Origin: Acidobacteriaceae bacterium KBS 83
GTDB taxonomy: Bacteria > Acidobacteriota > Terriglobia > Terriglobales > Acidobacteriaceae
Direction of reading: 5' to 3'
Length of the DNA stretch: 64,000 nt
Assembly: GCA_000381585.1 (NCBI GenBank)
Contig: KB906739.1
Location: forward strand, 186,001 to 250,000
Shown here: one piece after another, positions 1 through 64,000 of the stretch
Numbering within the stretch: the stretch's first letter is position 1
Layout of the letters: each line of letters begins with the position of its first letter
Made by a program: the position numbers and the translations under genes
Notes under the pieces: model-generated
Told to the model about the DNA's origin: nothing
What the model saw: only the letters and a program-made list of their open reading frames with translations
Database searches by the model: none

Positions 1-1
1 C

Positions 2-1375
2 TATACACCGCAGAAAACCAACTTCGGTCCACAACTCGGCTTCGCGTGGCAGCCGCTGAAGTCGGAGGGCAAGCTTGTCGTCCGCGGCGGCTTCGGCATC
101 AATTACAACCAGAATGAGATTGCCATCACCGCAAATGGAAATGGCAACCCTCCTAACGCCGTGCATGCGAACTTCTGCTGCTCGACACCAACTAGCAACG
201 CTTCGGGCATTCTTTACGAGACGGCGTCGAACATCAATTCCCTCTTTGGCTACGCGCCGAATCCCGCGACAATCACGCACTTTGGTGCCAACAATCTGCC
301 CACGAACGGGCAACCCATCTCGGTCACCGGCTTTCCATCCGACCCGAAGAGCATCGTGAACTATCACTACTCACTGGATGCGCAGTATCAAATGCCCTTT
401 GATCTGGTTGCCTCATTGGGTTATCAGGGGACTCAGTCCCGGCATCTGCTGGTCCAGTCAAACTACAACGTTATCGCCGGGGTGCATGGCATGCCGCTCA
501 GTCCTTTCGCCAATTTCATCGATTACTACGCGAACACCGGAATGAGCAATTACAACGCGCTGATCGCAACCATTACCCATAACTTCGCTCACCACTTCCA
601 GGTGGAAGGACAATATGCCTGGGCCAAGTCAATGGACGAAAACTCCGGACCATACACGGAGGATCCTTACCCCTACGATTCGCATGCGGCCTATGGCCGC
701 TCCGACTATAACGTCGCCAATGGATTCAAATTGTTCGGCCTTTGGCAGCCGGTGATCTTCAGCGGATCGCATGGCTGGCTGGAGAAAGTCGCAGGCGGTT
801 GGTCAGTCAGTGGAATACTTAACATCCATAGCGGCTTCCCCATTAATCCCGTATATAACGCTCAGACTTCTGGTGGCCTGTATTACAACGGCAGCGGTTA
901 CACCCAGCTTCGTCCGGGCGGGATTCTCCAGGGTGCGGGCACGAGCACCGGCAACAAGACGTTCGAGGGACAAAACGCAACAGCTACGAATCCAAACTAT
1001 GGCGGCGACGGCGCAAAGTTCTTTACCCCACCGAACTTCGGGGACGGACCTGCGTTTCCGGCAGTAGCCGTTTCTGCGCTCCCCGGGATCCAGCGCAACA
1101 GCGTGAACGGCCCGGGTTACAACGACCTGGATGGCACTCTAACGAAAGCTTTCGGATTGCCAAAGATGCCAGTCCTGGGCGAGAGCGCGAGACTTGAATT
1201 TCGCGTCGATGCCTTCAATCTGTTCAACAAGACGAACATCAAGGCAGATTCGATCGACAACACCGTGGGTTCAGTCGGCACCGATGGATCGTTGAGTCCG
1301 AACTCTAACTTTGGTATCGCAGGAGCTGCACTCGGCAGCAGAACGATCCAGTTGCAAACCCGATTCAGCTTCTGA
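2..1375 (+). CDS. TonB-dependent receptor, Oar-like (3' part only)
   Basis: The reading frame is open from base 2 to the TGA at 1373-1375, so the gene enters from the left edge and about 457 C-terminal residues are visible. It would form the C-terminal half of an outer-membrane beta-barrel importing a large substrate. The residues show alternating aromatic/polar strands, a late segment FRVDAFNLFNKTN typical of Oar-like receptors, and a terminal aromatic (RFSF) expected of an outer-membrane barrel. A complete relative lies at 49718-53401. The N-terminal regulatory and plug domains are outside the window, so substrate and start cannot be judged. A strong terminator follows at 1478-1507. Confidence 0.85.
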   Translation, partial: YTPQKTNFGPQLGFAWQPLKSEGKLVVRGGFGINYNQNEIAITANGNGNPPNAVHANFCCSTPTSNASGILYETASNINSLFGYAPNPATITHFGANNLPTNGQPISVTGFPSDPKSIVNYHYSLDAQYQMPFDLVASLGYQGTQSRHLLVQSNYNVIAGVHGMPLSPFANFIDYYANTGMSNYNALIATITHNFAHHFQVEGQYAWAKSMDENSGPYTEDPYPYDSHAAYGRSDYNVANGFKLFGLWQPVIFSGSHGWLEKVAGGWSVSGILNIHSGFPINPVYNAQTSGGLYYNGSGYTQLRPGGILQGAGTSTGNKTFEGQNATATNPNYGGDGAKFFTPPNFGDGPAFPAVAVSALPGIQRNSVNGPGYNDLDGTLTKAFGLPKMPVLGESARLEFRVDAFNLFNKTNIKADSIDNTVGSVGTDGSLSPNSNFGIAGAALGSRTIQLQTRFSF

Positions 1376-1390
1376 TGATTTGAATTCACT

Positions 1391-1427
1391 GAAGAAGGAA
1401 GCCCCGCATGTGACGTCTTCCTTCTTC
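1391..1427 (+). terminator. Inverted repeat after the TonB receptor gene
   Basis: An 11-bp perfect inverted repeat (gaagaaggaag / cttccttcttc, 1391-1401 and 1417-1427) begins 16 bases after the receptor stop codon. It has no T-run, so it is at best a weak terminator or an mRNA 3' stabilising hairpin. Confidence 0.4.
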
Positions 1428-1477
1428 CGGCACTTAGTTCATTTCAAAAGGTTGCCCCCTTGAATACATTCAACTTC

Positions 1478-1507
1478 GGCCTGTCCTTTGTGACAGGCCA
1501 TTTTTTT
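1478..1507 (+). terminator. Rho-independent terminator
   Basis: A perfect 8-bp stem (ggcctgtc 1478-1485, gacaggcc 1492-1499) with a 6-nt loop is followed by a run of seven T (1501-1507). It ends transcription of the TonB receptor and separates it from the lipoprotein gene at 1554. Confidence 0.85.
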
Positions 1508-1553
1508 CGCGCAAAATTTGCATCATAACCGGTGAAAGGATCCTTTTTCTCCG

Positions 1554-2150
1554 ATGAAGATATCTACCGCACTTACCTCTTCCATGCTGGGTGTTCTCTT
1601 TCTGCTTGGCTCAGGCTGTAATAAGAAGACAGAGTCAAACACGAACTATGAAGCCGCCATCAACGACTACTACAAGGCGCACCCAGCCTGCCTGTGGTCA
1701 CAACCCAAGAAGTTCCCCGTGCAGGCAGCAACCTCCGACGACGCGAAGACGCAGGGCTACGACGCACTGACGGACGCTGGCCTGCTGACGCGCACTACCG
1801 GCGAGAAAAAAGTTATGATCGTCGCGTCGAAGCAAGTGAATAACTACGACGTCTCCGACAAGGGCCGCAGCGCATGGACACAGGACCCGACGCAGCCAGG
1901 CTACGGGAACTTCTGCTACGGACATCGCGACGTTACGTCGGTCGACAATGTCACCACCGCTGCCGATAACTCCGGCAACAAGACGGCACAGGTGAGCTAT
2001 CACTACAAGATCGGCGATGCCCCCGCGTGGGCAAACACGCAGGAGATGAAGACAGCTTTCCCCGATCTAGCCGCTGCACTCTCCGGCCCGCAGACGGACA
2101 ATGCATCCCTGACGATGACCGGGGACCAATGGCAATTAGTTAAGTCGTAG
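1554..2150 (+). CDS. Predicted lipoprotein of unknown function
   Basis: A 198-residue protein starting with a lipoprotein signal: positive start (MKIS), hydrophobic core and a lipobox ending LGSGC, so the mature protein would be acylated at Cys22 and probably held in the envelope. The following residues (NKKTESNTNYEAAINDYY) are a polar linker. I recognise no catalytic motif. Two duplicated-looking stretches with Tyr/Asp-rich surroundings suggest a small globular domain. It is monocistronic: a terminator lies upstream (1478-1507) and a hairpin just after the stop (2158-2191). The start is supported by the signal peptide; the ribosome site (aaagga) is rather far upstream. Confidence 0.7.
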   Translation: MKISTALTSSMLGVLFLLGSGCNKKTESNTNYEAAINDYYKAHPACLWSQPKKFPVQAATSDDAKTQGYDALTDAGLLTRTTGEKKVMIVASKQVNNYDVSDKGRSAWTQDPTQPGYGNFCYGHRDVTSVDNVTTAADNSGNKTAQVSYHYKIGDAPAWANTQEMKTAFPDLAAALSGPQTDNASLTMTGDQWQLVKS

Positions 2151-2157
2151 CTGCACG

Positions 2158-2191
2158 GCATCCGTACGAATGTCCTAGGTCGTACGGATGC
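2158..2191. terminator. Perfect 12-bp hairpin between convergent genes
   Basis: The arms gcatccgtacga (2158-2169) and tcgtacggatgc (2180-2191) are perfectly complementary around a 10-nt loop. It starts 8 bases after the lipoprotein stop and abuts the broken 3' end of the minus-strand Gfo/Idh gene. The symmetric stem without a long T-run could act as a bidirectional terminator. Confidence 0.6.
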
Positions 2192-2200
2192 TCCGCTTTG

Positions 2201-3549
2201 CATCGCCTCGACCGGCGCCTTGCGGCTGCGCACCGACGCAAAGAAGTTCGCTTCGTGATCGACCGTATCGTTATAGTGCTCCGGCACCGTGTAGCTCTCG
2301 GCTGTCTCTGCGACGACCGAAGCGAGCGGCGCCGCTGGCGGATGTTCCCGTTGCCACTGTTCGAGATACTCCTCGCGAAGTTTCTTAGGCCAGCCACCAA
2401 TCGAATAGCTCTCTGCCTGCGGCGAATCATCCTGCGGCGTGTAAGTCAGCGTCGCGTCCTGGATCACGAGCGTGCCTTTGGTGCCATAAAAGGCGAGGTG
2501 CTCGCCGCTGTCATTATTCAGGTTGCAATGGATACTCGAACGAAAGTCCGGATAATCGTAGAGCGTGTAAATCATGTCCGGAAAGTCCCGCCCATCTTTG
2601 AAGCGGAAGAGCCCGCCAGTCGAATACGCCCGGGACGGATACGTATTCACGCCCGTGATGACCTGCATGCCGGAGAGCAGGTGGACGAACAGATCGCCGG
2701 GATGGACACTTCGGCAACCACACTGCAATTGGCTGCCACATGGCAAATGCTTCGTACTTCAAACGTGTCTCTGTGAACTGGGACGGCCAGGCCCTCGCCG
2801 TAGTCGTCAAAACAGCGCCAGCGAAAGAAGCGGACCGGATCGAAGGGCCGGGTGGGCGCGTCTTCCAGAAACGTCTTCCAATCGATGTTCGCCTCGCTCG
2901 CACCCGGAGGAATGGGATAGACCCACGCACCGCTGGCGGAGTTGCGGCCCCACGATGCGTCCACCAGCGTAAGTTGGCCGAGTTTGCCGGCAGAGACAAT
3001 CTCGCGTGCCTTCAAATAAAGAATCGAGCTGACGCGCTGGCTGCCGATCTGCAGGATTCGGTTTCCCTTCTCCGCCGCCGCGATCATGGCGAAGCCATCC
3101 TCCACGGTATGCGACATCGGCTTCTCGCAATAGACGTCCTTGCCCGCTGCACGGGCGTCGGCCACGATACGGCGATGCTGGTGGTCCGGCACCGCGATCA
3201 GCACTGCATCCACATCCTTGCGGTCCAGCAGCTCCTGATAGTGTCCCGTGGCAGGCACACTACGGCCCAATGCCTCCTGGCCGGCCTGATGCCGCGCCTC
3301 ATAGAGATCGCAGATGGCCACGCACTCTGCTCCGGGAATGTGCTGCGATGCTTCCAGGAGATCGCAACCGCGTGTGCCGGTGCCAATGGCAATAAAGCGC
3401 ACACGGTCGCTCGGGGCGACTGGCGCGCTCGTCTGTGCCCTCAGCCACGCCGGCTCCAGCACCGTGGCGCGCGCGGCAACGCCAGCCGCCGCAGCCTTTG
3501 CCGTAAGTCCAAGGAAGTTACGCCGTGTTACACGCCGGCCAACACCCAT
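2201..3549 (-). pseudogene. Gfo/Idh/MocA family oxidoreductase, rearranged
   Basis: A Tat-exported NAD(P)-dependent sugar oxidoreductase family member. The start at 3549 follows a good ribosome site (gggaggaa) and the protein begins with a twin-arginine leader (TRRNFLG). A Rossmann motif (GTGTRG) and the family motif CEKPMSHT follow. Block A (3549-2785, about 255 codons) runs to DYGEGLA. Block B (2698-2207, 164 codons) continues in another frame from GDLFVHLLSGM to SVRSRKAPVE. Between them lie 86 foreign bases that shift the frame. The normal C-terminus after RKAPVE is missing; its 28 codons are found inverted in that 86-base insert (2784-2701). A, B and the moved piece add up to about 450 residues, the usual family length. 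As read, the product would be truncated and nonfunctional. Confidence 0.85.
2701..2784 (+). other. Inverted, displaced C-terminal segment of the Gfo/Idh gene
   Basis: Read on the plus strand, the opposite of the host gene, these 28 codons give a peptide containing FGNHTAIGCHMANASYF and ending VSVNWD. From family knowledge this is the C-terminal signature of Tat-exported Gfo/Idh/MocA oxidoreductases, which normally follows the RKPVE-type segment. Here it sits inside its own gene in reverse orientation. Flanking bases give a short imperfect match (gggatgg at the left, gggacgg at the right). No second copy was noticed in the window. Confidence 0.85.
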
Positions 3550-3628
3550 CTGTCCCGTTCCTCCCGATTCAGAATTGTTTACTGAGAATCGCCGACAAGA
3601 GTACCGCAAAAGCGGTTGCAGGACGCGT

Positions 3629-4261
3629 TCAGTCTCGCGAAATCCTGAGATGTTCGGAAGACAATCGCTCCTGAACAAAGGCGATCACCGCATCACTCAC
3701 ATAGTCGGGCGGCGCGATGGAAAAGCGCGGAATGCCGATGGCGAGCCGGGGTGAAACGCCACGCCACCGCGGCACCAGTTCCTCCGAGCCGGCGCGCACC
3801 AGCAACGCATCGGCACGGTCGAGAAACAAGCGGGCAGAGTCTTTGAAATCCGCCTTCGCCTGGTCGAGGACGCTCAGATACAGGTCGGGACGCAGAAATC
3901 CCATAATGCTGTTGGATTCCAGGATCACATTCTGAGCGGCGGCAATCTCCTTGCGCAGTCGCGGCATGGCAGCAGCGAGATTGCCGATGCGCGTGCGTAC
4001 CCAGAAGGAACGCAGCGCTCCCGCCGCGAGAAAGCGCGCGGAGTCGGTCCCGCTCTGGCTATCGCGCTCTTCGCTTACCGCCACCGTATGCTCGTCCGTC
4101 TGGCAGTCGCAGGGTTCGCCGTTCGCCGTGCAGAAGCCGTGGCCGAACTGGGTAATCTTGAAGGCAGTCCAGCGCATCTCGGGCAGACGGGCGATCAACG
4201 CGGCCACCACTGACGTCTTCCCCACGTCCCGCGAATGTCCGCCCACCACAACGATGGCCAT
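3629..4261 (-). CDS. MobB-like P-loop GTPase
   Basis: A 210-residue P-loop protein. The Walker A motif is GGHSRDVGKTS at residues 7-17. It resembles MobB, the GTPase that helps convert molybdopterin to the guanine dinucleotide cofactor: a later GTDSARFLAAGA segment matches the MobB block before its switch region, and an ILESNS strand follows. The window also encodes a molybdopterin enzyme (formate dehydrogenase at 32634-35732), but it is not adjacent. An inserted Cys-rich loop (CTANGEPCDCQTDEH) is not typical of textbook MobB and may bind metal, so a different NTPase role is possible. It lies 23 bp upstream of the lpxD stop, on the same strand. Confidence 0.55.
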   Translation of the reverse strand: MAIVVVGGHSRDVGKTSVVAALIARLPEMRWTAFKITQFGHGFCTANGEPCDCQTDEHTVAVSEERDSQSGTDSARFLAAGALRSFWVRTRIGNLAAAMPRLRKEIAAAQNVILESNSIMGFLRPDLYLSVLDQAKADFKDSARLFLDRADALLVRAGSEELVPRWRGVSPRLAIGIPRFSIAPPDYVSDAVIAFVQERLSSEHLRISRD

Positions 4262-4284
4262 AAATACTTAAGACGCAACAGATG

Positions 4285-5292
4285 CTATTTCGGACGCCGC
4301 GTGAGGCGCGCAAGCGTCGCCAGCTCTTTCAGATAGTCCTTGATTGGCCGCGCCGGCGTGCCCCAGAAGACCACCCCGGGCCCGTGGATGCGCTTGCCGG
4401 TGGGTATGCCCGCCTGGCCCCCCAGGATGGCATCAGGACCTATTTCAACGTGTTCTCCGATACCCACCTGGCCGCCGACAATTGCACCCTCGCCGATGGT
4501 GCTGCTGCCGGACACGCCAGTCTGTGCGGCGATCACAACATTGCGCCCGACAGAGACATTGTGTCCCACGTGGACGAGGTTATCGAGCTTCGTGCCCCTG
4601 CCGATGCGCGTCTCCTCAAGCGCGCCGCGATCGATTGTGGTGTTCGCGCCGATCTCGACACCATCTTCGATGACCAGCCGGCCCTGCTGGGGGAACTTCA
4701 TATACTCTCCTGTCGCATGGTCGCGCACATAACCAAAGCCGTCCGATCCCAGCACGGCACCCGCGTGCACAACAACACCGTCACCCAATTCCGTGCCTGG
4801 GTACACCACCACCCGCGGATACAGGTGGCATCGTTTCCCGATACGCACTCCCGGGCCGATAACAACACCGGCATCGATCCGTGAGTGCGCGCCGATTACG
4901 GCATCTTCGTCGATAACGACATTCGGGCCGACGTAGACGCTGTCTCCTAACGACGCGCTGACAGCGACTTCCGCCGATGCATGGGTTCCGCGCTGACCGC
5001 CCTTGGTACTCAGTAGCTCGGCCGCGCGAGCGAAAGCAAGCTTCGGATGGGCGACCAGCAGCATCGGCTTGTTGCTGTGGGATCCCGCAAGCTTGCTCGA
5101 CGTGACTACAGCCCCAGCGCTGCTCGCATTCGCGCGCGCAAGTGCGGCTTCGCTCTCGGCAAAGACCAGTTGTCGCACGCCGGCCTGCGCATGCGCGGCG
5201 ACTCTAGTGATATCGGTTGCGGATGCGTTCCGGGATTCTTCTGGCAACACAAGTTCTGCGCCAAGTGCGGCTGCGAGTTCAGAGAGTCGCAT
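4285..5292 (-). CDS. lpxD: UDP-3-O-acylglucosamine N-acyltransferase
   Basis: A 335-residue LpxD that adds the N-linked hydroxyacyl chain in lipid A synthesis in the cytoplasm. The start at 5292 ([11 protein letters not shown]) gives the normal N-terminal uridine-binding domain; a longer reading frame upstream is an artefact overlapping the neighbour. From about residue 105 the protein is a left-handed beta-helix of hexapeptide repeats ([18 protein letters not shown] and so on). The catalytic His lies in HVGHNVSVG and the C-terminal FWGTPARP segment is typical. It begins 4 bp after the stop of the acyltransferase gene at 5297-6199, so the two lipid A genes are co-transcribed. Confidence 0.95.
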
Positions 5293-5296
5293 GTCG

Positions 5297-6199
5297 TCAA
5301 CTATAGAGCGAGGGCTCACCCGGTGGCCGCGTCTTCCATCGCCGGTGTACCCAGAGCCACTGCTCCGGGAAGCGCCGGATCCATCCTTCAATGGCCGTGG
5401 TACAGAGCTGCGTGTTGGCGACGATGTCCTCCTCATCATTGCCGGTTCGGACGAGTTCGAGGCATTCGCCGAATTCAAGAACGTACTTCCGCTCCTCTTC
5501 ACGCCAGGTGAGAAAGCCCGGCAGCACCGAAGCGTCCGTGCGCATGGCCACGCGCGCAAGGCCGGAGGCAGTACACGCCGGTGTACCGAAGAAGTCCACG
5601 AACACCCCCTGCGGCGGCGTCATGTTCGTGTCCATCAGAATCCCGACGGTATCACCCCGTCGCATCGCACCCAGTAGCCCGCGCGCAAAGTCATCCTTAT
5701 GCAGGATGCTGTTGCCGTGCAGGCAACGGATGCTGTTTACCAGCCGGTCCACCAGCGGATTGTCCAGCCGCCGGATCACCATGCTCATGGGATAGCCCAT
5801 CAGCGCGTGGTAAAAGCTGGATAGCTCCCAGAGGCCGAGATGCCCGGTCACCACCAGCACGCCGCGTCCTCGATCGCGCGCGGCGAGGAAGTGTTCCAGG
5901 CCCGCATACCGCACAAAGCTACGGGTGCTCTCGGGTGTATAGCGCGACATCAGACAAAACTCTGCGAGGTGCAATCCGATATTGCGATAGAGCTGCCTCA
6001 CAACACGCCTGCGCCATTGGCCGTCGCTCTGCGGATAAGCGATCTGGAGATTGCGTTCCCCGGTACGCCGCAGCCTGCGGGTCAGGAAAAAGGCCAACGC
6101 ACCGAGGCCGGCGCCAGCACCGCGCGCGCACCTGCGTGGCAGTGCGCCCAAACCCCACACCAGCACGAAGACGACGATGAATTCTAGCCTCTGACGCAT
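5297..6199 (-). CDS. Lipid A late acyltransferase, LpxL/HtrB family
   Basis: A 300-residue inner-membrane acyltransferase that adds a secondary acyl chain to Kdo-lipid A. The N-terminus has one hydrophobic anchor ([16 protein letters not shown]). The HxxxxE catalytic signature is in [11 protein letters not shown], followed by the family block [20 protein letters not shown] and a C-terminal [14 protein letters not shown] placed the start at 6199 (MRQRLEF) because the residues before it do not resemble the family; an upstream in-frame start at 6280 is possible. It is followed after 4 bp by lpxD, which fits a shared lipid A operon. LpxL, LpxM and LpxP cannot be told apart here. Confidence 0.9.
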
Positions 6200-6362
6200 T
6201 CCTAAAGGGTACTTACAGTCGATCAGACCTTCCTGCCTTCCGAAATGCAGCCTATAGAGGTACCAGCACAGCGACGGCATGGACCAGAAATCACGATCAT
6301 AAATCGGCGTTGCAAGGCCGCCTCCGGATCACCTGACCGCAACATCCTCGCGCAAAGTAAAA

Positions 6363-6384
6363 GGCCCGCTGAAAAAAGCGGGCC
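6363..6384 (-). terminator. Rho-independent terminator of the SYLF gene
   Basis: An 8-bp stem (ggcccgct 6363-6370, agcgggcc 6377-6384) with a 6-nt loop. On the minus strand it is followed by CTTTTAC. It lies 25 bases after the stop of the SYLF-domain gene. The rest of the gap 6200-6408 shows no gene. Confidence 0.75.
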
Positions 6385-6408
6385 GAAGTGCAAAGCAGAA
6401 GCGACTGG

Positions 6409-7119
6409 TCAGTCCTGGGTTGCATGGAAGTACTTCGCAACCGTGCGCACGAAGGGCTTCGCCGTTTCGGGTACGACAACTGCGCCCTTCAGGATCTCCT
6501 GATAGCTAGTGTTGTTCCCATTGTAGAAAGTAGTGGTGTCCTCGGTGTTCTGCGAGACCTCATCTCCTGTCAGATCAATACCTGCGAACAGTCCCTTCGA
6601 ACGCGAATAGGTCAACAGTTCCGCATTCAGCTTCCAGTCTGTGCCGGCCTCGGCATTGCGGCCGACGGGGCCCGCCGAAGCTGCCGCATCGCCCCCGAGC
6701 TTGACCTTGTTCTTCAGCAGGTCTTGGAAGCCCTTGTCGTTCACCGCGACCAACACCAGGTCTGTCGCCTGTCCGCCGATCTGGAAGCCGAAGCTGCCCC
6801 CGGCAATTCTGAAAAAGACTGGGGCGCTCCAGCCATGTGGAGTGCGGCAGGTCACTACGCCTTGGCCGTATTGGCCGCCCACCAGGAAAGCCGCCTTCTT
6901 CATGCTCGGCACCACACCGATGCAGGTCGCCTTCTCTGTGATCTGGTTGGGAATTGCCTTGTCCGGCGTAGCCATGACTTCGTTAATGACGCGGGTGGCG
7001 GCATCCAGGCGCCCGTCCAGGTCGGTTTTGCTCGATGCAGCAGCGGCGGTGAGGCATGTGCCTGCAAATCCAAGTCCCACAACGACAAGACCAGCAAAAA
7101 ACTTCTTCATATCTGTCAT
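6409..7119 (-). CDS. SYLF (Ysc84) domain protein, secreted
   Basis: A 236-residue protein with an N-terminal signal peptide (MKKFFAGLVVVGLGFAG to an Ala-rich cleavage region near residue 29). The rest is a SYLF/Ysc84 domain, a phosphoinositide/lipid-binding fold in eukaryotes and common but poorly understood in bacterial periplasms. The hallmarks are CIGVVPSMKKAAFLVGGQYGQGV, then GWSAPVFFRIAGGSFGFQIGGQATDLV and SRSKGLFAGIDLTG. The start at 7119 has ttggag five bases upstream. It is monocistronic, with its own terminator at 6363-6384. Molecular role in the envelope is not established. Confidence 0.85.
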   Translation of the reverse strand: MTDMKKFFAGLVVVGLGFAGTCLTAAAASSKTDLDGRLDAATRVINEVMATPDKAIPNQITEKATCIGVVPSMKKAAFLVGGQYGQGVVTCRTPHGWSAPVFFRIAGGSFGFQIGGQATDLVLVAVNDKGFQDLLKNKVKLGGDAAASAGPVGRNAEAGTDWKLNAELLTYSRSKGLFAGIDLTGDEVSQNTEDTTTFYNGNNTSYQEILKGAVVVPETAKPFVRTVAKYFHATQD

Positions 7120-7300
7120 TTTTCTCCAAGATTTAAGGCGGTTCTATCCGCCGAGTAGAGTCTGGATGAACGCTGCCCAGCGATGGCCCAAACATTTGCC
7201 AGCACGTGACTTCGCTTATCTACGCTGATGTGAGATGCAGATCGGGGTGCTGCGTGGGGGCCGAAGGGGAAATCGAACAAGGCGGAGGATGCGGCCAAAC

Positions 7301-7344
7301 AAAAATAGGGGGTGCGAATGGCGGTTCGCCGCCTTCTGCACCCC
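7301..7344 (-). terminator. Two-tier hairpin terminator downstream of dcd
   Basis: The 320-base gap 7120-7439 holds no gene. Its main feature is a compound hairpin: outer arms ggggtgc/gcacccc (7309-7315, 7338-7344), a 4x4 internal loop, and an inner 5-bp stem ggcgg/ccgcc around the tetraloop ttcg (7320-7333). Read on the minus strand it is followed by tatttttg, which makes it the terminator of dcd. I see nothing else in the gap. Confidence 0.7.
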
Positions 7345-7439
7345 GTTCCCCAGATCTGCGTTGTTCTGGTAACCATCAGATACTCTCGTTAGTTCGGTGT
7401 CAAAACTTTAGATCGTCTGATTGATTACCGAAGTGTCAT

Positions 7440-7994
7440 TCAGAGCTTTGGAAGGACGATCCCTTGTTGTTTCTGGTACTTGCCGCGACGGTCAGCGTAG
7501 CTGATCTCGCATATCTGGTCAGACTGGAAGAACAGGATCTGGCAAAGTCCTTCGTTGGCGTAGATCTTGGCCGGCAAAGGGGTGGTATTCGAGATTTCGA
7601 GCGTGACAAATCCTTCCCATTCCGGCTCAAACGGCGTCACGTTCACGATAATGCCGCAGCGGGCATAGGTCGATTTGCCGACGCAAATCGTGAGCACATC
7701 CCGCGGAATCTTGAAATATTCCACCGAGCGCGCGAGTGCAAACGAATTGGGCGGTACGATCACCGACTCCGCCTGGACGGTAACAAAAGAGCGCTCGTCG
7801 AACTTCTTGGGATCGATGATCGCGCTGTTCACATTGGTGAAGATTTTGAATTCATCGGAGACCCGAAGGTCATATCCGTAGGACGAAAGCCCGTAGGAGA
7901 TGACCCCCTCCCGAACCTGTTTTTCGCTAAAGGGGGCGATCATGCCCTGCTGTAACGCCTGTTCCCTGATCCACGTGTCGCTCTTGATTGCCAT
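7440..7994 (-). CDS. dcd: dCTP deaminase
   Basis: A 184-residue Dcd that deaminates dCTP to dUTP, feeding dTMP synthesis. The signature blocks are SSYGYDLRV, the substrate-binding [10 protein letters not shown] and the active-site [22 protein letters not shown] with the catalytic Glu in the WEGFVTLE stretch. The length equals the usual family size. The C-terminus [19 protein letters not shown] closes the trimer in homologues. The start at 7994 (MAIKSD) is the only one that keeps the conserved N-terminus. It is followed by a compound hairpin terminator at 7301-7344. Confidence 0.95.
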
Positions 7995-8170
7995 CCTACT
8001 CCTTGCCCAACCGGGTACCCGGAGCCTAAATTGCAGAGCAATCTAGGTTTCGCGGTACTTTATTCTTCGAATCTGCATCTTAATAGGGCACTATCGAAGA
8101 TGACAATGTTCACGCTGCACCCGTCAAAACCAACCAGCGGAGACGCTGAACGAACTCTCTGGAGAATACC

Positions 8171-8440
8171 TTGATCAAGCAGGACATCGTGCACCGGGTA
8201 ATCGAACGCACAGGTCTCCCTCGCAACAAGGCCGAGGCCGCCGTCGACACTATCTTTGAGAGCCTGAAGAAGGCGCTGACGGCTGGGGAACGCATTGAGC
8301 TGCGGGGATTCGGCGTCTTCAATGTGCGCCCACGCAAGACCGGCATTGGCCGCAATCCGCGCACCGGCGCGGAGGTCACCATCACTCCGGGGAAGGCCGT
8401 GCGCTTCAAACCGGGCAAAGAGCTGCACCTGATCGATTAA
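8171..8440 (+). CDS. HU/IHF family DNA-bending protein
   Basis: An 89-residue histone-like protein that bends DNA as a dimer. It has the family signature GFGVFNVRPRKTGIGRNPRTG, with the DNA-inserting Pro in the RNPRTG arm, and a C-terminal VRFKPGKEL. The start codon is TTG at 8171 with ggag seven bases upstream; no in-frame ATG precedes the conserved KQDIV start. IHF-alpha-like and HU-like members cannot be separated safely, though the IELRGFGVF wording is nearer IHF. It is monocistronic, with a possible terminator at 8473-8507. Confidence 0.9.
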   Translation: MIKQDIVHRVIERTGLPRNKAEAAVDTIFESLKKALTAGERIELRGFGVFNVRPRKTGIGRNPRTGAEVTITPGKAVRFKPGKELHLID

Positions 8441-8472
8441 TGGCGCTGTGAACTGTCGTCCGGAGCGGAGAG

Positions 8473-8507
8473 CGGTCGAGTCGGAGGATTTGCCGGCAAC
8501 TCGACCG
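8473..8507 (+). terminator. Inverted repeat after the HU/IHF gene
   Basis: Arms cggtcgagt (8473-8481) and actcgaccg (8499-8507) form a perfect 9-bp stem. There is no T-run, so termination is a guess from position only. Confidence 0.4.
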
Positions 8508-8618
8508 ACCCGTTGACGGCCATTGTCTTTTCAACGCGCTGCTTAAACTGATTGACAACTTTCGCCTCTCAGCTCCCTGCCCTCAACGCATTCTTGCCCA
8601 AGTGGAGTCCTGTTCACG

Positions 8619-10046
8619 ATGTACCCGTCCGGAATCTCGCGCCGCACGGTATTACGCAGCGCCGCGCTCGGTATGGCTGCACTGGCCTCCAAAGCGGACA
8701 AACTGTTTTCTGAGTCGCACCATGGTCCGCCGAACATAGTCTTCATCCTGGCTGATGACCTTGGTTATGCAGATGTTTCGTGCTACGGGCGTCCCGATCT
8801 CCAGACACCCCATATAGACAGCCTCGCGCTGGACGGCACGCGTTTTCTGCAGGCCTACGCCAACTCCGCGGTCTGTTCAGCCACGCGCACCGCGCTCATC
8901 ACGGGCCGCTATCAGGAACGCCTCGACATTGGTCTTGACGAGCCCCTCGTCAACCGCGACACTGGCCTGCCTCTGAACCATCCCACGTTGCCCTCGCTCC
9001 TGCGAAAGGCCGGGTACGGAACGACGCTCGTGGGCAAATGGCATCTGGGTATGCTGCCACAATATGGTCCGCTGAAGAGCGGTTACGACCACTTCTACGG
9101 CATCCGCCAAGGCGCGGCCGATTACTTTACGCACTCCGACGACCTGTGGAATGAGGACGTCAAAGTCGACCAAGCCGGCTACCTTACCGATCTACTCGGC
9201 AGCCACGCCGTCGACGTGGTGAACGGTTATTCCAAATCCGGTAAGCCATTCCTGCTAAGCCTGCACTTCACCGCGCCTCACTGGCCTTGGGAAGGGCCCG
9301 GAGACGAAGCAGAATCCCGGCGTCTCAGGGACCGTAGGCTCGCAGACTTCGACGGCGGCTCGCAGAAAACGTATCGGCGCATGATCGAAGATCTGGATCG
9401 CCAAGTCGGCCGCGTCCTTCAGGCGCTCCATGCCAATGGCATGACTGACAACACGATTGTCATCTTCACCAGCGACAACGGCGGGGAACGCTTCGCGGAT
9501 ACGTGGCCATTCACCGGCCGAAAAACCGAGCTTCTCGAAGGAGGTTTGCGCATCCCGGCTATCATCTCCTGGCCCGCGCGCATCCCGACGGGCCAGACCA
9601 GCAACCAGGTGGCCATCAGCATGGACTGGCTGCCGACCCTGCTTGCCGCCGCCGGCGCCGCACCTGATCCCGCCTATCCGCCCGACGGCATCAACCTGCT
9701 CCCATTTCTTACCGCGAGCGCCACGCCGGTTCCCCGCAAACTTTTTTGGCGCTACAAGGCCAATGCTCAGCACGCGGCGCGCGATGGCGACATGAAGTAC
9801 CTCAAAATCCTCGACAATACCTTCCTCTTCAATGTCGTCGAAGATCCCATGGAGCGCGCCAATCTCAAGGATCGCGAGCGCGACGTTTATGATCGCCTGA
9901 TCGCAGAGTGGACTGCGTGGAATGCCGCGATGCTGCCGGAGATCGACGCCAGCTTCACCTCGAACTTTACTGGCGACCAGCTTGCCGATCACATTGGTAC
10001 ACCGCCAACAAGCCAGAAGGCTGATAACCCACCTCCCCGTGATTGA
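8619..10046 (+). CDS. Tat-exported sulfatase
   Basis: A 475-residue type I sulfatase that hydrolyses sulfate esters, probably in the periplasm. A Tat-like leader starts the protein (SRRTVLRSAALGMAALA). The metal-binding ADDLGYAD follows at residues 45-52. The active-site motif CSATR starts at Cys86, the cysteine that is converted to formylglycine. Further hallmarks are GKWHLG and the C-terminal metal site TSDNGGER. No sulfatase-maturing enzyme is encoded in the window, so activation depends on a gene elsewhere. It stands alone between an HU/IHF gene and the opposing priA. The substrate cannot be read from the sequence. Confidence 0.9.
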   Translation: MYPSGISRRTVLRSAALGMAALASKADKLFSESHHGPPNIVFILADDLGYADVSCYGRPDLQTPHIDSLALDGTRFLQAYANSAVCSATRTALITGRYQERLDIGLDEPLVNRDTGLPLNHPTLPSLLRKAGYGTTLVGKWHLGMLPQYGPLKSGYDHFYGIRQGAADYFTHSDDLWNEDVKVDQAGYLTDLLGSHAVDVVNGYSKSGKPFLLSLHFTAPHWPWEGPGDEAESRRLRDRRLADFDGGSQKTYRRMIEDLDRQVGRVLQALHANGMTDNTIVIFTSDNGGERFADTWPFTGRKTELLEGGLRIPAIISWPARIPTGQTSNQVAISMDWLPTLLAAAGAAPDPAYPPDGINLLPFLTASATPVPRKLFWRYKANAQHAARDGDMKYLKILDNTFLFNVVEDPMERANLKDRERDVYDRLIAEWTAWNAAMLPEIDASFTSNFTGDQLADHIGTPPTSQKADNPPPRD

Positions 10047-10124
10047 GGCCCTTCGTATTCCACACCACCGCATTGCTTGATCAGGCGAGATTCGCAAAGT
10101 GGAGTTGGTCCGCACCTCTACCGA

Positions 10125-12584
10125 TCACATCAGGCTGATCGCGTCCATATCGAAGACCAGGCCGCTTCGCGGAATGCCCGCCTGGTCAGCGTATTCGCGT
10201 GCGGCGCGCAGCGCGCGGGACAGCGCATCGCGTCGCTCCGCCTTGAGCAACAGGTGGAAACGATATGTCCGCTTGATCTTCGCGATCGGGGCTACCGCTG
10301 GTCCGAGCACGCGAATTCCCGGGAGTTCTGCCGCCTGGAACCATTTGCCGACGGCAGCGGCCCATCCCGCGGCCTCCTCCATGCGGCCGCTGCGAGCCAG
10401 AATGTTCGCAATCACACCGTAGGGCGGGTAGTGCATCCACCTCCGATACTTCAGCTCTTTCGCCGTAAAGCCGCGGTAATCGTGCGCCTGCGCACACTGG
10501 ATCGCGTAGTGGTCGGGGTGGTAACTCTGCACCACGACGCGTCCCGGAACATCGCCGCGGCCCGCACGCCCGGAGACCTGCGTCAACAACTGGAAGACAC
10601 GCTCGGCTGCGCGAAAATCCGGCAAGTTCAGTGCGTAGTCTGCGCCGACAACGCCCACCAGGGTCACACCGTGGATATCATGTCCCTTCGCGATCATCTG
10701 GGTCCCGACCAGCAGATTGATCTCGCCGGAATGCAGCTGCATAAGCAGGCGCTCCATATCGTGCCGGCTGCGCACCGTATCGCGGTCCATGCGTCCGATG
10801 CGCGCATGCGGAAAGATCTCCTGCAGACGCTGCTCGCCCTGCTGGGATCCAGCTCCAAGGAAATACAGGTGCTCGCTCCCGCACTTGGGGCATAGTTTCG
10901 GCACCGTGCGGCGGTAGCCGCAGTAATGGCACTCCAGCCGCTGCCCAACATGGGCATGCGCATCTTCCGACGGAACCGGCTTGTGGTGCGTCAGCGCAAT
11001 GGCGCAGTTCTCGCACTCCAATCGCTCGCCGCAACCCCGGCACATCACCACAAATGAGTAGCCGCGCCGATTGAGCAGAATGATCGCCTGTTCGCCGCGC
11101 GCGAGCGTGCCTTCCGTTTCCGTAATCAAACGGCGCGAGAAGAGCTGCTCCTGTCCTGTCTCCTGAAACTCCTGCCGCATGTCGATGAGCTCGACTTCCG
11201 GCAGCGGCCGTTGGTTCACTCGCTCCGGCATCTCGATTCGTTCGTAGCGTCCGCGCTCGGCATTATGCCAGCTCTCCAGTGAGGGCGTAGCCGAGCCCAG
11301 CACCACCGGCACCTCGGCCAGCTTGGCCCGCATCACGGCGACGTCGCGTGCGTGATAGCGCGGATTGTCCTCCTGCTTGTAGGACGAGTCGTGCTCCTCG
11401 TCGACAATGATGAGCCCCAGTCGCACCGCCGGCGCGAAGATGGCCGAGCGCGTCCCCACCACGATGCGTGCTGCACCACGCCGGATGCGATGCCACTGTT
11501 CCGCTCGTTCCTCCGGTGTCAGGGCGGAGTGGAGCATCGCCACCTCGTCGCCGAAGGCGGAGTGCAGTTGTGCAGCCGTCGCCGGCGTCAGCCCGATCTC
11601 GGGTACCAGCAGAATCGCGGAACGATCCAGATCCAGCGCCTGCTGCATGGCAGCCATGTAAACCGCAGTCTTGCCCGACCCGGTGACACCATAAAGCAGG
11701 TTTGCGCGGAACCCGCCCTCCGTGAGTTGCCGCACGATAGATTCAAGTGCCCGCTGCTGTTGCGTATTTAATGCGAAAGACTGCGCACGCAACCCGCTGA
11801 GATGGAATACCTGCGGACGTTCCTCAAAGCGGATCAGTTCGCGTCGCATCAGTGTTCCCAACGTGGATGCCGGGACGGGCAAAGCGCGCAGCACCGCAAC
11901 CGGCAAGGTGCCGCCTGCGCCGGCCAGGGTGGCCAAAATGGTCTGCTGATTTTCATTCAGCTTCGGCAGCCGCTCGGTTTCCACCAGGACTGCGTAGGTC
12001 TCCAACCGCCGCGCATCGCGGGGCGCAGCCACGGCCTCGCGCGTGATCCACTTCTTGCGTACCATGCCGTCGATCAGTTCGCGGGTCGCGCCCGTAGCGC
12101 GGATCAGCGCGGCTCGCTTCCCTTGCTCGCCGCCGAGCAGGTAGTTGAGCACGGCATACTCTGCCGCCTGCTCTTCCGGTGTGCGGCGCGTACGCCGGCT
12201 GCTTCCCTGCTCGGCGCCTGACTGCAGAGCGCGCTCCCCGGCCTCGGCAATGCGATACACAACCTGTCTACGCACCTCGGCCACCAGCGGCAGCATGGTG
12301 CGGAGCACCTCGCCCAGCGGCGCGAGATAGTACTGGCTGATCCAGCGTGCCAGTTCGAGCAACTGCGGTGACAAAATCGCTTCGTCATCGAGGATGCGCT
12401 CGATCGTCTTCGCTTCGACGGGTGGCGGCTCATCATGCAGCCGGGTCACAACGCCAATCAACTTCTCATTGCGAAATGGAACGATAACCCGCCCACCCAG
12501 CGCCGGCGGGTGCGATGCATCGATGCGGTAGGTAAAGTGCGCATCGAGCGGCACCGGTACGGCGACATCGCAGAAGGCTGGCAT
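10125..12584 (-). CDS. priA: Primosomal protein N' (replication restart helicase)
   Basis: An 819-residue PriA that reloads the replisome at stalled forks. The N-terminal DNA-binding region carries ADVAVPVPLD-like and FRNEKLIGVV segments. The helicase core has Walker A GVTGSGKTAVYM, the DEEH box (LIIVDEEHDSS) and motif III LGSATPSLESW. Eight zinc-binding cysteines follow in the CRGCG, CENC, CHYCG and CPKCG pairs. Late motifs QMIAKGHDIHGVTLVGVV and QVSGRAGRG are present. The length is normal for the phylum. It is divergent from the short-chain dehydrogenase at 12704 and convergent with the sulfatase. Confidence 0.95.
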   Translation of the reverse strand: MPAFCDVAVPVPLDAHFTYRIDASHPPALGGRVIVPFRNEKLIGVVTRLHDEPPPVEAKTIERILDDEAILSPQLLELARWISQYYLAPLGEVLRTMLPLVAEVRRQVVYRIAEAGERALQSGAEQGSSRRTRRTPEEQAAEYAVLNYLLGGEQGKRAALIRATGATRELIDGMVRKKWITREAVAAPRDARRLETYAVLVETERLPKLNENQQTILATLAGAGGTLPVAVLRALPVPASTLGTLMRRELIRFEERPQVFHLSGLRAQSFALNTQQQRALESIVRQLTEGGFRANLLYGVTGSGKTAVYMAAMQQALDLDRSAILLVPEIGLTPATAAQLHSAFGDEVAMLHSALTPEERAEQWHRIRRGAARIVVGTRSAIFAPAVRLGLIIVDEEHDSSYKQEDNPRYHARDVAVMRAKLAEVPVVLGSATPSLESWHNAERGRYERIEMPERVNQRPLPEVELIDMRQEFQETGQEQLFSRRLITETEGTLARGEQAIILLNRRGYSFVVMCRGCGERLECENCAIALTHHKPVPSEDAHAHVGQRLECHYCGYRRTVPKLCPKCGSEHLYFLGAGSQQGEQRLQEIFPHARIGRMDRDTVRSRHDMERLLMQLHSGEINLLVGTQMIAKGHDIHGVTLVGVVGADYALNLPDFRAAERVFQLLTQVSGRAGRGDVPGRVVVQSYHPDHYAIQCAQAHDYRGFTAKELKYRRWMHYPPYGVIANILARSGRMEEAAGWAAAVGKWFQAAELPGIRVLGPAVAPIAKIKRTYRFHLLLKAERRDALSRALRAAREYADQAGIPRSGLVFDMDAISLM

Positions 12585-12703
12585 CTGTGGCGAGGGTATC
12601 AGGATTCAGCATGGAGACCGGGCGAGCAGATTTCCCCATCAATTTCGCTGCATCCGATTGTTCCTCACAACATCTAGAGGAACACGAACGGAGAAATCAT
12701 CTG

Positions 12704-13444
12704 ATGGCTACGGAAAAGAAGGTTGCGTTCATCACTGGCGGAAATCGCGGGATTGGCCTCGAAACCGCCCGTCAACTCGGAAAGCAGGGCGTGAAGGTAG
12801 TGATCGGATCGCGTGATCTTGAAAAGGGCAAAGCGGTAGCCGACAAGCTACGCGCCGAAGGCGCTGACGTTGATGTCATTCGCTTTGACATCACCAAGGC
12901 GGCCGATTACCTGGAAGCCTACAACTACTTCGATAAGAACTTCGGCAGGCTGGACATCCTCATCAACAACGCGGGTGTCTCCAAGGAGTCGTTCGGCGCG
13001 CCGAACAATGCCAGCTCTGTGAACTCGTCAGTTCTGCGCGAGACCTTCGATACAAACTTTTTTGGAACCATCGAGCTGACGCAGAAACTGTTACCCCTTA
13101 TCAAGAAGGCGCCGGAAGGGCGCATCGTCAATCTTTCGAGCATCCTCGGTTCGCTCGCGCTGCACGCTGATCCAGCTTCGCCCATCTACGGTTTCAAAGC
13201 CCTCGCGTATGACGCATCGAAGTCCGCTCTGAACGCCTTTACGGTTCACCTTGCGGCCGAATTGAAGGATACGAAAATCAAAGTCAACTCCGCGCACCCG
13301 GGCTGGGTGAAAACGGATATGGGCACCGACGCAGCTCCCATGGAAATTCCGGATGGAGCAAAGACGAGCGTGCAGCTTGCGCTGCTGCCTGCCACCGGGC
13401 CCACCGGAGGGTACTTCCACATGGGTGAAGCTCTGCCCTGGTAA
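12704..13444 (+). CDS. Short-chain dehydrogenase/reductase (SDR)
   Basis: A 246-residue classical SDR. The cofactor motif TGGNRGIG is at residues 11-18, the structural NNAG follows, and the catalytic Ser (IVNLSS) and YxxxK (YDASK) are all present. The closest style is carbonyl-reductase-like SDRs (SDR21C), with VNSAHPGWVKTDMG near the end. Such enzymes reduce carbonyls with NADPH in the cytosol; the physiological substrate is unknown. The start at 12704 (MATEKKVAFITGG) has cggag 10 bases upstream; the longer in-frame extension from 12587 has no family similarity. It is divergent from priA. Confidence 0.9.
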   Translation: MATEKKVAFITGGNRGIGLETARQLGKQGVKVVIGSRDLEKGKAVADKLRAEGADVDVIRFDITKAADYLEAYNYFDKNFGRLDILINNAGVSKESFGAPNNASSVNSSVLRETFDTNFFGTIELTQKLLPLIKKAPEGRIVNLSSILGSLALHADPASPIYGFKALAYDASKSALNAFTVHLAAELKDTKIKVNSAHPGWVKTDMGTDAAPMEIPDGAKTSVQLALLPATGPTGGYFHMGEALPW

Positions 13445-13451
13445 GCGCGCC

Positions 13452-14342
13452 TCAGGCCTGCGGAGCGCGCGACGACGGCTTCAATCCCAGCGCGGACATC
13501 GCCATCTGCAGGTCCTTCCAGGCCTCTTTCTTCTGCGTCGGATCGCGCAGCAGAAACGCCGGATGGTAGGTGACCACCGTCTGGATGCCGCGGTAGTCGT
13601 GGATGCGGCCGCGCATGCTACCGATCGATCCTCGCATGCCCAACAGATACGTTGCGGCGGTCGCGCCAAGTGCCACCAGCACGCGCGGCCGCACGATCTC
13701 GATCTGCCGCTCCAAAAACGGCATGCAGGAGCGGGCTTCGTCCGGCTCCGGCTTGCGGTTCTGCGGCGGCCGGCACTTGACGATATTCGCAATGTAAACC
13801 TGTTCGCGCTTCAGCCCCATGGCCGTGATCATGTTGTTCAGCAATTGGCCCGCGCGGCCGACAAAGGGCAATCCATGCGCGTCTTCATCGGCACCTGGTC
13901 CTTCTCCCACGAACATGAGCTGCGCGTTGGCGTCGCCGTCCGCGAAGACGATCTTGTTCCGGCCCTGTGATAGGCGGCAACGCTGGCAGTCGCCAATGAG
14001 ATCGCTGATCGCGACAAGTGCGGCAGGGCGCGCCGCAGGGGGCAGAACGGGACCGAAAGAGACGAGCGGAGGCACAGGCTGATTGCTGACGAGGGTGCGG
14101 CGTGGAATAGTGCTCTCCTCAAGATTGGGCTTGGGCGATGCTGGTGAAAGAGCGGGCGGAGCTGGAACTTCCTCGGGAACCGAGGGCTGCGTCACCTCGA
14201 CGCCCATGTTTGCCATGGCTGAGAGGACAGCCGCGGGATCCGCAGCATCACGCCGATAAAAATCGTAGATGCCGAGTTCACGATAGAACTCCAGACGTGC
14301 CGCGAGTTCCTGAAGTACAGAATTGGGAGGCGTGTCCGTCAT
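13452..14342 (-). CDS. Uracil-DNA glycosylase, iron-sulfur family 4/5 type
   Basis: A 296-residue uracil-DNA glycosylase that starts base-excision repair of deaminated cytosine. The 100-residue N-terminal extension is Pro-rich. The catalytic domain has the CQRCRLSQGRN cysteine pair, motif A GEGPGADEDAHGLPFVGRAG, the CRPPQNRKP segment completing the [4Fe-4S] ligands, and the late HPAFLLRDP motif. The start ATG overlaps the coaBC stop by four bases (ATGA), so it is translated from the coaBC transcript. GPGAD in place of APGAD is a small variation; the enzyme should still be active. Confidence 0.92.
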   Translation of the reverse strand: MTDTPPNSVLQELAARLEFYRELGIYDFYRRDAADPAAVLSAMANMGVEVTQPSVPEEVPAPPALSPASPKPNLEESTIPRRTLVSNQPVPPLVSFGPVLPPAARPAALVAISDLIGDCQRCRLSQGRNKIVFADGDANAQLMFVGEGPGADEDAHGLPFVGRAGQLLNNMITAMGLKREQVYIANIVKCRPPQNRKPEPDEARSCMPFLERQIEIVRPRVLVALGATAATYLLGMRGSIGSMRGRIHDYRGIQTVVTYHPAFLLRDPTQKKEAWKDLQMAMSALGLKPSSRAPQA

Positions 14343-15604
14343 CGCTCGTGCCGCGAGACGATGCCCGCGGGCGAAGTCTCATCCACTATCGACGCCGGAC
14401 GACGCAGGGCGCGTACCTCGTCGAGGATGCGGTCAGCCAGATCGCGCTTCGACATCTCAGGCAATTCAATCGCAGTGTGACGAGTCAGGAAGGTGGCGGC
14501 GTTGCGGTCCGAATCGAAGCCGACGCCGGGCCGCGCTACATCGTTCAGCACCAGCGCATCGGCGCCCTTTCGCAGCAGCTTGTCGCGGCCATGCTGGAGG
14601 TGATCTTCAGTCTCCGCTGCGAAGCCCACGACCAGCGTTCCCGGATGCCGCGTAGCGGCAACCTCCGCCAGGATGTCCGCGGTCGGCTCCAATTCCAATT
14701 GAATGGCCTCGTGCCGCTTGATCTTCTGCGCGGCGGGCGACTTGGGCCGATAGTCGGAGACGGCAGCGGCCTTGATGACGATCGACGCCTCAGGTAGCCG
14801 ATCCAGCACCGCCTTACGCATCTCCTCCGAGCTTGTGACCTGAACGAACTCAACACCAGGCGGCGGCGCAAGTGGCGTGATGGCCGAGACGAGCACGACG
14901 CGTGCTCCGCGGGCGACAGCAGCTTCCGCCACCGCATAGCCCATTTTTCCGCTCGACCGGTTGCCGAGATAGCGCACCGGGTCGATCGCTTCGCGCGTGC
15001 CGCCCGCAGTTACCAGTAACGTTTCGCCAGCCAGATCGCGTCGAGGTGCGCTGACGCGGCGATCCAATTGTTCAAGTACTGCTTGAACAATGATCTCTGT
15101 CTCCGCCAGGCGTCCGGGGCCAACCATGCCGCAGGCCAGATCGCCGACGCCGGGCGGCACAATTCGTACGTTCCGATCTGCCAGGATGCGCAGATTCGCC
15201 TGCGTGGCCGGATGCGCCCACATCTCGCTGTTCATCGCCGGCGCCACGACCACCGGCGCAGGCGTCGCCAGATACATCGTGGTCAGGAAGTCGTTGGCGA
15301 GCCCGTAGGCAAACCGGGCCAGAAGGTCCGCTGTAGCAGGTGCAACGACGAGGATGTCGGTCGACTGGGCTTCGGCGATGTGCTCGATGGCCGAGTCGAC
15401 GTTGGGCTCGGAATCCTCGGCGCCCCAAAGGCCCGTGATCACCTTGTGTCCGGTGAGCGCTGCGAAGGTAAGTGGCTGGACGAAGCGCGTTGCCGTTTCC
15501 GTCATAACTACGTGGACGTCCAGCGCCTTCGCCTGGAGCGCGCGAACGAGTTCCGCTGCCTTGTAAGCCGCAACTCCGCCGGAGACCCCAACCGTGACCT
15601 TCAT
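14339..15604 (-). CDS. coaBC: Bifunctional CoaBC (coenzyme A biosynthesis)
   Basis: A 421-residue fusion that makes 4'-phosphopantetheine: CoaC decarboxylase (residues about 1-190) and CoaB pantothenoylcysteine synthetase (about 195-410). Seen here: GVSGGVAAYKAAEL at the FMN site, the decarboxylase APAMNSEMW and the PPGVGDLACGMVGPGRL block, then the synthetase block VTAGGTREAIDPVRYLGNRSSGKMG and KxAAVSDYRP. The start at 15604 gives a normal N-terminus; the 11 residues upstream are not conserved. It is part of the gmk-rpoZ-coaBC operon and overlaps the uracil-DNA glycosylase gene by four bases. Confidence 0.95.
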   Translation of the reverse strand: MKVTVGVSGGVAAYKAAELVRALQAKALDVHVVMTETATRFVQPLTFAALTGHKVITGLWGAEDSEPNVDSAIEHIAEAQSTDILVVAPATADLLARFAYGLANDFLTTMYLATPAPVVVAPAMNSEMWAHPATQANLRILADRNVRIVPPGVGDLACGMVGPGRLAETEIIVQAVLEQLDRRVSAPRRDLAGETLLVTAGGTREAIDPVRYLGNRSSGKMGYAVAEAAVARGARVVLVSAITPLAPPPGVEFVQVTSSEEMRKAVLDRLPEASIVIKAAAVSDYRPKSPAAQKIKRHEAIQLELEPTADILAEVAATRHPGTLVVGFAAETEDHLQHGRDKLLRKGADALVLNDVARPGVGFDSDRNAATFLTRHTAIELPEMSKRDLADRILDEVRALRRPASIVDETSPAGIVSRHER

Positions 15605-15652
15605 AGAGGTCGATTTTACTCCGCCGCGAAGTGGCAAGAAGCAGCGAGTTCC

Positions 15653-15871
15653 TTAGCGCGCGAAGGTGTTTGACGGCAGGTCGTCGATAGCCGGCTTGGC
15701 CTTGTCCTGGTATCCCACCAGACCCGCATCGAGTTCATCCTGCGCCACGCGGCAGGCCTTGCCCGAGCGCGCATTCACCAGCGGCTGCGAACCATTCTGA
15801 AGCTGACGGGCACGGCGAGCGGCCACAAGGACATAACGGTAGTTGCTATCGAACCCTTCTTTGATATCCAT
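15653..15871 (-). CDS. rpoZ: RNA polymerase omega subunit
   Basis: A 72-residue omega subunit that helps fold and hold beta' in RNA polymerase. The core is the segment SNYRYVLVAARRARQLQNGSQPLV, where omega proteins have the AARRARQL helix. A strong ribosome site (aggaggt) precedes the ATG at 15871. It sits between gmk (29 bases upstream) and coaBC (48 bases downstream), the classical context. The C-terminal tail has the acidobacterial KPAIDDLPSNTFAR ending. Confidence 0.9.
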   Translation of the reverse strand: MDIKEGFDSNYRYVLVAARRARQLQNGSQPLVNARSGKACRVAQDELDAGLVGYQDKAKPAIDDLPSNTFAR

Positions 15872-15900
15872 ATTCCGACCTCCTAAAGCTCTACCCCGAA

Positions 15901-16617
15901 TCAACGAGTGCGTGCCGGTTCCGCGACACCGAACGCCGTCAATACTGGAATGACGCGTTCCATGGCATTACCGCGACGACACCGATCGGCAATTGCCAGC
16001 AGGCGTTTGATGTCTTCGCCGCTGGCACTCCGTGACTGCTGGCCCCGTTGAAACCGTTCACTCGCAACGATGGCTTCCAGCTCTTCCACGGCATGGTCGA
16101 GCACATCGTTGACGAGAATATAGCCATATTCGTTGTAGTTCTCAATCTCTACCCGGGCCTTTTTCAGGCGGAGCTGGATTTTCTCTTCCGAGATGCTTCC
16201 CTCTGCGCGGCTACGGTTGCGCAGCCGCATTGCCAGCACCTCCGGAGTAGGCGGCATGACGAAGATGTTCACCGACTCCGGCATCTGGCGCCGCACCTGG
16301 TCCGCGCCCTGCACGTCGATGTCCAGCAGCAGATCATTGCCGTGTTTTGCCGCATCGGTCAACGCGTGGCGCGCCGTGCCGTAGAGGTTGTCGAAGACAT
16401 CCGCCGATTCCAGAAACTCGTTGTCTCGCTTCATACGCTCAAAGGTCGAGCGATCGATGTAGTGATATTCGCGACCCTGCTGTTCGGAGCCGCGCGGCTC
16501 GCGCGTGGTGTAGCTGATGGAGAAATCGAGTCCGCTCACGTCGGACCGCAGTTGATTGACCAGGGTAGATTTTCCTGAACCCGAGGGAGCGGAAATGATG
16601 AAGAGTATGCCTGCCAA
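15901..16617 (-). CDS. gmk: Guanylate kinase
   Basis: A 238-residue guanylate kinase converting GMP to GDP. The P-loop is SAPSGSGKSTL near the start. The GMP-binding block SISYTTREPRGSEQQGREYHYID follows, then LLDIDVQGADQVRR and the lid RNRSRAEGSISEEKI. I see no ATG before the conserved ILFIISAP strand. The likely start is TTG at 16617 with gggag five bases upstream, 11 bases after the stop of the upstream gene, so translation is probably coupled. The C-terminal tail of about 25 residues is longer than in E. coli. Confidence 0.93.
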   Translation of the reverse strand: MAGILFIISAPSGSGKSTLVNQLRSDVSGLDFSISYTTREPRGSEQQGREYHYIDRSTFERMKRDNEFLESADVFDNLYGTARHALTDAAKHGNDLLLDIDVQGADQVRRQMPESVNIFVMPPTPEVLAMRLRNRSRAEGSISEEKIQLRLKKARVEIENYNEYGYILVNDVLDHAVEELEAIVASERFQRGQQSRSASGEDIKRLLAIADRCRRGNAMERVIPVLTAFGVAEPARTR

Positions 16618-16628
16618 GCGCGCTCCCG

Positions 16629-16943
16629 TTACCTCCACCTTCGATACGGCGAAGGCGGCAGAAGAATGGCTGCGGCGGAATTCGCGACCGCCGGGCGATG
16701 GGGTGGGGCAAGGATCGTGGGATACACCGACATAGAGAAAACCGGAGCCGCCGGGCGCGTGCACGCCCAGACAAGCGCGATCAGCCAGCCGAGAAACGTC
16801 CAGCCAAAGAGAAGATTGACCAGGAAAATCGGAAAGAGATTTGGATGTCTGCGAGACTTCGCAACGACTGTAGGGAGGAACAGCAGAGCGAAACTGAACG
16901 CGATACCGGCCAGCGTCCCGAGGGCGACAAATGCGCTTAGCAT
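16629..16943 (-). CDS. Superinfection-immunity-like small membrane protein
   Basis: A 104-residue protein with two hydrophobic segments (VALGTLAGIAFSFALLFLPTVV and the second containing LVNLLFGWTFLGWLIALVWA). The second segment carries the wording of the T4 Imm-like superinfection immunity family (N-x-x-x-G-W-T-x-x-G-W-x-x-A-L-x-W-A). The soluble tail is Pro/Ala-rich. The start at 16943 has gaggag seven bases upstream. It lies in a housekeeping operon directly before gmk. T4 Imm blocks DNA injection of incoming phage; whether this chromosomal homologue does so is unknown. Confidence 0.7.
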   Translation of the reverse strand: MLSAFVALGTLAGIAFSFALLFLPTVVAKSRRHPNLFPIFLVNLLFGWTFLGWLIALVWACTRPAAPVFSMSVYPTILAPPHRPAVANSAAAILLPPSPYRRWR

Positions 16944-17064
16944 CTCTGGCTCCTCTCCCTGCTCTTCGCAAGCGAAGGTTTCTTCGATTCTCGCATGACC
17001 GGTGCTGAACACCAATGCCGAACCGGAGTCGGCCTACGCCTTTTGTGGGAGAGAAACGGCCGAA

Positions 17065-18024
17065 TCATTGGAGGTTCTGTACCTGCTCGCGTGCCTTTTC
17101 AATCTCCGCCTTCAACCCCAGCCCGATCTCCGTCACCTGAGTGCCCGCACCGGCAATTCCGGCGGTCTTCGACAGCATCGTGTTGGCCTCGCGATTCATC
17201 TCCTGCAGCAGGAAATCGAGCTTCTTGCCCAGTTCTCCGCCCTCTGCAAGCATCTGGCGAAAATGCTCTACATGCGCCCGCAGCCGCGCCAGCTCTTCGC
17301 TCACGTCGCTGCGATCCGCCAGCAGCGCAGCCTCCTGCAGCAGCCGTTCCCGGTCCGCCGCGCCGCCCAGCAACACAGCAATGCGTGCGCTGGTCCGCTC
17401 AAAGTGAGCCCTCTGCATAGGCCCATGCAGCTCAGTGACCCGATCCACGAGCATTGCAATGCGGTCCGCGATTGCGGCAAGCTCCGTCACCAGCGCAGCG
17501 CCTTCCTGCCCGCGCATCTTCTGAAGCGCGGAGACGACCTCCGGCAGCGCAGCCAGCACCGATGCTTCGGTCATCTCCATCTCGGCGGTCCGCACATCGG
17601 CATTGCCATTGCCGTTCCCGGCCTGCACGCCGGTGCGGAAGACGCCGGGCAGTTGCAGGATCGTCTGCAGGCTCGGCGTCTCGCGAAGCCGATGCTCTGC
17701 CGCCGCAGCGCGAAACGCCGCGATATAGCTGGCGACGAGCCCGTGGTCCATCTCCACCTGTTGCTGCGAGGCGCGCTCCATGGTCAGCGTCACCTCGAGA
17801 TGCCCGCGCAGGATCGCGGACTTGAGCTCGCGCCGCAACTTCATCTCCAGCGCCTCCGAACCACCCGGCATCCTCATGTGCAGATCGAGGAAGCGATGGT
17901 TCACCGTCTTCAGAACCAGTGTCCAGCCCAGCGAATCGTTTACCCGCCCGCGGTGCCGCGCAAAGCCGGTCATGGAATACACGGGGCTGCCTGCCGCTGT
18001 CTGCGGGTCGCTCTTCCTGCTCAC
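17065..18024 (-). CDS. YicC family endoribonuclease-like protein
   Basis: A 319-residue YicC/YloC-family protein. The N-terminal signature is YSMTGFARHRG, followed by VKTVNHRFLDLHMRMP-like wording and the C-terminal LDFLLQEMNREANTMLSKT. E. coli YicC is reported as an endoribonuclease acting in small-RNA turnover. The gene order yicC-gmk-rpoZ-coaBC is widely conserved. The GTG start overlaps the msbA stop by four bases (GTGA). The linker to the Imm-like gene (16944-17064) shows no gene. Confidence 0.9.
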   Translation of the reverse strand: MSRKSDPQTAAGSPVYSMTGFARHRGRVNDSLGWTLVLKTVNHRFLDLHMRMPGGSEALEMKLRRELKSAILRGHLEVTLTMERASQQQVEMDHGLVASYIAAFRAAAAEHRLRETPSLQTILQLPGVFRTGVQAGNGNGNADVRTAEMEMTEASVLAALPEVVSALQKMRGQEGAALVTELAAIADRIAMLVDRVTELHGPMQRAHFERTSARIAVLLGGAADRERLLQEAALLADRSDVSEELARLRAHVEHFRQMLAEGGELGKKLDFLLQEMNREANTMLSKTAGIAGAGTQVTEIGLGLKAEIEKAREQVQNLQ

Positions 18025-19901
18025 GCCTTAACTCCTGCCGCCATTGCCGGCTCGGTACTTGTGTCCGCGTCGTCGGCAAACTGCAATTGATACAGCCGCT
18101 GATACATCGGTGAAGTGTGCAGCAGCTCCTCATGCGAGCCAACCGCCGTGATCTGCCCCGCTTCCACCACAGCGATGCGGGTAGCCCGGCGCACGGTCGA
18201 AAGGCGGTGGGCAATAACGAAGACCGTACGGCCCGCCATCAGGTTAGAAAGCGCGGCCTGCACCAGCGATTCACTCTCCGTATCGAGCGATGAGGTCGCC
18301 TCATCCAGGATCAGGATCGGCGCGTTCTTGAGCAGCGCCCGCGCAATCGCAAGACGCTGGCGCTCTCCACCGGAGAGGCGAAAGCCCTTTTCGCCCACCA
18401 CGGTGTCGTATCCCTCCGGCATTGCGGAAATGAAGTCGTGCGCCAGTGCCACACGCGCCGCCTCCTTCACCTTCTCGAGCGGCACGTCCGGCTGGCCATA
18501 GGCAATGTTGTTGCGTACGGTGTCGTTGAACAGGATGGTCTCCTGTGTGACGTTGCCGATCAACTTGCGCAGCGAGTCGATCTTCAGGTCCCGCACATCC
18601 TGACCATCCAAAAGAAGCCGGCCGCCCGTCACATCGAAGAATCGTGGGATGAGGTTGACCAGCGTCGTCTTTCCAGCCCCGCTAGGGCCGACGAAGGCGA
18701 CTACCTCGCCACGCGGGACGGTGAGGTTGATGCCCGAGAGCACCTCCCTCTCCCCCTCTTCCGAGTGATACGAGAAGCGCACGTTGTCGAAGCGGATCTC
18801 TTCGCGGAAGGCCTTTACTGCATGCGCGTGCGCGCGGTCCCTCACCGTGTCCTGCTCATCCATGAACTCGAAGATGTTTCCGGAGGCGCCCAGTGCCTGC
18901 TGGAAGCTGTTGTAGAAAAGCGCGAACTTACGTACCGGATCGTACAGCTTGAAGACCGCCACGATGAAGGCAAAGAAGGTGCCTACGTTCAGCGCCCCCT
19001 TGTTGATCTGCTCGCGGCCAAGCAGGAGGAGCAGCACGATGGCGATGGCTCCAATGACGTCCATCAACGGCGAGCTGATGGCCTGCGCCCGCACTGAGTT
19101 GAGATTGGCCCTGAAGAGACGGCGTGCCGCTTCCTTGAAGCGAGTCGTCTCCCAACGCTCCATCGTGAAGGCCTTTACGATACGGTTGCCTGTGATGGTC
19201 TCGTGCAGAATGTTCTGGATCTCGGCCAGCTTGTCCTGGCCGTGCCGCGTAGTGTGGCGAACGCTTCTGCCCACCCGCCGCGCTGAGCTGATCACCACCG
19301 GGATGAAAATGACCAGCACCCAGGCCAGCTTGCCCCCGAGTATCAGTGCAAACCACGCGGTAAAGATGAGGGTAAAAAATTGCTGCAGAAACTCCGAAAG
19401 CACCGATGACATCGCAAATTGCACGCGCTCGATGTCATTGATGATCGTGGAGAGTATCGTGCCGGTGGCGTGCTTCTGGAAGAACTGCACGGAGCGGCGC
19501 AGGATGGCCTGATACAGGTCGTCCCGCATGTCGGTGATCATGCCGAAGCCCGCGTAATTCACCAGATAGGTGCCTGCGTAATCGCAAATGCCTTTGAGCA
19601 CCGTAGAGACGATCAGCGCATAGGCAACGACGCTCCATGGATTGTGGAAGTGCGACGGCACCAGTTGTTGCAGGCTGAAGTGGAAGCGCCCGCTGAAAAG
19701 GGATAGATCGCGCTCCGGTGACTTCGGATTGAGAACGGTGTTGAAAATCGGGCCGATGAGTACGACGCGGAAGGCATCCAGAAGCCCCACGGCTGCCAGC
19801 AGCACAACCGATGCAATTGCCTGCACTGCATAACGGCGCCCATAGATCAACAACCGCCCGATCCGCCGGACTCCGCTCACCAGCATTTCTCCAAAGCCCA
19901 A
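18021..19901 (-). CDS. msbA: Lipid A ABC exporter, MsbA type
   Basis: A 626-residue half-transporter with six membrane segments in the first 330 residues and an ABC ATPase. The ATPase has Walker A GPSGAGKTTL, a Q-loop GNVTQET, the signature LSGGERQR, Walker B ILILDEATSSLD and the H-loop IAHRLST. Its place beside the LPS genes (lptC/A, lptB) and the conserved order support an MsbA role, flipping lipid A across the inner membrane. A generic multidrug exporter is the alternative. The start is uncertain: TTG at 19901 or ATG at 19886. The next gene, yicC, overlaps it by four bases. Confidence 0.85.
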   Translation of the reverse strand: MGFGEMLVSGVRRIGRLLIYGRRYAVQAIASVVLLAAVGLLDAFRVVLIGPIFNTVLNPKSPERDLSLFSGRFHFSLQQLVPSHFHNPWSVVAYALIVSTVLKGICDYAGTYLVNYAGFGMITDMRDDLYQAILRRSVQFFQKHATGTILSTIINDIERVQFAMSSVLSEFLQQFFTLIFTAWFALILGGKLAWVLVIFIPVVISSARRVGRSVRHTTRHGQDKLAEIQNILHETITGNRIVKAFTMERWETTRFKEAARRLFRANLNSVRAQAISSPLMDVIGAIAIVLLLLLGREQINKGALNVGTFFAFIVAVFKLYDPVRKFALFYNSFQQALGASGNIFEFMDEQDTVRDRAHAHAVKAFREEIRFDNVRFSYHSEEGEREVLSGINLTVPRGEVVAFVGPSGAGKTTLVNLIPRFFDVTGGRLLLDGQDVRDLKIDSLRKLIGNVTQETILFNDTVRNNIAYGQPDVPLEKVKEAARVALAHDFISAMPEGYDTVVGEKGFRLSGGERQRLAIARALLKNAPILILDEATSSLDTESESLVQAALSNLMAGRTVFVIAHRLSTVRRATRIAVVEAGQITAVGSHEELLHTSPMYQRLYQLQFADDADTSTEPAMAAGVKA

Positions 19902-20007
19902 CCCAACCCCCAGGCGGAGGTTACCGGTATCGCGAACCGGTCAGACCTGGTCCATTGCTGCGGATTCATAGGGTTATTGTAGCGATACAGCGCGGCCGCC
20001 GCTCGCT

Positions 20008-20958
20008 TCAGCGAGGCATGTCCCGGTGAGAGCTTTTCACCCGGTATCCGGCCTTTGCCAGGCGCTTGCGGATCTCCTCCGCAATCATGACGGAGCGATG
20101 TTGCCCGCCGGTGCAGCCGAACCCCACGGTCAGATAGCTCTTCCCTTCCTGGATGTAGTGCGGCAACAGGAAAAGCAGCAGCTCGGTCGTCTTATTGAGA
20201 AACTCCTCGGTCTGCGGGAACTGCCGGATGTATTGCGCCACCTTGGGATGCTTGCCTGTCAGCGGCCGGAACTCCGGAACGAAATGCGGATTGGGCAGAA
20301 AGCGCACATCGAAGACTAGGTCCGCCTCGAGCGGCACACCGTTCTTGTACCCGAAACTGATGAACGAGATCATCAGGTTCTGGCTGTCGCTCGAGCTGCC
20401 GCGCTCGAACTTGCTCAGAATGAAGGCGCGCAGTTCATGGACATTGTGCTGCGATGTATCCACCGTCTCATCAGCTACGTTGCGAATCGGATCGAGCAGG
20501 AGGCGCTCAGCGTCGATTGCCTTGACCACGGTCTCCGTGCGCCCCAGCGGATGCGGGCGGCGGGTTTCAGAAAAGCGGCGCAGCAGCGCGGCATTGGACG
20601 CCTCCAGAAAAAAGACCTGCGTCGGCAGCACTTTGCGCAGCTTGCTCAACAGCTCCGGAAACTGGTCCAGTCGCTGCCCCTCGCGAATATCAACCACAAG
20701 GGCGGCTCGCTGGATCTCCGCGGACTGGCGGACCAGGTCCGCAAATGCCGGCAGCAGATCCAGCGGCAGATTGTCTACGGAGTAGAAGCCGAGATCTTCA
20801 AAGGCCTTGAGAGCAGAGGCCTTGCCCGAGCCGGAAAGGCCGGTGATGATAACCAGCTCGCGTGGCAGGCCGTCGTGCGGCGCGTGCGTGCTGTCGTGCT
20901 TCGGATTCCGAGCCGGACGCGGGCTCGTGGGGGGTGCGCCTTTGCGCGGCATGGCCAC
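20008..20958 (-). CDS. rapZ: RNase adapter protein RapZ (YvcJ family)
   Basis: A 316-residue RapZ/YvcJ protein. The P-loop GLSGSGKASALKAFEDLGFYSVDNLP starts near residue 39. The middle carries the LSETRRPHPL-like arginine block (RFSETRRPHPLG). The C-terminal domain has FGYKNGVPLEADLVFDVRFLPNP and the GCTGGQHRSV phosphate/GlcN6P-site motif. In enterobacteria it senses glucosamine-6-phosphate and guides RNase E to GlmZ. Its neighbours hpf, rpoN and lptB match the classic order. The start is GTG at 20958 or ATG at 20952. The first 35 residues are a Pro/His-rich extension. Confidence 0.93.
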   Translation of the reverse strand: MAMPRKGAPPTSPRPARNPKHDSTHAPHDGLPRELVIITGLSGSGKASALKAFEDLGFYSVDNLPLDLLPAFADLVRQSAEIQRAALVVDIREGQRLDQFPELLSKLRKVLPTQVFFLEASNAALLRRFSETRRPHPLGRTETVVKAIDAERLLLDPIRNVADETVDTSQHNVHELRAFILSKFERGSSSDSQNLMISFISFGYKNGVPLEADLVFDVRFLPNPHFVPEFRPLTGKHPKVAQYIRQFPQTEEFLNKTTELLLFLLPHYIQEGKSYLTVGFGCTGGQHRSVMIAEEIRKRLAKAGYRVKSSHRDMPR

Positions 20959-21109
20959 ATGCTAAAGCATTTCCTTCGCTGCGAAGTTTGCGATTGCAAT
21001 ACTTTCCGCGAAGCCATCCGGGAAATCGCACACCTGACACGCTCAGACGCAGTGCGGGCGCCTCTTTCCCGCAAGGCGCCCGCATCGTTACCAACGTTTC
21101 ATGAGCCGG

Positions 21110-21790
21110 TCAGGCGGGGAGCGCGATCAGCTCCATGACGCCATCCCGACGCCGGTGCAGCACCCGCAAATCACCGCCCGGATCGCGAAAAACAAAGACA
21201 TCCTTATCGCGCGACTCGGATTCCTTCACCGCTTCATCAAGCGTCATTGGATGCTCCGACGAACAGTCGTCACAGTGCACCACATGGGGCTCGGCGATCT
21301 CCCTGCCGTGCGAAGGACTGTGGACCTTCACCGGTGCCGGTTTGCGGCCGCTTCCGTTGGCGTTTTGGACCCTCGCCGGAGGAATCCTCGACTCCGGCAG
21401 GATCGGCTCAGCGACATCCGGCAGCGCCGCCACCGACATCGGGTTGTTGCGCGGCCGCGCCAGGCGCGGCTCATGCGCGGTTTTGTCGTCCTTGGGCTCG
21501 CGGGTGCGCGTGCGGAATTTGTCTTTGTGCTTGATGGCCTGCAGTTCGGCCTTCGCCAGCGCATCGCGAAGCGCCGTTTCCATCACAGGCGATTCACACA
21601 AGCCAACAATCGTCTGAAACTTGGTTTGCACCGTCACTTCAGCGGTGCGCCGATACTTCTCTTCCGTGAGAATCACGTGAGCGCTGCAACTTCTACCGAC
21701 CACTTTGCCGACCCGATCCAGACCCTCCTCAGCAAGACGACGGAGTGAAGGGGTGATTGCGATCTGGCGTCCGGTGTACTCCACCTGCAT
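21110..21790 (-). CDS. hpf: Ribosome hibernation-promoting factor, long form
   Basis: A 226-residue ribosome-associated factor. The N-terminal domain (MQVEYTGRQIAITP to about residue 100) binds the decoding region and has the ALAKAELQAIKHKDK helix. A Pro-rich linker of about 65 residues follows, then the C-terminal dimerisation domain (PMTLDEAVKESESRDKDVFVFRD). Such long forms make 100S ribosome dimers in stationary phase. The start at 21790 has ggagg eight bases upstream; longer frames lack conservation. It follows rpoN by 78 bp, the standard context. Confidence 0.92.
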   Translation of the reverse strand: MQVEYTGRQIAITPSLRRLAEEGLDRVGKVVGRSCSAHVILTEEKYRRTAEVTVQTKFQTIVGLCESPVMETALRDALAKAELQAIKHKDKFRTRTREPKDDKTAHEPRLARPRNNPMSVAALPDVAEPILPESRIPPARVQNANGSGRKPAPVKVHSPSHGREIAEPHVVHCDDCSSEHPMTLDEAVKESESRDKDVFVFRDPGGDLRVLHRRRDGVMELIALPA

Positions 21791-21868
21791 AAGCGGAACC
21801 TCCATAGGTATCAAGATGCATTTCCCGTGAGGGAAGATGATCCTACACCAGAGGACGCAGTGCATACC

Positions 21869-23425
21869 TCACATGCGCACCCGCCGCTGGTGTGTGCTGG
21901 GGATCCTCATGTCTTCCCTATACTTAGCCACCGTCCGGCGGGTCACCTGGATGCCCTGGGACTGCAACACGCTGGCTATATAGTCATCAGTCAGTGGCTT
22001 TTTGGGATCTTCTTCGTCGATCAGTTTCTTCACCTTCCGCTTCAGCAACATCAGCGGCGTAGCGGCGCCTTCAGGGCCGCCGGCGGCCTCGGAGAAGAAA
22101 TATCGCAGCTCAAAGACCCCCTGCGGAGTATGCACATACTTGTTTGACACCGCCCGGCTGACGGTGGACGGATGGACCCCGATCTCCTCGGCAACATCCT
22201 TGATCATCATGGGCCGCAAGGAATCTACGCCCCGCTCCAGGAACTCGGGCTGCCTCCGGACGATGGCCTCGCAGGTGCGCAGGATGGTGCTCTTGCGCTG
22301 CTCGATGTTACGAATCAGCTGCAGGGCGGAGCGGTAGCGCTCCTTCACGTATTCCTTGACCTCGCGCTCAGTATTGTTCTGCGCCAGCAGTTTGCGGTAG
22401 CCCTGATTGAGCCGCAGTGTCGGCATGTCCTCTTCATTCATGACAACGACAAACTCATCGCCGCGCTTGACGAAGACCACATCGGGTTCAATCAGCCGCG
22501 CCTCGCTGCGGTTGTAGCGCTGGCCGGGGCGAGGGTCAAGTCCCCGGATGAGATCCACTGCCTGCTGGACATGCTCCGCCGGCTTTTGAACAGCGCGCGC
22601 CAGGGCTGTCAGGTCGCGCTTCTGCAGCAGCGGCAGACACTGATCAATGATCTGCATAGTGGTGCGGAAGAGCGCCCGGCGAGCAACAACATCTGCTTCG
22701 TCCTCGATCGCCGCATCCGCCTCGCCGAAGAACAGGTCGTATTCGTGCTCCTGCTGGCGCACTTGAAGCAGCAGGCACTCCCGCAGGTCGCGCGTAGCAA
22801 TGCCGCTGGGATCGAGGGAGCGCACCAGCTCCAGTGCCTCCGCAAGCAGCGGGCGTGCCGCCTCGCAGTTTTCCGTGCTGTTCTTCTCCTGAACCCACCC
22901 GGCCAGCAGCTCTTCGTCTGTCGACAGAAGATAGCCGTCTTCATTCAGATTGCCGACAATGTACTCCGCGGCTTCACGAAGCGCGGGCGCAATGCTGAGC
23001 GACCCGAGCTGCCACGTCAGGTGATCAGTCAGCGTGTCAGGCTGGGAGAGGAAATTCTCAAAAGAAGGCTTCTCGCTGAGCTCGAAACTGTTCGGGGTAC
23101 GGAAGCCGGGATCGAGGTAATCCTGGAAGTAGGACCCGAAATCGATCTCCGCGAAGGGATCCTTCTCCTCCTTGGGGGTCTCGACAGCCGCCGCAACCTC
23201 TTCGACTGGGCGATCCCGCTCCGCCTGGCGCCCCTCCACATCGTCCAGCAGCGGCACGCTCTCCTCAATCTCGTCGAGGACAGGGTTCTCCACCATCTCC
23301 GACTGGATCATTTCCTTTAACTCAAGCTTGTTCAGCGCCAGCACGCTGACCATTTGCATGAGGCCCGGGGTCAGTATCTGTCGTTGAGCCACCTTGAGGC
23401 TCAGCTTGGGTTGAAGAAGTGCCAT
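21869..23425 (-). CDS. rpoN: RNA polymerase sigma-54 factor
   Basis: A 518-residue sigma-54. Region I is glutamine/leucine-rich (LLQPKLSLKVAQRQILTPGLMQMVSVLALNKLEL). An acidic region II follows (residues about 60-115). The core-binding block and the helix-turn-helix (EIGVHPSTVSRAVSNKYV) precede the RpoN box RRTVAKYREDM. The ATG at 23425 gives the standard N-terminus. It lies between lptB and hpf, the common arrangement. Sigma-54 needs AAA+ activators, none of which are encoded in this window. Confidence 0.95.
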   Translation of the reverse strand: MALLQPKLSLKVAQRQILTPGLMQMVSVLALNKLELKEMIQSEMVENPVLDEIEESVPLLDDVEGRQAERDRPVEEVAAAVETPKEEKDPFAEIDFGSYFQDYLDPGFRTPNSFELSEKPSFENFLSQPDTLTDHLTWQLGSLSIAPALREAAEYIVGNLNEDGYLLSTDEELLAGWVQEKNSTENCEAARPLLAEALELVRSLDPSGIATRDLRECLLLQVRQQEHEYDLFFGEADAAIEDEADVVARRALFRTTMQIIDQCLPLLQKRDLTALARAVQKPAEHVQQAVDLIRGLDPRPGQRYNRSEARLIEPDVVFVKRGDEFVVVMNEEDMPTLRLNQGYRKLLAQNNTEREVKEYVKERYRSALQLIRNIEQRKSTILRTCEAIVRRQPEFLERGVDSLRPMMIKDVAEEIGVHPSTVSRAVSNKYVHTPQGVFELRYFFSEAAGGPEGAATPLMLLKRKVKKLIDEEDPKKPLTDDYIASVLQSQGIQVTRRTVAKYREDMRIPSTHQRRVRM

Positions 23426-23447
23426 TGCCACCTGATCTGTATCGCGT

Positions 23448-23562
23448 TAGAGCATTTTCGGTACTGCTCTGTCCGACGGAGGTTCACTCAGTATGGCTTT
23501 TCCGTTAAGAAAAGCCACGAGAACAGTCATCGGACGGCTAGACCTATACCGAAAATGCTCTA
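23448..23562. mobile_element. 115-bp palindromic MITE-like element
   Basis: The rpoN-lptB gap (23426-23663) holds a near-complete palindrome. The outer 16-bp arms are perfect (tagagcattttcggta 23448-23463, taccgaaaatgctcta 23547-23562). A second pair gtccga/tcggac lies inside, and a central hairpin has arms ggctttt (23496-23502) and aaaagcc. Both ends finish in TA, the dinucleotide duplicated by IS630/Tc1-mariner transposons, so it may be a nonautonomous element mobilised in trans. It carries no gene. An RNA hairpin/regulatory role is the alternative. Confidence 0.6.
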
Positions 23563-23663
23563 GCCGCCCATAGCTTACAGCGCGGAGGGAGCCGTATGCA
23601 CCAATTCCTACCCGCTGCCGGACGTCGCCGGTAATCACACAATTGCGGGAGGGCGGTGATCAG

Positions 23664-24392
23664 CTAATTAAGCGAGAATCCTTCGCCCAGATAGACCCGG
23701 CGCACCTCGGGGTCCCGCCCCAGCTCGTCCGGAGTCCCGTCTCGAAAGATCTTGCCGTCATTGATGATGTATGCTCGATCCGTCACCGAAAGCGTTTCAC
23801 GAACGTTGTGGTCGGTGATCAGCACCCCGATCCCGCTCGCCTTGAGATCGAAGATGATCTCCTGCAGGTCGAGCACAGCGATAGGGTCAATGCCGGAGAA
23901 GGGCTCATCCAGCAGGATAAATGATGGCTGTATACAAAGACAGCGGGCGATCTCCACGCGCCGCCGCTCACCGCCCGACAGTGCATAGCCGCGGGTCTTG
24001 CGGATGTGACCCAGATTCAGCTGGTCGATGAGCTTTTCCGCCCGCGCGCGCCGCATCTCCCAGGAAATGGCCTGCGCCTCTAGCACCGCAAGAATATTCT
24101 CCTCCACCGTCAGCTTCCGAAAAACCGAAGGCTCCTGAGGGAGGTAGCTGATGCCATATTGACGCGCGCGCAGGTACATCGGCACGCGCGAGATGTCCTC
24201 GCCATCGATCAGGACGCGTCCCGTATCCGGCGCGATCAAGCCAACGATGATGTAGAAGCTGGTGGTCTTGCCGGCACCGTTGGGACCAAGCAACCCGACC
24301 ACCTCACCCTGGGTGATCTCAAGGTTGACGCCACGCACAACCTGGCGTCCCTTGTAGGACTTGCCGATCTCGTCGGTATGGAGCTTCTGCAA
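23664..24392 (-). CDS. lptB: LPS export ABC ATPase
   Basis: A 242-residue ATPase powering LPS extraction from the inner membrane through the Lpt bridge. It has Walker [13 protein letters not shown], signature [16 protein letters not shown], Walker [14 protein letters not shown] and the H-loop [10 protein letters not shown]. The text is typical LptB. The start is TTG at 24392 with gaggg upstream. Its partner membrane proteins LptF/G are not in the window. The fused periplasmic partner LptC/LptA is encoded 30 bp upstream on the same transcript. Confidence 0.95.
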
Positions 24393-24422
24393 CGTCCCTC
24401 ATCACGCCGGCTTCTCACGCTG

Positions 24423-26762
24423 CTACTTCGGAACTTGGGTCTCCGTTACAGCGCGGGCATTCCCGCCATCCACCTCGACGCTATCACCGCGATTGGTGAA
24501 AATCAAAGCCGCTCCTGATACCGTTCCATGTTCCGCATCGGCCAAACGCGCCGGCTCGCCCGTGCGGCCGTAGAGAACGAATTTGCCGTCCGACGCGGTG
24601 TAGACCAGCCGCTCTCCCTCTCCTTTGCGCGCGCCTTCAATCACCTGGACTTTTCCTGATGCCACCATGTGATCGAGCGAGCCGCGAGGATTGGGAATGC
24701 GCGCTGCTGCACCGGGCTCTCCCATGTCCTTGCTCATGAACAGGTCCGCTTTGTTTGCCCGCAGTCGCCCGCTGGCCTGCTGCGCCACCACATCGCCTTG
24801 GAAGGTGGCACGGTGCTCTCTGCCGGAATACTGGAGTGAATCTGCATCCACCCGGATCACAGCCTGGCTGCCCGTTGCTTTCGAGCCTGGGTCGGCAAAG
24901 ACGCCATGGACGCGACCCTCTCCGCTCTTTTCAGGCGCAATCAGCATCTGGTTCTGCCGGTCCAGCACGATCGTGGACGCCGCCACAGAGTTCGCCGCCT
25001 GCCACAGGCGTGCATCCCGTCCACCGGTCCCGTACAGTATGGCCTCGTCGCGATCGTGGTCGAAAAAGACCTTCTCCGCCACCGCATGCACCGGCGCCTG
25101 GGCGCTTGCGCCCTGCCGCAGTGTCACCTTCACGTCGTGGTCAGCCGTGACCGCGCCGCTGAGACGATAGAAGTCGATGCTCTGCGCGGTCATCTCCGCC
25201 TCATCGTCATTCAGCCGTGGCGAACCCTCGAGGTGAATAATCTGCCGCGGCCCATCGAGGGTCGCAATCCCCGCCGTTGCCTGACTGCGCCACGGCTTCC
25301 CCCGATTGTTTGTCGCCGGCTTGATCTGCACGATAGCCACGTGTCCGCGCTGTACTGCGTGCTCCACCAGGCTGGGCGGAACCTCGTCCGGCTTGCGCTT
25401 TTGCTTCTTCTGGCTTGGGCTCTCTTGCGCAAAGTTGATCTCCAGCGTGTCTCCGGTGCTCGTCTGGCTCACTCCGCTGGGATTGGTGTTCGTCAGGTAG
25501 GTGTTCCCCTGGGCATGCAAGGTGTCCAGTGCGCGCCCCTCGCTCAGCGTCGCCTGCATCACGTCGCCTTTCATCACCGTATTTTGCGGCGGCGAGTCTG
25601 AGTAGATCGTATGCTCGGTCAACACCGCACCACCGGAGGCCATCAGCTTTTGCGCTTCCGCGTGACCTTGCGCCGTAGGCACAAGGTCGATCGCTACCAT
25701 CGAGCCGCGGACCTCGCGCGTGATAGAGCCGTGCGGATCGCCCGGTGGCCCAATCTCCTGGTCGACCACCGTCACTGCGTTGTGCATCTCAACACGCTTC
25801 AGTTCGCCATCCGGACCCAGCTTCAGGGCGCCCTGGTTTGCGTCGCCATGGATGGAGTGCGGGCCCTCGTCCGCGGAAAAGAGTAGTCCCCCGTCGAGGT
25901 TCGCCTGTTGCGTGTTGCCATGTCGATCCATCAGCACTTCCACCGCCGAGGCATGCAATTGACGCCCCTCATCGTCCTTCATGTTGACGCGGCCCCTCGC
26001 ATCCGCCTTCTCTACCGTGCCGTCCTCGCGAAAATAGATCAGCGCCTCGCCGGAGGAGCTGTGTTCGCCGGCATACTGAATGTCGTCCTTCAGTAAGGCA
26101 AGCTGTCGCGTATCGCGGTTGAACTCCGCATGATCGGCGGTCAGAATCAGCGGTCCCTTCGTCAACTCCGCCGTGAAGTGGATATCCTTCTGCAGGATCA
26201 GAACGCCTTCATTCGCATCATAGGCCGCCCCAACCGCGGTGCCCTGCGCATTCGCCACGGCGAACTTCACCGGCGCGCCGGTATTCGCCTCGCCGGTCTT
26301 CTGGTTAAACACGAGACCGCTCGTTTCGGCATGCACGGTGCGGTTCTGTGGCACTGTTCCCCGCGTGCCCGCGGGCGCCTGGACATCCAGATGGACCGGA
26401 CCAAGAGCCCGCGCCGTCCCCTGGCCCGGGTCATACTCGAATTCATTGCCGTAGACGTGGTCGTTGCGCGAACCGTCCTTGCCGTAGAGCGTAATGCTGA
26501 CGTTGTGCAACATCGCATGACCGCCCTTGTACTCCACCAGCTTGGAAGCATGCAGGGTAAATAGCGTGTGGCCGCCCTGGGACTTCGAGAAGGTGAAGCC
26601 GTTGGCATCCTGCTGGATATTCACGCCCAGCTTGCCGGGAAGATCGCGTCCGAAGTGGCTCAGCTTATATCGTGTGAGCAGGAAGAAACCAAGGATGACG
26701 GCGGCGAGCACTCCAGCCAGCACCAAAATCCAGGTGCGCAACCTCTCAATCGTGATCCGCAT
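24423..26762 (-). CDS. LptC/LptA fusion, periplasmic LPS transport protein
   Basis: A 779-residue protein with one N-terminal membrane anchor (TWILVLAGVLAAVILGFFLLT). An LptC domain follows (residues about 45-190), then a long run of OstA/LptA-type jellyroll repeats (about 190-700) shown by QLALLKDDIQYAG, LTEHTIYSDS, VTADHDVKVTL and ATFQGDVVAQQASGRLRANKADLF. In E. coli LptC and LptA are separate proteins of about 190 residues each; here both are one chain, long enough to span the periplasm. It lies immediately upstream of lptB. Confidence 0.85.
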   Translation of the reverse strand: MRITIERLRTWILVLAGVLAAVILGFFLLTRYKLSHFGRDLPGKLGVNIQQDANGFTFSKSQGGHTLFTLHASKLVEYKGGHAMLHNVSITLYGKDGSRNDHVYGNEFEYDPGQGTARALGPVHLDVQAPAGTRGTVPQNRTVHAETSGLVFNQKTGEANTGAPVKFAVANAQGTAVGAAYDANEGVLILQKDIHFTAELTKGPLILTADHAEFNRDTRQLALLKDDIQYAGEHSSSGEALIYFREDGTVEKADARGRVNMKDDEGRQLHASAVEVLMDRHGNTQQANLDGGLLFSADEGPHSIHGDANQGALKLGPDGELKRVEMHNAVTVVDQEIGPPGDPHGSITREVRGSMVAIDLVPTAQGHAEAQKLMASGGAVLTEHTIYSDSPPQNTVMKGDVMQATLSEGRALDTLHAQGNTYLTNTNPSGVSQTSTGDTLEINFAQESPSQKKQKRKPDEVPPSLVEHAVQRGHVAIVQIKPATNNRGKPWRSQATAGIATLDGPRQIIHLEGSPRLNDDEAEMTAQSIDFYRLSGAVTADHDVKVTLRQGASAQAPVHAVAEKVFFDHDRDEAILYGTGGRDARLWQAANSVAASTIVLDRQNQMLIAPEKSGEGRVHGVFADPGSKATGSQAVIRVDADSLQYSGREHRATFQGDVVAQQASGRLRANKADLFMSKDMGEPGAAARIPNPRGSLDHMVASGKVQVIEGARKGEGERLVYTASDGKFVLYGRTGEPARLADAEHGTVSGAALIFTNRGDSVEVDGGNARAVTETQVPK

Positions 26763-26850
26763 AACTCAAATGCCGTGGCTCCTCACGGCGGCTCGTCTTT
26801 CTAAGAGTACAAGCCCCAGACCACATTCAACGAGCGGCTAAAATGTTGCT

Positions 26851-27465
26851 GTGGCAGATCAACTTTACCTAAGCCTTTGGTTCCCCAACTTCCGGCTCGC
26901 CGCGCTCCCGCCCGCCACTCTCGGCGTGCTGCGCCAGTTGGCGAGTGCCGGCGGTGCATCGACGGTGACGGCAGCCGCCGCATATCCGATCTCCTGGAAC
27001 GAAACTCCTGTCTACCAGCGCGTCTATGACGAGGACGAAGGTGAGGCAGCGCAGCCCGAACCGGCAATCGCCGAGGCCATGGAGATGCTCCACGAGGATT
27101 ATGCCTACGAATTCGAGGTGAAGTGGGATCTGTGGGTGCCGGAGACGGGCGGCGGCCTGGACACTCTCTGGCGGCAGGAACCACGTCCTCTGCGCGTCAT
27201 CGGCTTCGGTCCGGACTTCGATGAGGGCAGCTACGAGCAGAATGGCCATATTCGGATAGACTTCGGCACCGACGCACCCTTCCTGCAGGAGGACGTCACG
27301 CTTGAGCCGGAAGCGGCAAACCACGTTCAACAGAATGTGCAAAAACTGATCGATGTCACTCATGCAATCCAGAACAATCTGGCCGTATCCAGCCGCCTGC
27401 TCTGGTCCGAAAGCGGGGAAAGTCTGGCCGAGAAACTGATCGCGCGTCTGCAGCGGCTGAACTGA
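26851..27465 (+). CDS. Conserved hypothetical protein
   Basis: A 204-residue acidic protein (GTG start at 26851) with no signal peptide or membrane segment. It is rich in Trp and Glu (ISWNETPVYQRVYDEDEGEAAQPEP; KWDLWVPETGGG). I recognise no domain. The C-terminal half (NVQKLIDVTHAIQNNLAVSSRLLWSESGESLAEKLIARL) looks like an amphipathic helix bundle. It is divergent from the LptC/A fusion and 28 bases before cyaY, with which it is probably co-transcribed. Confidence 0.6.
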   Translation: MADQLYLSLWFPNFRLAALPPATLGVLRQLASAGGASTVTAAAAYPISWNETPVYQRVYDEDEGEAAQPEPAIAEAMEMLHEDYAYEFEVKWDLWVPETGGGLDTLWRQEPRPLRVIGFGPDFDEGSYEQNGHIRIDFGTDAPFLQEDVTLEPEAANHVQQNVQKLIDVTHAIQNNLAVSSRLLWSESGESLAEKLIARLQRLN

Positions 27466-27493
27466 TCGCGCCCCACTGCTCTACACTATCCGC

Positions 27494-27844
27494 ATGCTCG
27501 ATGAAGCTTCATTCCGCAAACAGGCAGACGCCGCGCTCGAAGCGCTGAAACGCAGCCTCATCCGTGCTGAAGAAGAGGGCGACTTCGAAACGGAAGAACA
27601 GAGTGGTGCCCTCAACATCGTTTTCGAGGAGCCTGCGGGCAAGTTCGTGATCACGCCGAACACTCCCGTCCGGCAGATATGGATCTCTGCGCTTTCGACT
27701 TCGTTCAAGCTGGAATGGTCGGACAAAGCGGAGGCCTTTGTTCTTCCGAAGACCGGCGAGACACTGAAGGAAGTAGTGGAGCGCGCCATCAACCAGCACC
27801 TCGGCGTCGATGCGGGCGATGGCGGCGCAGTCTCGCTGCATTAG
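27494..27844 (+). CDS. cyaY: CyaY/frataxin-like iron donor protein
   Basis: A 116-residue frataxin homologue that regulates or supplies iron for Fe-S cluster assembly. An acidic N-terminal helix (EEEGDFETEEQSG) precedes the frataxin strand block SGALNIVFEEPAGKFVITPNTPVRQIWISA. The normal TSFKLEW and LPKTGETLKEVVERAI segments follow. The length is slightly over the family norm of about 105. No isc or suf gene is nearby. Confidence 0.85.
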   Translation: MLDEASFRKQADAALEALKRSLIRAEEEGDFETEEQSGALNIVFEEPAGKFVITPNTPVRQIWISALSTSFKLEWSDKAEAFVLPKTGETLKEVVERAINQHLGVDAGDGGAVSLH

Positions 27845-27905
27845 GGCAGAAGCTCAGACGGTGTAAGGTAGGACGCAACCGTTCTCTCGAAAACCGATTG
27901 CCCGC

Positions 27906-28691
27906 ATGCAGACGCACCGCCGCGCCACACTCTCGGTGGCCATCATCACGCTGAATGAAGAGGCCAACCTGCCGCGCACTCTCGCGAGCATCGCGTGGGC
28001 CGACGAGATCGTCATTGTCGATTCCGGATCGACTGACACAACGCGCGCCATCGGCCAGTCCCACGGCGCTCGCGTGGTTACCGAACCTTGGCGCGGATTC
28101 GCAGCGCAGAAAAACTTCGCGCTCTCGCTCTGTACCTCGGACTGGGTGCTCTCTCTCGATGCGGATGAATCGGTCTCGCCGGAGCTCGCTGCGTCTATCC
28201 AAAAGACGATTGCGTCGTCGCCTTTGCACACCGGTTACGCCCTGCCGCGGCGTAACCTCTTCCTCGGCCGCTGGATTCGTCACGGCGGCTACTATCCCGA
28301 CACCAAGCTCCGTCTCTTTCCCCGCGGGCAAGCGAACTTTCAGGAAACGCCGGTTCACGAAACTGCCACCTTCGCTGGCAACATTCAAACGCTCGACGGC
28401 GACCTGCTACACGACGCCTATCCGACCCTGACAAGCTATCTCAACCACATGCAGCGCTACAGCACGCTCGGCGCACGCATTGCCGTTGCGCGCGGCCGCA
28501 CTGGCCGTGGTTTGGTCAGCTTTCTCGACGGAGTGCTGCTCAATCCGCTGGTCACCTTCCTCTACAACTACATCCTGCGCGCAGGATTCCTGGATGGCCG
28601 CGAAGGCCTCCTGCTCCACCTCTACCACTCTGCCTATGTGAGTTGGAAGTACGCCAAGGCCTGGGAGAGCTCGCGGCGGAAGATCCCTTAA
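27906..28691 (+). CDS. Glycosyltransferase family 2 (LPS core type)
   Basis: A 261-residue GT-A glycosyltransferase. The N-terminus has the GT2 nucleotide-binding text SVAIITLNEEANLPRTLASI and IVIVDSGSTD. The metal-binding DxD is in LSLDADESV. The rest (PRRNLFLGRWIRHGGYYPDTKLRLFPRG) is close in style to WaaE/KdtX-type LPS-core glucosyltransferases. A C-terminal hydrophobic stretch (DGVLLNPLVTFLYNYILRAGFLDG) may contact the membrane. It meets the following minus-strand gene tail to tail, with a 4-base overlap. Confidence 0.85.
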   Translation: MQTHRRATLSVAIITLNEEANLPRTLASIAWADEIVIVDSGSTDTTRAIGQSHGARVVTEPWRGFAAQKNFALSLCTSDWVLSLDADESVSPELAASIQKTIASSPLHTGYALPRRNLFLGRWIRHGGYYPDTKLRLFPRGQANFQETPVHETATFAGNIQTLDGDLLHDAYPTLTSYLNHMQRYSTLGARIAVARGRTGRGLVSFLDGVLLNPLVTFLYNYILRAGFLDGREGLLLHLYHSAYVSWKYAKAWESSRRKIP

Positions 28692-30253
28692 TGCGGAAGC
28701 GCGTCCAGATCCTGGTGCGGAAGCGCCTCCAGATCATAGATACGCGTACGCCACCAACTGACGTCGTACTCCAATAGCGGCTGCCCGCAAAACTCTGCGC
28801 GCATGTGCGCCGAGGTCGGCCCGGCACGAATCGGCTCGACGGCTTCGAAGCAAGGCTCGTCGCGCTTGGAATCCACACTCGAGACGTAATAGCGCACTCC
28901 GTACTCCCGCAATACGCCGATCAGGTCCTCCTGCCGTCGGATCTTTTCGAGGAATGCCGGATTCATCACCAGCCCCTCCGTCTGCACCATGGGATACGGC
29001 AAAAAAAAGCCCGCTGCGCCCGCAAGGTCCCCCATCGCATAGATGCCCGGATGTGTCTTCGCAAACTCTGCCAGGCGCAGACCATTTGCTACGTTCGGCA
29101 GATCCTCGCTCGCGCGGGTAATCAGCATCTGCCGCCCCTCCGCGACCGCGACTAACGATGTCGCCGCGACCACGATCGTTGCGATCGTCCGCCTAAAGCG
29201 GACCTCTGCAGTCGCGAGCACCAGACAGAGCATCGCGCATGCTGCAATGATGAGCGTGTACAAGTACCACGACCACAAAAACCAGTCGCTGAGAAAAGAA
29301 AGCGATACCAGTTGCTGCCAGGGGAGAAACAGCATGGCGACCAAGGCTACGCGCCGCGAGACGGATGACTCACGCAGCGCCAACGGCAGAAGCAGGAGCC
29401 CAGCGACAGCCAGCACTGCGGGTACCGTGTGCCGGTGTTCATGAAGACAGAGCTGAAGCGCAGACGAAAATGCCTCGCTGTTGAACCCGTGAACAATCCG
29501 CAGTTGCTTCGCCTCGCCCGAGACCGGAAGCAACGAGTGAAAGTGCAGCACATTGATCGTGAGATAGATGGCTACCGGGACCATGCCGGCGATCACTGCG
29601 ATTGTCTTCCTCCAGGTCACACCCCCGCGCGCCCGGCGCGAAAAAGCAAACAGCACCGCCAGCGCCATGACCAGCAGAGCCGCATCCAGGCGTGCCAGAA
29701 CCATAGCCGACGCTGTAAGGCTGGCAACAAAGCAGCGGCGCGCTGTCCACTCATAGCCCTGCATGAGCAGCAGCGTGAGACCGAGCGCCAGCGGAATCAC
29801 CAGCGTGACCTCCATACCATCGCGAAACAGATCGAGACTCGCCACGGCAAGAAAGCACGCGGCCGCAGCGCAGACCGGCATGCGCGGGGAGAAGCACCGC
29901 AATATACGGTACGCAAGCTGGAACACCACCACGGTCATGGCCGTCGCTAGCAGCCAGACCGCCGTCAGTATGTGGTCAAGAGAATTCGTAAATCGGCAGA
30001 TCGCCGCGATCAGCAGAAAATAAAGCGGATGATAGCCATTCGTCGAGACGATTCCGTTGAACGTGGAGCCTCTGCCATGCGCCAGGTTCTGTGCGATTTT
30101 CAGGTAATAGTAGAAATCGTCGCGCGGCACGGACCAGTACGGCACGCCGCCTGGCTGATGGAAGAAGAAGATGAATGCGGCAAGCGCAGCGAGAACCCCG
30201 CTTAACCCCCACAAACAAATCGTTTCACTCTGCTCAAAGGGGCGCGTAGGCAT
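28688..30253 (-). CDS. Polytopic membrane glycosyltransferase (GT39/ArnT-like)
   Basis: A 521-residue integral membrane protein. The first helix (ICLWGLSGVLAALAAFIFFFH) is followed by a large periplasmic loop holding DDFYYYLKIAQNLAHGRG, with the Asp-Asp typical of GT-C enzymes such as PMT/ArnT, and then STNGYHPLYFLLIAAICRF. About ten further hydrophobic segments follow. The start at 30253 (MPTRPFEQ) is inferred; a longer frame upstream reads into the mutase leader region. The C-terminus ends in a short imperfect repeat (DLEALPHQDLDALPH). It probably transfers a polyprenyl-linked sugar; the acceptor is unknown. Confidence 0.75.
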   Translation of the reverse strand: MPTRPFEQSETICLWGLSGVLAALAAFIFFFHQPGGVPYWSVPRDDFYYYLKIAQNLAHGRGSTFNGIVSTNGYHPLYFLLIAAICRFTNSLDHILTAVWLLATAMTVVVFQLAYRILRCFSPRMPVCAAAACFLAVASLDLFRDGMEVTLVIPLALGLTLLLMQGYEWTARRCFVASLTASAMVLARLDAALLVMALAVLFAFSRRARGGVTWRKTIAVIAGMVPVAIYLTINVLHFHSLLPVSGEAKQLRIVHGFNSEAFSSALQLCLHEHRHTVPAVLAVAGLLLLPLALRESSVSRRVALVAMLFLPWQQLVSLSFLSDWFLWSWYLYTLIIAACAMLCLVLATAEVRFRRTIATIVVAATSLVAVAEGRQMLITRASEDLPNVANGLRLAEFAKTHPGIYAMGDLAGAAGFFLPYPMVQTEGLVMNPAFLEKIRRQEDLIGVLREYGVRYYVSSVDSKRDEPCFEAVEPIRAGPTSAHMRAEFCGQPLLEYDVSWWRTRIYDLEALPHQDLDALPH

Positions 30254-30407
30254 GTTTTCACTCGCGCGATTATAGCGAAGCCCTGTTGTTGGCAAAGAAA
30301 CGTGAAATCTTGAAGCATCGCGCCATTGTTTGCAGTGTGCTTGCCGCCGCTGCCTCGAATCTTCTACGCTTGTTGGTTTCTCGAACGTTGAGTCTGAAGG
30401 AGACCCC

Positions 30408-32162
30408 ATGTCCGACCATGCCACCGCCGCGCCACCCTCCCTGCGTGAACCTTCCGCCGCGGAGCGCGAATGGACACGGAATATTATCGAGCCCGCGCTG
30501 GCTAAATCTCCGGAGCGTCCGATTGGCGCACGCAGCGGTATCAACGTCGATCCGGAAGGCAATGCGCGCTTCACCACCATCTCCGGCGCACCGATCGAAC
30601 GTCTCTATACCGAAGCTGATCTTCCGGACGGCCTCACGCTTCCCCTCCCCGGGCAGCCGCCATACACACGCGGCATTCATCCGACCGGCTATCGCGGCAA
30701 ACTGTGGACCATGCGCCAGTTCTCCGGCTTCGCCACGCCAGAGGAGACCAACCTGCGTTACAAGTATCTTCTCGCGCAGGGTGGAGACGGCCTCTCCGTG
30801 GCCTTCGACCTTCCTACGCTGATGGGCTACGACTCCGACGACGCGGAAAGCGAGGGCGAAGTCGGCAAGTGCGGTGTCGCCATCGACTCGCTCGAGGACA
30901 TGGAGATTCTTTTCTCCGGCATCGACCTCGAACACGTCACCGTGTCAATGACAATCAACTCCCCCGCCTCCGTCCTCTGGGCCATGTACCTCGTAGTCGC
31001 GGAGAAGCAGGGCGCAGACTGGAAGAAGATCTCCGGCACCTTGCAGAACGACATCCTGAAGGAATATATCGCGCAGAAAGAGTACATCTATCCCCCTGCG
31101 CCCTCGATGCGACTGGTCGTCGATACCTTCGAGTTCGGCTCTCTCTACACGCCCCGCTTCAATCCCATCTCCATTTCCGGATACCACATTCGCGAGGCCG
31201 GCTCCACGGCGCTCCAGGAGCTCGCCTTCACCCTCTATGACGGCGTCGAATACGTCGAGTGGGCTCTGCGCCGCGGACTTGCCATCGATGACTTCGCGCC
31301 ACGCCTCTCCTTCTTCTTCAACGCACACAATGACTTTTTTGAAGAGATCGCAAAATACCGCGCCGCGCGCAGCATCTGGTATCGCACCATGACCGAGCGC
31401 TTCGGCGCACAGAATCCGCGCTCCACCTGGATGCGCTTCCACACCCAGACCGCAGGCGTTTCGCTCACCGCGCAGCAGCCGAAGAACAACATCGCGCGCG
31501 TCGCCATCCAGGCGCTTGCGGCGGTCCTGGGCGGAACGCAGTCACTCCACACCGACGGCTTTGACGAAGCGCTGGCTCTTCCCACCGAAGACGCGGCGCG
31601 CATAGCTCTGCGTACCCAGCAGATCCTTGCCTACGAATCTGGCGTCGCCAATACTGCAGACCCGCTGGGAGGCTCCTACTTCGTCGAGCGGCTCACGAAA
31701 GACATGGAAGATGGCGCCTTCGACTACTTCCGCAAACTGGATGCGATGGGCGGAATGGTGACAGCCATCGAGCACGGCTTCCCGCAGAAAGAAATCGCCG
31801 AGGCCAGCTACGCCTATCAGCGAGCCGTGGAGAAGAAGGAAAAAATCATTGTCGGTGTCAACGATTATGTGGTCGAAGAAACTCCGCAGGAGATCCTCTA
31901 CATCGACGAGACCGCGCGCGACCAGCAGACAGCCAAGCTGAAGCACCTGCGCGCACGGCGCTCGCAGGAGAAGGTCGAGCGCACGCTAAATGCACTGCGC
32001 GCAGCCGTCGCGGAAGATCCCAAGACACGGTCCGGACAGCTCTCGTCGGCCAACACCATGCCCTTCATACTGGACTGTGTTGGTGCCTACGCAACCGTCG
32101 GCGAAATCTGCGCCGCCATGCGCGAAGTAATGGGCACCTACACGGAAGTCAGCATCGCCTGA
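30408..32162 (+). CDS. Methylmalonyl-CoA mutase large (catalytic) subunit
   Basis: A 584-residue acyl-CoA mutase TIM-barrel chain. The substrate region [40 protein letters not shown] and the PSMRLVVD strand are clear; the Tyr and Arg that contact the methylmalonyl carboxylate in characterised mutases look present (TGY and PSMR). Late motifs are [19 protein letters not shown]-like and [17 protein letters not shown]. The B12-binding domain (DxHxxG) is absent and no separate small subunit or MeaB GTPase is encoded nearby, so those must come from elsewhere. The ATG at 30408 has gaagga upstream. An ethylmalonyl/isobutyryl specificity cannot be excluded. Confidence 0.85.
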
Positions 32163-32168
32163 GCCGGG

Positions 32169-32624
32169 CTACTTCTGTCGCGGACGAGCGGCGGCACCCA
32201 GCGCTGCTAACAGGCCCACCGCCACCTCGATGCCACGTCGCGCGTCCGGAGTGTTCATCCGGCTGATCAGCGTGAAGATCGACGGTGGGGCGTGCCTTCT
32301 CTTCGCCTTGTCATCACCGCTGATCCCGGTCTCAAGCGTCTGATTGATATTGCCCAACACCTTGCCCAGAACAATCAGGTTGCGCAGTCCGTTCACCATC
32401 TCCGGCTGGCTCACCATCCCGACCACGTGATTGATGATCGAATCCTGCGCTGCCAGAGCGCCCCGCAGCAGCTCCAGGGTCCCGCTTTCGTGCGCCTGCT
32501 CCAGCAACCGATAGCCGCTCAATATGGCATCGGCATGTTCCGTAGGCGCTTCATCGATCTTGCGCTTCAGCTGCTCGCGCGCGTCGGGCGGGGTGAAGAC
32601 TCGATATGCGACCGGCTTCGCCAT
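32169..32624 (-). CDS. DUF1641 protein, formate-dehydrogenase associated
   Basis: A 151-residue DUF1641-family protein (YrhD type). The helical core LLRGALAAQDSIINHVVGMVSQPEMVNGLRNLIVLGKVLGNI matches that family. It starts 9 bp after the formate dehydrogenase stop, on the same strand. In Bacillus, yrhD lies next to yrhE, also a formate dehydrogenase, so a shared role (assembly or electron transfer) is likely though not known. Confidence 0.75.
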   Translation of the reverse strand: MAKPVAYRVFTPPDAREQLKRKIDEAPTEHADAILSGYRLLEQAHESGTLELLRGALAAQDSIINHVVGMVSQPEMVNGLRNLIVLGKVLGNINQTLETGISGDDKAKRRHAPPSIFTLISRMNTPDARRGIEVAVGLLAALGAAARPRQK

Positions 32625-32633
32625 ATGCGCCTC

Positions 32634-35600
32634 CTATCGTGTGTTACCGCTGTTGCCGTTTCGAGCATTACCGTTGTTGCTGATTTGCACCAGCACCGGA
32701 CGTTCGCCCGGCATGTGGTAGTCCGTGCGCTTCCATTTACGCTCTACCTCCACACCACGCTGCGGTGTCGGTTTGCCGGAGTAGCGGAAGTTCAGCGGAC
32801 GTAGTGGATTCTCGGCAGGTCCGAAATCCAGCACCTTCAGCTTCACCGCGGTCTCCTTATACGCCGGCGTGTGCACGTCCTTATCGACCTTGCTGCTGGT
32901 CAGCACATTCACCGGCCCTTCGGAGGAGGTCAACGGCAGGTACACCTGCTTGCCGCGCACGCGGTCCGTCACCAGCGCCTTCACGCGAATCGTCCCCGTT
33001 CGTGACGTGACATCGATCCAGGTTCCGCTCTGGATGCCGCGCTCCTTCGCCAGCTCCGGCGAAACTTCCAGAAATCGCTCCGGCGTCTCCTCTTGAATCC
33101 CTTTCACGCGATACGTCATGTTCCCCTCGTGAAAGTGCTCCATCAGCCGCCCGTTGTTCAGGTGGATGTCATATTCCTCGTCCTGCTTCTCACAGGGCTC
33201 ATTCCACTCCAGCGGAAACAAGCGCGCCTTTCCATCCGGAAAATGAAAGTTCTTCGTATAAAGCAGCGGCTGGTCGGTGCCATCTGGAGCGACCGGCCAT
33301 TGCAGCGATTGAAAACCCGCCAATCGATCGTACGTAACGCCAGCAAACATCTCCGACAGGGACGCTACCTCGGCCATGATGTCCGCCGGATGCGTGTACG
33401 TCCAATGGGCGCCCAAGCGGTTCGCCAGCTCCATCGTGATCTGCCAGTCCGCCTTGCTTTCGCCAATCGGCTCGAAGACCTTGTATAGCCGCTGCACGCG
33501 TCGCTCTGTGCTTACGAAGGTGCCCTCCTTTTCCAAGGCGGGAGCAGCCGGCAAGACAACATCTGCATACCGGCACGTCTCGGTGAAGAAGATATCCTGC
33601 ACAACAAAAAACTCCAGCCGCTCAAACGCTCCAGCTACACGGTTCGCATCGGAATCAGCACTCACCATATCTTCGCCAGCCAGGTAGACCGCCTTCAACT
33701 TGCCGTCGTAGACCGCGTCTGCCATCTCGTGATTATCGAGTCCTTTCGCGGTAGAGAGCTTCACGCCCCACGTCTTCTCGTAACGCGTTCGCACCTCCTC
33801 ATCTTCGACCTTGTCGTATCCGGCCAGATACTGCGGCATCGCCCCCATATCGCTCGTGCCTTGCACGTTGTTATGCCCGCGCAGCGGGTACGCGCCCGTG
33901 CCTGGACGCATGTAGTTGCCGCTGACCAGCAGCAGATTCGAGATGGCCGTCGAGTTATCCGAACCGTTGCAGTGTTGCGTAATGCCCATGGCCCACAGAA
34001 TGCACGTGGCCTTTGACTTCGCAATCTGATGGGCAACCGTCTTCAGGGTCTCTACGGGAATCCCGGTGCGCTCCGCGGCGAACTCCATCGTGAACGGCTC
34101 AAGACTCGCGCGGTATTTGTCGAGATCGTTGACCCAGGTGTTTAGAAACTCAGTCTGCGCCAGTCCGTTGTCCAGCAGATAACGGCTGATTGCAGAAAGC
34201 CAGATCAGGTCCGTGCTCGGCGCCGGACGGATGTGAATATCCGCGCGTCGTGCCATCTCGTTTTCGCGCAGATCGCTGACGATCAACTTCTGGCCACGCA
34301 GTTTGTGCGCGCGCTTTACACGCGTCGCCAGCACCGGGTGCGATTCCGCAGTATTGCTGCCGATAACGATGACTAGCTCCGCCTTCTCAATATCTGCAAT
34401 GGAACCAGAGTCGCCGCCGTAGCCCACCGTGCGCCACAGTCCCTTCGTCGCCGGCGACTGACAATAGCGCGAACAGTTGTCCGTGTTGTTCGTGCCGATT
34501 ACCGCGCGCGCGAACTTCTGCATCAGGAAGCCGTCTTCATTCGTGCACTTCGAAGAAGCGATCACTCCGATCGAATCCGGCCCATTTGCTGCCTTGATCT
34601 CGCGCAGCCGCCGCGCCACCAGCCCTAGAGCCTCATCCCAGCTTGCCTCGCGAAAGTCTTCGCCCTCTCGAATCAGCGGCTTTTTAAGCCGGTCCGGATG
34701 ATTGACGAAATCCCAGCCGAACTTGCCCTTCACGCAGGTGGAGATGCCGTTTGCCGGTCCATGCGTCGGTTCTACCTTCAGGATGTGCCGGTCCTTCGTC
34801 CATATCTCGAAGGTGCAGCCCACGCCGCAATAGGTGCAAACGGTCTTTGTCTTCTTGATACGGTCCGCGAGACGCATCGCGGACTCCATCTCCGAAACGT
34901 TGAGTATCGGTCCATAGCCGATCTCCGGCTCTACGTCCTTCACCAGGTCGATCATCTTGTTCAGCGCCTGCTTCGGCCACTTCGTCATATAGCCGGCTTC
35001 GCCAAGCATGGAGCGCTCCATCAACGCATTGCATGGGCACACGGTGATGCAATGGCCGCAGCTCACGCAACTCGATCCGCCAATCTGATGCCCGCCATCC
35101 CACAGCACCCGCGCGTGCGCCGATTCCCAGTCGATCGAGAGAGTCTCGTTCACCTGCACCGTCTGGCAGGCATCCACGCATCGTCCGCACAGAATGCACT
35201 GGTCCGGGTCATACCGGTAAAAGGGGTTCGTAAAATCGCAGGGGTAAGGTTTCGGTTTGTACGGATGCGCCTGGTGCTCGACATTGAGCAGCGCCGTCGT
35301 GTTGTGCACCTCGCAGTTGCCGTTGTTGTTGTCGCAGACCGTGCAGTAGAGCAAGTGATTCCCCAGCAGCCGGTCGAAACCCTCTTTCTGCGCCGCCTGC
35401 GCTCGTGCGCTCCGGGTCACCACAGTTTGTCCGGCGGCGGCTTTCATGCCGCACGCCCGCACCAGCTCTCCGTCCACCTCCACCATGCAGGTATCGCAGC
35501 TCTGAATCGGTCCCATCTGCGGGTGATAGCAGACATGCGCCAGCTCCTGAACGCGCAGAATCGAATCGATGAGCCATTCGCCCGCCTCGGCTGGCACCGC

Positions 35601-35732
35601 TGCCTCGTCCACTGTGATCTCTACGGGATGCACGCCAAGCGGGCGTGGGGCCGAGACGAATTGATAATCGCCTCGATTGCCAGTCTGGTCGCCACTCCAG
35701 ACAAGGCGCTCCAATTGATTCGGATTCTGCAT
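32634..35732 (-). CDS. Molybdopterin formate dehydrogenase, NuoG-like N-terminus
   Basis: A 1032-residue enzyme. N-terminal ferredoxin and NuoG-like domains hold cysteines for [2Fe-2S] (CYHPQMGPIQSCDTC, then C) and the CTVCDNNNGNC cluster site. Two four-cysteine ferredoxin clusters follow (CILCGRCVDAC; CVSCGHCITVC). The catalytic part has its own [4Fe-4S] (CTYCGVGC ... C) and the molybdopterin domains. The metal-ligating residue is Cys at 34461-34463 (codon TGT, in NCSRYCQSP), not selenocysteine, and it is followed by Gln rather than the usual His. A Ser/Asn/Gly-rich tail ends the protein. The ATG at 35732 has gggaggg upstream. Confidence 0.9.
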   Translation of the reverse strand: MQNPNQLERLVWSGDQTGNRGDYQFVSAPRPLGVHPVEITVDEAAVPAEAGEWLIDSILRVQELAHVCYHPQMGPIQSCDTCMVEVDGELVRACGMKAAAGQTVVTRSARAQAAQKEGFDRLLGNHLLYCTVCDNNNGNCEVHNTTALLNVEHQAHPYKPKPYPCDFTNPFYRYDPDQCILCGRCVDACQTVQVNETLSIDWESAHARVLWDGGHQIGGSSCVSCGHCITVCPCNALMERSMLGEAGYMTKWPKQALNKMIDLVKDVEPEIGYGPILNVSEMESAMRLADRIKKTKTVCTYCGVGCTFEIWTKDRHILKVEPTHGPANGISTCVKGKFGWDFVNHPDRLKKPLIREGEDFREASWDEALGLVARRLREIKAANGPDSIGVIASSKCTNEDGFLMQKFARAVIGTNNTDNCSRYCQSPATKGLWRTVGYGGDSGSIADIEKAELVIVIGSNTAESHPVLATRVKRAHKLRGQKLIVSDLRENEMARRADIHIRPAPSTDLIWLSAISRYLLDNGLAQTEFLNTWVNDLDKYRASLEPFTMEFAAERTGIPVETLKTVAHQIAKSKATCILWAMGITQHCNGSDNSTAISNLLLVSGNYMRPGTGAYPLRGHNNVQGTSDMGAMPQYLAGYDKVEDEEVRTRYEKTWGVKLSTAKGLDNHEMADAVYDGKLKAVYLAGEDMVSADSDANRVAGAFERLEFFVVQDIFFTETCRYADVVLPAAPALEKEGTFVSTERRVQRLYKVFEPIGESKADWQITMELANRLGAHWTYTHPADIMAEVASLSEMFAGVTYDRLAGFQSLQWPVAPDGTDQPLLYTKNFHFPDGKARLFPLEWNEPCEKQDEEYDIHLNNGRLMEHFHEGNMTYRVKGIQEETPERFLEVSPELAKERGIQSGTWIDVTSRTGTIRVKALVTDRVRGKQVYLPLTSSEGPVNVLTSSKVDKDVHTPAYKETAVKLKVLDFGPAENPLRPLNFRYSGKPTPQRGVEVERKWKRTDYHMPGERPVLVQISNNGNARNGNSGNTR

Positions 35733-35847
35733 GCCCCACCCTCCCAACAGGTATCGTTATCGATTAGGATGCGCCGTCGGCGCGTGCTGTCTCTGACAAG
35801 CGAATCGCAGAGGCGGCCAGCGCAATCAAACTTATCAGGAGCGTCTA

Positions 35848-36834
35848 ATGGACTACGTGAATCTCGGTTCCACCGGAACGAAAGTATCCCGCATCTGCCT
35901 CGGTGCTATGACTTACGGTTCCAAGCAGTGGCGCCAATGGGTGCTCGAAGAAGAGGAGTCGCTTCCTTTCTTTCGCCGTGCACTGGAGGCCGGCGTCAAC
36001 TTCTTCGATACCGCCGACATGTATTCCGTGGGCCGCAGTGAGGAGATCACCGGCAAGGCGCTCAAAGAGTTCGGCCCCGGCCGCGACAAGCTGGTCATCG
36101 CCACCAAAGTCTTCAACAAAATGAGCGACGACCCGAATGACCGCGGCCTATCGCGCAAACATATCCTGCATTCCATCGATGCCAGCCTGCGACGCCTAGG
36201 CACGGACTACGTCGATCTGTACCAGATCCATCGTTTCGATCCGGAGACGCCCATCGAAGAGACCCTCGAGACGCTGGACGCGGTCGTCCGCTCCGGCAAG
36301 GTCCTCTACATCGGCGCATCCTCCATGTATGCCTGGCAGTTCCTGAAGATGCTCGAATTCTCCCGCCAGAACGGACTCGCCCGTTTCATCACCATGCAGA
36401 ACCACTACAACCTCGTCTATCGCGAGGAGGAGCGCGAGATGATCCCGCTCTGCCGCGCGGAGAGAGTCGGGCTCATCCCCTGGAGCCCGCTCGCACGAGG
36501 CTTTCTCACCGGCAGCCGCAAGCGTGGCGACAGCGCAGGCGGCACCCTCCGCGCCAAGACCGACGACTATGCGCACGGTCTCTACTACAAAGACTCCGAC
36601 TTCGATGTTGTGGATCGCGTTTCGGAAATTGCCAGAGAGCGGGGCGTGAACAATGCCCAGGTCGCGCTCGCCTGGGTGCTGGCTCAACCCGGTGTCGCCG
36701 CTCCCATTGTGGGCGCCAGCAAATTGCAGCACCTCGAGGACGCGCTCCACGCAATGCAGGTGAAGCTCACGCCCGATGAGATCTGCTCACTTGAAGAGCC
36801 GTATGAGCCGCATCCCGTACTTGGTCACAACTGA
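35848..36834 (+). CDS. Aldo/keto reductase
   Basis: A 328-residue aldo/keto reductase of the YakC/AKR13-like group, an NADPH-dependent carbonyl reductase. The catalytic tetrad is visible: Asp and Tyr in FFDTADMYSVGRSEE, Lys in LVIATKVF, and His in DLYQIHRFD. The C-terminal cofactor block NAQVALAWVLAQPGVAAPIVGAS is present. The start has tcagga at a proper distance. It is divergent from the formate dehydrogenase gene, with a 115-bp shared promoter region (35733-35847). The substrate is unknown. Confidence 0.9.
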   Translation: MDYVNLGSTGTKVSRICLGAMTYGSKQWRQWVLEEEESLPFFRRALEAGVNFFDTADMYSVGRSEEITGKALKEFGPGRDKLVIATKVFNKMSDDPNDRGLSRKHILHSIDASLRRLGTDYVDLYQIHRFDPETPIEETLETLDAVVRSGKVLYIGASSMYAWQFLKMLEFSRQNGLARFITMQNHYNLVYREEEREMIPLCRAERVGLIPWSPLARGFLTGSRKRGDSAGGTLRAKTDDYAHGLYYKDSDFDVVDRVSEIARERGVNNAQVALAWVLAQPGVAAPIVGASKLQHLEDALHAMQVKLTPDEICSLEEPYEPHPVLGHN

Positions 36835-36859
36835 ACCCTCCCACTGAGCCGCTGCGGCG

Positions 36860-37567
36860 TCAGAAGTGCCGCAGCGTCTCTTCCTCATGTGCCGACGCGG
36901 CAGTTGCGCGCGAGGCCTCCCGTTCGATCGAGCGGCTCACCAGGTCGCGCGAACCCAGCCCCACCGAGAGCGCCAGCGACAGGACGATGCCCCCAAACAG
37001 GATGCCGAAGGCCAAGTCAACAATCTTCTCGCCAATCCGCAAGTGATCCAGCGCCATCGCCGTCGTCAGCGCCAGCACCATCCACTTCACCCCAAGGCTC
37101 AGCAGCCGCGCATACTGCAGATTCATGTTCACCGCGCCGATCAGCACGCCGCGCGACAGGAAGCGCGCCACAATGTTGCCAACCAGCAGGATGACGCCCG
37201 CGCCAATCAGTTTCGGCAGATATTCCAGCAGCCCGACCGCAATCTCCGATTGCGATGAAGCGCCGAAGGCATCCACGCCCACCGTGATGCCGATAACCAC
37301 AAAGGTCCAGAAGACAAGGCGTGCTGCTAGGCCGGCCGGTGTCTGGTGCGGGGACCATTCCGTCACCGCCTCGGTTCCCCGGCCCAGCCTCTCATCAAAG
37401 CGAAGCGAAATCAGAATACGGCGCACTACCCATGCCAGCAGCCCTCCGATCAAGGAAAACAAAATCACTGCCAACAGAAACGCCAGGATGCCCGGCAGCA
37501 ATGAGGCGAAGCGTCCCATCGCCTGCGCCATCGAATTGCTCAGCGTATGGCCAACTTGGTTCCACAT
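36860..37567 (-). CDS. MscS-type small membrane protein (conserved TM-helix family)
   Basis: A 235-residue protein with four or five membrane segments (LLPGILAFLLAVILFSLIGGLLAWVV; LVFWTFVVIGITVGV; LLEYLPKLIGAGVILLVGNIVARFL; ALTTAMALDHL; ILFGGIVLSLALSVGLG). The repeated helix plus Gly-x-Gly ending (SVGLGSRDLVSR) is the conserved-TM-helix family, distantly related to mechanosensitive channel helices but lacking the MscS beta domain. The start at 37567 has ggagg upstream. It is the last gene of a glgE - treS/mak - glycosyltransferase operon, which hints at an osmotic function. Confidence 0.7.
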   Translation of the reverse strand: MWNQVGHTLSNSMAQAMGRFASLLPGILAFLLAVILFSLIGGLLAWVVRRILISLRFDERLGRGTEAVTEWSPHQTPAGLAARLVFWTFVVIGITVGVDAFGASSQSEIAVGLLEYLPKLIGAGVILLVGNIVARFLSRGVLIGAVNMNLQYARLLSLGVKWMVLALTTAMALDHLRIGEKIVDLAFGILFGGIVLSLALSVGLGSRDLVSRSIEREASRATAASAHEEETLRHF

Positions 37568-37614
37568 CGATCGTTCCTCCAACTTCTTGAACCCTGTTTC
37601 GTCCCCAGCACAAC

Positions 37615-38844
37615 CTAGGGATTGAAACGGTCCGGCCAGCGCCAGCGCTGCACCAGGTACGGCTTGTTTTGTTCAAAGGCGCGCTCCAACTGCTCCTGGC
37701 GCGAAACCCAGGGAACGCCGCTCTCTACCTCCAGGACGCGCGAGCCCACCCATCCCAGATACAGCGGCGCCATCGCACCCAGCAAATGGCCACGGCTCAA
37801 CGTGCGTAACCGATACGCAAGTCCAAAGTCATAGACCACGTGCGACCACAGTTCATCCGGCATACGGAAGCTTTCCAGTGGCTGACGGCTCAGCTTCTTC
37901 AGCTCCAGCAACGTCACCGGCGTCAACACCAGAGACCACAGCTCCTGCAGATTGCGCTGGCCCAGTTGAAAGGCTTCGACCATCGGCCGCGGATCAGGCG
38001 ATGTTGCCGGGGGCGCTTCGTCAGGCATCGGCTCTGCACCGCTCTCCGTCGGGGAATGCGACCCGCGCACCCGCTGCCACAAACTCGCATGACGATCCAT
38101 GTCCGCAAAGAGAGGCGCGACAATCTGCTGCAGCAGTGCCGGCAAATCCATTCCCGCCATCGGGTATTCATGGTGCACCGGTAGATATACCTGGCAGACC
38201 TTCTTCTCGCGTATCACTGCCTCGGTAGCCGGCCAAAGCAGCCCCTGTCCTGCCGCCGGCGTGCTTATGCTTTGCCGCAGCCCCGGCAGAAACCCCGCCG
38301 ATACGGCAAAGTCCTGCGCCAGCGGATAGCGGATTCGCTTGCCAAACAGCGCGCGGGTAACCGGAGCGAGGATGGCCTGGTTCAGCAGCCCATCGAAGGG
38401 CCCTGCGCGATAGAGCGGCATCGCCAGGTCGCACTGGCTCTCCCGAATGGGACGCATCAGCGCATCCACAACTGCGGGCGTGAATGCCGCGAGGTCGGGA
38501 TTCAGGATGACGCATGCGCCCGCACCCAGGGATTCCGCCTCTGCAAGCAACGCTGCATAGACCGCGGGTAGTCCCAGCCAGGGCGCGGTTGCGCTCGCGA
38601 TGGCCGCAATCTCCTTCGCCACCACCCGCACCCCCGCCCCGTCACCCAGCGTCTCAGGCGCCTCGCTCATCCCCGGCACGCACGGATACACGACCGCCAC
38701 GCGGTGTCCTACACCGCTCCATTGCGCGGCCACCGCGCGCACTCGTTCGACATTCACCACGCCAGGAAGTCCCACCACCAGCTCCGCCTGCGGAGCACTC
38801 TGGCTCGACCCTCCCGTCTCTTCTTCGACCTCTACCTTTGCCAT
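37615..38844 (-). CDS. Glucosylglycerate-synthase-like glycosyltransferase
   Basis: A 409-residue GT-A glycosyltransferase. The segment LYRAGPFDGLLNQAILAPVTRALFGKRIRYPLAQDFAVSAGFL is in the style of glucosyl-3-phosphoglycerate and mannosylglycerate synthases (nucleotide-sugar-using enzymes making compatible solutes), where the pattern P-L-T-R-A-L-(F/Y)-G-(K/R)-R-(V/I)-R-x-P is conserved. Upstream, VILNPDLAAFTP supplies the acidic donor-site residues in place of a classic DxD. The C-terminal 160 residues are an extra helical domain. It lies 28 bp after the treS/mak fusion. Substrates are inferred only. Confidence 0.65.
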   Translation of the reverse strand: MAKVEVEEETGGSSQSAPQAELVVGLPGVVNVERVRAVAAQWSGVGHRVAVVYPCVPGMSEAPETLGDGAGVRVVAKEIAAIASATAPWLGLPAVYAALLAEAESLGAGACVILNPDLAAFTPAVVDALMRPIRESQCDLAMPLYRAGPFDGLLNQAILAPVTRALFGKRIRYPLAQDFAVSAGFLPGLRQSISTPAAGQGLLWPATEAVIREKKVCQVYLPVHHEYPMAGMDLPALLQQIVAPLFADMDRHASLWQRVRGSHSPTESGAEPMPDEAPPATSPDPRPMVEAFQLGQRNLQELWSLVLTPVTLLELKKLSRQPLESFRMPDELWSHVVYDFGLAYRLRTLSRGHLLGAMAPLYLGWVGSRVLEVESGVPWVSRQEQLERAFEQNKPYLVQRWRWPDRFNP

Positions 38845-38872
38845 GGCACTTCTTCAGATTTCCTTCGTCAAT

Positions 38873-41800
38873 CTATCGCAGCGGCAATGCAAGAATCCCC
38901 GCCAGCGGAATTCGTATCCAGGCAGGCCGGTTATTCAATTCATACATCAGCTCGTAGAGTGCCTTGTCGAGCACATAAATCTCCAGTAGCTGTTCGAATG
39001 CCTCTGCCGGTGTCGGCACCAGCACCACACCTGCGGCTCTCATGGTAAGCCTGTACGCGTGCAGAAAGGCGCTGCACACAGATTGCTCCCACAGCCGTGC
39101 CCACGGTTCCAGCCGATCGGCGTCACCCGGCCGGCGAGTCAATACACGCATCAGCTCTGAATAGGCCGCATAGCTGAACGAGCGCAGCATTCCGGCCACA
39201 TCCTTCATGGGCGACTGCTTCGCGCGCCGCTCCATGAGCGACCGTGCCGGCTCGCCTTCGAAGTCCAGAATTACAAAATCGCCGCGCGACCGCAGCACCT
39301 GCCCCAGATGGTAATCCCCATGCACCCGCGTGCGCAGGCCCGAAGTGGAGAGATCGCCCACACGCCCCAACCGTTCGGCAACGCGCCGACGCCGGCTCAG
39401 CACCAGGCCGCTCATCTCCTCAACCTCCGCGGGTAGCCGCGACAGGTTCTGTCGCAGCGCATCGAAGGCCGCATTCGCGTGCTCGGAGAGGGCCGCGCGC
39501 AGCACCGACAGTTCTGCCTCCGTCATTGGCTCCGGCGCGAACGCCTCGTCCTTTGTGGGCTGCGCCAGCGCGAGGTGCATTTCTGCCGTGCGCCGTCCCA
39601 GAAGTGCAGCGGCATCCAGGTATGTCCCCACGTGTTCCCGGGTCCAGTCGCTCTCCGGATGTTCGCTTAGCTCCGTGAGCGATACATGCGATCGCGGGAA
39701 ATGCTCCTCTGGCATCGGAATGACCGACACCTGTTCGAAATAGCGCTGCAGTTCCTCTAGGGTCCATTCCCAGCCATCTCCTTCGTTTGGCACCAGGCCC
39801 TGCAACATCGCGAACGTCGACTTCGCGGTCTCATCCGCCGCGCGCCCTACCGGTTGGTACTCCACCTCCCCACCAAAGGGCGCAATCGCGCGAAATCCGC
39901 TGTGCTCGGTCAGATAGCGTCCAATCTCCGTGTCAGGATTGGGTCCTGGCTGTTGACGGCGAAACAGCTTCAGGATCAGACGGTTTCCAAACATGATCGA
40001 GGTGTTGCTCTGCTCGGCCGAGCCGCGCCGCGGTTCGAGCATCTCTTCGCCGCGTAACTCCGCAAAGTTCGCGCTCGGCAGCCCGCGGACCGTTCCATGC
40101 TGCATTGCGAGTTCGCCCGACCTGCCGACCAATGCCAGAAGTTCGCGCCCGGCCTCGTCGTCAAACATCGCATCGTGCAGATAGCCGCTTCCGTCCGGAG
40201 TCGTGACCGCGGCCAGCACAGCCGCGCCGTGACTCCTCGAGATCGCCTCTCCCGCCGCTCCGATGCTGACCGCCAGCGGAACAAAATACGTGTCGCGGTC
40301 GCCGCCGCCATAGGTGACCTCGATCAGCGCCAGCGCGTGGTCGCCCATCCGTCCCCAGTCGCTGATCGTCGTCGTCGTGATCTGCCGCGACTTGCCGCCG
40401 AACCAGCGCTGTTTGAGCAGAAATGCCGGCAGCCACTCCTGCTCCAGGCGATCCCGCCCTGCTCCGGCGAGCACCGTCTTCCAGTCCGCCGCATGCTGGA
40501 GCCGAAGCGCAGCATCCCTGGGAACCTCAGGCTCCTCCGGCTCCAGTTCACCCTGCAACTCCAGCCACAGGAAACCGTACTGGCTCAGCGTGATCGCATA
40601 CGGCGTCTTCTCGATCTTCGGAAACTCGACATAACCCAGCATCTCCACCGGCCGAAGTCCCGCGTACTCGGAGAGGTCCAGTTGTGCCGGTTGCGGAAAA
40701 CGCGACAAATTCGCCACGCACAGCACGCGCTCATCGCCTTCCTCCCGCACATACGCGAGCACCTTGCGGTTCGACGGATGCAAGAACTTGAGCGAGCCGC
40801 GGCCAAAAACGCGGAAGAGCTTGCGCAGCGCAATCATGTTGCGCATCCAGCTCAACAGGCTCGAAGGATCGCTCTGCTGTGCCTCGACATTGATCGCTTC
40901 GTAGCCCCACACGGGATCCATCACCACCGGAGAAAACAGCTTGGCCGGAACCGCCCGGCTGAATCCCGCATTACGATCTCCGGTCCACTGCATCGGCGTG
41001 CGCACTCCGTTGCGGTCACCCAGGTAGATGTTGTCTCCCATCCCGATCTCATCGCCGTAGTAGAGAATCGGCGTGCCCGGGAAAGAGAAGAGCAGGCTGT
41101 TCAGCAGCTCAATCCGCCGCCGGTTGTTGTCCACAAGAGGTGCCAGCCGCCGCCGGATTCCGATATTGATACGCATCCGGGGATCGGCACTGTAGGCGAA
41201 ATACATGTAGTCGCGCTCTTCATCGCTCACCATCTCCAGCGTCAGCTCGTCGTGATTGCGCAGAAAAATTCCCCACTGGCAGTTATCCGGAATGCCCGGC
41301 GTCTGTGCCATGATTTCCGTGATTGGCAGCGCATCCTCCTGCCGCAGCGCCATGTACATCCGCGGCATGAGCGGAAAATGGAACGCCATGTGGCACTCGT
41401 CGCCGTCACCGAAGTAAGGCCGCACATCCGCCGGCCACTGGTTGGCTTCGGCCAGAATCACGCGGCTCTCGTAATCCTTGTCGATGGCGGCGCGGATGTT
41501 CTTCATCACCGTATGCGTCTCGGGAAGGTTCTCGCAGTTGGTTCCGTCGCGCTCCACCAAGTACGGAATCGCGTCGATGCGCAGGCCGTCCACGCCCATG
41601 TCCAGCCAATACCGCATGATGTTCAGCACCTCTTCCATCACCAGCGGATTGTCGTAGTTCAGATCCGGCTGATGAGAGAAGAAGCGATGCCAGTAGTACT
41701 GCTCGGCCACCGGGTCCCAGGTCCAATTGGATTTTTCGGTATCGGTGAAGATGATTCGCGCGTCCTTGTAGAGCTGGTCGTCGTCGGTCCACACGTAGTA

Positions 41801-42196
41801 GGCGCGTTCCGGCGATCCCTTGGGCGCGTGACGCGCGCGCTCGAACCACGGATGCTGGTCCGAGGTATGGTTCACCACCAACTCCACCATCACCTGTATG
41901 CCGCGCTCATGTGCAGCCGCCAGGAACGCTTTGAAGTCATCCAGCGTCCCATAGCTCGGATTGACGTTCATGTAGTCCGAGATGTCGTAGCCGTCATCCC
42001 GCAGCGGCGACGGGAAAAATGGCAACAGCCACAGGCACGTAACCCCGAGGTCCTGGACATAATCCAGCTTCTGCATCAGTCCCGCAAAGTCCCCGATGCC
42101 GTCGTTGTTGCTGTCCATGAACGCCCGGACGTGCAGTTCGTAGATGACCGCATCCTTGAACCACAACGGATCTGCCATGCTGCCCGCTTGCTTCAA
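38873..42196 (-). CDS. Trehalose synthase/maltokinase fusion
   Basis: A 1107-residue two-enzyme protein. The N-terminal GH13 trehalose synthase (residues about 10-560) interconverts trehalose and maltose; the nucleophile is in DGLRIDAIPYL, the acid in ILAEANQW and the stabiliser Asp in FLRNHDEL. The C-terminal maltokinase (from about 590) has LLKQRWFGGKSRQI, the kinase catalytic VHGDYHLGQVL and ILDFEGEP. Together they make maltose-1-phosphate for GlgE, encoded 9 bp upstream on the same transcript. The start is TTG at 42196 with aggag at good spacing; ATG at 42178 is an alternative. Confidence 0.92.
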   Translation of the reverse strand: MKQAGSMADPLWFKDAVIYELHVRAFMDSNNDGIGDFAGLMQKLDYVQDLGVTCLWLLPFFPSPLRDDGYDISDYMNVNPSYGTLDDFKAFLAAAHERGIQVMVELVVNHTSDQHPWFERARHAPKGSPERAYYVWTDDDQLYKDARIIFTDTEKSNWTWDPVAEQYYWHRFFSHQPDLNYDNPLVMEEVLNIMRYWLDMGVDGLRIDAIPYLVERDGTNCENLPETHTVMKNIRAAIDKDYESRVILAEANQWPADVRPYFGDGDECHMAFHFPLMPRMYMALRQEDALPITEIMAQTPGIPDNCQWGIFLRNHDELTLEMVSDEERDYMYFAYSADPRMRINIGIRRRLAPLVDNNRRRIELLNSLLFSFPGTPILYYGDEIGMGDNIYLGDRNGVRTPMQWTGDRNAGFSRAVPAKLFSPVVMDPVWGYEAINVEAQQSDPSSLLSWMRNMIALRKLFRVFGRGSLKFLHPSNRKVLAYVREEGDERVLCVANLSRFPQPAQLDLSEYAGLRPVEMLGYVEFPKIEKTPYAITLSQYGFLWLELQGELEPEEPEVPRDAALRLQHAADWKTVLAGAGRDRLEQEWLPAFLLKQRWFGGKSRQITTTTISDWGRMGDHALALIEVTYGGGDRDTYFVPLAVSIGAAGEAISRSHGAAVLAAVTTPDGSGYLHDAMFDDEAGRELLALVGRSGELAMQHGTVRGLPSANFAELRGEEMLEPRRGSAEQSNTSIMFGNRLILKLFRRQQPGPNPDTEIGRYLTEHSGFRAIAPFGGEVEYQPVGRAADETAKSTFAMLQGLVPNEGDGWEWTLEELQRYFEQVSVIPMPEEHFPRSHVSLTELSEHPESDWTREHVGTYLDAAALLGRRTAEMHLALAQPTKDEAFAPEPMTEAELSVLRAALSEHANAAFDALRQNLSRLPAEVEEMSGLVLSRRRRVAERLGRVGDLSTSGLRTRVHGDYHLGQVLRSRGDFVILDFEGEPARSLMERRAKQSPMKDVAGMLRSFSYAAYSELMRVLTRRPGDADRLEPWARLWEQSVCSAFLHAYRLTMRAAGVVLVPTPAEAFEQLLEIYVLDKALYELMYELNNRPAWIRIPLAGILALPLR

Positions 42197-42205
42197 ATCG
42201 TTCTC

Positions 42206-44278
42206 CTACTTGCGAATTTCAAACACATGCGCGGGCACCTCATAGGGTCGCAACTCCACGTAATTCCGCGACCCCTGCCAGCGATATCCGCGATTGGCCA
42301 GCAAATCGAAGACACCGAACGTTGCCCCATCCTTCAGCCCCAGCGACGCCAGATCGAGCGTTACATATCCCGCCTGCGTGTTCACCGGGTCGAGGCTGAC
42401 GACCGTTAACACGACATCTGAACCATCCGCCGTCGACTTGCTGTAGGCCATCACCTGCGGGTTGTCCGTTGGATGAAAGACCAGGTTCTCATTGCGCTGC
42501 AACGCCCGGTTCGCTCGCCGCGCCTCATTCAGCAGCGTGATCAGCGGACGTAGCGAATTCGGCGCCTCGCGGTTCCAGCGCTTGATCTCGTACTTCTCAC
42601 TGTTCAGATACTCCTCGCTGCCCTCCTTGAAGCGGATATTCTCTCCCAGCTCAAACGCCGGCCCATACATGCCGTAGTTCGAGGAGAGTGTCGCCGCCAG
42701 CACCAATCGGCTCTTGAAGGCATTCGGTCCGCTGGTCTGCAATCCAAAGGGCAGAATATCCGGCGTGTTCGGCCAGAAGTTCGGCCTCATGTACTCGGAG
42801 ACCTCCGTCTTTGTCAGCTGCGTCATGTACTCGGTCAGCTCGGCTTTGGTGTTGCGCCAGGTGAAGTAGGTGTAGCTCTGCGTATAGCCGAGCTTGGCCA
42901 GCCGTTCCATCACCCGCGGCCGCGTGAACGCCTCTGCCAGGAAGATCGTGTCCGGATACACCGCCTGCACCTCGGCGATCACCCACTCCCAGAAAGGAAA
43001 TGCCTTGGTATGCGGATTGTCGACGCGGAAGATGCGCACATTTTTCTCCGCCCAGAACATGAAAACTTCCTTCAGCGCATCCCACAGCCCTTGCCAGTCG
43101 CTCGATTCGAAGTCCAGAGGATAGATGTCCTGGTATTTCTTCGGCGGATTCTCCGCATATTGAATGGAGCCATCCGCACGCTTCTTGAACCACTCCGGAT
43201 GCTCCGTCACCCAGGGATGATCCGGTGCGCACTGAAAGGCGATGTCCATCGCCAGCTCCATCTTGCGCTCGCGAAGCTGCTCGATCAGATATTCAAGGTC
43301 CGCAAACGTCCCGAGTTCCGCCAGGATGGCGAGATGTCCGCCCTCCTTCGCGCCAATTGCCCACGGGCTGCCCACGTCGCCCGGCTTCGCCTCCGTCGTA
43401 TTGTTCTTCCCCTTGCGAAAACTCCGGCCAATTGGATGAATTGGCGGCAGATAGAGCACATCGAAGCCCATCTCCTCAACATAATCGAGCTGAGCCGCAA
43501 CATCGCGCAGCGTGCCATGCTGTCCCGGCTTACCCCACGAGCGGGGAAACAGCTCGTACCAGCTTGAAAAGCGTGCCCGCTCCCGGTCCACCCACACGCG
43601 CAGCGTGCGCTCATAGCGCGTCTGCATCTCCGTCTCCGGATTCCGGTTCACAATTGCGAGCAGCGTCCCATCGAACGCCGCGGCAGTCGAACCGCCGCGC
43701 ACCTTCTCCGCAAACGCCTTCAACTGCGCTGCTTCCTCCTTCGTCGCGCGCTTTGCCGCCGCTTCAATCAACAGGGCGCCCGTCTTCAACGGAAGATCGA
43801 GATCCTGCCCCGCATCCTCTCGTTTCTTCAGTTCCGAGCGCCAGGTCTGAAAATGATCCACCTCGCCAACCACGGTGTACTCATGGAAGCCCATCTGGTC
43901 GACAACGAAACTTGCTGTCCAGTGGTCATTGCCCAACGCCGTCATCTCCTCGGTGCGCCACTCCGTCTCGTCCGCCCGGCGGTACAGCAGATGCGCTCGC
44001 ACCATATCGTGCCCATCGCCAAAGACGTCCGCCTCCACGCGCACGCTATCGCCTACAACGCGCTTCGCGGCAAACCGTCCGCCGTCGATCTGTGGCTTTA
44101 TTCCCTCCACCACCACGCGGCTCCGTCCATTCGCCGGTTTCGTCAATGGTGTTTCCGATGATTTCGTTTTCGCCGCGTTGGCCGGTCGCTTCGCAGGTGC
44201 CTTCGCTCCTGCGGTGGATTTCTTCGTTGCGCTCTTTTTCTCTTTCGCGGGGACCTCAATCGGCATCTCGTTCGTCAT
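42206..44278 (-). CDS. glgE: Maltose-1-phosphate maltosyltransferase (GlgE)
   Basis: A 690-residue GH13 enzyme that extends alpha-1,4-glucan with maltose-1-phosphate. An N-terminal Lys/Ala-rich tail of about 45 residues (KKSATKKSTAGAKAPAKRP) is followed by the N-terminal domain, then the catalytic barrel. Seen here: YLPPIHPIGRSFRKGKNN, the nucleophile Asp in RVFRVDNPHTKAF-like FRVDNPHTK, and the acid Glu in IFLAEAFTRP. The start is uncertain within a few codons (44287, 44278 or 44266). No glgB or glgC is in the window. The partner treS/mak follows after 9 bp. Confidence 0.92.
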   Translation of the reverse strand: MTNEMPIEVPAKEKKSATKKSTAGAKAPAKRPANAAKTKSSETPLTKPANGRSRVVVEGIKPQIDGGRFAAKRVVGDSVRVEADVFGDGHDMVRAHLLYRRADETEWRTEEMTALGNDHWTASFVVDQMGFHEYTVVGEVDHFQTWRSELKKREDAGQDLDLPLKTGALLIEAAAKRATKEEAAQLKAFAEKVRGGSTAAAFDGTLLAIVNRNPETEMQTRYERTLRVWVDRERARFSSWYELFPRSWGKPGQHGTLRDVAAQLDYVEEMGFDVLYLPPIHPIGRSFRKGKNNTTEAKPGDVGSPWAIGAKEGGHLAILAELGTFADLEYLIEQLRERKMELAMDIAFQCAPDHPWVTEHPEWFKKRADGSIQYAENPPKKYQDIYPLDFESSDWQGLWDALKEVFMFWAEKNVRIFRVDNPHTKAFPFWEWVIAEVQAVYPDTIFLAEAFTRPRVMERLAKLGYTQSYTYFTWRNTKAELTEYMTQLTKTEVSEYMRPNFWPNTPDILPFGLQTSGPNAFKSRLVLAATLSSNYGMYGPAFELGENIRFKEGSEEYLNSEKYEIKRWNREAPNSLRPLITLLNEARRANRALQRNENLVFHPTDNPQVMAYSKSTADGSDVVLTVVSLDPVNTQAGYVTLDLASLGLKDGATFGVFDLLANRGYRWQGSRNYVELRPYEVPAHVFEIRK

Positions 44279-44439
44279 CCTCTCCATCTCATGTGTCTGC
44301 CGCCGAAGCAGCCATTCTCTCTCATGCAGAGCGGTCTCCACTCCGCCACTCCTATCAGGATGCACATCAGCGCCCTTGTGTTCGCTGACGCGTTTCCGAA
44401 GTGTTCGCTACAGCATTTCGCTGTCGCATCCCCGCGATC

Positions 44440-45831
44440 TCATTTCTCGAAGTGCCCCCACAAAGTATTCAGCGATTCCGCATATGCCGGGTGTGCGAAA
44501 ACTGCATCCTGGAGCACGCTGTAGCGGAGCTTTCCCATGATCGCCAGTTCAATCATGCTCATCAATTCGCCGCCCTCGGGCGCCAGAATCGCCGCGCCGA
44601 GAATCTCCTCGGTCTCCGCATCGACCACTGCCTTCAACATGCCGCGCGTCTCGCCCGTCTCCGTCGCGCGCGCAATCGAGGTCACCGGCATGCGCGCCAC
44701 CTTGATCTTCCGTCCGTTCTTGCGCGCCTCGGCCTCCGTCATTCCCACGCGGCCCAGTTGTGGATCCATATACACGACATAGACCGTTGTGCGATCGCTC
44801 GTCTTTCGCTTGCCCTTGCCCCCGGGCGCAGCATTGAGGATCAGGTTGTCGCGCAGTATCCGGTAGTCGTCATAGGAGACATGGGTAAACGCTGGGCCGC
44901 CCTTCACATCGCCCACCGCATAAATGCCCGGCACATTCGTGCGCAACTCGTCATCCACCGTGATGTAGCCCTTGCCATCGGTCTGAACGCCGGCGGCTTC
45001 GAGATTGAGCTCCTTCGTACTCGGGGAGCGGCCCACCCCAACGAAAAGATGCGAGCCGGAGATGCTCTTCCCGCCCTCCAGATGGACAGTTGTCAGCACT
45101 TGGCTCCGTTCAACGCGAACAGCCTGAGCGCCAGTCTCGATCGTCAGCCCATCCTCGCGCAGAATGGCTTCGATTGCCTCAGAGATATCCGCGTCCTCAC
45201 GGCCCAGCACATGCTTTCCACGCTCGATCAACGAAACCTCGCTGCCGAAGCGCCGGAACATCTGTCCGAACTCCACCGCCTCATACCCGCCGCCCAGAAT
45301 CAGCAGGTGTTCGGGCACGGCGCCGAGTTCCATCAGGCCGACGTTATCGAGAAACGGGACGTCACTGAGTCCCTCCAGCTTCGGCACCGTCGGATGATCG
45401 CCCGTGTTGATCACGATGGTCTCCGCCGTCATCCTCCGCTCTCCGCCGCTTTTCAGCGCAACTGCGATCTCTTTGGGCGCCACAAACCGTGCCTCACCCC
45501 GCACCAACTCGGGCTGTCCGCTGGCAAAACGCGCTTCGTTCGATCTGCGAAACTGCTCAACAATCTTCCGTTTGCGTGCCCGTACCTGTTCAAGGTTCAC
45601 GCGCACCGCGCCCAACTCAATACCAAGCTCTGCCGCATGGCGCGCCTGCCAGGCGCGTTGCGCGCTCGCCACCATGGTCTTGGTCGGTGTGCAGCCGTAG
45701 TTGATGCAGGTTCCCGCCACCTCCGCGCGCTCGATCAACGCGACGCGCTTGCCCGCCTTCACAAATTCGGAGGACAACGGATTCCCCGCCTGCCCCGATC
45801 CCAGGATCAACACGTCATACTGATCTGCCAT
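44440..45831 (-). CDS. FAD-dependent disulfide oxidoreductase, mercuric-reductase-like
   Basis: A 463-residue flavoprotein of the dihydrolipoamide dehydrogenase/mercuric reductase family. It starts with the FAD motif DVLILGSGQAGNPL and the redox pair GTCINYGCTPTKTM (CxxxxC). The NAD motif ILGGGYEAVEFGQMF and the C-terminal active-site stretch VFAHPAYAESLN (His) are normal. It lacks the N-terminal metal-binding domain of true MerA and the C-terminal Cys pair, and no mer genes are nearby, so the substrate is open. The ATG at 45831 (MADQYDV) has gagga upstream; the longer frame overlaps the DUF4126 gene. Confidence 0.85.
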   Translation of the reverse strand: MADQYDVLILGSGQAGNPLSSEFVKAGKRVALIERAEVAGTCINYGCTPTKTMVASAQRAWQARHAAELGIELGAVRVNLEQVRARKRKIVEQFRRSNEARFASGQPELVRGEARFVAPKEIAVALKSGGERRMTAETIVINTGDHPTVPKLEGLSDVPFLDNVGLMELGAVPEHLLILGGGYEAVEFGQMFRRFGSEVSLIERGKHVLGREDADISEAIEAILREDGLTIETGAQAVRVERSQVLTTVHLEGGKSISGSHLFVGVGRSPSTKELNLEAAGVQTDGKGYITVDDELRTNVPGIYAVGDVKGGPAFTHVSYDDYRILRDNLILNAAPGGKGKRKTSDRTTVYVVYMDPQLGRVGMTEAEARKNGRKIKVARMPVTSIARATETGETRGMLKAVVDAETEEILGAAILAPEGGELMSMIELAIMGKLRYSVLQDAVFAHPAYAESLNTLWGHFEK

Positions 45832-45866
45832 CGCGTCCTCGCTCTCTCGCCGCAAAACTCTAATGC

Positions 45867-46355
45867 TTAGAAGCGCGACACAGCGAACAGCGCCAGCAGA
45901 ATCGCCGTGGCATCCTCGAGGAGTGCGATAGGCAAATCCTTCACGCCGTGACTGGTGATCGTGCGTCGCAGCCAGTAGCCCGCGTACGACCCCACCACAG
46001 CGGCCGCTCCAGCTACCACTGCAGGAAATACCCAGGGCATCCCGGCAGCCAGCGCCAGCGCGCTGCCGCACAGCGCACCCAGCACGAACCGCCCACCAAG
46101 CGACGGCGCCTGGATGCGTGGCGGAACAAAGGCCGTCTTGTCCGCGATGAGCTCGCCAATCGCCAGCACAACGAACAGATACATCGCGATCGGCGTTCCG
46201 AGAAAGCTCAATCCAGTCCCGCCAAGGTGCAGCCATCCCAGATGCGGCCAGCCTCTCTGCGCGACAATCGTGACCACCGCAATCCCGGTCATCGAGCGCA
46301 AGCCGCTCGCGCCTCCAATCACTATGCAAATAAGAAACAGAATTGTTTCCGTCAT
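45867..46355 (-). CDS. DUF4126 membrane protein
   Basis: A 162-residue integral membrane protein with four or five hydrophobic segments (ILFLICIVIGGASGLRSMTGIAVV; TPIAMYLFVVLAIGELIADK; FVLGALCGSALALAAGMPWVFPAVVAGAAAVVG; LEDATAILLALFAV). The motifs SGLRSMTG, GELIADKT and PSLGGRFVLGA identify the DUF4126 family, function unknown. It ends 35 bp before the flavoprotein start on the same strand, so the two are probably co-transcribed. Confidence 0.75.
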   Translation of the reverse strand: MTETILFLICIVIGGASGLRSMTGIAVVTIVAQRGWPHLGWLHLGGTGLSFLGTPIAMYLFVVLAIGELIADKTAFVPPRIQAPSLGGRFVLGALCGSALALAAGMPWVFPAVVAGAAAVVGSYAGYWLRRTITSHGVKDLPIALLEDATAILLALFAVSRF

Positions 46356-46564
46356 CGTGCTGTCGTCCTCATTAGAAAGTGAAAGAATGCCTCCGCTTTA
46401 ACAGAAGGGGAGCCGGTCTGTCGCGTGGCCACAGTTGCAGTCAGGCTTCTTTCATAAGAAAAAAGCCTACATCGCTGATCTTGGATACCTGACACCCAAC
46501 TTGCTTCTGCTCTAGAATGCGCCAGCCGGGCGCTCCGCTGCCAGCGCACTTCATCAAAAGACTG

Positions 46565-46593
46565 AAAAAGGACGCCGCATGGCGTCCTTTTTT
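46565..46593 (-). terminator. Rho-independent terminator of the GT2 gene
   Basis: A perfect 12-bp stem (aaaaaggacgcc 46565-46576, ggcgtccttttt 46581-46592) with a 4-nt loop. T-runs on both strands make it bidirectional. It lies 28 bases after the stop of the glycosyltransferase at 46621. The remainder of the gap (46356-46564) shows an imperfect AT-rich hairpin near 46444-46469 and no gene. Confidence 0.85.
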
Positions 46594-46620
46594 AGTTCAT
46601 TGCCTGGAGTGAATCCAGGG

Positions 46621-47607
46621 TCAGCCCTCGCGCAACATGCTCGGCTCTTCCGGCGAGCGCAGCCGCACCAAGCGATCGACCGTGTACGGCGAACGCTGCT
46701 GCGAGGTGTGATAATGCCGTACCTGCAATTCGCCAAGCAGCCCAATCGCCAACATCTGGATGCCGGCCAGGATCAGCACGCCTGCCACCACGAACAGCGG
46801 TCCATGCTCGTCCATCACATGCTGGTGGCTGACGACCTTCAGCGCTGCCAGGAATACGGAGATCGCGCCTCCCATCAGGATGCTCAGCGAACCGAGCGTG
46901 CCGAAGAAGTGCAGCGGGCGGGACATGTATTTCAGCAGGAAGCGAATCGTCAGCAGATCGAAGAAGACGCGGAAGGTGCGCGAGATGCCGTAATGGCTCT
47001 TGCCCCGCTCGCGATTCACGTTCTTGATCGGAATTTCGCAGATGCTCGCGCCGTACCAGGAAGCGAGCGCGGGAATGAAGCGATGCATCTCGCCGTACAG
47101 CGGGATGTTGTGGATCACCTCACGGCGGTACGCCTTGAAGGTCGTGCCGAAGTCGTGAATATCCACGCCGCTCAGCTTCGCCATCAGCCAGTTCGCGCAA
47201 CGCGAAGGAATGCGCCGCATCACAAAGTTGTCAATGCGCTCCTTGCGCCAACCGCTCACCACATCGTAGCCCTCTTCGAGCTTGGCCAGGAAGTTCGGTA
47301 TCTCTTCAGGATCGTGCTGCAGATCGCCATCCATGGCCAGGATGAAATCGCCCTGCGCGTGATCGAAGCCCGCCGCCAGAGCGGAGGTCTGCCCGAAGTT
47401 GCGGCGCAGCTTCACTACCAGCACCCGGCTGTCCACCGCGGCAATCTCTTCCAGCAGCTTGTAGCTGCGATCGCTCGATCCGTCGTCTACCAATACCAGC
47501 TCGAAGCTGTCGCCCACCGTCTCCATCACCGCCTTCAGGCGGTCGTAGAGTGCGGTGACGTTCTCTTCCTCGTTGTGGAATGGGACGACGATTGAATACT
47601 TAGGCAT
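46621..47607 (-). CDS. Polyprenyl-phosphate glycosyltransferase (GtrB/DPM type)
   Basis: A 328-residue family-2 glycosyltransferase. The cytoplasmic domain has SIVVPFHNEEENV, the LVDDGSSDRS loop and the metal-binding ILAMDGDLQHDPEEIP. A DFGTTFKAYRR and RERGKSHYGISR acceptor block follows, then two C-terminal membrane helices (FGTLGSLSILMGGAISVFLAAL; GPLFVVAGVLILAGIQMLAIG). Proteins of this kind load a sugar on bactoprenyl phosphate for envelope glycan modification. It has its own terminator, so it is probably monocistronic. Confidence 0.88.
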   Translation of the reverse strand: MPKYSIVVPFHNEEENVTALYDRLKAVMETVGDSFELVLVDDGSSDRSYKLLEEIAAVDSRVLVVKLRRNFGQTSALAAGFDHAQGDFILAMDGDLQHDPEEIPNFLAKLEEGYDVVSGWRKERIDNFVMRRIPSRCANWLMAKLSGVDIHDFGTTFKAYRREVIHNIPLYGEMHRFIPALASWYGASICEIPIKNVNRERGKSHYGISRTFRVFFDLLTIRFLLKYMSRPLHFFGTLGSLSILMGGAISVFLAALKVVSHQHVMDEHGPLFVVAGVLILAGIQMLAIGLLGELQVRHYHTSQQRSPYTVDRLVRLRSPEEPSMLREG

Positions 47608-47686
47608 AGTCCCTTTATTATATCGGACCGGAGCGCGTTTTCCGGCCGCTTCTTGCGCTGCTTATCTGCCTGAAGAACCTGCGGAA

Positions 47687-48730
47687 TCACGCTGCGCTTC
47701 CCACTCTTTCGAAGATCCCGCGGAGCGCTGATACCGCCCGCTCGCACGCTCTCCGGTCAACATCGCGATGCGTCACGAAACGCACCTCCTCCGCGCTCGC
47801 CGTACCGCATAGCACTCCCCGCCCCTTCAGGCCGGCAACGACATCCGCCGCCGTCTTCCCCTCCGGACGAAAGATCACGATATTTGTTTGCACCGTGTCG
47901 AGATCGATCCGGCAGCCCTCTATCGCTGCGATCTGCTCCGCTAGCCAGCGCGCATTCGCGTGGTCTTCGTGCAACCGCGCCGGCATCTCTTCGAGCGCAA
48001 TCAGACCCGCTGCCGCCAGCACTCCTGCCTGGCGCATGCCTCCGCCCAGCATCTTGCGGATCGACCGGCCCCGCTCCATCAGAGCACGCGATCCCACCAG
48101 CATCGAGCCCACCGGCGCACACAGGCCCTTGCTCAGACAGAACATCACGGTCGCAAAACCGCGCGTGAGCTTCGCGACGGGCAGCCCTGACGCTGCTGCC
48201 GCGTTGAAGACCCGTGCTCCATCCAGATGCACCGGCAGCCCGCGTTCTTCCGCGCCGGCCCAAACCTCCTCGAGCGCCGCGAGCGGCGTCACCGTGCCTC
48301 CCGCCATGTTGTGTGTGTTCTCGAGCGCAATCATCCCCGTCTGTGCGCGGTAATAAATCGGCGCCGCAATCGCCGCCGCAATGCGCTCCCAGCCGAGCAC
48401 GCCGCGCTCCCCCTCTACCTGCCGCAACTGGCACCCGCTAAACGCCGACACCGCCGCCATCTCCCAATCCACGATGTGGGCGCGCCTTTCGCAAATCACC
48501 TCCTGCCCATGCTCGGTGTGCAGCCGCACCGCGGTCTGATTGCCCATCGTGCCCGTCGGCAGAAACAAAGCCGCTTCCTTCTCGAATATCTCCGCTGCCC
48601 GCCGCTCCAGCCGGTTTACCGTCGGATCTTCCCCGTAGACGTCGTCTCCCACCTCGGCTTCGGCCATCGCGCGCCGCATCGCCTCGGTCGGCTTCGTCAC
48701 CGTGTCGCTGCGCAGGTCGATCGTATCCAT
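47687..48730 (-). CDS. ltaE: Low-specificity L-threonine aldolase
   Basis: A 347-residue PLP enzyme cleaving threonine to glycine and acetaldehyde. The N-terminus has DLRSDTVTKPTEAMRRAMAEAEVGDDVYGEDPTVNRLE, the family start. The middle has LENTHNMAGGTVTPL and HLDGARVFNAA. The PLP lysine is in FCLSKGLCAPVGSMLVG. A normal length and complete fold suggest an active enzyme. It is divergent from pdxH (48818), whose product makes its cofactor; shared regulation is possible but not shown. Confidence 0.93.
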   Translation of the reverse strand: MDTIDLRSDTVTKPTEAMRRAMAEAEVGDDVYGEDPTVNRLERRAAEIFEKEAALFLPTGTMGNQTAVRLHTEHGQEVICERRAHIVDWEMAAVSAFSGCQLRQVEGERGVLGWERIAAAIAAPIYYRAQTGMIALENTHNMAGGTVTPLAALEEVWAGAEERGLPVHLDGARVFNAAAASGLPVAKLTRGFATVMFCLSKGLCAPVGSMLVGSRALMERGRSIRKMLGGGMRQAGVLAAAGLIALEEMPARLHEDHANARWLAEQIAAIEGCRIDLDTVQTNIVIFRPEGKTAADVVAGLKGRGVLCGTASAEEVRFVTHRDVDRRACERAVSALRGIFERVGSAA

Positions 48731-48817
48731 GCCTGTTACCTTTCACCTGAAAATTCCGCCGGCGCAGAATTGCACTGGCCTGCTACCCCTCCCCTCGACA
48801 ATACTTGTGCCGTGGAC

Positions 48818-49444
48818 ATGAGCGCGAATCCTGGCGAACCCGCAAGGCACGACCCCTTCTCACCGGAGGCCCTCGACCCGCTTCCCTGCTTTCAAGCCTG
48901 GTTTGCCGAGGCGCGTGCCCTTGAACCCAACGATCCCGACGCCATGGCCCTCGCGACTGCCACGCCGCAGGGCCGCCCGTCGGTGCGCATGGTCCTGCTC
49001 AAAAACATCACCGCGGATGGCTCATTCGTCTTCTATACCAACGCTCAAAGCCGCAAGGGCGAGGAACTCCGCGCTAACCCGAATGCCGCGCTCTGCCTTC
49101 ACTGGAAGTCGCTGCGCCGTCAGGTCCGCATCGAGGGAGTTGTCTCCGAGGTCCAGTCCCAGCAGGCCGACCTCTATTTCCGCAGCCGCGCCCGGGGCAG
49201 CCAGATCGGCGCCCTGGCCTCCGACCAGTCGCGCCCGCTCAACGATCGCGTGACCCTCGAAGCGCGTGCAGCGGAGATCTCCGCGCTTTATCCCGCCGAA
49301 GTTCCGCGACCGCCTCATTGGACAGGCTTCGCTGTCCACGCCCATACCATCGAATTCTGGCAGAGCCGCGCCGACCGCCTCCACGACCGCATGCTCTACA
49401 CCCGAATTCCCGGCGGCTGGGAGCGTTGTCTCCTCTATCCCTAA
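48818..49444 (+). CDS. pdxH: Pyridoxamine 5'-phosphate oxidase
   Basis: A 208-residue FMN enzyme that makes pyridoxal 5'-phosphate. Signature blocks are MALATATPQGRPSVRMVLLKN and FVFYTNAQSRKGEELRANPNAALCLHWK; the PLP contact GWERCLLYP closes the chain. The ATG at 48818 is chosen over a long upstream frame because only this segment matches the family; GTG at 48812 is an alternative. It is divergent from the threonine aldolase gene across an 87-bp gap. Confidence 0.93.
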   Translation: MSANPGEPARHDPFSPEALDPLPCFQAWFAEARALEPNDPDAMALATATPQGRPSVRMVLLKNITADGSFVFYTNAQSRKGEELRANPNAALCLHWKSLRRQVRIEGVVSEVQSQQADLYFRSRARGSQIGALASDQSRPLNDRVTLEARAAEISALYPAEVPRPPHWTGFAVHAHTIEFWQSRADRLHDRMLYTRIPGGWERCLLYP

Positions 49445-49717
49445 GCCACCCGTTGGAAGTCATTCGTCCCGTAAATACCCCTATCCATCCCGAAAAATTG
49501 TGAGTTCCAACCGTATTTACGAGATAAATGCGGGATTTCCTCCTTGCCCTCATGGAAGGGCACTGCAATAATCAAGCCTCGCAAAAACGTTTCCACGTCT
49601 GAAAGGTTTTTGTCCGGCCCAGGTGTGCTCCGTGGTTAAACCGGCAGGTTCCGTCGATACATAACAGGAACCGCCGGCTGCTTTGGATGAAATTGTCCCT
49701 TCTTGGAGGCCGTTCGC
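49445..49717 (+). promoter_or_regulatory. Leader region of the Oar-like receptor
   Basis: A 273-base gap with no gene. It contains two interleaved inverted repeats: ttggaa/ttccaa (49453-49458, 49505-49510) and cgtaaatac/gtatttacg (49470-49478, 49513-49521). The order left1-left2-right1-right2 cannot nest as one hairpin. A ggagg ribosome site precedes the ATG at 49718. No known riboswitch was recognised. Confidence 0.3.
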
Positions 49718-52700
49718 ATGCGATTGCTCAAGCTCACGCTATTCGTGTTTCTCATTGCTGTAGTGCCGCTCCTGGCACAAACCAGCTCAACTTCCGTTCG
49801 TGGCGCCATCACGGATCCGGCTGGTGCGTTCGTCCCCAACGCCGAGATTACGCTGACCAATACAGCCGACAACTCCGTGACCGCAGGCACGTCGGATAAG
49901 TCTGGCCTGTTCGTCTTCCCACAGCTCGCGCCGGGCACGTATCTCATCACCGTCAAGTCGCAAGGCTTCGCGCCCGCCACCAAGCAGGCGCAGTTGCTCG
50001 TCAATCAGCCCGCCACTATCAACTTTCAGCTGGGTGTCGTCCAGACATCGCAGACCATCAACGTCAGTGCCGAAGCCCAGACGCTGAACAAGACCGATGC
50101 TAGCCTCGGCACCGCTCTCGACAATCAGACCCTACAGGCCCTGCCCGCTGAGGGCAGAAACGTGCCCGACCTGCTAAGCCTGCAGCCCGGCGTGCTCTAC
50201 CTTGGCCGCGGCGTCAGCAAGGACACCGACAGCCGCACCGGTGCTGTCTCCGGCTCGCGTTCCGACCAGGGCAACGTCACGCTCGATGGTCTGGATGATA
50301 ACGACCAGACCGAGGGATATGCCTTCACCGGCGTCCTCCGCTCCACCATCGACTCCACCGACGAGTTCCGTGTGGCCACAGTCAACAGCGATGCCCAGGG
50401 AGGCCGCTCCTCCGGAGCGCAGGTCTCGCTCATCACCAAGTCAGGCACCAACAGCTTCCACGGAGACGCGTTCGAATACAATCGGTCAAATTTTGGCAAC
50501 GCGAACAACTGGTTCAACAAGCAGGCGCAACTCGCCAACGGGCAGCCAAACGTACCAGGCAAGCTGATCCGCAATACCTTCGGCGGAGCCATTGGCGGCC
50601 CCATATACAAGGACAAGCTCTTCTTCTTCTTCAACTACGAAGGCCAGCGCTCAGCCGAGAACACGCAGGAAACGCGAATCGTCCCAACCGACAGCTATCG
50701 GGCGGGCCAGATCCGGTATCAGGATGACAACAACCAGGTCCACACGCTCACCCAGGGTCAGTTTGCGCAGCTTGACTCTGCCTGCGTCGGCACTGGCGCC
50801 TGCCCCAACGGGCCGGGTGCAAATGCGGCTGTACTGCAATATTTCAACCAGTTCCCGCATGCCAACACCGGTGGTGGCGACAACCTGAACACCGCCGGCT
50901 ACACCTTCTCCTCGCCCAGTCCGGCCACACTCAACACGTCCATCGTTAAGTTCGACTACAACTTCCGCGACAAGCATCACCTGTTCATCCGCGGCAATCT
51001 GCAGAAGGACACCACAGCAGATCCCGAGCAGTATCCCGGTCTCCCGCCCAATTCCATCCGCATCGATAACACCAAGGGTATGGCGGCCGGCGACACCTGG
51101 ATGATCTCAAACACCCTGATCAACGATCTTCGCTACGGCTACATCCGCCAGGGATACAGCGACGCGGGCACGCTCACCAAGGACTACGTCGATTTCCGCT
51201 TCATGGATGATCTCGATCCCCACACGGGCACAACCACCGTCAATGTCCCGGTCCACAACATCATCGATAACCTCTCCTGGACTCATGGCAACCACACCGT
51301 GCAGGGCGGCGTGAACTGGCGTCTCATTGGAAATAACCGCTTCACGAATGCCAATTCCTTCAACATTGCCAGCACCAACCCGTACTGGATCGGCAGCACC
51401 GTTCCAGATCCCGGAGACATCCATCTCACCCCCGTCGGCAGCGGCTTCAGCAATAACTACCTCATCGCTTATGCCAATCTCGTGGGCACGGTTCCGGACC
51501 TCACCAACTCCTACAACTACACCGTCAACGCAGGTGGCCAGAGCGGCAGCCAGTTGCCCGACGGTGCCACCATTCCCCACGAATATCGCGCCAACGAATA
51601 CGAGTGGTTCCTTCAGGACACCTGGCGCCCGCTGTCCAATCTCACCTTGACCTTTGGCCTGCGGCACACCATCCTGCAGACCCCGTATGACATCCACGGC
51701 CAGCAGGTATCGCCCGACGTCGATGTCGAAAAATGGTACAAGCAGCGCGAGATTTCGGCGCAGCAGGGCCAGGTCTATGAGCCGCTTGTCTCGTTTTCCC
51801 CCAGCGGCCCCGCCGTCGGCCGGCCCGGCTACTGGCCGAAGCAGAAGCTCAACATCGCTCCTCGCTTGTCTATCGCCTACTCGCCGGACACCAAGACCTC
51901 CATTCGCGCGGGCTTCGGCATGTACTACGATCACTACGGCCAGGGCATCGTGAATTCGTTCACGGATACGGGCTCCTTTGGTCTCAGCACCCAGCTGGAA
52001 AATCCTGCGGGCGTCTATGACTCCGAGACCGCGCCGCGTTTTACCGGCATCAACAATCTGCCGAACATCAACGTTGGGCCCCCGCCTCCTAATCCCACGA
52101 CCTTCCCCTACACCGTTCCCAGTGACGCCTTCCTCATCACCTGGGGTCTCAGCAATCGGATCAAAACCCCCTATTCGGAATCGTTCGATGCTTCCGTTCA
52201 GAGGGTGATCCCCGGCGGCTTCACGCTTGAAGCTTCCTATGTGGGACGGTTAGGACGCCACCTTCTGCAACAGGTGGACTTCGCGTCACCCACCAACTAC
52301 GTCGACCCGCAGGGAGGTGGCGACTGGTACAGCAACATCACCAAGCTTTCGGTGATCAGCGATCAGCACCAGGGCGGCGATGCAACGGTTGCACCAATTC
52401 CTTACTTCGAGCACGTCTTCCCGCAGATGGCCTTCGACGGAAACAGCGCTACCCAGAACATCTACTCCCTCGAAGTGGCACCCAACCGTTACAACTACGG
52501 GGAGACCGGTACGCTGGCCGATATTGACTTCTACTGCGACTATGGCTGCCCGCAGGGAACCAAGATGTACCAGGGGCAGTTCTCCTCCCTCTTTGGCTGG
52601 GACTCTATCGGCCAGAGCTACTACAACGCCGGACAACTCGTCCTTCGTCACCCCTCGAGCCACGGATTTCAGTCGGACTTCAGCTATACCTTCGCTAGGT

Positions 52701-53401
52701 CCATTGACATGGGATCCGACACACAACGTGCCGGCATCCACACCGCGAACAACACCTCCAGCGTCATCCTGAACACCTGGAACCCTGAGTACAACCGCGC
52801 GCCTTCCGACTTCGACACGCGGCACCTCATCACAGGCAGCTTCGTGTATCAGCTTCCCTTTGGTACCGGCCAGAAGCTCGCCGGCAGCAGCAACCGCCTG
52901 GTGAACGCGATCATCGGTGGCTGGCAATCATCCGGCCTTATCCGCTGGACCAGCGGGCTGCCCTTCTCGCTCTTCTCTCCTGCGTGGGCCACCAACTGGG
53001 AAGAGGAGAGTTTTGCCGTTCAGACCGCCCCAATCAAGTTGCACAAGCACATCGGTCCCGACGGCCTTCCGCAGGTCTTCGATAATCCCGACGCCATCAC
53101 CAACGGCGCGTTCGGCGGCAATCCCAGTCGACTCGCCTATCCGGGTGAAGCCGGACAGCGCAACAACTACCGCGGCGATGGATACTTTGACATCGACTCC
53201 AGCCTCAGAAAGACCTGGACCATCTACCACGAACACTCTCTCGGCTTTGCCTGGGATGTCTTCAATGTCACCAACTCCGCCCGTTTCGACACCAACACTA
53301 TTGACTCGGGCCTAACCGATGCAGGCTCCATGGGCGAGTACTTCACCCGCACCCTCAACCTGCCCCGCGTCATGCAATTCTCTCTGCGGTACGCGTTCTA
53401 A
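49718..53401 (+). CDS. TonB-dependent receptor, Oar-like
   Basis: A 1227-residue outer-membrane receptor. A signal peptide (LLKLTLFVFLIAVVPLLAQ) is followed by a carboxypeptidase-regulatory-like beta domain (residues about 25-110: VRGAITDPAGAFVPNAEITLTN, GLFVFPQLAPGTYLITVKSQGF), a plug domain (LQALPAEGRNVPDLLSLQPGVLYLGRG) and a large barrel ending in LRYAF. The ATG at 49718 has ggagg upstream. The substrate is unknown, but the two genes that follow encode secreted peptidases, so peptides are a reasonable guess. It resembles the partial receptor at 2-1375. Confidence 0.9.
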   Translation: MRLLKLTLFVFLIAVVPLLAQTSSTSVRGAITDPAGAFVPNAEITLTNTADNSVTAGTSDKSGLFVFPQLAPGTYLITVKSQGFAPATKQAQLLVNQPATINFQLGVVQTSQTINVSAEAQTLNKTDASLGTALDNQTLQALPAEGRNVPDLLSLQPGVLYLGRGVSKDTDSRTGAVSGSRSDQGNVTLDGLDDNDQTEGYAFTGVLRSTIDSTDEFRVATVNSDAQGGRSSGAQVSLITKSGTNSFHGDAFEYNRSNFGNANNWFNKQAQLANGQPNVPGKLIRNTFGGAIGGPIYKDKLFFFFNYEGQRSAENTQETRIVPTDSYRAGQIRYQDDNNQVHTLTQGQFAQLDSACVGTGACPNGPGANAAVLQYFNQFPHANTGGGDNLNTAGYTFSSPSPATLNTSIVKFDYNFRDKHHLFIRGNLQKDTTADPEQYPGLPPNSIRIDNTKGMAAGDTWMISNTLINDLRYGYIRQGYSDAGTLTKDYVDFRFMDDLDPHTGTTTVNVPVHNIIDNLSWTHGNHTVQGGVNWRLIGNNRFTNANSFNIASTNPYWIGSTVPDPGDIHLTPVGSGFSNNYLIAYANLVGTVPDLTNSYNYTVNAGGQSGSQLPDGATIPHEYRANEYEWFLQDTWRPLSNLTLTFGLRHTILQTPYDIHGQQVSPDVDVEKWYKQREISAQQGQVYEPLVSFSPSGPAVGRPGYWPKQKLNIAPRLSIAYSPDTKTSIRAGFGMYYDHYGQGIVNSFTDTGSFGLSTQLENPAGVYDSETAPRFTGINNLPNINVGPPPPNPTTFPYTVPSDAFLITWGLSNRIKTPYSESFDASVQRVIPGGFTLEASYVGRLGRHLLQQVDFASPTNYVDPQGGGDWYSNITKLSVISDQHQGGDATVAPIPYFEHVFPQMAFDGNSATQNIYSLEVAPNRYNYGETGTLADIDFYCDYGCPQGTKMYQGQFSSLFGWDSIGQSYYNAGQLVLRHPSSHGFQSDFSYTFARSIDMGSDTQRAGIHTANNTSSVILNTWNPEYNRAPSDFDTRHLITGSFVYQLPFGTGQKLAGSSNRLVNAIIGGWQSSGLIRWTSGLPFSLFSPAWATNWEEESFAVQTAPIKLHKHIGPDGLPQVFDNPDAITNGAFGGNPSRLAYPGEAGQRNNYRGDGYFDIDSSLRKTWTIYHEHSLGFAWDVFNVTNSARFDTNTIDSGLTDAGSMGEYFTRTLNLPRVMQFSLRYAF

Positions 53402-53418
53402 TCGAATTACAATCCGGG

Positions 53419-53447
53419 AGCGGCTTCGGCACATCGTCGAAGCCGCT
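53419..53447 (+). terminator. Hairpin after the Oar-like receptor gene
   Basis: A perfect 10-bp stem (agcggcttcg 53419-53428, cgaagccgct 53438-53447) with a 9-nt loop, 18 bases after the receptor stop. It has no T-run. It may attenuate transcription into the S9 peptidase gene or stabilise the receptor mRNA 3' end. Confidence 0.5.
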
Positions 53448-53479
53448 TCTGTGTGCCATCTGAATTGCCACGCTCATCC

Positions 53480-55612
53480 ATGAAATCTCGTCTCCTGCCG
53501 CTCCCGCTCGCCATTGCCGCCCTGCTGCCAATCGGACTCACAGCTCAGGCGCCCACCCAGAGCAAACCCCCGCTCACCCTCGACGCCTACTTCGCCGAAG
53601 CCGAATACTCCTCGGCCCGTCTCTCGCCCGATGGAACAGCAGCCGTCATCGCCGTGGGTGAACCGGACTGGATGGCCAACCGCTTCCGCGAAGACCTCTG
53701 GCTCTGGCGCGCATCCACCGGCAAGACGGAACCGCTCACCAACTCCGGTCACGACAGTGGCCCCGACTGGTCCCCCGACGGCCATCTCATCGCCTTCACC
53801 TCGGACCGGCCTCTTCCCGACGAGAAACCTTCCGACAACAAAGACAGCAAGGACGACTCACCCTCCCGGCTCTGGATCATCTCCGCTGATGGTGGCGGGG
53901 CGCGTCCGCTCTATCTCACCAAAGATGACGTCCACTCCTTCGCCTGGGCGCCCGATGGCTCCGCCATCTATCTCGCTATCCAGCAGCCGCTCTCGAAAGA
54001 CGAAACCGACGCCAAGGAGCACGATTGGAAGGACGTCACGCGCTACCGCACCAGCGAGCGTGGTGACCTGCTTCTCCGCATCCCGATTCCCGCTCTGCCC
54101 GCTTCAGCGCCAAAGCCCAACGCCGCGCCGCCAACACCCGCAGCCAATCAGCAGCCGCTGCCCGAGGGCGCCACCATCATCGCGCGCAGCCCGCTGGCCA
54201 TAGAATCCATCCAGGTCGATCGCCACAGCGGCAGCGTCGCCTTCGTCACCGGCCCCATCTCGCATCGCCTGGAACGCCCCGAGGACACCGAGATCCACTC
54301 CGTCGCTGCAAACGGCGGACCTGTTACCCAACTGACCCACAACCAGGGTCTCGAGAACAACCTCCGCTGGTCGCCCGATGGCGAGCATCTCTACTTCACC
54401 GTGCAGGCGGCAGCGGGCTCAGTAAAAGGTCCCTATCACGATGTGCAGGGCCGTCTCTACTCCATTCCCGCCCACGGCGGCGAGCCTCAGCGGCTCGGCG
54501 CGGACTTCGATGGCAACTGGCAGGACTACACCATCCTCTCCGACGGCACTCTCCTCGCCGCGGGCACAAAAGGCACCAGCACGCAGGTCTATCGCATCAA
54601 GGGCGAGCACGCAGAAAAGCTCCCCGGTATCGCGGGCACATACGGCGGTCTCAACGCCGCCTCGCACGGAGACGCTCTCCTGCTTACGCACTCCGCCATC
54701 CGCGAGCCGCAGGAGGTCTACGTCGTCTCGTCAGCCTCTCATCTTGATCAGGCCAAATCGCTCACCCGCTTCAACGCGCACTATCTCGATTACGCGCAGT
54801 CCGATTGGCGACCCTACACCTGGAAGTCCTTCGACGGCACAAGCGTCGAAGGCGTGCTCATCTATCCGCCCGGACAGCGTGACACGAAACATCTCCCCAT
54901 GCTCACTCTCATCCACGGCGGTCCCGCAGATGCAGATGGCGATCGCTTCGGCGCCGACTGGTATGAGTGGGCCACCATGGCCGCCGCGCAGGGATGGCTC
55001 GTCTTCCGTCCCAACTATCGCGGCTCCGCCGGCTACGGCGATACCTTCATGGAGCAGATCACCCCGCATATCGTCTCCATCCCCGGCAAAGACATCCTCT
55101 CCGGCGTCGACGCGCTCGTCGCCGATGGCACCGCCGATCCCACCCATCTCGTCATCGGCGGCTACAGCTACGGCGGCTACATGACCAACTGGCTCATCAC
55201 CCAGACCACTCGCTTTCGCGCCGCCGTCACCGGCGCGGGTGCTGTCGAGCACGCGGCCAACTGGGGCAACGACGACCTCACCTTCGATGATGCCGCATAC
55301 CTCGGCGGACGTCCCTGGGAGAACCCCCAGCTCTATCAAAGCGAGGCAGCCCTCTTCCAGATGAACAAGGTCACCACCCCCACCCACATGATCGCGGGCG
55401 ATGCTGATATCCGCGTCGCATTTCTCGAAGATGTCCTGCTCGAGCACGCACTGGAATCGCTCAACATACCGCACGCTCTCTTGACCTTCCCCGGCGAAGG
55501 TCATTCGCTCGCAAAGAATCCCTGGCACGGTTACATCGCAGTGCGCGAAGAGTTGAAATGGATCAACAAGTACGGCGATCACTCGCCACCCGGCGCCTCA
55601 CCCGGTCAATGA
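53480..55612 (+). CDS. Secreted S9 prolyl-oligopeptidase family peptidase
   Basis: A 710-residue serine peptidase. A signal peptide (LLPLPLAIAALLPIGLTAQ) is followed by a beta-propeller built from WD40-like PD40 repeats (GPDWSPDGHLIAFTSDR; FAWAPDGSAIYLA; NNLRWSPDGEHLYFT). The alpha/beta hydrolase domain has the oxyanion-region HGGP, the nucleophile in GGYSYGGYMTNW, Asp in IAGDADIRV and His in FPGEGHSL. It probably degrades oligopeptides in the periplasm. The ATG at 53480 is chosen for the signal peptide. It follows the Oar-like receptor and precedes an M14 carboxypeptidase, all on the plus strand. Confidence 0.92.
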   Translation: MKSRLLPLPLAIAALLPIGLTAQAPTQSKPPLTLDAYFAEAEYSSARLSPDGTAAVIAVGEPDWMANRFREDLWLWRASTGKTEPLTNSGHDSGPDWSPDGHLIAFTSDRPLPDEKPSDNKDSKDDSPSRLWIISADGGGARPLYLTKDDVHSFAWAPDGSAIYLAIQQPLSKDETDAKEHDWKDVTRYRTSERGDLLLRIPIPALPASAPKPNAAPPTPAANQQPLPEGATIIARSPLAIESIQVDRHSGSVAFVTGPISHRLERPEDTEIHSVAANGGPVTQLTHNQGLENNLRWSPDGEHLYFTVQAAAGSVKGPYHDVQGRLYSIPAHGGEPQRLGADFDGNWQDYTILSDGTLLAAGTKGTSTQVYRIKGEHAEKLPGIAGTYGGLNAASHGDALLLTHSAIREPQEVYVVSSASHLDQAKSLTRFNAHYLDYAQSDWRPYTWKSFDGTSVEGVLIYPPGQRDTKHLPMLTLIHGGPADADGDRFGADWYEWATMAAAQGWLVFRPNYRGSAGYGDTFMEQITPHIVSIPGKDILSGVDALVADGTADPTHLVIGGYSYGGYMTNWLITQTTRFRAAVTGAGAVEHAANWGNDDLTFDDAAYLGGRPWENPQLYQSEAALFQMNKVTTPTHMIAGDADIRVAFLEDVLLEHALESLNIPHALLTFPGEGHSLAKNPWHGYIAVREELKWINKYGDHSPPGASPGQ

Positions 55613-55678
55613 CATCCGCCCGAATCAGAACAGTAGCAGATACTATTTTCAGTCGCTTCCCTCTTCGGAGTTAGACTC

Positions 55679-58600
55679 ATGTCCCGTTCCTGCCGCATTC
55701 TCCCCGTCTTTGCTTTGCTCGGCTCCAGTGTTCTCGCCTTTGCCCAGGCACCGGAGTACGCACGCGATCCCCACCAGGCCATCGATGAGTCCTACACCGC
55801 CGCCATCCGTAAATACACCACGGCGCCCGAATTCAACTCGCCGCTCACCGACTACCTGCCCGCCTCGAAGAGCGTGCCCACTCCTGCCAAGGTCCTCGGC
55901 GATGTCTCCGGCGCTCCCGGCATCCTCCCTTATGCCGAGGATGTCTACAAATACTTCCGCGAGCTCGCGGCCGCATCGCCGCGCGTCCGCGTCGTCACCA
56001 TCGGCCATACCGAAGAAGGCCGCGAGATGATCGCCGTCGCCGTCGCCGATGAATCTCTCCTTGCTCATCAGAAAGAAAACGACGAGCGCCTCGCGAAGCT
56101 CGCCGACCCGCGCACCCTCGACATGGACGACGCCAAAGCCGCGCCGCTCATCGCCGCTTCAACCCCCGTTTACTACATCACCGGCACCATCCACTCCCCG
56201 GAGACTGGCGCGCCCACCGCGCTCATGGAGTTGGCCTACCGCCTCGCCGTCGATGACTCGCCCTACATCCAGTACGTCCGCTCGCACGTCATCACGCTCA
56301 TCACTCCCGTGGTCGAAGTCGATGGCCGCGACCGAATGGTCGACATCTATCGCTGGCACAAGGCGCATCCCAACGACACCTACCCGCACCTCCTCTATTG
56401 GGGTCATTACGTCGCGCACGACAACAACCGCGATGCCATGACCATGAACCTTGCACTCACTCGCAACGTGCTCAACACTTACATCGGTTGGCATGCGCAA
56501 GTACTGCACGACCTGCACGAGTCCGTTCCCTTCCTCTACGACAACACCGTCGGCGATGAGCCCTACAACAGTTGGATCGACCCCATCCTCACCGATGAGT
56601 GGCAGATGCTCGGTTGGTCCAACGTGCAGGCGATGACCAAGCTCAACATGCCCGGCGTCTTCACCCACGGCGACTTCGATACCTGGAGTCCCGGCTACCT
56701 CATGTTCCTCGCCGCCATGCACAACGGCATCAGCCGCCTGTACGAAACCTTCGGCAACGGCGGCGCCGACACAGTCGAGCGCGTCCTCACGCCGGAGGAA
56801 TACGCGCGAACCTGGTACAAACCCAACCCGCCGCTCCCAAAGGTCCTCTGGTCGCAGCGCAACAACAACAACTACGAAGAGACCGCGCTGCTCACCACCC
56901 TCAGCTACTTCGCGCAGAACGGAAAGCTCTTCCTCAACAACTACTACCTCAAGAGCAAGCGCTCCATCCTCAAGCCCCAGCAGAACGGACCCGCTGCCTA
57001 CGTCCTTACCGCCGATGACCAATCGCCCAGCCGTCAGGCCATGCTGCTACGCGTCCTGCACGATCAGCACATAGAAGTCCAGCAGACCACCGCATCAGTC
57101 ACCGTCGAACTCCCGCAGCCGGCCAAGTCCTCAGACACCGACAAGGATGACGACGCAAAGTCCGCCAAGCCACCCACGTCTCGAACATTCCCGGCCGGCA
57201 GCTACGTCATCCGCATGGACCAGCCCTACTCCCGTATCGCCGACGCGCTGCTCGACCGTCAGTTCTGGTCTCCCGACGATCCGCAGAAGCATCCCTATGA
57301 CGACACCGGCTGGTCGCTCGGTCCGCTCTTCGGCGTGGATACCGCGCGCATCCTCGACACCGCCATCCTCAAAACGCCCATGCACCTGGTTCCCGATCCA
57401 ACTGCGCCATCCCAGAGCGCTTCCCTCTACGGCGACACCTTTCTCGTTGAAAACCACGCCGATCCATCGCTCATCGCGCTGCGCTATCAGTTCGACCACG
57501 CCACCATCACTGCGACAGACGCCGGCATGACGGCAGGCGGCCACAGCTACCCCGCCGGAACATGGATCGTGCGCGGCGTCCCTGCCTCCGATCTAGAGAA
57601 AGCCGCCGCGCCGCTGCACCTCCACGTCGCCGCCGCCTCCGACGTTCCCAGCGTCGCCTCGCATCCCGTGCCCACGCCGCGCATTGCTGTCATGCACACC
57701 TGGCTCGATACCCAGCCCGAAGGCTGGTGGCGTCTCGCGCTCGACAACCTCCACATCCCCTACGCCTACATCAGCACCCAGACCGTTGCCGCTGAATCTG
57801 ATCTGCGTGCGAAATACGACGTCATTCTCTTCGCGCCCGTTGGCCGCAGCTCGCAGCTCATCCTCAACGGCATACCCATGTGGGGCAACCCCATGCCGTG
57901 GCAGAAGTCGGAGATCACCCCCAACCTCGGCCGCATCGACTCCACGCCCGACATCCGCCCCGGGCTCGGCGAAACCGGCCTCGCGCACCTGCGCGATTTC
58001 ATTCAGCGCGGGGGCCTCTTCATTGCATCGCAGGATGCAGCCCAGTTCGCCATCGACAGCGGGCTGGCTCCCGGCGTCTCCGTCGCACCGCCAGGCGAGG
58101 TCAAGGTCGTCGGCACGATCCTGAATACCGCGATAGTTACAAATAAAGGGACATCGCCCAGCCCTGTCCTCGCCGGCTACTCAACTGCCCCGGCCGTCTA
58201 CAGTGAAGACGGCATGTCGTTCAACGTCAGCAATCTGCTCACCGGCGACCGCCGTCTCCGCGCGGAAGCAAAAACGCCGCGCCCGACCGGCCGCGGTGGC
58301 CCCGATGATCCTGACGTCCCGCAGGACCGCAGCTTCGCCCTGCCGCCGCCGCTGCCCAAAGCCAAGCCATGGGAGCCAATGCCCCTGACCGTTGAGCAGA
58401 CGCGCAACAATCCCTACGTCATCCCCGAACAGGATCGTCCTCAGGTGCTCTTGCGCTACGCCGATTCCAAAGACCTGCTCGTCGCCGGCCTGCTCGACAA
58501 AAGCGACTCGCTCGCCGAGCACGCCGCCGTCGTGGCCGCGCACCTCGGCAGCGGCACCACGCTGCTCTTCGCCAACAATCCGCTTTATCGCGGCGAAACC

Positions 58601-58705
58601 ATCGGCAGCTATGCCCTCGTCACCAATGCAATCCTCGGCTGGCAGCCGCCCCAAGTAGTCGGCGTCAGTCAGGAACGGACGATTCAAGGAACGGCTTCGA
58701 GATAG
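55679..58705 (+). CDS. Secreted M14 family zinc carboxypeptidase
   Basis: A 1008-residue peptidase with a signal peptide (ILPVFALLGSSVLAFAQ). The M14 catalytic domain (residues about 60-400) shows the zinc motif TIHSPETGAP (HxxE) and the substrate-site VEVDGRDRMVDIYRWHK, where many relatives have NPDG. The third zinc ligand is probably in WHAQVLHDLHES. The C-terminal 600 residues form a large extra region, including a gatase-like fold segment (LRDFIQRGGLFIASQDAAQF). Its stop lies inside the tail of a gene on the other strand (58665), a 41-base overlap. Confidence 0.85.
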   Translation: MSRSCRILPVFALLGSSVLAFAQAPEYARDPHQAIDESYTAAIRKYTTAPEFNSPLTDYLPASKSVPTPAKVLGDVSGAPGILPYAEDVYKYFRELAAASPRVRVVTIGHTEEGREMIAVAVADESLLAHQKENDERLAKLADPRTLDMDDAKAAPLIAASTPVYYITGTIHSPETGAPTALMELAYRLAVDDSPYIQYVRSHVITLITPVVEVDGRDRMVDIYRWHKAHPNDTYPHLLYWGHYVAHDNNRDAMTMNLALTRNVLNTYIGWHAQVLHDLHESVPFLYDNTVGDEPYNSWIDPILTDEWQMLGWSNVQAMTKLNMPGVFTHGDFDTWSPGYLMFLAAMHNGISRLYETFGNGGADTVERVLTPEEYARTWYKPNPPLPKVLWSQRNNNNYEETALLTTLSYFAQNGKLFLNNYYLKSKRSILKPQQNGPAAYVLTADDQSPSRQAMLLRVLHDQHIEVQQTTASVTVELPQPAKSSDTDKDDDAKSAKPPTSRTFPAGSYVIRMDQPYSRIADALLDRQFWSPDDPQKHPYDDTGWSLGPLFGVDTARILDTAILKTPMHLVPDPTAPSQSASLYGDTFLVENHADPSLIALRYQFDHATITATDAGMTAGGHSYPAGTWIVRGVPASDLEKAAAPLHLHVAAASDVPSVASHPVPTPRIAVMHTWLDTQPEGWWRLALDNLHIPYAYISTQTVAAESDLRAKYDVILFAPVGRSSQLILNGIPMWGNPMPWQKSEITPNLGRIDSTPDIRPGLGETGLAHLRDFIQRGGLFIASQDAAQFAIDSGLAPGVSVAPPGEVKVVGTILNTAIVTNKGTSPSPVLAGYSTAPAVYSEDGMSFNVSNLLTGDRRLRAEAKTPRPTGRGGPDDPDVPQDRSFALPPPLPKAKPWEPMPLTVEQTRNNPYVIPEQDRPQVLLRYADSKDLLVAGLLDKSDSLAEHAAVVAAHLGSGTTLLFANNPLYRGETIGSYALVTNAILGWQPPQVVGVSQERTIQGTASR

Positions 58706-59063
58706 ACAGGATCACGTCGTGATCCCACTCCTCCTCTGGCGCGTTGCCCCAGTCCATATCTGCGTCATCCGGTTTGTGGAAGTTCACGATGACCTTGATG
58801 TAAGGGCAACGCCGATACACAAACTGCTGCCCGTCCCGCGTGGCAAGTCCACCCTCCGCCTCAAACACGCGAAGCAGATCTGCCCGCGTCACCCCGGGCT
58901 GAATGCTTGAAACATCCTTCAGCACCTGGTCCATCGAGCGGGTCAGGGCCGGATCCACCACGGGAGTCTTCGCCGGAGCAGAATTCTTAGCCGAATTTTG
59001 ACCGGCCGCTACGCAAATCCACACCATTGCAGCAAGCACCACGCTCACAATGCGAGAACGCAT
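58665..59063 (-). CDS. Small secreted protein of unknown function
   Basis: A 132-residue protein with an N-terminal signal peptide (RIVSVVLAAMVWICVAAG). A mature acidic domain of about 100 residues follows; the middle segment VLKDVSSIQPGVTRADLLRVFEAEGG resembles the SmpA/OmlA-type BamE lipid-domain wording, in which GMTRADVLRLFG-like text is common, but this is a weak likeness. The ATG at 59063 has ggggaggggaa upstream. Its 3' end overlaps the M14 gene by 41 bases. Confidence 0.6.
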   Translation of the reverse strand: MRSRIVSVVLAAMVWICVAAGQNSAKNSAPAKTPVVDPALTRSMDQVLKDVSSIQPGVTRADLLRVFEAEGGLATRDGQQFVYRRCPYIKVIVNFHKPDDADMDWGNAPEEEWDHDVILSISKPFLESSVPD

Positions 59064-59162
59064 AAACTTCCCCTCCCCAACCACTGCGCCTGACAGTCTT
59101 GCACCTGAACTTCCGGTCACGCAACGGTGTAAAGTGGGGGCGACCGTAAACGTGAAAGGACA

Positions 59163-59546
59163 ATGGAAATGGCCAACATTGGCGCACTGATGGGCTTCAT
59201 CCCCACGCGCGATGCCGATGCCGCACGCGCTTTCTACGAAACCAAACTCGGGCTGCGCTTCATCTCCGATGATCAGTTCGCGCTAATCTTCCAGTCCGGG
59301 GTCAATATGATTCGCATTGCACGGACCGGTTCGTTCACGCCCGCGCCATTCACCATCCTCGGTTGGCAGTCCTCGAACATCGAGCAGGATGTCCGTGACC
59401 TCTCCGCGCGCGGCGTCAAGTTTGAGCGCTATGACTATATCGAGCCGCAGAACGAGCTCGGCATCTGGACCGCGCCCAACGGCGCCAAGGTCGCCTGGTT
59501 CAAAGACCCGGATGGCAACACCCTCTCCATCTCTCAGCACGTCTAG
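59163..59546 (+). CDS. VOC superfamily (glyoxalase/bleomycin-resistance-like) protein
   Basis: A 127-residue single VOC domain protein, the fold of glyoxalase I and related metalloenzymes. The first half has GFIPTRDADAARAFYETKLGLRFISDD; the second has FERYDYIEPQNELGIWTAPNGAKVAWFKDPDGNTLSI, the usual final strand with Asp-Pro-Asp-Gly-Asn. Metal-ligand positions are partly unconserved and no substrate can be named. The ATG at 59163 has aaagga upstream. Confidence 0.88.
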   Translation: MEMANIGALMGFIPTRDADAARAFYETKLGLRFISDDQFALIFQSGVNMIRIARTGSFTPAPFTILGWQSSNIEQDVRDLSARGVKFERYDYIEPQNELGIWTAPNGAKVAWFKDPDGNTLSISQHV

Positions 59547-59573
59547 CGTGGTAAACCGATACCCCAAACGGAT

Positions 59574-59640
59574 GGATTGTCATCCTGAATGTAACCGAAG
59601 GTGGAATGGGGGACCTGCTGTATCTATCGTTCGATATCGG
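59574..59640. repeat. Possible degraded intergenic repeat
   Basis: The gap 59547-59723 holds the string gtcatcctgaatgtaaccga near 59579 and gggggacctgctgtatctat near 59609. The pair resembles, from memory, a widespread intergenic repeat family in Acidobacteriota. The likeness is incomplete and no second copy was found in the window. Confidence 0.25.
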
Positions 59641-59723
59641 CGCGAAGCACCGCCCAGCTAATCCCCCAAACGTGCATTCTCCCCCGCGCTGAGCGAGACT
59701 GGAGAAGTCATGGTGAGTCTCTG

Positions 59724-60383
59724 ATGTCGCGTCGCGTTCTTGTCCTCGGTGTCGTGTTCTGCTGCTTCGCGCTCATCCTCTGGTCGGGTTTTCAGCACCG
59801 CACCGTCCATACGCCGCCGCAGCAGTCACCTGCTCCCGCGGCCGCCCCAACGGCCGCAAACGAGGCGACAGACACCGTCACCTCACCGCTTCTCAACAGG
59901 TCCGCGCCGGCCTTTACCCTGCGCGACCTCGCAGGTCATCACGTCTCGCTCGCCGACTTCCACGGCAAAGCCGTACTCATCAACTTCTGGGCCACCTGGT
60001 GCGCACCCTGCCGCGTGGAGATGCCATGGTTCATCGCTCTCCAGCAGAAATACTCTGCGCAGGGATTCACCATTCTCGGCATCGACAGCGATTACCCCGA
60101 AGACCTCGCCAAGGTCCCCGGCTTCGCGAAGAAGATGGGCCTGAACTACCCCGTGCTCTACAGCAACGGGCAGACCGAGACCGAATACGGCTGCTGCGAC
60201 TACTTGCCCATGTCCTATTACATCGATCGCGCCGGCACCGTCCGCGTAGCCACCATTGGCCTCAGCGACCGCAACACCGTGGAAACCTACATCCGCCGCC
60301 TCGTCGAGGCCCCGACGGCACCGCCCGGGAACCAGATCACCGCGTCAGCAACGGCAAATCCGACGACTCATCCTTCGCGATAA
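59724..60383 (+). CDS. TlpA-like membrane-anchored thioredoxin
   Basis: A 219-residue protein with an N-terminal hydrophobic anchor (VLVLGVVFCCFALILWSGF), a Pro/Ala-rich linker and a thioredoxin-fold domain. The redox motif is WCAPC in VLINFWATWCAPCRVEMPWF. TlpA/ResA proteins reduce periplasmic disulfides, often for cytochrome c maturation. A Gly-Cys-Cys-Asp (YGCCDYLP) near residue 165 is unusual and may be a second redox site. The start at 59724 is inferred from the anchor. Its last 47 bases overlap hemW on the other strand. Confidence 0.88.
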   Translation: MSRRVLVLGVVFCCFALILWSGFQHRTVHTPPQQSPAPAAAPTAANEATDTVTSPLLNRSAPAFTLRDLAGHHVSLADFHGKAVLINFWATWCAPCRVEMPWFIALQQKYSAQGFTILGIDSDYPEDLAKVPGFAKKMGLNYPVLYSNGQTETEYGCCDYLPMSYYIDRAGTVRVATIGLSDRNTVETYIRRLVEAPTAPPGNQITASATANPTTHPSR

Positions 60384-61563
60384 CGCCGAAAACCGGAATC
60401 CCGATAAACTCCGCAAACACCTCGTTCGAGAGCATCCGTCCCCGCATCGTCAGCGCCACGCGATCGCCCTCGCGCCGCAGCAGCCCATCATCCACTAGTT
60501 TCGTGACCACACCATCGAACCTCGCAACCGCATCTCCGAACTCCGCACGCATCGCGGTCAGCGACACACCATCCGCTAATCGCAGACCGAGGAACCACGC
60601 CTCCTCGAGCTCCGCCGCGCGATCCACCACCTCCGCACTTCCCTCCGCGGTGCCCGCAAGATACTCGCTCAGCTCATCCGTGTTGCCAAAGCGCACCGGT
60701 CGTCCCTCGCGATTGCGCAACATGGAGTGCGCATCCAGCCCCACGCCGAGGTACGGCTCCCGTCGCCAGTAGCGTAGGTTGTGTCGTGATTCCGCACCCG
60801 GCCGCGCGAAGTTTGAAATTTCGTACTGCCGCAACCCTGCCTGCTCCAGTCGCGCGCAACCCGCCTCATACATTGCAGCCACCGCGTCGTCGGTCGCCAC
60901 CAGCCCCGCGCCATAGCGTGCACCGCCGCCGATCAGTTCCCGTCCCAGCCGCGAGTCCTCATCCACCTCCAGCATGTACAGGCTCGCGTGCTCCACCCCC
61001 AGCCCGCACACCGCCTCCACTGACTCCATCCAGCTCGTCATCGTCTGGCCGGGCAGTCCCGCGATCAGGTCCACATTCACCGCCAAACCTGCCTCACGCA
61101 GCCACCGCACATCCTCTTCCACCACCGCCCGCGTGTGCATCCGCCCCGTAGCCGCCGCCTCCGCATCCACCATCGACTGCACACCCAGGCTCACGCGTGT
61201 TGCGTGTACTTCAACCATTGCTTTAAGAAAATCCGCGGCAATCTGTCCCGGCGCACACTCCACCGTGATCTCTGCATCCCGTTCGACAGCGAAGCTCTCC
61301 TCGATGGCCCCGAAGATCTCCCGCAGCCGTTCCGCTTCCAGCGTGCTCGGCGTCCCGCCGCCAAGGTAGATACTCCCCACCCGCCCCGGCAGGCACCAGC
61401 CTTCGCGCTCGGCTCTCGCGCGCGCTCCGCGAATCGCCTCACACACCCGCGTCACATACCTCCCATGCTCGCTCGCCGGAAAGACTCCCGACGCGAAGTT
61501 GCAGTAGGTGCACTTGGCGCGGCAGAAAGGGACGGAGATATAGAGGCCGAGCGTCTTACTCAT
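60337..61563 (-). CDS. hemW: HemW-like radical SAM heme chaperone
   Basis: A 408-residue radical SAM protein. The cluster motif is FCRAKCTYCNF (CxxxCxxC) near residue 13, followed by YLGGGTPSTL and the LIAGLPGQTMTSW block. HemW proteins were long called oxygen-independent coproporphyrinogen oxidase (HemN-like) but lack the extra Cys of HemN and act in heme trafficking. The C-terminal HemW-specific FAEFIGIPVFG end is present. It converges with the TlpA-like gene, sharing 47 bases. The ATG at 61563 leads straight into the family start. Confidence 0.92.
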   Translation of the reverse strand: MSKTLGLYISVPFCRAKCTYCNFASGVFPASEHGRYVTRVCEAIRGARARAEREGWCLPGRVGSIYLGGGTPSTLEAERLREIFGAIEESFAVERDAEITVECAPGQIAADFLKAMVEVHATRVSLGVQSMVDAEAAATGRMHTRAVVEEDVRWLREAGLAVNVDLIAGLPGQTMTSWMESVEAVCGLGVEHASLYMLEVDEDSRLGRELIGGGARYGAGLVATDDAVAAMYEAGCARLEQAGLRQYEISNFARPGAESRHNLRYWRREPYLGVGLDAHSMLRNREGRPVRFGNTDELSEYLAGTAEGSAEVVDRAAELEEAWFLGLRLADGVSLTAMRAEFGDAVARFDGVVTKLVDDGLLRREGDRVALTMRGRMLSNEVFAEFIGIPVFGVIAKDESSDLPLLTR

Positions 61564-61607
61564 TCATCTATTCTGCCAGCCTCGTAAGATAAGGGCTGAA
61601 GGAAGGC

Positions 61608-63608
61608 ATGTCAGAAGCAAGGTCCCCGAGGGCTGAGCAGCCCAGTCCGGAGAAAAAGCCGGATAACAAACCCGCCGCCCACGAAGAAGATGTCGTCGGC
61701 AAGGCGTATGACAGCCGGCTCATGGGCCGCCTGCTCAGGTACCTGCGCCCTTACAAATGGCAGGCCGGCGTCTCGCTCGTCGCGATCATCCTCAAGGCGG
61801 TCGCAGACATTCTCGGCCCGTACCTCACGAAGGTCGCCGTTGACCGCTACATGACGCACGACACCGCGAGCGCAGTTGCCGCCCAATCCACCTGGCTCGG
61901 CCGCCATCTCAGCGCATCGGCCGCCACCGGCATTACCCAGATCGCCCTCATTTACATCGGCGCTCTCTGCTTCTCCTACGTGCTTGAGTTCGCGCAGACC
62001 TATCTCATGCAGTGGACCGGGCAGAAGATCATGTACGACATGCGCTCCCAGATCTTCCGTCATCTGCAGCGCATGCACGTTGCCTTCTTCGATCGCAACC
62101 CTGTCGGCCGCCTCGTCACCCGCCTCACCTCCGACGTGGACGCCCTCAACGAGATGTTCACCTCCGGCATCTTCGAAATCTTCGGGAATATATTCATCCT
62201 GCTCGGCATCGTCTTCGTGATGCTGCGCATGAACTGGTGGCTCGCCCTCATCGCCTTCTCGGTCCTGCCGGTCATCATCTTCGTTACCCGCATCTTCCGT
62301 AAAAGTGTCCGTGACTCCTACCGTCGGATCCGCTCCGCGATCGCGCGCATCAACGCCTTCACGCAGGAACACGTCACCGGCATGAGCGTGGTCCAGCTCT
62401 TCAATCGCGAGCAGCGTGCCTACAACGACTTCGAGGCCGTCAACCGCACCCACATGCTGGCATTTAAGGACGCCATCTGGGCTTACGCGCTTTACTATCC
62501 CGCGGTGGAAATACTCTCCTCCGTAGCCATCGCGCTGGTCATCTGGATCGGCGGACGCGGCGTCCTGCGCGGCACCGTCAGCATCGGCATCCTGGTCGCC
62601 TTCATCCAATATTCGTTGCGCTTCTTCCGCCCCATCCAGGAGCTTTCGGACAAATACAACATCCTGCAGGCCGCCATGGCCGCCAGCGAGCGCGTCTTCA
62701 AGCTCCTCGACACACCCACCGAAGTCACCGCACCCGCCGGTCCCCTGCCCAGCCCGCGCGCCGGCCGCATCGAGTTCCGCAACGTCTGGTTCACCTACGA
62801 GCGCCTCACTCCGGAACAACTCTCGACCATCGCCGCCGCGTCACCTGAAGACCTCGAAGCCATCGGCGTCGAGTGGGTCCTCCGTGGAGTCTCCTTCACC
62901 ATCGAGCCCAATGAGACCGCCGCCATCGTCGGCCACACGGGCGCCGGCAAGACCACCATCATCTCGCTCATGATGCGCTTCTACGATGTGCAGCGCGGTC
63001 AGGTGCTCATTGATGGCATCGACGTGCGAGACCACGAGCTCACCGCTCTCCGCCAGCACTTTGGCGTCGTCCTGCAGGATCCGTTCTTATTCACCGGCAC
63101 CATCGCCGAGAACATCCGCCTGGGGACGAAATCGATCTCAGATGCCGACATGGAGCGCGCCGCCGAGGAAGTCAATGTGCTCGACTTCATCCGAACTCTG
63201 CCGCATGGCTTCAACGAGCCCCTGCGCGAGCGAGGCGCCGGCCTCTCCACCGGCCAGAAGCAGCTCATCAACTTCGCCCGCGCTCTTGCCCATCGTCCCC
63301 GCATCCTCATCCTCGATGAGGCCACGTCCTCGGTCGACACCGATACCGAGATGCGCGTCCGCACCGCACTCGACCGCATGATCACCGGCCGCACCTCGGT
63401 CGTCATCGCGCACCGCCTCTCCACCGTGCAGCGCGCCGACGCCATCCTTGTCATGCACAAAGGCCAGCTCCGCGAGCACGGCCCGCACCAGCAGCTCCTC
63501 GCGCACCGCGGCATCTACTGGAAGCTCTACCGCCTCCAGTACAAGGACCAGGAACTCGAGACCGCCTCCGGTATCGCCACCACTCCGCTTGCGCTCGGCA
63601 CCGACTGA
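61608..63608 (+). CDS. ABC exporter, MdlB-like, permease and ATPase in one chain
   Basis: A 666-residue half-transporter. The first 40 residues are a charged tail; six membrane segments follow to about residue 335. The ATPase has Walker A GHTGAGKTTI, signature LSTGQKQLINFARAL (Thr in place of the first Gly, as in MdlB-type exporters), Walker B ILILDEATSSVD and the IAHRLST H-loop. An extra segment of about 22 residues (YERLTPEQLSTIAAASPEDLEAIG, residues 398-420) sits between the first beta strands of the ATPase. The substrate is unknown. It has no close co-transcribed gene. Confidence 0.9.
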   Translation: MSEARSPRAEQPSPEKKPDNKPAAHEEDVVGKAYDSRLMGRLLRYLRPYKWQAGVSLVAIILKAVADILGPYLTKVAVDRYMTHDTASAVAAQSTWLGRHLSASAATGITQIALIYIGALCFSYVLEFAQTYLMQWTGQKIMYDMRSQIFRHLQRMHVAFFDRNPVGRLVTRLTSDVDALNEMFTSGIFEIFGNIFILLGIVFVMLRMNWWLALIAFSVLPVIIFVTRIFRKSVRDSYRRIRSAIARINAFTQEHVTGMSVVQLFNREQRAYNDFEAVNRTHMLAFKDAIWAYALYYPAVEILSSVAIALVIWIGGRGVLRGTVSIGILVAFIQYSLRFFRPIQELSDKYNILQAAMAASERVFKLLDTPTEVTAPAGPLPSPRAGRIEFRNVWFTYERLTPEQLSTIAAASPEDLEAIGVEWVLRGVSFTIEPNETAAIVGHTGAGKTTIISLMMRFYDVQRGQVLIDGIDVRDHELTALRQHFGVVLQDPFLFTGTIAENIRLGTKSISDADMERAAEEVNVLDFIRTLPHGFNEPLRERGAGLSTGQKQLINFARALAHRPRILILDEATSSVDTDTEMRVRTALDRMITGRTSVVIAHRLSTVQRADAILVMHKGQLREHGPHQQLLAHRGIYWKLYRLQYKDQELETASGIATTPLALGTD

Positions 63609-63737
63609 CTCTCCTGTCCGGCCTGCGACACCGTCCGGCGGGACCAATCGCCCGCATCAAGCATCAAAGGAATGCGTTAACGGCTGCCCGGCTGTCGGGA
63701 TACCGTTGACGCGGCACTCAAGAAAGGGACACTGCCA

Positions 63738-64000
<263 letters not shown>

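Follow-up and report, generated by a model that had tools for sequence, protein, structure and literature searches.

An apparent inverted transposition inside a Gfo/Idh/MocA oxidoreductase gene of an Acidobacteriaceae bacterium

We describe a gene of Acidobacteriaceae bacterium KBS 83 in which the coding segment for the conserved C-terminus lies inverted in the middle of the gene. The locus is a broken member of the Gfo/Idh/MocA oxidoreductase genes. Judged from the comparison of sequences, the change is an intragenic inverted transposition, by which an ancestral order A-B-C-D became the present order A-(C inverted)-B-D: segment C is lost at its donor site, it lies inverted elsewhere in the gene, and relatives keep the original order. 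The original prediction had offered three explanations, namely a segment transposition with inversion, a switchable arrangement and an assembly misjoin. Colinear relatives, a segment C that occurs in a single copy, and a loss at the donor site together with a gain at the target support the first of these. The locus is probably a young pseudogene and not a regulated element.

The pieces of the gene and their order in relatives

The window analyzed here is a stretch of 64,000 nucleotides, bases 186001-250000 of contig C7, from a 6.25 Mb genome that is 99.33% complete in 21 contigs. We re-read and translated the three pieces of the gene (Table 1), and the coordinates and frames originally given for A, B and C proved correct. 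Block A matches the Pfam family PF01408 (GFO_IDH_MocA, NAD-binding domain) with 76.4 bits against a cut-off of 24; it begins with what we take to be a twin-arginine-like leader, and its identity to relatives reaches 68% among the best 80 of 550 matches. Searched alone, blocks B and C matched no Pfam or NCBIfam family. The NCBIfam family NF058561 (glycoside 3-dehydrogenase) is a distant match at 102.7 bits, far under its cut-off of 750, and the nearest solved chains of this Gfo/Idh/MocA gene are 8tdf and 8tdh. The one continuous frame with C-terminal domain and tail that an intact gene requires is absent here.

Table 1. Coordinates of the pieces, junctions and repeats of the broken gene (positions in the window)
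Feature	Position	Strand	Description	Basis
Block A	3549-2785	minus	255 N-terminal residues, stop-free	reading frame
Block B	2698-2207	minus	next 164 residues of the same gene, stop-free, now out of frame with A	reading frame and alignment
Segment C	2701-2784	plus	conserved C-terminal 28 codons, inverted, stop-free, between A and B	translation DGHFGNHTAIGCHMANASYFKRVSVNWD
Donor scar	2205-2208	minus	B joined straight to tail D at the former place of C	comparison with relatives
Tail D	2175-2204	minus	DAKRSIRTT, final 9 codons, and TAG stop at 2177-2175	frame inferred from relatives
CGG, left end of insert	2698-2700	plus		
CGG, right end of insert	2784-2786	plus		
Present coding frame	3549-2647	minus	A and a further 45 meaningless residues up to the stop, 300 residues in all	
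Inverted repeat	2158-2191		perfect 12-bp inverted repeat, 10-base loop, 15 bases from the donor scar	

To learn how A, B and C are arranged in relatives, we searched 61 genomes, genome contigs (of which the best 80 of 550 matches were kept) and 398 genomes of the family. The order was then read in 114 distinct family loci, after removal of 7 duplicate loci and with the own-genome paralogue L002 included. These counts omit L001 and L003, which are the finding itself, the chance matches L113-L120 from the own genome, and the loci of Ku and of recombinases. Block B was found in 111 of the 114 loci and was missing from the other 3. The gap between A and B was 0 codons in 109 of the 111, minus one third of a codon in one and minus 38 codons in another. 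C was detectable (E < 0.01) in 73 of these 111 loci and too diverged in the other 38; where detectable, it directly adjoined B in 72 of 73, with one residue between them in the remaining locus. No family locus among the 114 carried C on the opposite strand. A and B are thus colinear with the family, as had been proposed: A abuts B in relatives, and the pieces align to intact homologues.

Segment C is short, and its assignment was examined separately. On its own, it finds its counterpart at the corresponding position in the 23 compared of the 28 closest relatives, with E values of 1.3e-9 to 2e-6, so the match is not due to chance. At the A/B boundary, the DNA matches of relatives stop at about position 814-817 of the query and resume at 901-903, and the relatives' own DNA is continuous there; in three genomes (G005, G268 and G025) the two matching DNA pieces overlap by 3 bases at this boundary. 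The suggestion that C is the missing C-terminus holds insofar as it is a conserved C-terminal segment that adjoins B in relatives. It needs one correction, in that a short tail, D, follows C. In the 28 closest relatives whose match to C runs to its final residue, WD is followed by a further 7 to 11 residues and then the stop, as in the tails ADAKKIRGLQS, ANAKTIRG and GAARKITRG. In the present gene, B joins tail D at 2206/2207, where D is read in the third frame. Since a fitting tail still follows the donor scar, C was evidently removed from between B and D.

The two sites nearly balance each other in length. The target at A/B gained 86 bases, 84 of them from C plus 2, and the donor lost about 84-86 bases, the exact count hanging on one codon that is unreadable from the window. 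Such agreement between gain and loss is to be expected if one fragment was moved, not copied. The triplet CGG flanks the insert on both sides and occurs once where A and B are contiguous; the target thus seems to have been duplicated by 2-3 bases. The overlaps at the junctions are short, and the resolution of the donor junction is limited by the DNA identity of the closest relatives, which is 74%. We also considered a motif, G-N-C-G-N-N-G-A-T, in which the three inferred breakpoints resemble each other and which is absent inside A, B and C, and rejected it, because 134 of 3000 random in-frame triples from A and B were equally similar.

The arrangement is confined to this genome in the sets searched. 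Of 397 genomes of the order, the one that contains the window is the only one with an exact match to the junction sequence. Matches at 2-3 mismatches in 22 other genomes were dismissed as chance, since a reversed control pattern matched in about 23. Segment C is present once in the genome, and a second near-identical copy of the whole gene was not found there. The own genome holds 17 other Gfo/Idh matches, and the 6 of these that were listed are open frames of 416-533 residues. The genus's one other genome (85% complete) has no close counterpart of the gene; by this gene, the nearest named relatives among the best 80 of 550 matches are acidobacterial metagenome-assembled genomes. None of the relatives' loci, many of which are short-flanked, has the neighboring lipoprotein, P-loop or LpxD genes beside the homologue.

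Two observations made along the way concern other genes. In one homologue (L029, G020:C11:170687-171429), block A was matched in two overlapping pieces in different frames, which suggests that this homologue carries a frameshift, real or a sequencing error. Elsewhere in the window, at 38873-44365, an alpha-amylase/maltokinase fusion lies beside a GlgE-type maltosyltransferase by family matches; we take this to be a gene pair of the trehalose-to-alpha-glucan pathway.

Present product and age of the event

The frame that opens at 3549 loses B, C and D and runs into a stop at 2647. From the reading frames, we predict a truncated protein that most likely has no function. The age of the damage was gauged by a decay test on the columns that are invariant in the 28 closest relatives. 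The broken gene keeps 66 of 67 such columns in A, 29 of 30 in B and 7 of 8 in C. The departures in A and B are within the range of intact relatives, several of which depart more often; the departure count of C (1 of 8) is the highest among the 29 sequences, tied with two others, on so few columns that it would fit recent relaxation and ordinary divergence alike. The share of differences at third codon positions was 0.55 in A, 0.52 in B and 0.49 in C, a measure that is not informative on decay. Because the pieces show no excess decay, we read the event as recent, in agreement with the original prediction, and all three pieces are stop-free. Apart from the rearrangement, the gene looks to have been functional until recently.

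Origin of the rearrangement

In the account that we consider probable, a gene that was once intact and under constraint would have been broken by one recent intragenic inverted transposition. Segment C, as a fragment of about 84-86 bp, would have been excised near the 3' end, the donor ends would have been rejoined after the excision, and the fragment would have been flipped and sealed into a third break at the A/B boundary. Breaking, flipping and rejoining would have taken place as a single event, through double-strand breaks and Ku/LigD non-homologous end joining, and would have left a young pseudogene. For Bacillus subtilis, Ku and LigD are described as the two proteins at the core of bacterial end joining (PMC13201618). 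The present genome encodes two Ku genes (G000:C3:456304-457589 and C9:82434-82970) and one LigD N-domain, in an open frame of 891 residues beside a Ku gene. As both proteins are encoded, end joining of an excised and flipped fragment would be the likeliest cause, with the genes indicating capacity only.

The hairpin of 12-bp arms beside the donor site may perhaps have helped, which we offer as conjecture. This element (2158-2191) folds with a z of -3.74, and 1 of 200 shuffles folds as well. It lies between convergent genes, has no T-run and is absent from the list produced by the terminator scan. Its loop appears to hold the former stop codon of the broken gene.

The strongest competitor, which we nonetheless consider unlikely, is an artefact, with the order produced by an assembly error or by a chimera that formed during library preparation or whole-genome amplification. 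Phi29 amplification chimeras are described as joining nearby pieces, with a distance peak at 250-300 nt and an overlap peak at 6 nt (PMC4595205). The present distance between C and its insertion point, about 490-580 bases, can be set beside these values, and the absence of the junction from the other genomes of the order that were searched is also what an artefact would produce. However, an artefact would have to replace the true sequence consistently at two places, A/B and B/D. An assembly misjoin becomes less likely because the errors at these two places of the gene would have to match each other and conserve nearly every base. Three features of the data speak against a poor assembly in general: its completeness with few contigs (99.33% in 21), the open frames of the 6 listed own-genome Gfo/Idh copies (of 17 others), and the neighboring ORFs, which mostly look intact among those scanned.

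Somewhat less probable still is a two-step origin in which the A/B site received C as an inverted copy through template switching during replication, and the original was lost later in a deletion of its own. Short inverted pieces are described as arising by short-range template switching (PMC7954356 and PMC8604942). Such a switch leaves the original in place, however, and C occurs here only once; the deletion would then have to coincide by chance, to within a few bases at either end, with the piece that was copied.

We regard as improbable a pair of successive inversions, first of B and C together and then of B alone, although these would also yield A-C(inverted)-B-D. This equivalence has been pointed out for an inverted transposition of a large block in E. 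coli (PMC5372343), and inversions conserve bases. The E. coli case has end repeats, whereas the junctions here have inverted matches of only 4-6 nt, and breakage at C/D would be needed on two occasions.

A reversible, recombinase-driven switch in its off state, similar to an intragenic inverton or a shufflon, is very improbable in our judgment. Two features would suit it: the segment is exactly 28 stop-free codons, and the genome has eight serine recombinase domains. These lie on contigs C1, C8 and C10, and none is on C7, which carries the gene. Inversion by a site-specific system requires inverted repeats as well as a recombinase, and no inverted repeats of at least 10 nt were found at the junctions. 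The 4-6 nt inverted matches that the junctions share are at chance level (554 of 1880 random regional pairs reach 6 nt or more), and we therefore rejected inverted repeats as the driver of the event. The assembly shows a single state of the arrangement, and no relative among the loci and genomes searched has it. Moreover, an order that is both moved and inverted needs three sites, not two, which argues against a switch, and because C is also displaced, an inversion in place could not restore the gene. For these reasons we set aside the proposal of a switchable arrangement. An elaborated form is just as hard to credit: a gene assembled reversibly by dedicated or co-opted recombination that would excise, flip and move a C-terminal cassette, as a three-site on/off control of an exported oxidoreductase.

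Among 38 neighboring ORFs (50 were picked and part of them scanned), Pfam detected no recombinase or transposase family. Elsewhere in the genome, four of the serine recombinase domains cluster on C1 (G000:C1:467641-515236) and three on C8 (C8:264767-269769), and these clusters are possibly mobile islands. An insertion sequence or transposon was rejected, because the inserted 84 bp are coding sequence of the gene itself and carry no terminal repeats, and a duplication of 2-3 bases is insufficient to indicate one.

Significance and comparison with known rearrangements

Most pseudogenes arise from point mutations, deletions or insertion sequences. The reading that best fits the present locus is that of a known rearrangement class, here unusually small and clean: a rare and readable mutation and not a new system. 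A flipped piece re-inserted a few hundred bases away, with almost no change in the number of bases, would be an unusually readable record of multi-break repair in a bacterium with genes for Ku and LigD. If confirmed, it would give a natural example that bears on how often bacterial end joining makes complex micro-rearrangements; gene callers would list such changes as a short protein plus fragments. A literature search of titles and abstract openings, in which several sets of terms were narrow, returned no bacterial example of an intragenic inverted transposition of this size.

Several known systems resemble parts of this case. The first comparison is with the Gfo/Idh/MocA oxidoreductases themselves: A carries the NAD-binding domain, and intact members can be aligned along the full run of A, B and C; unlike these, the present gene has a broken frame, with B shifted out of it and C both inverted and moved. 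In the inverted transposition of large blocks described for E. coli (PMC5372343), a segment is likewise removed from its original position and inserted at another one with its orientation reversed; here, the piece is only about 85 bp, lies inside one gene and has no end repeats. Short template-switch mutations (PMC7954356 and PMC8604942) similarly invert a short nearby piece, but the donor copy is left in place there and is gone here. Finally, intragenic invertons (Chanin et al. 2024, cited in PMC11868660) also invert a coding piece within its own gene, whereas in the present gene the piece is displaced as well, has no flanking inverted repeats and is seen in one state.
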